Positions 1-20,331 of a stretch of 20,331 bases of DNA are shown here, piece by piece. Position 1 is the stretch's first letter. Every line of letters starts with the position of its first letter. This DNA comes from a virus, in IMG/VR virus record IMGVR_UViG_3300026483_000059, positions 1 to 20,331 of that record. One strand, 5' to 3'. Made by a program: the position numbers and the translations under genes. The notes under the pieces are model-generated. The model had not been told where the DNA came from, ran no database searches, and saw only the letters and a program-made list of their open reading frames with translations.

Positions 1-337
1 GTGGCATAGCTGCCGCAATTTCTTCTCTTGACCTTCTACCATTATCAGTTAATTGGTCAATACTACCTACATTGTACGCAAAACTAGTTAATGCTTGCCT
101 TTCAGCAGGAGTCCAGTTATACGTACTATCATAACTGTCAACATTTGATTCATATCTTCCGAGCTGTCCTTGTAACATTGTTCTTGCTTCTGCTTCACTA
201 ACTCTTATGTTAGGTGGCGAATTTCTATTCCTACTACCGGCATATGATCCATACCCAATAGACCATTGACTATGATCCCAGTATGGAGTTGCGCTAAACC
301 CTTCGTATTGTGCAATTAAATCAACAGTGTTTGTCAT
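1..337 (-). CDS. GH24 (T4-type) lysozyme domain protein, C-terminus beyond window
   Basis: The reading frame starts at ATG 337-335, two bases after the gp53 stop, and runs off the window edge with 112 codons visible. The N-terminus carries a GH24 muramidase signature: YEGF with the probable catalytic Glu at residue 12, Asp at 21, then WSIGYGS with Ser26 in place of the usual Thr. Further on, RQALTSFAYNVGS matches the conserved helix of phage lysozymes. Such enzymes cut the glycan chain of peptidoglycan. The lysozyme fold begins at residue 1, whereas T4 gp5 has an OB-fold domain before its lysozyme. It could therefore be a stand-alone endolysin, or a tail-associated lysozyme in an unusual domain order. 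Its place behind two baseplate genes favours the tail role, but the missing C-terminus is needed to decide. Confidence 0.8.
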   Translation of the reverse strand, partial: MTNTVDLIAQYEGFSATPYWDHSQWSIGYGSYAGSRNRNSPPNIRVSEAEARTMLQGQLGRYESNVDSYDSTYNWTPAERQALTSFAYNVGSIDQLTDNGRRSREEIAAAMP

Positions 338-338
338 A

Positions 339-635
339 TTACTTCATCTTATCTATGTTTGTGCGTTTAGGTACATATATTTTTTTACCTGCTACAAAAT
401 CATTTATTGGATCTAGTATAGCATCAGGGTTTCTTTTTGCAAATATCCACCAATACTTAGCAGTGCCATATTTTTCAAAACTGTATAAGTCAGGTCTTTG
501 ATCAAACTCTTGTGGTATGGCGACATACTCATCTAGTGGATCTCTGAAAAGTACTCTAGGTTTTTGAATATCTAAAACTCTACTGAATAGGACACTAGTC
601 TTACTCCATGGGGAATGTGATTTATACATAACCAT
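339..635 (-). CDS. gp53: baseplate wedge subunit, gp53-like
   Basis: This 98-residue protein resembles the conserved part of T4 gp53, the wedge subunit that helps wedges join into the baseplate. The visible signature is RPDLYSFEKYGTAKYWWIFA, followed by RNPDAILDP and FVAGKKIYVPK. The last segment resembles the LysM-like ending common in marine T4-like gp53 proteins. T4 gp53 is about twice as long (196 residues), so this is a compact version. The start at 635 overlaps the end of the gp48-like gene by 14 bases, which implies translational coupling. An ATG two codons downstream is possible too. The next gene (lysozyme) begins 1 base after the stop. Confidence 0.75.
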   Translation of the reverse strand: MVMYKSHSPWSKTSVLFSRVLDIQKPRVLFRDPLDEYVAIPQEFDQRPDLYSFEKYGTAKYWWIFAKRNPDAILDPINDFVAGKKIYVPKRTNIDKMK

Positions 636-1191
636 CTCCTTTCATTGAGCCACTTAAATATCTATCAAGTGTAAATTTTTCTCTTACACTCTTGGGAGAA
701 TATGTTGTAGTCAAACTCATAACAAAGTTACTGATTACAGGCAATCTGAAATCGTCTACTTCGATATAATCAACATCTGCATCCAAGTTATATGTAAAGT
801 CACGTACTAATACAGGAACGTTTGTATATACGCCATGTGCTGTGAATCTTAGTACAGGCGGTGGGAGTCCTTTGTTGGGATCGTTCTTACCGAAATTCAT
901 TTTCATCGAACCACGAAAGAAATTCATACCTTTCATAATATGTCTTGCTTGCTCTTCATTCTCAATAACAATAGGTGCCGCAATAGTTAGTTCAGCATTC
1001 GCTGCCATATCAAATGCTCGTTGTTGAAAGTTAGAATGTGTCAAATCATATGAACTATAGTTAGAACTTGCGATACTAGTCACAGTAGGCGTGTATGGGA
1101 AATTGAATTCTCTCATACCGCTAGGTGCTAATCTACCGCTCGGATCCGTAATGAATACGTTTTGTCTTGTTGCATATGGATTATTCATCAT
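622..1191 (-). CDS. gp48: baseplate tail tube cap protein, gp48-like (compact)
   Basis: The 189-residue product resembles the C-terminal core of T4-like gp48, the protein that caps the baseplate and starts tail-tube polymerisation. Recognisable stretches are YDLTHSNFQQRAFDMAANAE, the NFFRGSMKMNFG block, LPPPVLRFTAHGVYTNVPV, and near the end VDYIEVDDFRLPV and FTLDRYLSGSMKGDGYV. T4 gp48 is about 364 residues, so the N-terminal part is missing or reduced; gp54, which is related, is an alternative name. An AGGAGA Shine-Dalgarno lies 4 bases before the ATGATG start, and a late-promoter box lies about 24 bases upstream. It heads a tightly packed minus-strand operon with gp53 and the lysozyme. Confidence 0.7.
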   Translation of the reverse strand: MMNNPYATRQNVFITDPSGRLAPSGMREFNFPYTPTVTSIASSNYSSYDLTHSNFQQRAFDMAANAELTIAAPIVIENEEQARHIMKGMNFFRGSMKMNFGKNDPNKGLPPPVLRFTAHGVYTNVPVLVRDFTYNLDADVDYIEVDDFRLPVISNFVMSLTTTYSPKSVREKFTLDRYLSGSMKGDGYV

Positions 1192-1214
1192 AATCTCCTA
1201 GTTTGTGTTATCAG

Positions 1215-1222
1215 TATTTATC
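1215..1222 (-). promoter_or_regulatory. T4-type late promoter box before gp48
   Basis: On the minus strand this reads GATAAATA followed by CTG. It is a one-base variant of the T4 late box TATAAATA and lies 24 bases before the gp48 ATG, so transcription would start about 17 bases before the gene. Late promoters of this kind are read by gp55, whose gene starts on the other side of the same spacer. Confidence 0.65.
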
Positions 1223-1252
1223 GTTGTATAATATACGAATATAATAAAGTAC

Positions 1253-1281
1253 TTGACATTGATAATTTTAAGTAGTATAAT
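1253..1281 (+). promoter_or_regulatory. sigma70-type promoter of the gp55-47-46 operon
   Basis: TTGACA at 1253-1258 and TATAAT at 1276-1281 are both perfect consensus hexamers with a 17-bp spacer. The expected start lies near 1288, a few bases before the AGGAGA ribosome-binding site (1295-1300) and the ATG at 1306. Host RNA polymerase should read it without phage factors, fitting early or middle expression of the late sigma factor and recombination genes. Confidence 0.85.
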
Positions 1282-1305
1282 AGTAGTAATTATTAGGAGA
1301 TTACC

Positions 1306-2199
1306 ATGGCCCGTAGAGGACAAAATTATTTAAACAACAGAGATATGCTCAAGCAGATTCATATTTCTAAGTCAAATTTCTCATGGTTTGAAGACCGTGA
1401 AAAGCATCATCAGTTTGATGTTATTATTGATAACGTTGCTGGAGAACTAGACGTTGCGGCTGAAATCCGTGAACTAGAAGCAACAGCACGTGAAAACCGT
1501 GCAAATCGTATTCAAAAAGAAGCATGGGATTTGAATACAGATAAAAAAATGAAACAAGCAAACTTTGCAGTTGATCATGATTCATTTGCACAAGACGAAC
1601 TAGTGTTTCGTGTTATGACTTTTGAACACATTCCAGATGAACCTGGACGTAAAGCAAATCCAAAGACAGTAGCAGATCACAAAGTTAAACTTCCGTTTCC
1701 TCCATTCAAACAATACATTATTGATGGAAATGATATCCGTGAAGTTGGTATCTCACATCACAACAAAGATAAAGAGTTTGATATCGTTACTGGTCGTGTA
1801 ACAGCAACACTTGCAAACATGTACATCAAACTAGTAGAACGTTATTCACAACGTGCTAACTGGCGTGGATACACATACATTGATGAAATGCGTGGACAAG
1901 CATTGTTACAATTGACACAGATTGGTTTACAGTTCAACGAAGCTAAGTCAGACAATCCGTTTGCTTATTATACTGCCGCAGTTAATAACTCATTCACTAG
2001 AGTACTAAACATTGAAAAGAAAAATCAAGGTATTCGTGATGATTTGTTAGAGAATAGCGGACAAGCTCCATCATGGACACGTCAACTTGAGCATGAAATG
2101 AAATCAAGTGAACGTTGGCAGAAAGTTATTAAGACTAAGATCACAGACGAAGCAATTCCAACTGAAACAATCAAAGAGATTTATGCAGACAATGACTAA
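1306..2199 (+). CDS. gp55: late-transcription sigma factor, gp55-like
   Basis: The C-terminal two thirds match T4-like gp55, the small sigma factor that directs host RNA polymerase to late boxes. Recognisable are YIDEMRGQALLQLTQIGLQF, the segment SDNPFAYYTAAVNNSFTRVL, and NIEKKNQGIRDDLL followed by PSWTRQLEHEM. At 297 residues it is much longer than T4 gp55 (185). The extra length is N-terminal, a charged region at roughly residues 15-120 followed by VKLPFPPFKQYI. AGGAGA lies 6 bases before the ATG, and a perfect sigma70 promoter precedes the gene. The end overlaps the gp47 start by 8 bases. The NATAAATA boxes scattered through the window are the expected targets of this protein. Confidence 0.88.
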   Translation: MARRGQNYLNNRDMLKQIHISKSNFSWFEDREKHHQFDVIIDNVAGELDVAAEIRELEATARENRANRIQKEAWDLNTDKKMKQANFAVDHDSFAQDELVFRVMTFEHIPDEPGRKANPKTVADHKVKLPFPPFKQYIIDGNDIREVGISHHNKDKEFDIVTGRVTATLANMYIKLVERYSQRANWRGYTYIDEMRGQALLQLTQIGLQFNEAKSDNPFAYYTAAVNNSFTRVLNIEKKNQGIRDDLLENSGQAPSWTRQLEHEMKSSERWQKVIKTKITDEAIPTETIKEIYADND

Positions 2200-3202
2200 T
2201 CTATTTAATAAACTTGCATTTTTTACAGACATTCATTACGGCATGCGTAACAACGCACGTCAACACAATGAAGACTGTAGTGACTTTGTAGAATGGTTTA
2301 TCCAAGAAGCAAAAGCAAAAGGGTGCGAAACATGTATCTTTGGTGGTGATTGGCATCACAACCGTGCAAGTTTAAATATTTCTACGATGAAGTATAGCAT
2401 CGATGGTTTGCGCAAACTAAGCAAAGCATTCGATAAAGTGTACATGATTAAGGGAAATCACGATTTGTTTTATCGTGAAAGCCGTGAGATTAGCAGTATC
2501 GAATTTGCTAAAGAGTTTGATAACATTATCATAGTAGAAGATACAATGATTGAAGGTGATGTTGCACTTGTGAGTTGGCTTGTAGGTGATGAATGGAAGA
2601 AAGTTCCTAAGATTAAAGCAAAGTATATGTTTGGTCATTATGAACTTCCTACATTCAAACTCAATGCGATGGTAGAAATGCCAGATCATGGTGGTCTTAA
2701 AATGGATATGTTCAAGAATCAAGATTATGTATTCACTGGACACTTCCATAAAAGACAAGTAAAAGGAAATGTTATCTATACGGGTAACGCATTCCCACAT
2801 AACTTTTCTGATGCGTGGGATGATGATAGAGGTTGGATGTTCTTAGAGTGGGACAAAGAACCTGAATTCTTTGCATGGAAAGATGCCCCTAAATATAAGA
2901 ATATCAAACTATCACAATTACTAGATAATCCTTCTAAGTTCTTGCTACCGAAAACGACAGCAAGAATTTCATTGGACATTGATATATCTTATGAGGAAGC
3001 AAACTTCATCAAAGATACATTTATCGAAACATATGATTTAAGAGATTTATCATTAGTTCCAGTAAAGTCTACACAACACGAAGAAGACGTAGGTGCTGAA
3101 ATTCACTTTGAAACTATTGATCAAATTGTTGTTGCGCAACTGTCCGCAGTTGAAGGAACATACAACAAAAATGTCTTAATCGAAATTTACAACAACCTAT
3201 AA
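2192..3202 (+). CDS. gp47: recombination nuclease subunit, gp47 (SbcD/Mre11-like)
   Basis: This is a calcineurin-type metallophosphoesterase of the Mre11/SbcD/gp47 family. It pairs with gp46 to resect DNA ends for recombination-dependent replication. The metal-binding motifs appear in order: TDIHYG (Asp13, His15), GGDWHHNR (Asp53), KGNHD (Asn89, His90), FGHYELP near residue 145, and TGHFHKRQ near residue 180. The 336-residue length is close to T4 gp47 (339). I chose ATG 2192, overlapping the gp55 stop. An ATG three codons earlier (2183) is possible, while the longer frame from 2108 lies inside gp55 and is unlikely. Translation is probably coupled to gp55, because no strong ribosome-binding site is visible. 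Confidence 0.93.
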   Translation: MTNLFNKLAFFTDIHYGMRNNARQHNEDCSDFVEWFIQEAKAKGCETCIFGGDWHHNRASLNISTMKYSIDGLRKLSKAFDKVYMIKGNHDLFYRESREISSIEFAKEFDNIIIVEDTMIEGDVALVSWLVGDEWKKVPKIKAKYMFGHYELPTFKLNAMVEMPDHGGLKMDMFKNQDYVFTGHFHKRQVKGNVIYTGNAFPHNFSDAWDDDRGWMFLEWDKEPEFFAWKDAPKYKNIKLSQLLDNPSKFLLPKTTARISLDIDISYEEANFIKDTFIETYDLRDLSLVPVKSTQHEEDVGAEIHFETIDQIVVAQLSAVEGTYNKNVLIEIYNNL

Positions 3203-3213
3203 CGGAGAAAAAG

Positions 3214-3807
3214 ATGAAGAAGATTCTTATTACGGGCAACCGTGATTATGGTTTATGCCAAGCATTATGCGACATGTTCGAAGAAAATAGTTTCGAATAT
3301 GAATGTGCAAGTAGAGCAACTGGATGGCAATTAGATACATACTTAGAACAAGTACGTTTAGGAAATCATTTCGTAGAAAATGAATTCAATGTGTTTATAA
3401 ACAACTCTGCTATGTGGAAATTTCACCAAGTTATGATTGCAGAAAATGTATACAACCGTGCCAATGATGCAGACGTACATGCGCATTTCATTCATATGGG
3501 ATCGACTGCGGATACAGGTGTTAAAGGTAGAACATGGAGATACCCAACAGAAAAGAAAGCATTGCGGGATTACAACCGTGATCTAACTTATATGACTGCT
3601 GGAGGGTCTAATGTTAAATCAACTCTTTTATCTCCTGGTAGTTTAACTACTGAAAATGTTATGAAGAAACATCCAGATAGACAACTAATTGATGTAGAAT
3701 ATATCGCAGACGTTGTTTTATGGTTGCTTAATCAACCAGAATATGTTAATATTAATGAAATTTCATTAGATCCTATCCAACATGGGACATACGCAAGAGA
3801 GAGGTAG
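3214..3807 (+). CDS. short-chain dehydrogenase/Rossmann-fold protein
   Basis: This 197-residue protein looks like an NAD(P)-binding SDR-family protein. The glycine-rich turn is TGNRDYGLCQAL at the N-terminus, preceded by KKILI as beta strand 1. FINNSAMW corresponds to the NNAG motif. A Ser in HMGSTADTG with YPTEKKAL supplies a Ser-Tyr-x3-Lys active-site set. LSPGSLTTENV matches the post-catalytic PG motif, and the end (ADVVLWLLNQPEYVNINEI) is typical of SDR C-termini. The glycine motif is degenerate (TGx4G), so cofactor binding is uncertain. The substrate is unknown. A CGGAGA ribosome-binding site precedes the ATG. The gene sits between gp47 and gp46, two subunits of one nuclease, which is an unusual place for an oxidoreductase. 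Confidence 0.75.
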   Translation: MKKILITGNRDYGLCQALCDMFEENSFEYECASRATGWQLDTYLEQVRLGNHFVENEFNVFINNSAMWKFHQVMIAENVYNRANDADVHAHFIHMGSTADTGVKGRTWRYPTEKKALRDYNRDLTYMTAGGSNVKSTLLSPGSLTTENVMKKHPDRQLIDVEYIADVVLWLLNQPEYVNINEISLDPIQHGTYARER

Positions 3808-3814
3808 ATTACTT

Positions 3815-5611
3815 TTGCTAAAATTAAAGAACATTACGATCCGAAACTTTATGAGTGTCGGAAACGTTACACAAGGAATCGATCTAGAACGTGATGCATT
3901 GTCACTCGTTCTGGGAAACAACATAGACTTAGGTGGTGATGGTTCACGTAACGGTACAGGTAAGACAACTCTTATCAATGCACTATCATATGGATTATAT
4001 GGCAACGCATTAACAAACATCAAAAAGAATAACTTAATCAATAAGACTAACGGCAAAGGCATGTTAGTCACAGTTGATTTTGAATATAACGGAAGCGAGT
4101 ACCGCATTGAGCGTGGTCGTTCTCCTAATGTATTCAAGTTAAAACGTGATGGCGTTGATATGAATGATATGCAAGATGAAGCACAAGGCGAAATGCGACA
4201 AACGCAAATCGAAGTTGATTCCATTATTGGTATTTCACACAACATGTTCAAACACATCGTTGCATTGAATACATATACTGATCCATTTTTATCGATGCGT
4301 CCTAATGATCAACGTGAAATCATTGAAGAACTATTAGGTATTACTGAACTTTCTCGCAAAGCAGATAGCTTAAAGGATGAAATAAAGTCTACTAAAGAGC
4401 AAATCAAAGATGAAGAGTATCGCTTAAAAGCTATCGAAGATGCAAACGGACGTATTCTAAAGTCTATCAAAGACATTGAACGCAGACAACGTATCTGGAC
4501 AGACAAACATACAAAAGATGTAGCAGATTTAGAAACAGGTCTAGATGCACTGACACATATCGATATCGATGCAGAGATTAAGAACCACACATTCATTGCA
4601 GAATATAACGAAAAGAAAACTCGTTTAGATGAAGCTACCCGTTGGATAAGTAGTATCAATGCAGATGATGCAAAGCAAGAGAAAGTTATTTCTAAACTAA
4701 AAAACGAAATCAAGTTGCTAAAAGAACATACTTGCTATGCTTGTGGACAAGAAATGCATGATGATAAACAAGAAAGCATCCTTGCATCAAAAGAAGAACA
4801 AAAGCAAGAAGCTACTATGCAATTACTTGCAAACAAAACGCAACTACAAGAACATGAAACTGTTGTTACAGAAATCGGTGAACTTGGTAGTAAGCCAACA
4901 GTATTCTATGATTCACTAAATGATGCATACGAACATCAGAATTCAGTTCGTATGTTAACAGAACAGATAGAACAAAAGAAATTAACTGAAGATCCTTACG
5001 CAGATCAAATCAAAGAAATGCGTGAAAGTTCATTAGAAGAACTAGATTATTCACACATGAATACGCTAGTTTCATTCAGAGAACATCAGGACTTCTTAAT
5101 GAAACTTCTTACTAATAAAGATTCCTTCATTCGTAAGAAAATTATTGATCAAAACTTATCATTCCTAAACAAACGTTTAGAATCATACCTAGATAAGTTA
5201 GGTCTACCACACGAAGTTAGATTCCAAAGTGATCTAACTGTAGAAATCACTGAACTAGGAAGAGACCTAGACTTTGATAATTTATCACGTGGTGAACGCA
5301 ATCGCTTAATCTTAGGACTAAGCTGGGCATTCCGTGATATATTTGAATCACTATATAGTACAATCAATGTTATGTTTATAGACGAATTAATTGATTCGGG
5401 TATGGATACTAATGGTGTAGAAGCATCACTTGCTGTATTGAAGAAAATGGTTAGAGACAGTGGACGTTCAGTCTTCTTAGTTTCACACCGTGATGAACTT
5501 CAAGGAAGAGTTAGTGATGTGCTGAATGTAGTAAAAGAAAACGGGTTCACTACATTTGCACAAGAAACAGAAACACTAGAACCTGGTGTTGAATTAGATA
5601 CAGTCATATAG
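3815..5611 (+). CDS. gp46: recombination ATPase subunit, gp46 (SbcC/Rad50-like)
   Basis: This is the SMC-like ATPase partner of gp47. The Walker A region GDGSRNGTGKTTL lies near residue 50. Long charged coiled-coil stretches flank a CYAC zinc hook near residue 307. The ABC signature LSRGERNRLILG falls near 490, Walker B (VMFIDEL) near 520 and the H-loop VSHRDE near 555. Length is 598 residues from the TTG at 3815, compared with 560 in T4. I prefer this TTG because GAGAGAGG (3797-3804) stands 10 bases ahead and the next residues, LKLKNITIRNFMSVG, match the family N-terminus. The alternative ATG at 3782 would add 11 residues and overlap the SDR gene by 26 bases. Confidence 0.93.
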   Translation: MLKLKNITIRNFMSVGNVTQGIDLERDALSLVLGNNIDLGGDGSRNGTGKTTLINALSYGLYGNALTNIKKNNLINKTNGKGMLVTVDFEYNGSEYRIERGRSPNVFKLKRDGVDMNDMQDEAQGEMRQTQIEVDSIIGISHNMFKHIVALNTYTDPFLSMRPNDQREIIEELLGITELSRKADSLKDEIKSTKEQIKDEEYRLKAIEDANGRILKSIKDIERRQRIWTDKHTKDVADLETGLDALTHIDIDAEIKNHTFIAEYNEKKTRLDEATRWISSINADDAKQEKVISKLKNEIKLLKEHTCYACGQEMHDDKQESILASKEEQKQEATMQLLANKTQLQEHETVVTEIGELGSKPTVFYDSLNDAYEHQNSVRMLTEQIEQKKLTEDPYADQIKEMRESSLEELDYSHMNTLVSFREHQDFLMKLLTNKDSFIRKKIIDQNLSFLNKRLESYLDKLGLPHEVRFQSDLTVEITELGRDLDFDNLSRGERNRLILGLSWAFRDIFESLYSTINVMFIDELIDSGMDTNGVEASLAVLKKMVRDSGRSVFLVSHRDELQGRVSDVLNVVKENGFTTFAQETETLEPGVELDTVI

Positions 5612-5620
5612 GAGAAAACA

Positions 5621-5797
5621 ATGACAAATCATGAACAAATCGTAGAAAGTTACGAAACTTACCTAAAAGAACATGCTGCTTGGGAAGAAAAAGGCGTAAA
5701 AGCTGCGGCGGCACGTGCAAGAAAAGCACTCGGTGATATTGGTAAACTAACCAAAGAGCGCCGTAAAGAAATTCAAGATAAAAAGAATAGCATGTAA
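5621..5797 (+). CDS. small basic helical protein (58 aa), conserved in T4-like marine phages
   Basis: A 58-residue protein starts at ATG 5621, 9 bases after the gp46 stop, with AGGAGA ahead of it. It appears as one amphipathic, strongly charged helix: acidic or neutral to residue 30, then lysine/arginine-rich, with AAAARARKALGDIGKLTKER followed by RKEIQDKKNSM. From memory, similar small proteins occur in cyanophage genomes, sometimes annotated as histone-like or hypothetical; this could not be checked. Nucleic-acid binding is a guess from charge alone. It is the last gene of the gp55-gp46 operon, and the next promoter begins 8 bases after its stop. Confidence 0.75.
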   Translation: MTNHEQIVESYETYLKEHAAWEEKGVKAAAARARKALGDIGKLTKERRKEIQDKKNSM

Positions 5798-5805
5798 AAA
5801 AAGTG

Positions 5806-5834
5806 TTGACACATAGTAGATTATCTGCTATACT
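5806..5834 (+). promoter_or_regulatory. sigma70-type promoter of the candidate small RNA, with internal palindrome
   Basis: TTGACA (5806-5811) is followed by a 17-bp spacer and TATACT (5829-5834), putting the start at about 5841. The spacer holds an imperfect palindrome, TAGTAGAT-T-ATCTGCTA (5814-5830, 7 of 8 pairs), which could be an operator. No reading frame with a ribosome-binding site follows before the terminator at 5919-5952. Confidence 0.8.
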
Positions 5835-5840
5835 GATAAC

Positions 5841-5952
5841 AATAAGGAAGTTAAGTGTCTCCTCTCAACCTCTCTCAAAATGCTTACTTCTTTATTGTTT
5901 CAACACAGAGCATGAAACAAAACCCAATGCATCTGATTGCATTGGGTTTTTT
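5841..5952 (+). ncRNA. candidate phage small RNA with a CU-rich anti-Shine-Dalgarno loop
   Basis: The predicted transcript of about 112 nt begins at the base of a long stem. Bases 5838-5855 pair with 5883-5899 (17 pairs, one G-U, one bulged T), enclosing a 27-nt loop (5856-5882) that is almost purely C and U. The loop holds GTCTCCT (5857-5863), complementary to the AGGAGAC ribosome-binding site of the acidic core gene and, through TCTCCT, to AGGAGA sites of several others. It also holds ACCTCTCTC (5868-5876), a perfect 9-base complement of the gp46 ribosome-binding region (3797-3805). A short linker leads to an intrinsic terminator. It has its own promoter and no plausible coding frame. It could instead be an attenuator leader for the genes from 5977 on. 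Confidence 0.6.
5919..5952 (+). terminator. intrinsic terminator of the small RNA
   Basis: AAAACCCAATGC (5919-5930) and GCATTGGGTTTT (5939-5950) form a perfect 12-bp stem with an 8-base loop. The 3' arm runs into six T residues (5947-5952). It ends the candidate small RNA and any readthrough from gp46. Confidence 0.9.
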
Positions 5953-5976
5953 CATTATTGAAAGGATAAAAGTATA

Positions 5977-6165
5977 ATGAGTAAATTTATAGGTAAGGCC
6001 GAAGAACGTGAAATGATGCGTGAAGAATCTGAAAAAGCAGTCAAAGAGTTTTTGAAGAATGGCGGCAAAGTAAAAAAGATTGCTGAAGGTGAACACACTG
6101 AAGCAAAAGACATGAAGTATAAATTTCGTAAACCAGCATTCGGTGGTAAGAAAAAAACTGAATAA
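5977..6165 (+). CDS. small charged hypothetical protein (62 aa)
   Basis: This protein of 62 residues was not recognised. AAAGGA (5961-5966) lies 10 bases before the ATG. Residues 1-30 are a mixed-charge helix (KAEEREMMREESEKAVKEFL), and the end is basic with RKPAFGGKKKTE. There is no membrane segment, cysteine or signal peptide. It follows the small-RNA terminator closely, so it may depend on readthrough or on an unrecognised promoter. Its last codons overlap the late box that serves the next gene. The codon pattern, ribosome-binding site and tight spacing support it being real; the function is unknown. Confidence 0.6.
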   Translation: MSKFIGKAEEREMMREESEKAVKEFLKNGGKVKKIAEGEHTEAKDMKYKFRKPAFGGKKKTE

Positions 6166-6168
6166 ATA
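6161..6168 (+). promoter_or_regulatory. late promoter box, 5 nt before an ATG (leaderless)
   Basis: AATAAATA followed by CTCTC and then ATG at 6174. In T4, transcription starts about 6 bases after such a box, which here is the A of the start codon. There is no room for a ribosome-binding site inside such a transcript. The same spacing recurs at 13246-13259. Confidence 0.5.
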
Positions 6169-6173
6169 CTCTC

Positions 6174-6506
6174 ATGGAATTCTTATTAAAAGCAATCATT
6201 GGCGGTATAATAATTGCCAGTGTAGTTACAATCGCCCAACGTGGCAATCCAACAATGGGAGCCTTAATATTAGGTATCCCATTAAGTAGTATTGTTAGCA
6301 TCATATTCATGTATTACGCAGGAGTAGATGTTTCAGTATATACACAATTAGCAATAGAAACTGTATATTTTGTACTAATCAGTTTAGCATTCTTTCCAAT
6401 ATTTGCATATATGGTATATGTTATGCCATTCTGGCCAGCACTAATTATATCAACTAGTATTTCTATGTCGGGATTATATGTACTAAAACTATTCTTAGAA
6501 AGATAA
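6174..6506 (+). CDS. small integral membrane protein, DUF3147-like
   Basis: The 110-residue protein is almost wholly hydrophobic, with about four predicted membrane helices: residues 4-21 (LLKAIIGGIIIASVV), 28-47 (MGALILGIPLSSIVSIIFMY), 62-82 (VYFVLISLAFFPIFAYMV) and 85-106. The pattern GALILGIPLSS followed by a helix and FVLISLAFFPIF resembles the DUF3147 family, a bacterial membrane family of unknown function, but the match is from memory. It could act in the inner membrane during infection, for example in lysis control or exclusion; neither is shown. A late box sits just upstream, and no ribosome-binding site fits between box and ATG. Confidence 0.65.
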   Translation: MEFLLKAIIGGIIIASVVTIAQRGNPTMGALILGIPLSSIVSIIFMYYAGVDVSVYTQLAIETVYFVLISLAFFPIFAYMVYVMPFWPALIISTSISMSGLYVLKLFLER

Positions 6507-6510
6507 TGAC

Positions 6511-6759
6511 TTGAACTGGATACAAATAGATAAACAAATTATCAGTATGATGCGGGTAATCAACGATAAAGATAAACTCTACGAAGATGTAAAGCATGTA
6601 TTCAAGTGGAATGACTCACAAGTCGAAGCCGCTGTAAGACCATTGATTGAACGATGGGACTGGTACGGCATGCACAAAGATGAAAAGCCAGTAAAGAAAA
6701 AACGTGCAACAAAAAAAGCCCCTGCTAAAAAAGCAAAGGCTACTAAGAAGAAATCATAA
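6511..6759 (+). CDS. small protein with lysine/alanine-rich histone-like tail
   Basis: Reading from TTG 6511 gives 82 residues; an internal ATG at 6547 would give about 70. The N-terminal 55 residues are mixed charge with several tryptophans (VFKWNDSQVEAA, RWDWYGMHKDEK). The last 25 residues are a run of Lys, Ala, Arg and Thr (KKKRATKKAPAKKAK), like the tails of histone H1-like and HU-like proteins. Binding to DNA or RNA is inferred from this tail only. The start lies 4 bases after the stop of the membrane protein, with weak AGAAAGA upstream. Its end overlaps the convergent nuclease gene by 6 bases, and no terminator lies between them. Confidence 0.6.
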   Translation: MNWIQIDKQIISMMRVINDKDKLYEDVKHVFKWNDSQVEAAVRPLIERWDWYGMHKDEKPVKKKRATKKAPAKKAKATKKKS

Positions 6760-7191
6760 TCTATCTTTAAAATTTTCTAAATATTCTGTAAGAACTTTCG
6801 AACTGCCTATTCGAACATTGATGATACCGTTATAGTATTCATCAGTTTCTAATACACGGCGTTCGAATTGTTCCCGTGCCTCCATATAACTTAAAGCACC
6901 ACGACTCGGACAGTAGTGAAGTATTTCTCTTGTAAACTTGTCTTCACCTAGTTCTGCTACATCTGCATTAAGATGATCAGAAGAACCCCAATATGTACGC
7001 CAATCGCTTTCTTTATATCCACGTCTTTTGTTCTTTCGCCCTTTTAAAGGTGGCTTCGTGGTTTTAAACTTAGCTAACTTCTTACCTACATATTTTCTAT
7101 TATTAGTGGTATTAGTAATAAGATAAACAAATCCCTCAACATCATCAGGTAATTCATTAACTATCTTATTATCATATTTCCAATCACTCAT
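6754..7191 (-). CDS. GIY-YIG family endonuclease-like protein
   Basis: The 145-residue protein has a GIY-YIG-type N-terminal core: GFVYLITNTTNNRKYVGKKL, where FVYLI and KYVGKK replace the GIY and YIG strands. A lysine/arginine-rich loop follows, then YWGSSDHLNADV, matching the conserved Tyr and Ser of phage GIY-YIG proteins. FTREILHYC and the Glu in SYMEAREQFERRVL fit the metal-binding helix, and YYNGIINVRIG is a common ending. Such enzymes nick or cut DNA; in T4-like phages they include homing endonucleases (Seg, I-TevI). The C-terminus is short, so no large DNA-recognition domain is present. A late box stands 108 bases upstream. It follows a long non-coding stretch, which raises the question of a mobile element. 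Confidence 0.8.
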   Translation of the reverse strand: MSDWKYDNKIVNELPDDVEGFVYLITNTTNNRKYVGKKLAKFKTTKPPLKGRKNKRRGYKESDWRTYWGSSDHLNADVAELGEDKFTREILHYCPSRGALSYMEAREQFERRVLETDEYYNGIINVRIGSSKVLTEYLENFKDRL

Positions 7192-7298
7192 TAGTAAATC
7201 ATTTCATCTTATAAGGTCTAAAGACCTAATCCTTCATAAATCTCATATCGCTTTCGCTCAATCGATTTAATCAGTCTTTATGGTTTATATTATAATTG

Positions 7299-7306
7299 TA
7301 TTTATA
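7299..7306 (-). promoter_or_regulatory. T4-type late promoter box before the GIY-YIG gene
   Basis: The minus strand reads exactly TATAAATA, the T4 late consensus, followed by CAATT. A transcript would start near 7293 and carry an untranslated leader of about 100 bases. That leader contains the hairpin AGGTC-TTTA-GACCT (7215-7228). Confidence 0.65.
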
Positions 7307-7798
7307 TATGCCTGCGGCTAAGCCACAATTGCCCTACTGCTAGAGCAACTGCAAAAAAATTATGGATACATGCCATAGCTTCATCGCCTCTGTTTATGAG
7401 CTAGTAGCCAGAAACTACGGGGTCGGTTGGCGATTCCCCCTTCACTCAGTACTGCGTCTTTCGACCCAACGGCATCACAATAAGTCCAAACAGACGGAGT
7501 ATATTGTAATCGATAGTGCTATAGTAGCCTATCATCGGTTATATTATTAAACTGGTCAACCACGCACCTTTAGAGCCGTGGCTGTTGTAATTAGAATACT
7601 TGTATATGTGGTTACGAGAAGATTGTAGGAATTCATCCCTACTAGTCCAACGGCAACAGTTTTTACACTGGCAGATTCAATCCCGAGTTGGCTACCCAAC
7701 TAACAGATCCACTATGTTGTGATATATTAGCCTGTTTCATTATATTAGCCTTGTGTTCTTTATATTAGATTTATATTAGTTTTCAATAGAGCCTGATT
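7307..7798 (-). ncRNA. long non-coding stretch with many hairpins, possible structured late RNA
   Basis: No convincing gene lies between 7192 and 7812. Several strong pairings fit better as a minus-strand RNA, because two of them need G-U pairs on that strand. Minus-strand elements are TTGCTCTA-GCAG-TAGGGCAA (7332-7351), GTGGC-TTA-GCCGC (around 7314-7328), TATGG-CATGTAT-CCATA (around 7360-7377) and GTTGG-GTAG-CCAAC (7687-7700). CCACG (7581-7577) pairs with CGTGG (7564-7560). Around 7419-7470, GTTGG/CCAAC and GGGG/CCCC interleave as a possible H-type pseudoknot. A CATAAATA late box (7799-7806) points into the stretch. No tRNA, tmRNA or group I intron core could be assigned. The class is unknown. 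Confidence 0.4.
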
Positions 7799-7810
7799 TA
7801 TTTATGTTAG
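7723..7810. repeat. five short direct repeats TATATTAG(CCT)
   Basis: TATATTAG occurs at 7723, 7741, 7761 and 7772, and TATGTTAG at 7803. Three of the five are followed directly by CCT. Spacing is irregular (18, 20, 11 and 31 bases). They lie just after the gp51 stop and ahead of the structured stretch on the minus strand. Possible roles are protein binding or a promoter region; AT-rich chance repetition cannot be excluded. Confidence 0.5.
7799..7806 (-). promoter_or_regulatory. late promoter box at the end of gp51
   Basis: The minus strand reads CATAAATA, the same variant as the box before gp26. It begins 7 bases after the gp51 stop and would start transcription near 7793, into the non-coding structured region rather than into a gene. 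Confidence 0.45.
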
Positions 7811-7812
7811 CC

Positions 7813-8046
7813 TTAGAGTATTGGCGTTCCAGCCTGTTTACTCATTTCATAGTTTTCTTTTATAATTTCGTTGATATGATCGATGTGAGATACTGGCATA
7901 TCATGTAATTCAGATATGCTTACCCCACCTCTCATATACCAAGTTAACTTTAACATATTTTTATGCAGCTTGTCAAGCTCTTTTTCAAACTTTTTTGTTT
8001 TTTCTTCAATTTCTTTGTTACTGGCTGTTATGAGCCAGTGCCGAAA
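7813..8046 (-). CDS. gp51: baseplate hub assembly protein, gp51-like, lacking its own start codon
   Basis: The frame ends at TAA 7815-7813 and encodes a gp51-like sequence: a coiled-coil segment (NKEIEEKTKKFEKELDKLHK), then the family hallmark LTWYMRGGVSISEL, then INEIIKENYEMSKQAGTPIL. In T4, gp51 is needed for baseplate hub assembly. The frame is open up to about 8078 but has no ATG, GTG or TTG upstream of the conserved part. The only ATG before the hallmark (7956) would drop the coiled coil and has no ribosome-binding site. The frame is exactly -1 relative to gp26 and overlaps its end, behind a slippery heptamer. I infer it is made as a gp26-gp51 frameshift fusion of about 353 residues. An AUA start at 8031 is the alternative. 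Confidence 0.75.
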   Translation of the reverse strand, partial: FRHWLITASNKEIEEKTKKFEKELDKLHKNMLKLTWYMRGGVSISELHDMPVSHIDHINEIIKENYEMSKQAGTPIL

Positions 8047-8052
8047 AAATTT
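8020..8052 (-). promoter_or_regulatory. candidate programmed -1 frameshift element
   Basis: In the gp26 frame the minus strand reads GTA AAT TTT TTC. This contains A_AAT_TTT (8052-8046) and, overlapping it, T_TTT_TTC (8049-8043), both of the X_XXY_YYZ type. Six bases after the first heptamer comes a perfect 7-bp stem, ACTGGCT-CATAAC-AGCCAGT (8039-8020). Its loop contains the second and third bases of the gp26 stop codon. A -1 shift enters the gp51 frame. Confidence 0.65.
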
Positions 8053-8873
8053 ACAGGGTTGACCTCCAAGACAACCTTATCTTTCGCTTCGCATTCTGGG
8101 CATGAGAATTCAAACGTAGTTGCATCCTCAGGCTTCTTAGACAGAAATTCAATCTTTTTATTAATCTCATTTACAACCTTAGTTGGAATGTTTTCTAAGA
8201 ATTCACTGATAGTATCATAATCAGTGACATCTCCATCTGGTGTCTCTATGTAATTTATAGTATTTGCCAAAAGTTCAACATTGTGTTCTGCGATTGTTCT
8301 AAAACTAGAATAGAAACGTCTTGCTAGTTCATCTTCCTTCATTACTTCATCGCCGTATGTATCTTGTATAGAACGTACAATACGTTGTTGTTCTAAATCA
8401 ATTAACGCTAGTCTAGTAATTGCTTCTACTGTGGGAGGTTGAAGATGTATTTTAAGACTATCGAATTCTACTGGTTCAACTTCTTCAATATCCGGGAAAC
8501 GATTTAAGATAACATTGATATCAATATTAAAATCACTTTGTTCTTCGCATGACTTACATGTATGTGTATGTGTTAATTCACTGCCATAAGTTGCATATTG
8601 AATTGCAAGAAACAATGCTTCAACATCTATATTACACATACCTCTTGGATTAGGAATATCAGGACAGCAACTAGCAACTAAACTAATCAATGCTTCTCCA
8701 TTTAATAGTGCGTCTGGATTCTTTAGAGTTATCTCATCAATCGCAGTCATAGGCAATACACCGATCTCATCTAATTGGGATGTACTGATTTCTGGATTAA
8801 ATTTACCGCCTGTGGGCAGTTTTATATAAATTGATGGTTTTCTAAAGTATTTTTGTAGTGGGTTATTTGTCAT
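8028..8873 (-). CDS. gp26: baseplate hub subunit, gp26-like
   Basis: The 281-residue protein resembles T4-like gp26 baseplate hub proteins: FRKPSIYIKLPTGGKF at the N-terminus, VLPMTAIDEITLKNPDALLN, then the CCPDIPNPRGMCNIDVEALF block. Two CxxC pairs, CKSC near residue 106 and CPEC near residue 264, probably bind one zinc ion. T4 gp26 is shorter (208 residues). A CATAAATA late box lies 37 bases before the ATG. No strong ribosome-binding site is seen; GAGGCG at 8886-8881 is the nearest. The C-terminus (VNFFGTGS) is built on the slippery site that leads into gp51. The neighbouring divergent gene may be the tape measure, so this locus resembles the chaperone/tape-measure arrangement of other tailed phages. 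Confidence 0.82.
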   Translation of the reverse strand: MTNNPLQKYFRKPSIYIKLPTGGKFNPEISTSQLDEIGVLPMTAIDEITLKNPDALLNGEALISLVASCCPDIPNPRGMCNIDVEALFLAIQYATYGSELTHTHTCKSCEEQSDFNIDINVILNRFPDIEEVEPVEFDSLKIHLQPPTVEAITRLALIDLEQQRIVRSIQDTYGDEVMKEDELARRFYSSFRTIAEHNVELLANTINYIETPDGDVTDYDTISEFLENIPTKVVNEINKKIEFLSKKPEDATTFEFSCPECEAKDKVVLEVNPVNFFGTGS

Positions 8874-8888
8874 TTATTTCGCCTCTTG

Positions 8889-8896
8889 ATAAATAC
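8889..8896 (+). promoter_or_regulatory. late promoter box before the tape-measure-like gene
   Basis: GATAAATA followed by CAACG lies 77 bases before the chosen ATG at 8974. It faces away from the gp26 box 14 bases further on, so this 100-bp spacer carries back-to-back, overlapping late promoters. Confidence 0.55.
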
Positions 8897-8909
8897 AACG
8901 ATACATTAT

Positions 8910-8917
8910 ATTTATGT
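8910..8917 (-). promoter_or_regulatory. late promoter box before gp26
   Basis: The minus strand reads CATAAATA followed by TAATG. It is 36 bases before the gp26 ATG and is the same variant as the box after gp51. Confidence 0.5.
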
Positions 8918-8973
8918 CTATAGTTATTTAATCAATTATAAACTACGAATATAATCAAAAAGTGAGAGAGTTT

Positions 8974-11505
8974 ATGGCAGAAGACGTAATTATTAGAGGT
9001 TTTGGAGATGATAGAGATTTTCCTGACTTTGCTACTGAAAAAACTATTAAGACAGTAGAGGCAGCTTTAAAGCAAGCTAACGTATTTAATAGTGAGTCCA
9101 CCAAGTATCTAGCACAGGTTGCATTAGGTGAAAAACGTGGTCAGATGGCTATGAATAAACTTATGCAATCTATGAACAATGTTGCATCAGAAATTAAAAA
9201 AGGTGCAAAAGATGGTAGTGATGCCGCAGATTCTGCCGATCAAGCAAGTAAAAAGCAATTAGGTGCATTTACTAAATTACTAACATTAGGAAAAGACACC
9301 ATCAAATTGAGAAAAGAACAATTTGCAAAAGAGTTAAAAAATGATGATGAGATAAAGCGCCTTATGAAACAAGGTATGGCTGAAGATAGTGCAGGTCTTA
9401 TGGCTGGGTTATCAAGTCTATCTGGTATTGCAGGTAAACTTGCTGCAGGTGTTGTTGCAGTTGCAGGAGTAGTTAAAGGTGCAAACAACTATCTATTACA
9501 ACAAGGAACTGATAGATTCAACTTCGCACAGGAATTAAGACAGAGTGGTCTAGCCGCAGGACTTTCTGAATCAGGTGCAAGTCTAACAGCATTTGCAGAT
9601 AAGGTTCGAGTGAATAACTTTACTCTAGGAGAAGCGGCAGAGTTTACACAGCGTTTCTCAAAAGCAGTCGGCGTTACTGGTGTTAATGGTGCATTAGATT
9701 TTGTAAACACATTAGCATATAGTGGTGATAACGGCGGCGATATGATGCGTAGGTTTGGTATGGAGTTTGGTGAAGTTGCAAATGTATCAGGTGAATACTT
9801 AGAATCTGTACGTGCATTAGGTATGTTAGACAAAATGTCAAATAATGAACTTAGACTTGGTATGGACAATTTTATGTCAACCGTTGTTGCAACATCTAAT
9901 ATTATGAAGATTAATATGGAAGATGCAGCACAAATGATTAAAGATACATTAAAACGTGATGATATTACATCATTGCTTGCTACTATGGATCCAGATAGAG
10001 CCGCACAAGTACAAGATGTAGTAGGACTTGCAGGAGGTATGCAAACTGAGCTAGGCGAAGCCCTTGCACAAAGATTAGCAGCAGGTTCACAACAAGAATT
10101 TATGATGTCCGATGCATATAGACAATTACAATCAAGTCCTATAGCAATGGAACTTCTTCCAGTAATTGAAAGATTAGCATCAGCATCAGAACAAGGAGGA
10201 ACTGAAGGGTTCCAAAATGCATTTGCTAATCTAAGTGGTGATATTGAAAGAATAAGAGGTATAGCATCTGATAACAGAGTTCTATTTACATCTGGCTCAG
10301 ATGATACAGGCATGAAAGTACTAGCACAATTGATGAGACAATCACAAACAGCAGAAGATGCAAATGCTGGATTTGTTAAATTGGGAGAAGATGACCAAGC
10401 AGTAATAGGTGCAGTTGAAGTCCAGCGACAGTTTACAGTTGCTATGGAAGGTGTAAATAATGAGCTAATAAAATCTGGTAACTTTGGTGAGAATGTAGCA
10501 AAACTTAATAGAGCAAATCTAGCATTAATTGAAACTTTAGAAGCAGAAGCAACCGGTGTTGCAAATCAAGTATCTGGTATTATATTTGATACTACATTTG
10601 CTGCGCAAGCAGGTGTGACATCAATTATTAATAGATTTGTAGGAAGTGTGGCAGATATAGCACGTGGTGTCGGACTACTGGATAGTGAGGCAGGAAAAGC
10701 CGCAGATGCAGTAAGAGCAATGAGACAATCTATTAATGCTACCTTTGGCGGCGCAGCAGCGTTTGATGCAAATGGTGAATTAGCTTCTGGTCCTATCGGT
10801 GACTTAGTTAATAAAATTAATAGTACTGAAACAGAAATATCAAACTTAGGTCCGGATGCAAATCCATATACGCAAGGTGGTTTAACTGCATCATTACAAC
10901 GTGATAGAGCAGAATTAGAAGAATTAATTTCTGAAATCGAAGTAGCAAATCCACAAGCGGCTAATCTACTTAGAATTGAAGCAGGATTAAATAATCTAGT
11001 ACAAGCAGATGAAACTGTGCAATATGACCCAGAACGATTAGCATTAGAACAACAAATGATGTTGACATCACATGGTGGTTTTATTGGACAAAAGGATTCT
11101 GAAGGTTATGTACTTCAAGGCGGCGGTCGCATGGAAACTAGTGAACAGGCGTCTGAGCGTGTATTAGCATCATTAGAAGCTAGTTTAGGAACAACTCTGA
11201 ATAGAAAGGCATTCAATGCGATAAGTTCTGGCGATAGTACTGATTTATTAGACACACTTGGTTTTGACGATGCAGATAACAATATAACTGCCGAAGAAAC
11301 TAGAATGGTTGGAGATATGATAATAGCTATGAACGAAAACAATATGCTAAGCCAAGAAAAAGTACAAGAATTAATAGAAGCGATGAAAAATACAACAGGA
11401 TCTGAAGGAGCTTTAGACTTCAGTGTAGCATCAGCAGAAGAAAAGGCAGAACGTGACAGACTAATATCTTCAATTGATATATTAGTAACACAACTAAGAC
11501 AATAA
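8974..11505 (+). CDS. large helical structural protein, probable tail tape measure
   Basis: The 843-residue protein is mostly predicted helix, rich in Ala, Gly, Asn and Gln, with a single hydrophobic segment near residues 143-165 (AGLSSLSGIAGKLAAGVVAV). This pattern of helical body plus internal hydrophobic patch is typical of tape-measure proteins, which set tail length. T4 gp29 does this job with 590 residues; I saw no sequence signature proving homology. GTG 8962 is possible as a start but would contain the ribosome-binding site GAGAGAG. ATG 8974, 5 bases after it, is preferred. Context fits: late box upstream, gp26 and gp51 divergent, portal downstream. No lysozyme or peptidase motif was noticed. 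An internal virion protein is the main alternative. Confidence 0.5.
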   Translation: MAEDVIIRGFGDDRDFPDFATEKTIKTVEAALKQANVFNSESTKYLAQVALGEKRGQMAMNKLMQSMNNVASEIKKGAKDGSDAADSADQASKKQLGAFTKLLTLGKDTIKLRKEQFAKELKNDDEIKRLMKQGMAEDSAGLMAGLSSLSGIAGKLAAGVVAVAGVVKGANNYLLQQGTDRFNFAQELRQSGLAAGLSESGASLTAFADKVRVNNFTLGEAAEFTQRFSKAVGVTGVNGALDFVNTLAYSGDNGGDMMRRFGMEFGEVANVSGEYLESVRALGMLDKMSNNELRLGMDNFMSTVVATSNIMKINMEDAAQMIKDTLKRDDITSLLATMDPDRAAQVQDVVGLAGGMQTELGEALAQRLAAGSQQEFMMSDAYRQLQSSPIAMELLPVIERLASASEQGGTEGFQNAFANLSGDIERIRGIASDNRVLFTSGSDDTGMKVLAQLMRQSQTAEDANAGFVKLGEDDQAVIGAVEVQRQFTVAMEGVNNELIKSGNFGENVAKLNRANLALIETLEAEATGVANQVSGIIFDTTFAAQAGVTSIINRFVGSVADIARGVGLLDSEAGKAADAVRAMRQSINATFGGAAAFDANGELASGPIGDLVNKINSTETEISNLGPDANPYTQGGLTASLQRDRAELEELISEIEVANPQAANLLRIEAGLNNLVQADETVQYDPERLALEQQMMLTSHGGFIGQKDSEGYVLQGGGRMETSEQASERVLASLEASLGTTLNRKAFNAISSGDSTDLLDTLGFDDADNNITAEETRMVGDMIIAMNENNMLSQEKVQELIEAMKNTTGSEGALDFSVASAEEKAERDRLISSIDILVTQLRQ

Positions 11506-11510
11506 AACAT

Positions 11511-11539
11511 TTGACACACTGATAAAAGTGTGTTATTAT
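11511..11539 (+). promoter_or_regulatory. sigma70-type promoter of the portal gene with palindrome filling the spacer
   Basis: TTGACA (11511-11516), a 17-bp spacer and TATTAT (11534-11539) predict a start near 11546, before CAGGA and the ATG at 11565. A perfect inverted repeat, ACACACT-GATAAA-AGTGTGT (11514-11533), fills the space between the hexamers and overlaps the -35. This position suits a repressor operator. A weak terminator is less likely because no T-tract follows. Confidence 0.7.
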
Positions 11540-11564
11540 ACGTAAAGATACAGGATTATATATA

Positions 11565-13250
11565 ATGGCAACTTGGAAAAAATACTTTAAAACATATGAT
11601 GGTATGCCCGAAAGGCAAACATCAAATCAAAGCGGCAGTGAAGCGTCTAATAAACGTTATAGCTCTTGGCTACCTGAAGTTTATCAGGGACAACCGAACC
11701 GTGTTCAGCGTTATGGTCAGTATGACCAGATGGATATGGATTCAGAAGTAAACGCCGCACTAGATATTATTGCTGAATTCTCGACTCTTCAAGATGAACA
11801 ATCAAAATTGCCATTTAAGTTTGACTTTCCAGAAGATCCAACAGAGTCAGAGAACGATGTTTTACAAAGAACGCTACGCCAATGGTGTTCTGTTAATGAA
11901 ATGCATAAGCGTATCTTCCGTATCTTTAGAAACGCTATCAAGTATGGCGATCAAGTATTTGTCCGTGATCCAGAAACATATAAACTATTTTGGGTTAATC
12001 CTGCCAAAGTAGACAAGGTTATTGTTAATGAAGGTAAAGGTAAAAAAGTAGAAGCATATTATGTTCAGGATATGGATATTAATATTGAAGGAATGAATGT
12101 TACCGCTGATACTAAAAAGCTAACACAAACTTCAGGTCAAGGCATGGGAATGCCTAATATGAATTCTAATACTACACAAGGTTATACAGCAGGTAGTGCA
12201 GGCGGTTCTAGATTTGCAAATGACCAAACAACAACACCAATTGATGCACAACATATTGTACACATTTCACTAAGTGAAGGTGTTGATGGTTTCTGGCCTT
12301 TCGGTACATCTATCTTAGAACCTATCTTTAAAGTTTATAAACAAAAAGAACTACTAGAAGATGCTATTCTGATTTATCGTGTACAACGTGCGCCAGAACG
12401 TAGAGTATTCTATATTGATGTGGGTAATATGCCGACACACAAAGCACGTCAGCACCTAGAACGTATTAAGAATGAAATTCATCAAAGACGTATTCCAAGT
12501 AAGACTGGTGGTGGACAAAACATTACTGATAGTGCATATAATCCACTATCTATTATGGAAGATTACTTCTTTGCATCAACGGCTGAAGGCAGAGGATCTA
12601 AAGTTGAGACACTACCAGGTGGTGAGAACTTAGGACAGATTGATGATTTAAAATACTTTAACGACAAACTATTACGTGGCTTACGTGTTCCAGCTTCATA
12701 CTTAGGTGGCATGGACGATGGTGGTGCTACAGTGAATGATGGTCGTGTCGGCACAGCAATGATTGCTGAATTTAGATTTACTAAGTTCTGTGAACGACTA
12801 CAAGCACTTATCGTTGAACAACTAGACAACGAGTTTAAGATGTTCTGCAAAAATCGTGGTGTACAAGTAGAGAGTTCACGTTTCTCATTACAATTCAATA
12901 CTCCTCAGAACTTCGGTAAGTTCCGTCAAGCAGAAGTAGATCAAGTTGCAATGAATGTATTCTCAAGTATTGAGGGTGCAGATTATATTAGTAAGCGTTT
13001 TGCAATGACTCGTTTCTTAGGTCTAACAGAAGACGAAATTCTACAGAACGAAAAGATGTGGCGTGAAGAAAACGGAGATACTGATGAATTAGCAGGATCT
13101 AGCGATACACTTAAAGGTGTAGGTGCATCTCCTGCTCCAGCAGATGCGGGCGGAGACGATTTTGACTTCGATGAAACAGATGTAGACGATACAGAAGACG
13201 GTTCAGTAATTGATGGATCGGAAAACGCAGAAACAGACGAAGAAGTATAA
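11565..13250 (+). CDS. gp20: portal vertex protein, gp20
   Basis: The 561-residue protein is the T4-like portal, the dodecameric ring through which DNA is packaged and to which neck and tail attach. Family stretches include SWLPEVYQGQPNRVQRY, DMDSEVNAALDIIAEF, IKYGDQVFVRDPETYK, RVQRAPERRVFYIDVGNMP, KTGGGQNITDSAYNPLSIME, EDYFFASTAEGRGSKVETLP and LRVPASYLGGMDDGG. Length is near T4 gp20 (524). A Gln/Asn/Gly-rich segment at about residues 190-225 and the acidic C-terminal tail (FDFDETDVDDTEDG) are probable disordered additions. It opens the head operon, with a sigma70 promoter and CAGGA ahead, and a late box for the next gene overlaps its stop codon. Confidence 0.96.
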   Translation: MATWKKYFKTYDGMPERQTSNQSGSEASNKRYSSWLPEVYQGQPNRVQRYGQYDQMDMDSEVNAALDIIAEFSTLQDEQSKLPFKFDFPEDPTESENDVLQRTLRQWCSVNEMHKRIFRIFRNAIKYGDQVFVRDPETYKLFWVNPAKVDKVIVNEGKGKKVEAYYVQDMDINIEGMNVTADTKKLTQTSGQGMGMPNMNSNTTQGYTAGSAGGSRFANDQTTTPIDAQHIVHISLSEGVDGFWPFGTSILEPIFKVYKQKELLEDAILIYRVQRAPERRVFYIDVGNMPTHKARQHLERIKNEIHQRRIPSKTGGGQNITDSAYNPLSIMEDYFFASTAEGRGSKVETLPGGENLGQIDDLKYFNDKLLRGLRVPASYLGGMDDGGATVNDGRVGTAMIAEFRFTKFCERLQALIVEQLDNEFKMFCKNRGVQVESSRFSLQFNTPQNFGKFRQAEVDQVAMNVFSSIEGADYISKRFAMTRFLGLTEDEILQNEKMWREENGDTDELAGSSDTLKGVGASPAPADAGGDDFDFDETDVDDTEDGSVIDGSENAETDEEV

Positions 13251-13253
13251 ATA
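13246..13253 (+). promoter_or_regulatory. exact T4 late box overlapping the portal stop, 5 nt before an ATG
   Basis: TATAAATA (13246-13253) contains the gp20 stop codon and is followed by CTACT and ATG at 13259. Transcription from it should begin at or next to the start codon, giving a leaderless mRNA. Confidence 0.6.
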
Positions 13254-13258
13254 CTACT

Positions 13259-13480
13259 ATGAGATATTCAGATTTAAAAGAAAACTATTCTCCAGACGAG
13301 GATAAACACAACAGTATAGAGCTAGGCGATACTCGTAAAGACCGTCTAACTCTAGTACACCTATCAAAGTTGCGTAAGATACGTGAGTATCGTAAGTATC
13401 AAGAAGGTGTTAAGTCACAACAAGTACAGCGTCAATATAAAGGCTCTGGCGGTGAAGGTGGTGGCGATATGGAGCTTTAA
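13259..13480 (+). CDS. small basic head-module protein (73 aa)
   Basis: A 73-residue protein follows the portal gene. The core DTRKDRLTLVHLSKLRKIRE with YRKYQEG downstream is basic and helical, ending in a glycine-rich tail (GSGGEGGGDMEL). From memory, short proteins with a similar RLTLRHLNKLRKIRE-type core sit directly after gp20 in cyanophage genomes, with no known function; this was not verified. Its position, between portal and prohead core genes, suggests a role in prohead assembly. No ribosome-binding site is present between the late box and the ATG, so it is translated either by coupling to gp20 or as a leaderless message. Confidence 0.7.
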   Translation: MRYSDLKENYSPDEDKHNSIELGDTRKDRLTLVHLSKLRKIREYRKYQEGVKSQQVQRQYKGSGGEGGGDMEL

Positions 13481-13540
13481 GCTCTATTAAGTAGTAAGTT
13501 TTACTATTTACGTCACATACTAAATATCTCTACGACAATG

Positions 13541-13567
13541 AAACGGCTCAAAAGAAGCCGTTTTTTT
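13541..13567 (+). terminator. intrinsic terminator after the small head gene
   Basis: AAACGGCT (13541-13548) pairs with AGCCGTTT (13556-13563) across a 7-base loop, and seven T residues follow from 13561. It separates the portal transcript from the prohead core and capsid transcript. Confidence 0.85.
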
Positions 13568-13596
13568 GCATTTTCATAACATACACTATAATAACT

Positions 13597-13604
13597 TATA
13601 AATA
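13597..13604 (+). promoter_or_regulatory. exact T4 late box before the prohead core and capsid genes
   Basis: TATAAATA followed by CTTTTG, with a predicted start at about G13610. It is placed directly after a terminator and before the acidic core gene, protease, scaffold and capsid genes, so it is probably the main late promoter for capsid production. Confidence 0.8.
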
Positions 13605-13609
13605 CTTTT

Positions 13610-13657
13610 GAAACAAAGAGTGTTTCTACACCCGCCACAAATAAGCAGTGGCTTTTT
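13610..13657 (+). promoter_or_regulatory. two hairpins in the capsid-operon leader
   Basis: The first, GAAACA-AAGAG-TGTTTC (13610-13626), begins at the predicted first base of the transcript and could protect the 5' end from decay. The second, GCCAC-(9)-GTGGC (13634-13652), is followed by TTTTT and resembles a weak terminator or attenuator. The ribosome-binding site AAGGAGAC starts 5 bases after the T run. Confidence 0.5.
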
Positions 13658-13675
13658 AGATAAGGAGACATAATA

Positions 13676-14518
13676 ATGTCAAGCAAACTAGAACAAGTAC
13701 TAGAACTTCTTATCAACGAGGAGCGTGAAGCAGCGGAAGAGCTACTGCACGATTTTATCGTAGAAAATGCACGTCAAATTCACGAAGACCTTCTAAACGA
13801 AAGTGATGAAGTAGTTGAAGAAGAATTAGAAGAATTAGACGAAGCAGACGATATCCTTAGTGATGAAGAAGAAGCATCAGACGAATTAGAGTCAGATGCA
13901 TCAGAAATCGAAAACGAAGAATTCTATGACGAAGACGAAATGGAAGACGATGAAGCATTAGACGACCTAGAAATGGGCGACGAAGCAGAATCAGAAGACG
14001 GCGTTGAAGCACGTGTAGATGATCTAGAATCAGCACTAGCTGAACTAGAAGCAGAATTCGAAAAAATCATGTCAGGTGAAGACGATGCAGACGAAATGGA
14101 TGCAGAAGACGAAGCTGAAGATGATATGGAAGAGTCATTCGAACTAGAACTAGACGAGTCAGAAGACGAAGACCTAGAAGAAGGTGAAGAATTAGACTTA
14201 GAAGAATCAGAAGATGACGCAGAAGAAGATGACGAAGAGTTAAACGAATATGTAACTCCAGTGTCAGCATCAGAAGGCGACAACGGCGATAACACAGCAT
14301 CAACTGTAAACGCAAATGCAAAGCGTCCAGGCGATGACTCAAATGCAGCACCAGTAAAAGCGAATGATGGTAACACATCAGGCGGTTCAGGTGATGCGCC
14401 AAAAGATATGGGTACAAAGAATGTAAATGTATCAGGCAACTCAAAAGCACCAGCAATGTCAAATCAAGCGGCAAAGCCAGGTGATAATGGTGTGAATAAC
14501 AAGTCAATCACATCATAA
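13676..14518 (+). CDS. very acidic prohead core-like protein (gp67-like by position)
   Basis: This 280-residue protein has three parts. Residues 1-45 form a helix (KLEQVLELLINEEREAAEEL) that could assemble with other core proteins. Residues 45-200 are dominated by Glu and Asp, with a coiled-coil-like interval DDLESALAELEAEFEKIM near residue 105. Residues 200-280 are a low-complexity Asn, Gly, Ser, Ala and Asp tail. In T4, the acidic core protein gp67 is encoded between gp20 and gp21, so position and charge suggest an enlarged counterpart. Sequence homology was not shown; T4 gp67 has only 80 residues. A DNA-mimic role is an alternative. AAGGAGAC lies upstream of the ATG. Confidence 0.6.
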   Translation: MSSKLEQVLELLINEEREAAEELLHDFIVENARQIHEDLLNESDEVVEEELEELDEADDILSDEEEASDELESDASEIENEEFYDEDEMEDDEALDDLEMGDEAESEDGVEARVDDLESALAELEAEFEKIMSGEDDADEMDAEDEAEDDMEESFELELDESEDEDLEEGEELDLEESEDDAEEDDEELNEYVTPVSASEGDNGDNTASTVNANAKRPGDDSNAAPVKANDGNTSGGSGDAPKDMGTKNVNVSGNSKAPAMSNQAAKPGDNGVNNKSITS

Positions 14519-14541
14519 TTTAATTCTATTTGGAGAAACCA

Positions 14542-15171
14542 ATGACCGTTCTTATTGAAAGATTTTCACACAGTCAAGCAGGTGTTAAAACTCGCATTGT
14601 CGAAGGTGAAGACGGTGGAAAAAACATGTTTATGGAAGGTATTTTCGTCCAAGGTGGCGTTAAGAATGCTAACCAGCGTGTTTACCCGGTTTCAGAAATC
14701 TCAAGAGCAGTAGAAAGCGTTCAGAAAAAAATCTCTGAAGGCTTCCCTGTTCTAGGTGAATGTGATCATCCACCGGAATTAACAGTAAACGTTGACCGTG
14801 TGTCACATATTATTGAAAATATGTGGATGGACGGACCAAACGGCTATGGTAAACTTAAAATTGTTCCTACACCAATGGGTAACATCATCAGAACACTAAT
14901 CGAATCAGGCGCTACTTTAGGTGTCTCATCTCGTGGTTCAGGCGAAGTTGGTAATGATGGTAACGTGAGTAACTTTGAGATTGTAACTGTAGATATCGTA
15001 GCTCAACCGAGTGCGCCAGAAGCGTACCCAAAAGCGATCTACGAAGGATTAATGAACATGAAAGGCGGCTATCAAACTTGGCAGCTTGCTCAAAGTGTTC
15101 AAAACGACAAGTCGGCACAAAAGTACTTGTCAGAAGAAATAGTAAAGTTCATTCGTGAACTTAAACTGTAA
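14542..15171 (+). CDS. gp21: prohead maturation protease, gp21
   Basis: The 209-residue length is close to T4 gp21 (212). This is a herpesvirus-assemblin-like serine protease that digests the scaffold and trims the capsid protein. The His motif appears in PVLGECDHPPE, and the nucleophile region in GVSSRGSGEV. VFVQGG-like and NANQRVYP elements near the N-terminus, and DIVAQPSAPEAYP, are also typical. I chose ATG 14542, with TGGAGA 6 bases ahead, rather than the in-frame TTG at 14530, which lies within that site. It is followed 16 bases later by its main substrate, gp22. Confidence 0.95.
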   Translation: MTVLIERFSHSQAGVKTRIVEGEDGGKNMFMEGIFVQGGVKNANQRVYPVSEISRAVESVQKKISEGFPVLGECDHPPELTVNVDRVSHIIENMWMDGPNGYGKLKIVPTPMGNIIRTLIESGATLGVSSRGSGEVGNDGNVSNFEIVTVDIVAQPSAPEAYPKAIYEGLMNMKGGYQTWQLAQSVQNDKSAQKYLSEEIVKFIRELKL

Positions 15172-15187
15172 AACAGGAGAAGCAACA

Positions 15188-16300
15188 ATGGCAAACGAAA
15201 TTCTTGCAAATCTTTTAGAGTCTGGCGCACTAAGCGAAGAAGCTGGTGCAGCTATCAAAGAGGCTATGGAAGTAAAACTTAATGAAGCAAGAGAGGAAAT
15301 TACAGCCGAGTTGCGTGAAGAGTTCGCACAAAAGTTTGAACATGACAAAGGTGTCATCGTTGAAGCAATGGATAATATGCTAAATGAAGCAATCCGTGCT
15401 GAAATGACAGAGTTCAAAACGGATCGTGAAGCTCTAATCGCAGAACGAGTTGCGTATAAGAAAGCAATTTCTGAACACGCAAAGATCCTCGAAAAATTCA
15501 TTACTTCTCATCTTGCAGCAGAAGTTAAGGAACTACAAGCAGACCGTGCAAAAGTAGCTGAAAATCTAGAAACGACAAAATCGTTTGTAGTGAAGCAACT
15601 ATCACGTGAACTTGCAGAATTCCACAACGACAAGCGTGAATTAGTAGAAACTAAAGTACGCATGGTAGCAGAGGGTAAAGAACTTCTTACGAAAACTAAG
15701 GAATCTTTTATCAAACGTTCAGCAGAGTTAGTAGAGAACACAATCTCTAACGCTCTACGTTCAGAAATCGTAACGCTTAAAGAAGACATTCAATCGGCTA
15801 AAGAAAATGAATTTGGTCGTAAATTGTTTGAAGCATTCGCAGGCGAATTCATGTCATCACAACTAAATGAAGGCACAGAAGTAGCTAAAATGAATACTAA
15901 GCTAGACGAATCTGCTAATAAAGTTGCAGAACTAGAAGCAATGATTACTGCTAAAGAAGCAGATATTGCTACAGCGCAAAAAGCAAATCGTGTAATGGAA
16001 GATCGTATTAATCGCAAAGCGAAACTAGACGAACTACTATCACCACTTGCTGGTCAAAAGCGTGAAGTAATGTCTGATTTACTTGAAACAGTAAAAACAA
16101 CTAATTTAAAAACTGCATTTAAGAAATATCTACCAGCAGTTTTAAATGAATCAGTTTCAGCGAAAGCAGAAACAAAAACATTAACAGAAAGCAAAGTCAC
16201 AGAACAAACTGGTGATCGTGGAGCAAAACAGGAAACTCCAACATCAACAGACGGCGATGCTGATATAGTCGTGCTAAGAAAACTAGCCGGTCTAAAGTAA
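15188..16300 (+). CDS. gp22: prohead scaffold (core) protein, gp22
   Basis: The 370-residue protein is almost entirely helical and strongly charged, with long Glu/Lys/Ala coiled-coil stretches, as expected of the internal scaffold that is degraded after assembly. T4 gp22 has 269 residues. It starts MANEILANLLESGALSEEAG at ATG 15188 with ACAGGAGA ahead; the longer frame from GTG 15155 overlaps gp21 and is unlikely. A conserved module near residues 279-320 reads LDELLSPLAGQKREVMSDLL and then FKKYLPAVLNES. The first half of that module is also seen in the N-terminus of the capsid protein. Glu-containing sites such as LNE may be cut by gp21. Expression should be coupled to gp21 and gp23. Confidence 0.88.
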   Translation: MANEILANLLESGALSEEAGAAIKEAMEVKLNEAREEITAELREEFAQKFEHDKGVIVEAMDNMLNEAIRAEMTEFKTDREALIAERVAYKKAISEHAKILEKFITSHLAAEVKELQADRAKVAENLETTKSFVVKQLSRELAEFHNDKRELVETKVRMVAEGKELLTKTKESFIKRSAELVENTISNALRSEIVTLKEDIQSAKENEFGRKLFEAFAGEFMSSQLNEGTEVAKMNTKLDESANKVAELEAMITAKEADIATAQKANRVMEDRINRKAKLDELLSPLAGQKREVMSDLLETVKTTNLKTAFKKYLPAVLNESVSAKAETKTLTESKVTEQTGDRGAKQETPTSTDGDADIVVLRKLAGLK

Positions 16301-16328
16301 TTAACCAGAACACAGGAGAATCAAACAG

Positions 16329-17486
16329 ATGGAAAATCTTTTTGAAGGAAACAACTGGGACAACACACGTGATGCGTTACTAGAAGGTCTAGAAGGCACC
16401 AAACGTGACGTAATGTCATCAGTACTAAACAACACAAAAGTAGCTCTTGCAGAATCAGCAACAGCAGGCGCAACACAAGCAGGTAACATTGCGACACTAA
16501 ACAAAGTGATCCTACCAGTTATCCGTCGTGTAATGCCAACAGTTATCGCAAACGAAATCATCGGCGTACAGCCAATGACTGGTCCAGTAGGTCAGATTCA
16601 TACACTACGTGTACGTTATGCAGATAACGCAGCAGGCGTAACAGCAGGCCAAGAAGCACTATCACCATTCGATATTGCTAAATCATACTCAGGCGCAGAT
16701 GGTACAGCACCAGCGGCGACAGCAGCTATGGAAGGTACAGCAGGTAACAGAATGTCAATCCAAGTGATGAAACAAACTGTTGAAGCGAAAACACGTAAGC
16801 TATCAGCACGTTGGACATTCGAAGCGGCACAAGACGCTAACGCAATGCACGGCCTAGACGTTGAAGCAGAGATCATGGCAGCACTTGCTATGGAAATCAC
16901 AGCAGAAATCGACCAAGAAGTTCTAGGTTCACTAGAAAATCTAGCGACAACTGGTGCGACTTTCGACATGAACGCAGCATTCACAGGCACACCAACATTC
17001 GTAGGTGATCGTCACGCAGTTCTAGCAACTCTAATCAACCAACAAGCTAACCTAGTAGCACAGCGCACAAGACGTGGCGCAGCTAACTGGGCAGTTGTAT
17101 CACCAGCGGCGCTAACAGTGCTACAGTCAGCTACAACATCAGCATTCGCACGTACAACAGAAGGTACATTCGAAGCACCAACAAATACAAAATTCGTTGG
17201 TACACTAAACGGTACAATGCGTGTATATGTAAACACATATGCAAATGACGCAGCACCAGTTCTACTAGGCTATAAAGGCTCAGGCGAAATTGATGCAGCA
17301 GCATTCTATTGCCCATACGTACCACTAATGTCATCAGGCGTTGTTGTGGACCCAGCATCATTCGAACCAGTAGTGTCATTCATGACTCGTTACGGTTACG
17401 TTGAGCTAACAAACACAGCATCATCACTAGGTAACGCAGCAGATTACGTTTCAAAAATCGACGTTGCAAACCTAGCATTCGTATAA
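16329..17486 (+). CDS. gp23: major capsid protein, gp23 (short form)
   Basis: The major head protein of 385 residues is shorter than T4 gp23 (521) and than the roughly 450-residue forms known to me from marine relatives. Family blocks include LPVIRRVMPTVIANEIIGVQ, the PMTGPVGQIHTLRVRY block, RKLSARWTFEAAQD and MHGLDVEAEI. VSFMTRYGYVELTN lies near the C-terminus. ALAE followed by SATAG at residues 39-47 is a likely gp21 cleavage site (after Glu42), which would remove a propeptide. The segment at residues 15-37 resembles part of gp22. CACAGGAGA precedes the ATG. Its codons appear more GC-ending and repetitive than in neighbouring genes, as in a highly expressed gene. A perfect terminator follows. 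Confidence 0.95.
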   Translation: MENLFEGNNWDNTRDALLEGLEGTKRDVMSSVLNNTKVALAESATAGATQAGNIATLNKVILPVIRRVMPTVIANEIIGVQPMTGPVGQIHTLRVRYADNAAGVTAGQEALSPFDIAKSYSGADGTAPAATAAMEGTAGNRMSIQVMKQTVEAKTRKLSARWTFEAAQDANAMHGLDVEAEIMAALAMEITAEIDQEVLGSLENLATTGATFDMNAAFTGTPTFVGDRHAVLATLINQQANLVAQRTRRGAANWAVVSPAALTVLQSATTSAFARTTEGTFEAPTNTKFVGTLNGTMRVYVNTYANDAAPVLLGYKGSGEIDAAAFYCPYVPLMSSGVVVDPASFEPVVSFMTRYGYVELTNTASSLGNAADYVSKIDVANLAFV

Positions 17487-17512
17487 GTTTTACTTAAACG
17501 ATTAATAATATT

Positions 17513-17540
17513 AACCCGGGAGGAAACTCCCGGGTTTTTT
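17513..17540 (+). terminator. strong intrinsic terminator after the capsid gene
   Basis: AACCCGGGAG and CTCCCGGGTT form a perfect 10-bp GC-rich stem (17513-17522 with 17527-17536) closed by a GAAA tetraloop, followed by a run of six T residues (17535-17540). This is the strongest terminator in the window, fitting the end of the capsid transcript. Confidence 0.95.
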
Positions 17541-17568
17541 ATTGGCTCCAGCTTTAATTCGATAAACT

Positions 17569-17576
17569 GATAAATA
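17569..17576 (+). promoter_or_regulatory. late promoter box before the fibre-like genes
   Basis: GATAAATA followed by GACTTG, with a predicted start near 17582. It lies just after the capsid terminator and 33 bases before the ATG at 17609; TTGGAAGA (17594-17601) is a weak ribosome-binding site. Confidence 0.6.
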
Positions 17577-17608
17577 GACTTGTATAATTAAGTTTGGAAG
17601 AACATATC

Positions 17609-19405
17609 ATGGCAGAACAATTAAAATTTGGTGACCGACTATTCCTTAAAGGTGAAAAAGTTCTCTTCGATAATGGCACAGATGCTGCAATTATTGAATC
17701 GAGAAATAATACACTTATAATCGGAGATACTGATGGCACAGAACACAACGTTATAATCAACGGTAATCTTACAGTAGAAGGAACTACAACAACTGTAAAT
17801 ACTCAACAAACAACAGTAGCAGATCCATTCATGTTGATAACTTCATTGGATGTAGATAAAGCGGGTATTGAAGTTGATAGAGATGGCGAAACAAATGCAC
17901 AGTTTGGTTGGAACGAAACAGATGACAGGTGGGAAGCATTTCATACGTCATCTTTATTTTCATCAATTATGGAAAGTACAACTTTAACAACTAGTGATTT
18001 AACTGCAACTGGTACTTCTATATTGAGTGATTTAGAGTCTCCTCTTGTAACTATTACAGGTGGTAATATTGATGACACCGTTATCGGTGCAACAACTAGA
18101 GCATCGGGTAAATTTACATTTTTAGAAGCAAGCGAAAACGTTACATTCTCAAAAGATTTATCAGTAGCTGGTGATGTAGACATTCAAGGGTCGTTTACTA
18201 CTATAACTACAGATGGACTAACTGAAGGCACAACTAATTTATACTTCACTGATGAACGTGTTGATGATAGAATTAGTAATCTATTCAATGCATCATATGG
18301 TATTTCAGCTTTATACACTGATCCTGCTAATACATTCGAAATCAGTTTTGATGCAACTAATATAGGTACAGGTGAAGAGGTTCTTAATACTGCAAATACT
18401 ACACAAGCAGCATTCAGAACAATAAGAGAGGGTCGAACAGCTTCCGGTGGTAACGGTGATTTAGTAGTTTCTCTTTCTACTGATAGTAATGAGATTGTTA
18501 TTGATACCGCAGAAAAAATTAATAAACTTGAGTTCAATACATTTACTGGTAATGGTACTACAACCCAGTATAGTCTTCCATATTCTGTGTCACAGGATTG
18601 GCAAGTTCTTGTTTACATTGATGGTGTAGTACAGGAACCAACAACTTCATACACAATGTCTGGTACAACGCTTACATTATCGACAGCACTAGGTAATGGT
18701 AGTGTGATGAATGTAATTAAAATGGCTACGAATACATCAGCATCAGCTATAATTGATGCAGATACATTAAATGCGCAACCGGGAAGCTATTATCTAGATT
18801 ATACAAATTTTACAAATACTCCAACAATTCCAACAAACGTATCATCATTTACAAATGATAGTGGTTACATTACTAATGCAGACCTTCCAACAAATCATAT
18901 GGTAAATGATGCAAGTAACACAGTTGCAGGAAGCATAAGTCCATCAGTTGATGCGACACATGATTTAGGAACAGCAACAGAACAATGGAATACAATTTAC
19001 GGAAATACAGTTGAAGCAACTTATGCAGATTTAGCAGAACGCTATGCATCAGATGCTCCTTATGAACCGGGAACAGTATTAGTATTAGGTGGCGAAGCAG
19101 AAGTCACAACTACAACAATGTTAGCAAGTACAAAAGTTGTTGGTATTGTTTCTACAGACCCAGCACTTAAAATGAATTCTGCGGCAGGTAACTCTGATAC
19201 TCATCCGTATATTGCTCTTAAAGGACGTGTACCATGTAAAGTAATAGGTGAGATTAATAGGGGTGATTTATTAGTAACCTCAGACAAAGCAGGATATGCA
19301 AAAAGATCACTCGGTGTACCAATGATTGGTACTGTAATCGGTAAAGCAATCGGTAACAATGAGAGTGGCGAAGGGATAATCGAAGTGTTTGTGAGTATGA
19401 TGTAA
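17609..19405 (+). CDS. fibre-like virion structural protein
   Basis: The 598-residue protein looks like a phage fibre or head-decoration protein. The N-terminus (LKFGDRLFLKGEKVLFDNGT) and TVEGTTTTVNTQQTTVADPF resemble beta-helical fibre shafts of marine T4-like phages. LTEGTTNLYFTDERVDDRIS is a widespread fibre motif. One copy of IPTNVSSFTNDSGYITNAD near residues 407-425 is repeated many times in the next gene. The C-terminal 140 residues (ATYADLAERYASDAPYEPG, VLVLGGEAEV, later GRVPCKVIGEINRGDLLV) form a separate globular domain common at the ends of such proteins. I start at ATG 17609 rather than TTG 17594. The stop overlaps the next start (TAATG). Confidence 0.75.
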   Translation: MAEQLKFGDRLFLKGEKVLFDNGTDAAIIESRNNTLIIGDTDGTEHNVIINGNLTVEGTTTTVNTQQTTVADPFMLITSLDVDKAGIEVDRDGETNAQFGWNETDDRWEAFHTSSLFSSIMESTTLTTSDLTATGTSILSDLESPLVTITGGNIDDTVIGATTRASGKFTFLEASENVTFSKDLSVAGDVDIQGSFTTITTDGLTEGTTNLYFTDERVDDRISNLFNASYGISALYTDPANTFEISFDATNIGTGEEVLNTANTTQAAFRTIREGRTASGGNGDLVVSLSTDSNEIVIDTAEKINKLEFNTFTGNGTTTQYSLPYSVSQDWQVLVYIDGVVQEPTTSYTMSGTTLTLSTALGNGSVMNVIKMATNTSASAIIDADTLNAQPGSYYLDYTNFTNTPTIPTNVSSFTNDSGYITNADLPTNHMVNDASNTVAGSISPSVDATHDLGTATEQWNTIYGNTVEATYADLAERYASDAPYEPGTVLVLGGEAEVTTTTMLASTKVVGIVSTDPALKMNSAAGNSDTHPYIALKGRVPCKVIGEINRGDLLVTSDKAGYAKRSLGVPMIGTVIGKAIGNNESGEGIIEVFVSMM

Positions 19406-20331
19406 TGACTACAAATATTAATTCATATATTCTAGGAAGTTCTACAGTTCAGAATACTAATCTGCACGATAATGTATTTGGTAGTTCAGTAGGCACAGCA
19501 GTTGAAGGTCATACTACAATAACTATTAATACTAGTGGTGATTTGTCAGGCGGTGGAACTATTACGTTAGGTTCTGGAGGAACTCTTGAGGTGAGTTATA
19601 CTGGTCCTACTATACCAACTAATGTATCAGAATTTACAAATGATAGTGCATATATTACATCTGCATCTATACCAACTAATGTATCAGAATTTACAAATGA
19701 TAGTGCATATATTACATCTGCATCTATACCAACTGCCATAAGTTCATTTACAAATGATAGTGCATACATCACAGCTTCAGCTATACCAAGTAATATAAGT
19801 TCATTTACAAATGATAGCGCATATATTACATCTGCATCTATACCAACTGCCATAAGTTCATTTACAAATGATAGTGCATATATTACATCTGCATCTATAC
19901 CAACTAATGTAAGTTCATTCACAAATGATAGTGGATACTTGACAGCACATCAAGACCTATCATCATATGCATTAACTACTCAACTATTTTCTGGGTCTTA
20001 TAATGACTTAACAAATACGCCAACTATTCCAACAGTGCCAACAAATGTAAGTGCATTTACAAACGATAGTGGATATCTTACTAGTTATACTGATACGACA
20101 TATTCAACTGCCACATCAAGTACGTTAGGATTAGTTAAAATTGGATATAGTGAGAATGGTAAAAACTATCCAGTTGAATTGTCAAGTGGAAAAATGTTTG
20201 TAAACGTTCCTTGGACTGATACAGATACTAATAGTGACACAACATATACTGCTGGAACTGGATTAACATTGACCAGCACAGAATTTTCAGTAGACTCTAC
20301 GATTGCACCTAAAACATATGTAGATACTGCT
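19405..20331 (+). CDS. repeat-containing tail-fibre-like protein, C-terminus beyond window
   Basis: The frame opens at ATG 19405, overlapping the previous stop, and stays open for 309 codons to the window edge. It begins MTTNINSYILGSSTVQNTNL, passes a Gly/Thr-rich stretch, then carries six tandem 19-residue units of the type IPTNVSEFTNDSAYITSAS at residues 70-183. A further unit, VPTNVSAFTNDSGYLTSY, comes near residue 212. The last visible part, STLGLVKIGYSENGKNYPVE followed by LSSGKMFVNVPW, is common in phage fibres. The repeats probably form a trimeric beta shaft. Translation is likely coupled to the upstream gene. The receptor-binding tip, if any, lies outside the window. Confidence 0.8.
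   Translation, partial: MTTNINSYILGSSTVQNTNLHDNVFGSSVGTAVEGHTTITINTSGDLSGGGTITLGSGGTLEVSYTGPTIPTNVSEFTNDSAYITSASIPTNVSEFTNDSAYITSASIPTAISSFTNDSAYITASAIPSNISSFTNDSAYITSASIPTAISSFTNDSAYITSASIPTNVSSFTNDSGYLTAHQDLSSYALTTQLFSGSYNDLTNTPTIPTVPTNVSAFTNDSGYLTSYTDTTYSTATSSTLGLVKIGYSENGKNYPVELSSGKMFVNVPWTDTDTNSDTTYTAGTGLTLTSTEFSVDSTIAPKTYVDTA
19612..19953 (+). repeat. six tandem 57-bp coding repeats in the fibre gene
   Basis: Units begin at 19612, 19669, 19726, 19783, 19840 and 19897. Units 1 and 2 are identical base for base, units 3 and 5 share a variant (CCAACTGCCATAAGT), and unit 6 diverges at its end. The constant core is TTTACAAATGATAG, encoding FTNDS. Identical units suggest recent duplication by recombination or slippage. 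Confidence 0.95.

Follow-up and report, generated by a model that had tools for sequence, protein, structure and literature searches.

The window examined here, a 20,331-nt stretch of viral DNA (IMGVR_UViG_3300026483_000059), carries on its minus strand a gp26 homologue encoded by an open reading frame (ORF) of 281 aa at 8028-8873. The protein matched the Pfam family PF12322 (T4_baseplate; E 3.5e-22, 79.6 bits, above the curated cut-off of 24.5) as well as phrog_150 (baseplate hub; E 3.6e-26), and no other PF12322 gene was found in the record. The 3' end of the gene, GTC AAC CCT GTA AAT TTT TTC GGC ACT GGC TCA TAA, contains two overlapping slippery heptamers, T_TTT_TTC (8043..8049, minus strand) and A_AAT_TTT (8046..8052, minus strand), both in the phase required for -1 slippage before the zero-frame stop codon TAA (8028..8030, minus strand). 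The -1 frame then remains open for 76 codons plus a stop (7813..8043, minus strand; RHWLITASNKEIEEK...LTWYMRGG...GTPIL). Slippage at either heptamer would be expected to yield the same product, a complete 353-aa protein (7813..8873, minus strand, with its end at 7813) in which gp26 and extension are joined as VNFF-RHWL. The 281-aa protein would correspond to the short form (TAC-N) and the 353-aa protein to the long form (TAC-NC) of a tail assembly chaperone pair, with the extension as the equivalent of the gp51 C-terminal domain. An initial annotation made from the sequence alone had already described the 281-aa gene, both heptamers in the -1 phase, the open -1 frame and the 353-aa fusion, and all of these lie where it had placed them.

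The gp26 gene adjoins a divergent gene (8962..11505, plus strand) for an 847-aa virion protein in a tape-measure-like position; this protein had no Pfam match, and its syntenic counterpart in RaK2 is annotated (L018) as similar to tail tape measure protein. On the other side, the extension is separated from a gene for a SegE-type GIY-YIG endonuclease (6754-7191, minus strand) by 621 nt without annotated-looking genes (7192-7812, minus strand). This stretch is 96% identical in the related locus L008, although the gp26 fragment of L008 shows a protein identity of only 77%. No tRNA and no Rfam match was found in it, and its RNA fold had a z score of -1.5 (minus strand); it may belong to a mobile element or specify a novel RNA. 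The right end of the window contains a 57-bp unit repeated in tandem (19610-19937, 5.8 copies) that encodes an in-frame protein repeat.

To place the junction in a wider context, we compared it among 201 loci from jumbo phages, cyanophages, KVP40-like phages and Rhizobium phages; KVP40 and HTVC008M were left out of this comparison. A tblastn search with gp26 returned 61 phage records, all with <60% identity and including RaK2, PBECO4, Munch, GAP32, XaC1, PA5oct-type phages, SCTP-2, Vibrio 2.275, Phosso and Atu_ph07, and scans of IMG/VR with single-protein seeds supplied many further relatives. At every junction that was read among the tblastn relatives, T_TTT_TT[C/T] is present and leads into an open -1 frame that begins with FF-R or a similar sequence. 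Overall, an in-phase T_TTT_TT[C/T/G] was present in the last gp26 codons of 199 of the 201 loci, these 199 comprising 147 distinct junctions and 15 clusters at 50% gp26 identity, and the -1 frame stays open for 57-80 codons downstream of the heptamer wherever the contig covers the extension. The junction alignment that the initial annotation had proposed for heptamer, -1 phase and absence of a start codon is thus clearly positive. The heptamer is T_TTT_TTC in 13 of the clusters, T_TTT_TTT in one and T_TTT_TTG in another. Each frameshift genome searched that gave a PF12322 match, including records of 365, 383, 400 and 490 kb, contained a single copy of the family. The gp26 homologue of the Salicola phage SCTP-2 (L014) fell below the PF12322 threshold (E 0.01), but with 28.7% identity to the window and the same heptamer it is clearly homologous; the Pfam model therefore under-detects the family in jumbo phages.

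The conservation of T_TTT_TTC exceeds what codon usage predicts. Codon frequencies in the rest of these genes predict this heptamer for 7.9% of Phe-Phe pairs, and it occurs at only one of the 129 such pairs outside the junction. At the junction itself, 145 of the 147 distinct sequences are exactly T_TTT_TTC, the other two being T_TTT_TTT and T_TTT_TTG. The gp26 stop codon of the relatives lies anywhere from 0 to 33 nt past the heptamer and always in frame 0, which indicates that the slip site, rather than the stop, is held in place. The second heptamer, A_AAT_TTT, is kept within the lineage of the window and is no family-wide feature.

Comparison of the extensions shows that the -1 frame is protein-coding. 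Between the window and L008 the extension differs at 22 of 192 nt, 17 of them at third positions (dN 0.036, dS 0.78), and the median dN/dS among pairs of L007-type extensions (n = 58) was 0.058. At all 53 loci tested, both other frames contain stops and the -1 frame contains none. Within a group, extension length hardly varies: the window group has 76 codons, most members of the L007 jumbo group have 77, the RaK2 group has 70-71 and cyanophages have 60-68. By these measures the -1 frame is under strong selection at the protein level, with dN/dS about 0.05. The -1 domain of the window was not recognised by Pfam, PHROGs or NCBIfam, and a direct tblastn search with it against phages gave chance-level matches only; one of these, in Synechococcus phage ACG-2014e, was rejected given that gp26 is not adjacent to it.

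To interpret the extension, we turned to phage T4, which has two PF12322 genes. Both gp26 (208 aa) and gp51 (249 aa) of T4 fill PF12322 and phrog_150, and gp51 is the longer, with an extra C-terminus that also matches phrog_634 (E 6e-10); judged by this shared family, the two proteins are paralogues, one a short and one a long form. The T4 gp26 gene ends with GAG TTC TTT GAG TTA CTA TAA, in which Phe-Phe is kept and the slippery heptamer is absent. At the corresponding place T4 gp51 reads DVFKLLVNPDEI, which by eye resembles the FFR..LL..PEEI of the frameshift products. Phrog_634, the family of the gp51 C-terminus, was also matched by the extensions of cyanophages, the KVP40-like phage phi-Grn1 and Rhizobium phage IC12 (E 5.5e-08 to 3.8e-31). 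The jumbo extension of the window had no direct phrog_634 match. In hhalign profile comparisons, run in local mode, it aligned with the gp51 C-terminus at Prob 73.5 and E 2.9e-05 when small alignments were used, and at only Prob 2-5 and E 0.008-0.02 with larger ones, a weak similarity; like the gp51-type extension, it occupies the position after FF-R..L. The whole jumbo fusion matched the whole cyanophage fusion, extension included, at Prob 99.2 and E 6.4e-20. Because gp51 is a gp26 paralogue with a C-terminal extension, the frameshift product corresponds to a one-gene equivalent of gp51, in place of the two divergent paralogous genes of T4. The locus had initially been described as gp26 fused to gp51; the frameshift in that description stands, whereas a fusion of two T4 proteins does not, as gp51 is itself an extended gp26. 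Nor is LTWYMRGG the hallmark of the gp51 family that it had been taken for, since the motif is absent from T4 gp51 (P0003); WYMRGG is typical for the -1 domain of one group of jumbo phages.

We consider it very probable that the locus is the only tail assembly chaperone gene of a jumbo phage of the T4 superfamily and gives rise, by -1 frameshifting, to a short form of 281 aa and a long form of 353 aa. That this pair would act on the tape measure protein is inferred from the literature on T4, from the identification of T4-like chaperone genes as cited below and from the analogy with phage lambda. In a review from the T4 literature, gp26 and gp51 are tabulated as hub assembly chaperones, gp51 is described as needed for assembly yet absent from the particle, and some authors are said to have reported that gp26 belongs to the hub (PMC3004832). 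Short and long tail assembly chaperone genes of T4-like phages are credited to Vladimirov et al. 2022 in two later papers (PMC10885494, PMC12846349), one of which also credits that study with poly-T slippery sequences in the TAC-N genes (PMC12846349). In lambda, too, a minority long form, gpGT, arises when ribosomes slip by -1 close to the 3' end of the short gene, and a tape-measure-like gene adjoins; the heptamer and gene order differ, the neighbour in the window being divergent, and no relationship in sequence or fold emerged. The analogy with lambda G/GT, drawn at the outset, is therefore apt as one of architecture.

A rather unlikely alternative is that the frameshift is real and the two products are a structural protein of the baseplate hub and its extended variant. 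This reading draws on the reports of T4 gp26 as a hub component, on LIMEstone1 gp26, which is noted as a confirmed structural protein, and on the structure prediction. The AlphaFold (AF2) model of gp26 had a pLDDT of 82 and no match in the PDB at E <= 0.001, so that a lambda-type chaperone fold is not supported, and its named matches in BFVD were mostly T4-type baseplate hub proteins. The requirement for T4 gp51 despite its absence from the particle (PMC3004832) and the cited identification of chaperone genes argue against such a structural role, and the presence in the sequence of both a short and a long form at one locus, next to a tape-measure-like gene, suits chaperones. In the Foldseek search of BFVD, the gp26 model also matched uncharacterised proteins of 500-690 aa (E 1e-6 to 2e-4) from the phiKZ-like phages Ralstonia RP12 and RSF1 and Erwinia phiEaH2 and Special G, which offers a starting point for finding their chaperone genes.

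The -1 ORF might instead be a separate small gene, translated by re-initiation at a start codon that overlaps the gp26 stop or lies just past it. The one candidate at that place in the window is an ATA overlapping the stop (C-ATA-A), and ATA is a permitted rare start codon in translation table 11. Phosso and Atu_ph07 have an ATG at this place (in an ATGA overlap), several annotators call a separate gene, and in Cygsa01 and LIMEstone1, which have lost the heptamer and carry TAATG, the C-terminal ORF does look like a true separate cistron. Against this, the ATA is replaced by GTA in L004 and L005 and is missing in L008. The first usual start codon in the extensions of the window group is codon 30, the first 29 codons having none; most L007-type and cyanophage extensions lack one up to codon 15, and at two PA5oct-type junctions the whole extension is without one. 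Separate initiation is for these reasons not the general mechanism. It would also leave the selection for T_TTT_TTC unexplained, and we regard it as very improbable for the window. The statement that ATG, GTG and TTG are lacking upstream of LTWYMRGG holds for the coiled coil and fails for the last residues before the motif, given that the ATG at codon 30, the first of the -1 frame, lies three codons upstream of it. In the Ackermannviridae-type phages SS3, IME250 and Klebsiella phi1_146021, the transition from gp26 to the C-terminal ORF of gp51 type reads TAATTTTTGAAA (L032 1945-1975, L207 540-570, L209 547-577; compare L208 550 and L027 2309), and ATT occupies the very position of the ATG in LIMEstone1 and Cygsa01. 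It is possible that these three phages use a conserved AUU start at a stop-start overlap.

Two candidate stimulators accompany the slip site. A Shine-Dalgarno (SD)-like GGAGG (8063..8067, minus strand), absent from the initial annotation, sits 10 nt upstream of A_AAT_TTT and 13 nt upstream of T_TTT_TTC; in the window lineage the predicted anti-SD duplex at the junction had an energy of -10.5 kcal/mol against a background mean of -0.17 kcal/mol. The signal was weaker in cyanophages (-5.9 versus -1.1 kcal/mol), and by the same measure none was found upstream of the heptamer in RaK2-type phages. Downstream lies a perfectly paired 7-bp hairpin, ACTGGCT-CATAAC-AGCCAGT (8020..8039, minus strand; stem 8033-8039 and 8020-8026), with a fold of -11.5 kcal/mol (z = -3.6) that none of 200 shuffles equalled. 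Its loop holds the entire gp26 stop codon rather than most of it, as previously described, and the 6-nt spacing then given is correct from A_AAT_TTT, the distance from T_TTT_TTC being only 3 nt. The stem is retained in L004 and L005 and absent from L008, the most diverged member of the window lineage; among the junctions folded, hairpins were prominent in the window group and in one PA5oct-type phage and not in others. No Rfam match was found within 7150-8130. The GGAGG and the hairpin probably stimulate slippage in the lineage of the window. Their restriction to particular lineages and the 3-nt distance of the hairpin from the conserved heptamer both count against frameshifting as we describe it. 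In the -1 frameshift of E. coli dnaX, an SD-like element about 10 nt upstream, a slippery heptamer and a downstream hairpin are combined. The window shares this three-part layout, whereas dnaX is a cellular gene with an unrelated product, and stimulators of the window type occur in only one lineage.

A run of six T residues could also permit slippage of RNA polymerase instead of the ribosome, and the fusion would be expected from either mechanism. Polymerase slippage needs neither a codon phase nor a C after the run, and it normally involves longer runs; six T followed by C in the phase N_NNN_NNN are nevertheless found in almost all lineages, and the SD element added in the window lineage is a translational signal. 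We therefore judge transcriptional slippage extremely unlikely. The probability that a sequencing or assembly indel has split an originally continuous gene is vanishingly small: homopolymers such as T6 are prone to indels in some sequencing chemistries, but 199 of 201 loci, drawn from independent metagenomes and from cultured phages, share the phase, and their stop codons vary in distance from the heptamer (0 to 33 nt) without ever leaving frame 0, which refutes it. The relatives thus exclude, as general explanations, both a separately started gp51 and a sequencing indel, the two outcomes named beforehand as able to overturn the frameshift.

Under ribosomal frameshifting, most ribosomes would terminate at the TAA and release the 281-aa gp26-like protein. 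A minority would pause, under the influence of the GGAGG upstream and the hairpin downstream, and slip one base back at T_TTT_TTC, where UUU UUC would re-pair as UUU UUU, most likely by tandem slippage of two tRNA-Phe. Comparison shows the heptamer, its phase, the open and selected -1 frame, the single gene per genome and the paralogy of T4 gp26 and gp51, whereas the slippage itself, its rate and the roles of the GGAGG and the hairpin are inferences. The slipped ribosomes would complete the 353-aa protein, whose extra C-terminal domain would stand in for that of T4 gp51, and the two forms would probably work together on the tape measure protein as the tail or hub is assembled, like gpG and gpGT of lambda.

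The gp26 loci of cyanophages, KVP40-like phages and Rhizobium phages (S-RIM12, Sf-FS3, phi-Grn1, IC12 and RL38J1) share with the window T_TTT_TTC or T_TTT_TTG at the same site and in the same phase, a single PF12322 gene in each genome tested, and a C-terminal extension, which there is of the gp51 type; they differ in the length of the extension (57-68 codons), in the absence of WYMRGG and in their stimulators. The tail assembly chaperone genes described for Vandenendeviridae and Andersonviridae likewise carry a conserved poly-T -1 site where TAC-N ends and have a downstream ORF mis-annotated as a separate gene, but they belong to other families, use a GTTTTT motif and lie directly upstream of the tape measure gene (PMC12846349). 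Contrary to the initial remark that no such fusion had been reported in T4-like phages, later papers attribute short and long chaperones and poly-T sites to Vladimirov et al. 2022 (PMC10885494, PMC12846349), so that the principle was already known and the surprise for specialists should be moderate. What the present comparison adds is a marine jumbo lineage, the wide reach of the conservation among other jumbo phages and stimulators restricted to individual lineages.

A joint reading of these patterns, to which we give roughly even chances, is that the one-gene frameshift is a widespread and probably ancestral state of the T4 superfamily, which includes jumbo phages of the RaK2, PA5oct, Atu_ph07 and SCTP-2 types and the marine lineage of the window. 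T4 would then be derived, with gene duplication having replaced recoding; the Ackermannviridae would represent a third state in which the C-terminal cistron has split off, and the dnaX-like combination of SD element and hairpin would have been gained secondarily in the window lineage. None of the annotated public records examined that carry the slippery site has the fused long form annotated, which points to a systematic annotation error. The relatives provide a small natural set of -1 sites whose stimulators differ, and the old puzzle of why T4 needs gp51, an essential and non-structural protein, can be recast in testable form as an evolutionary switch between gene duplication and frameshifting.
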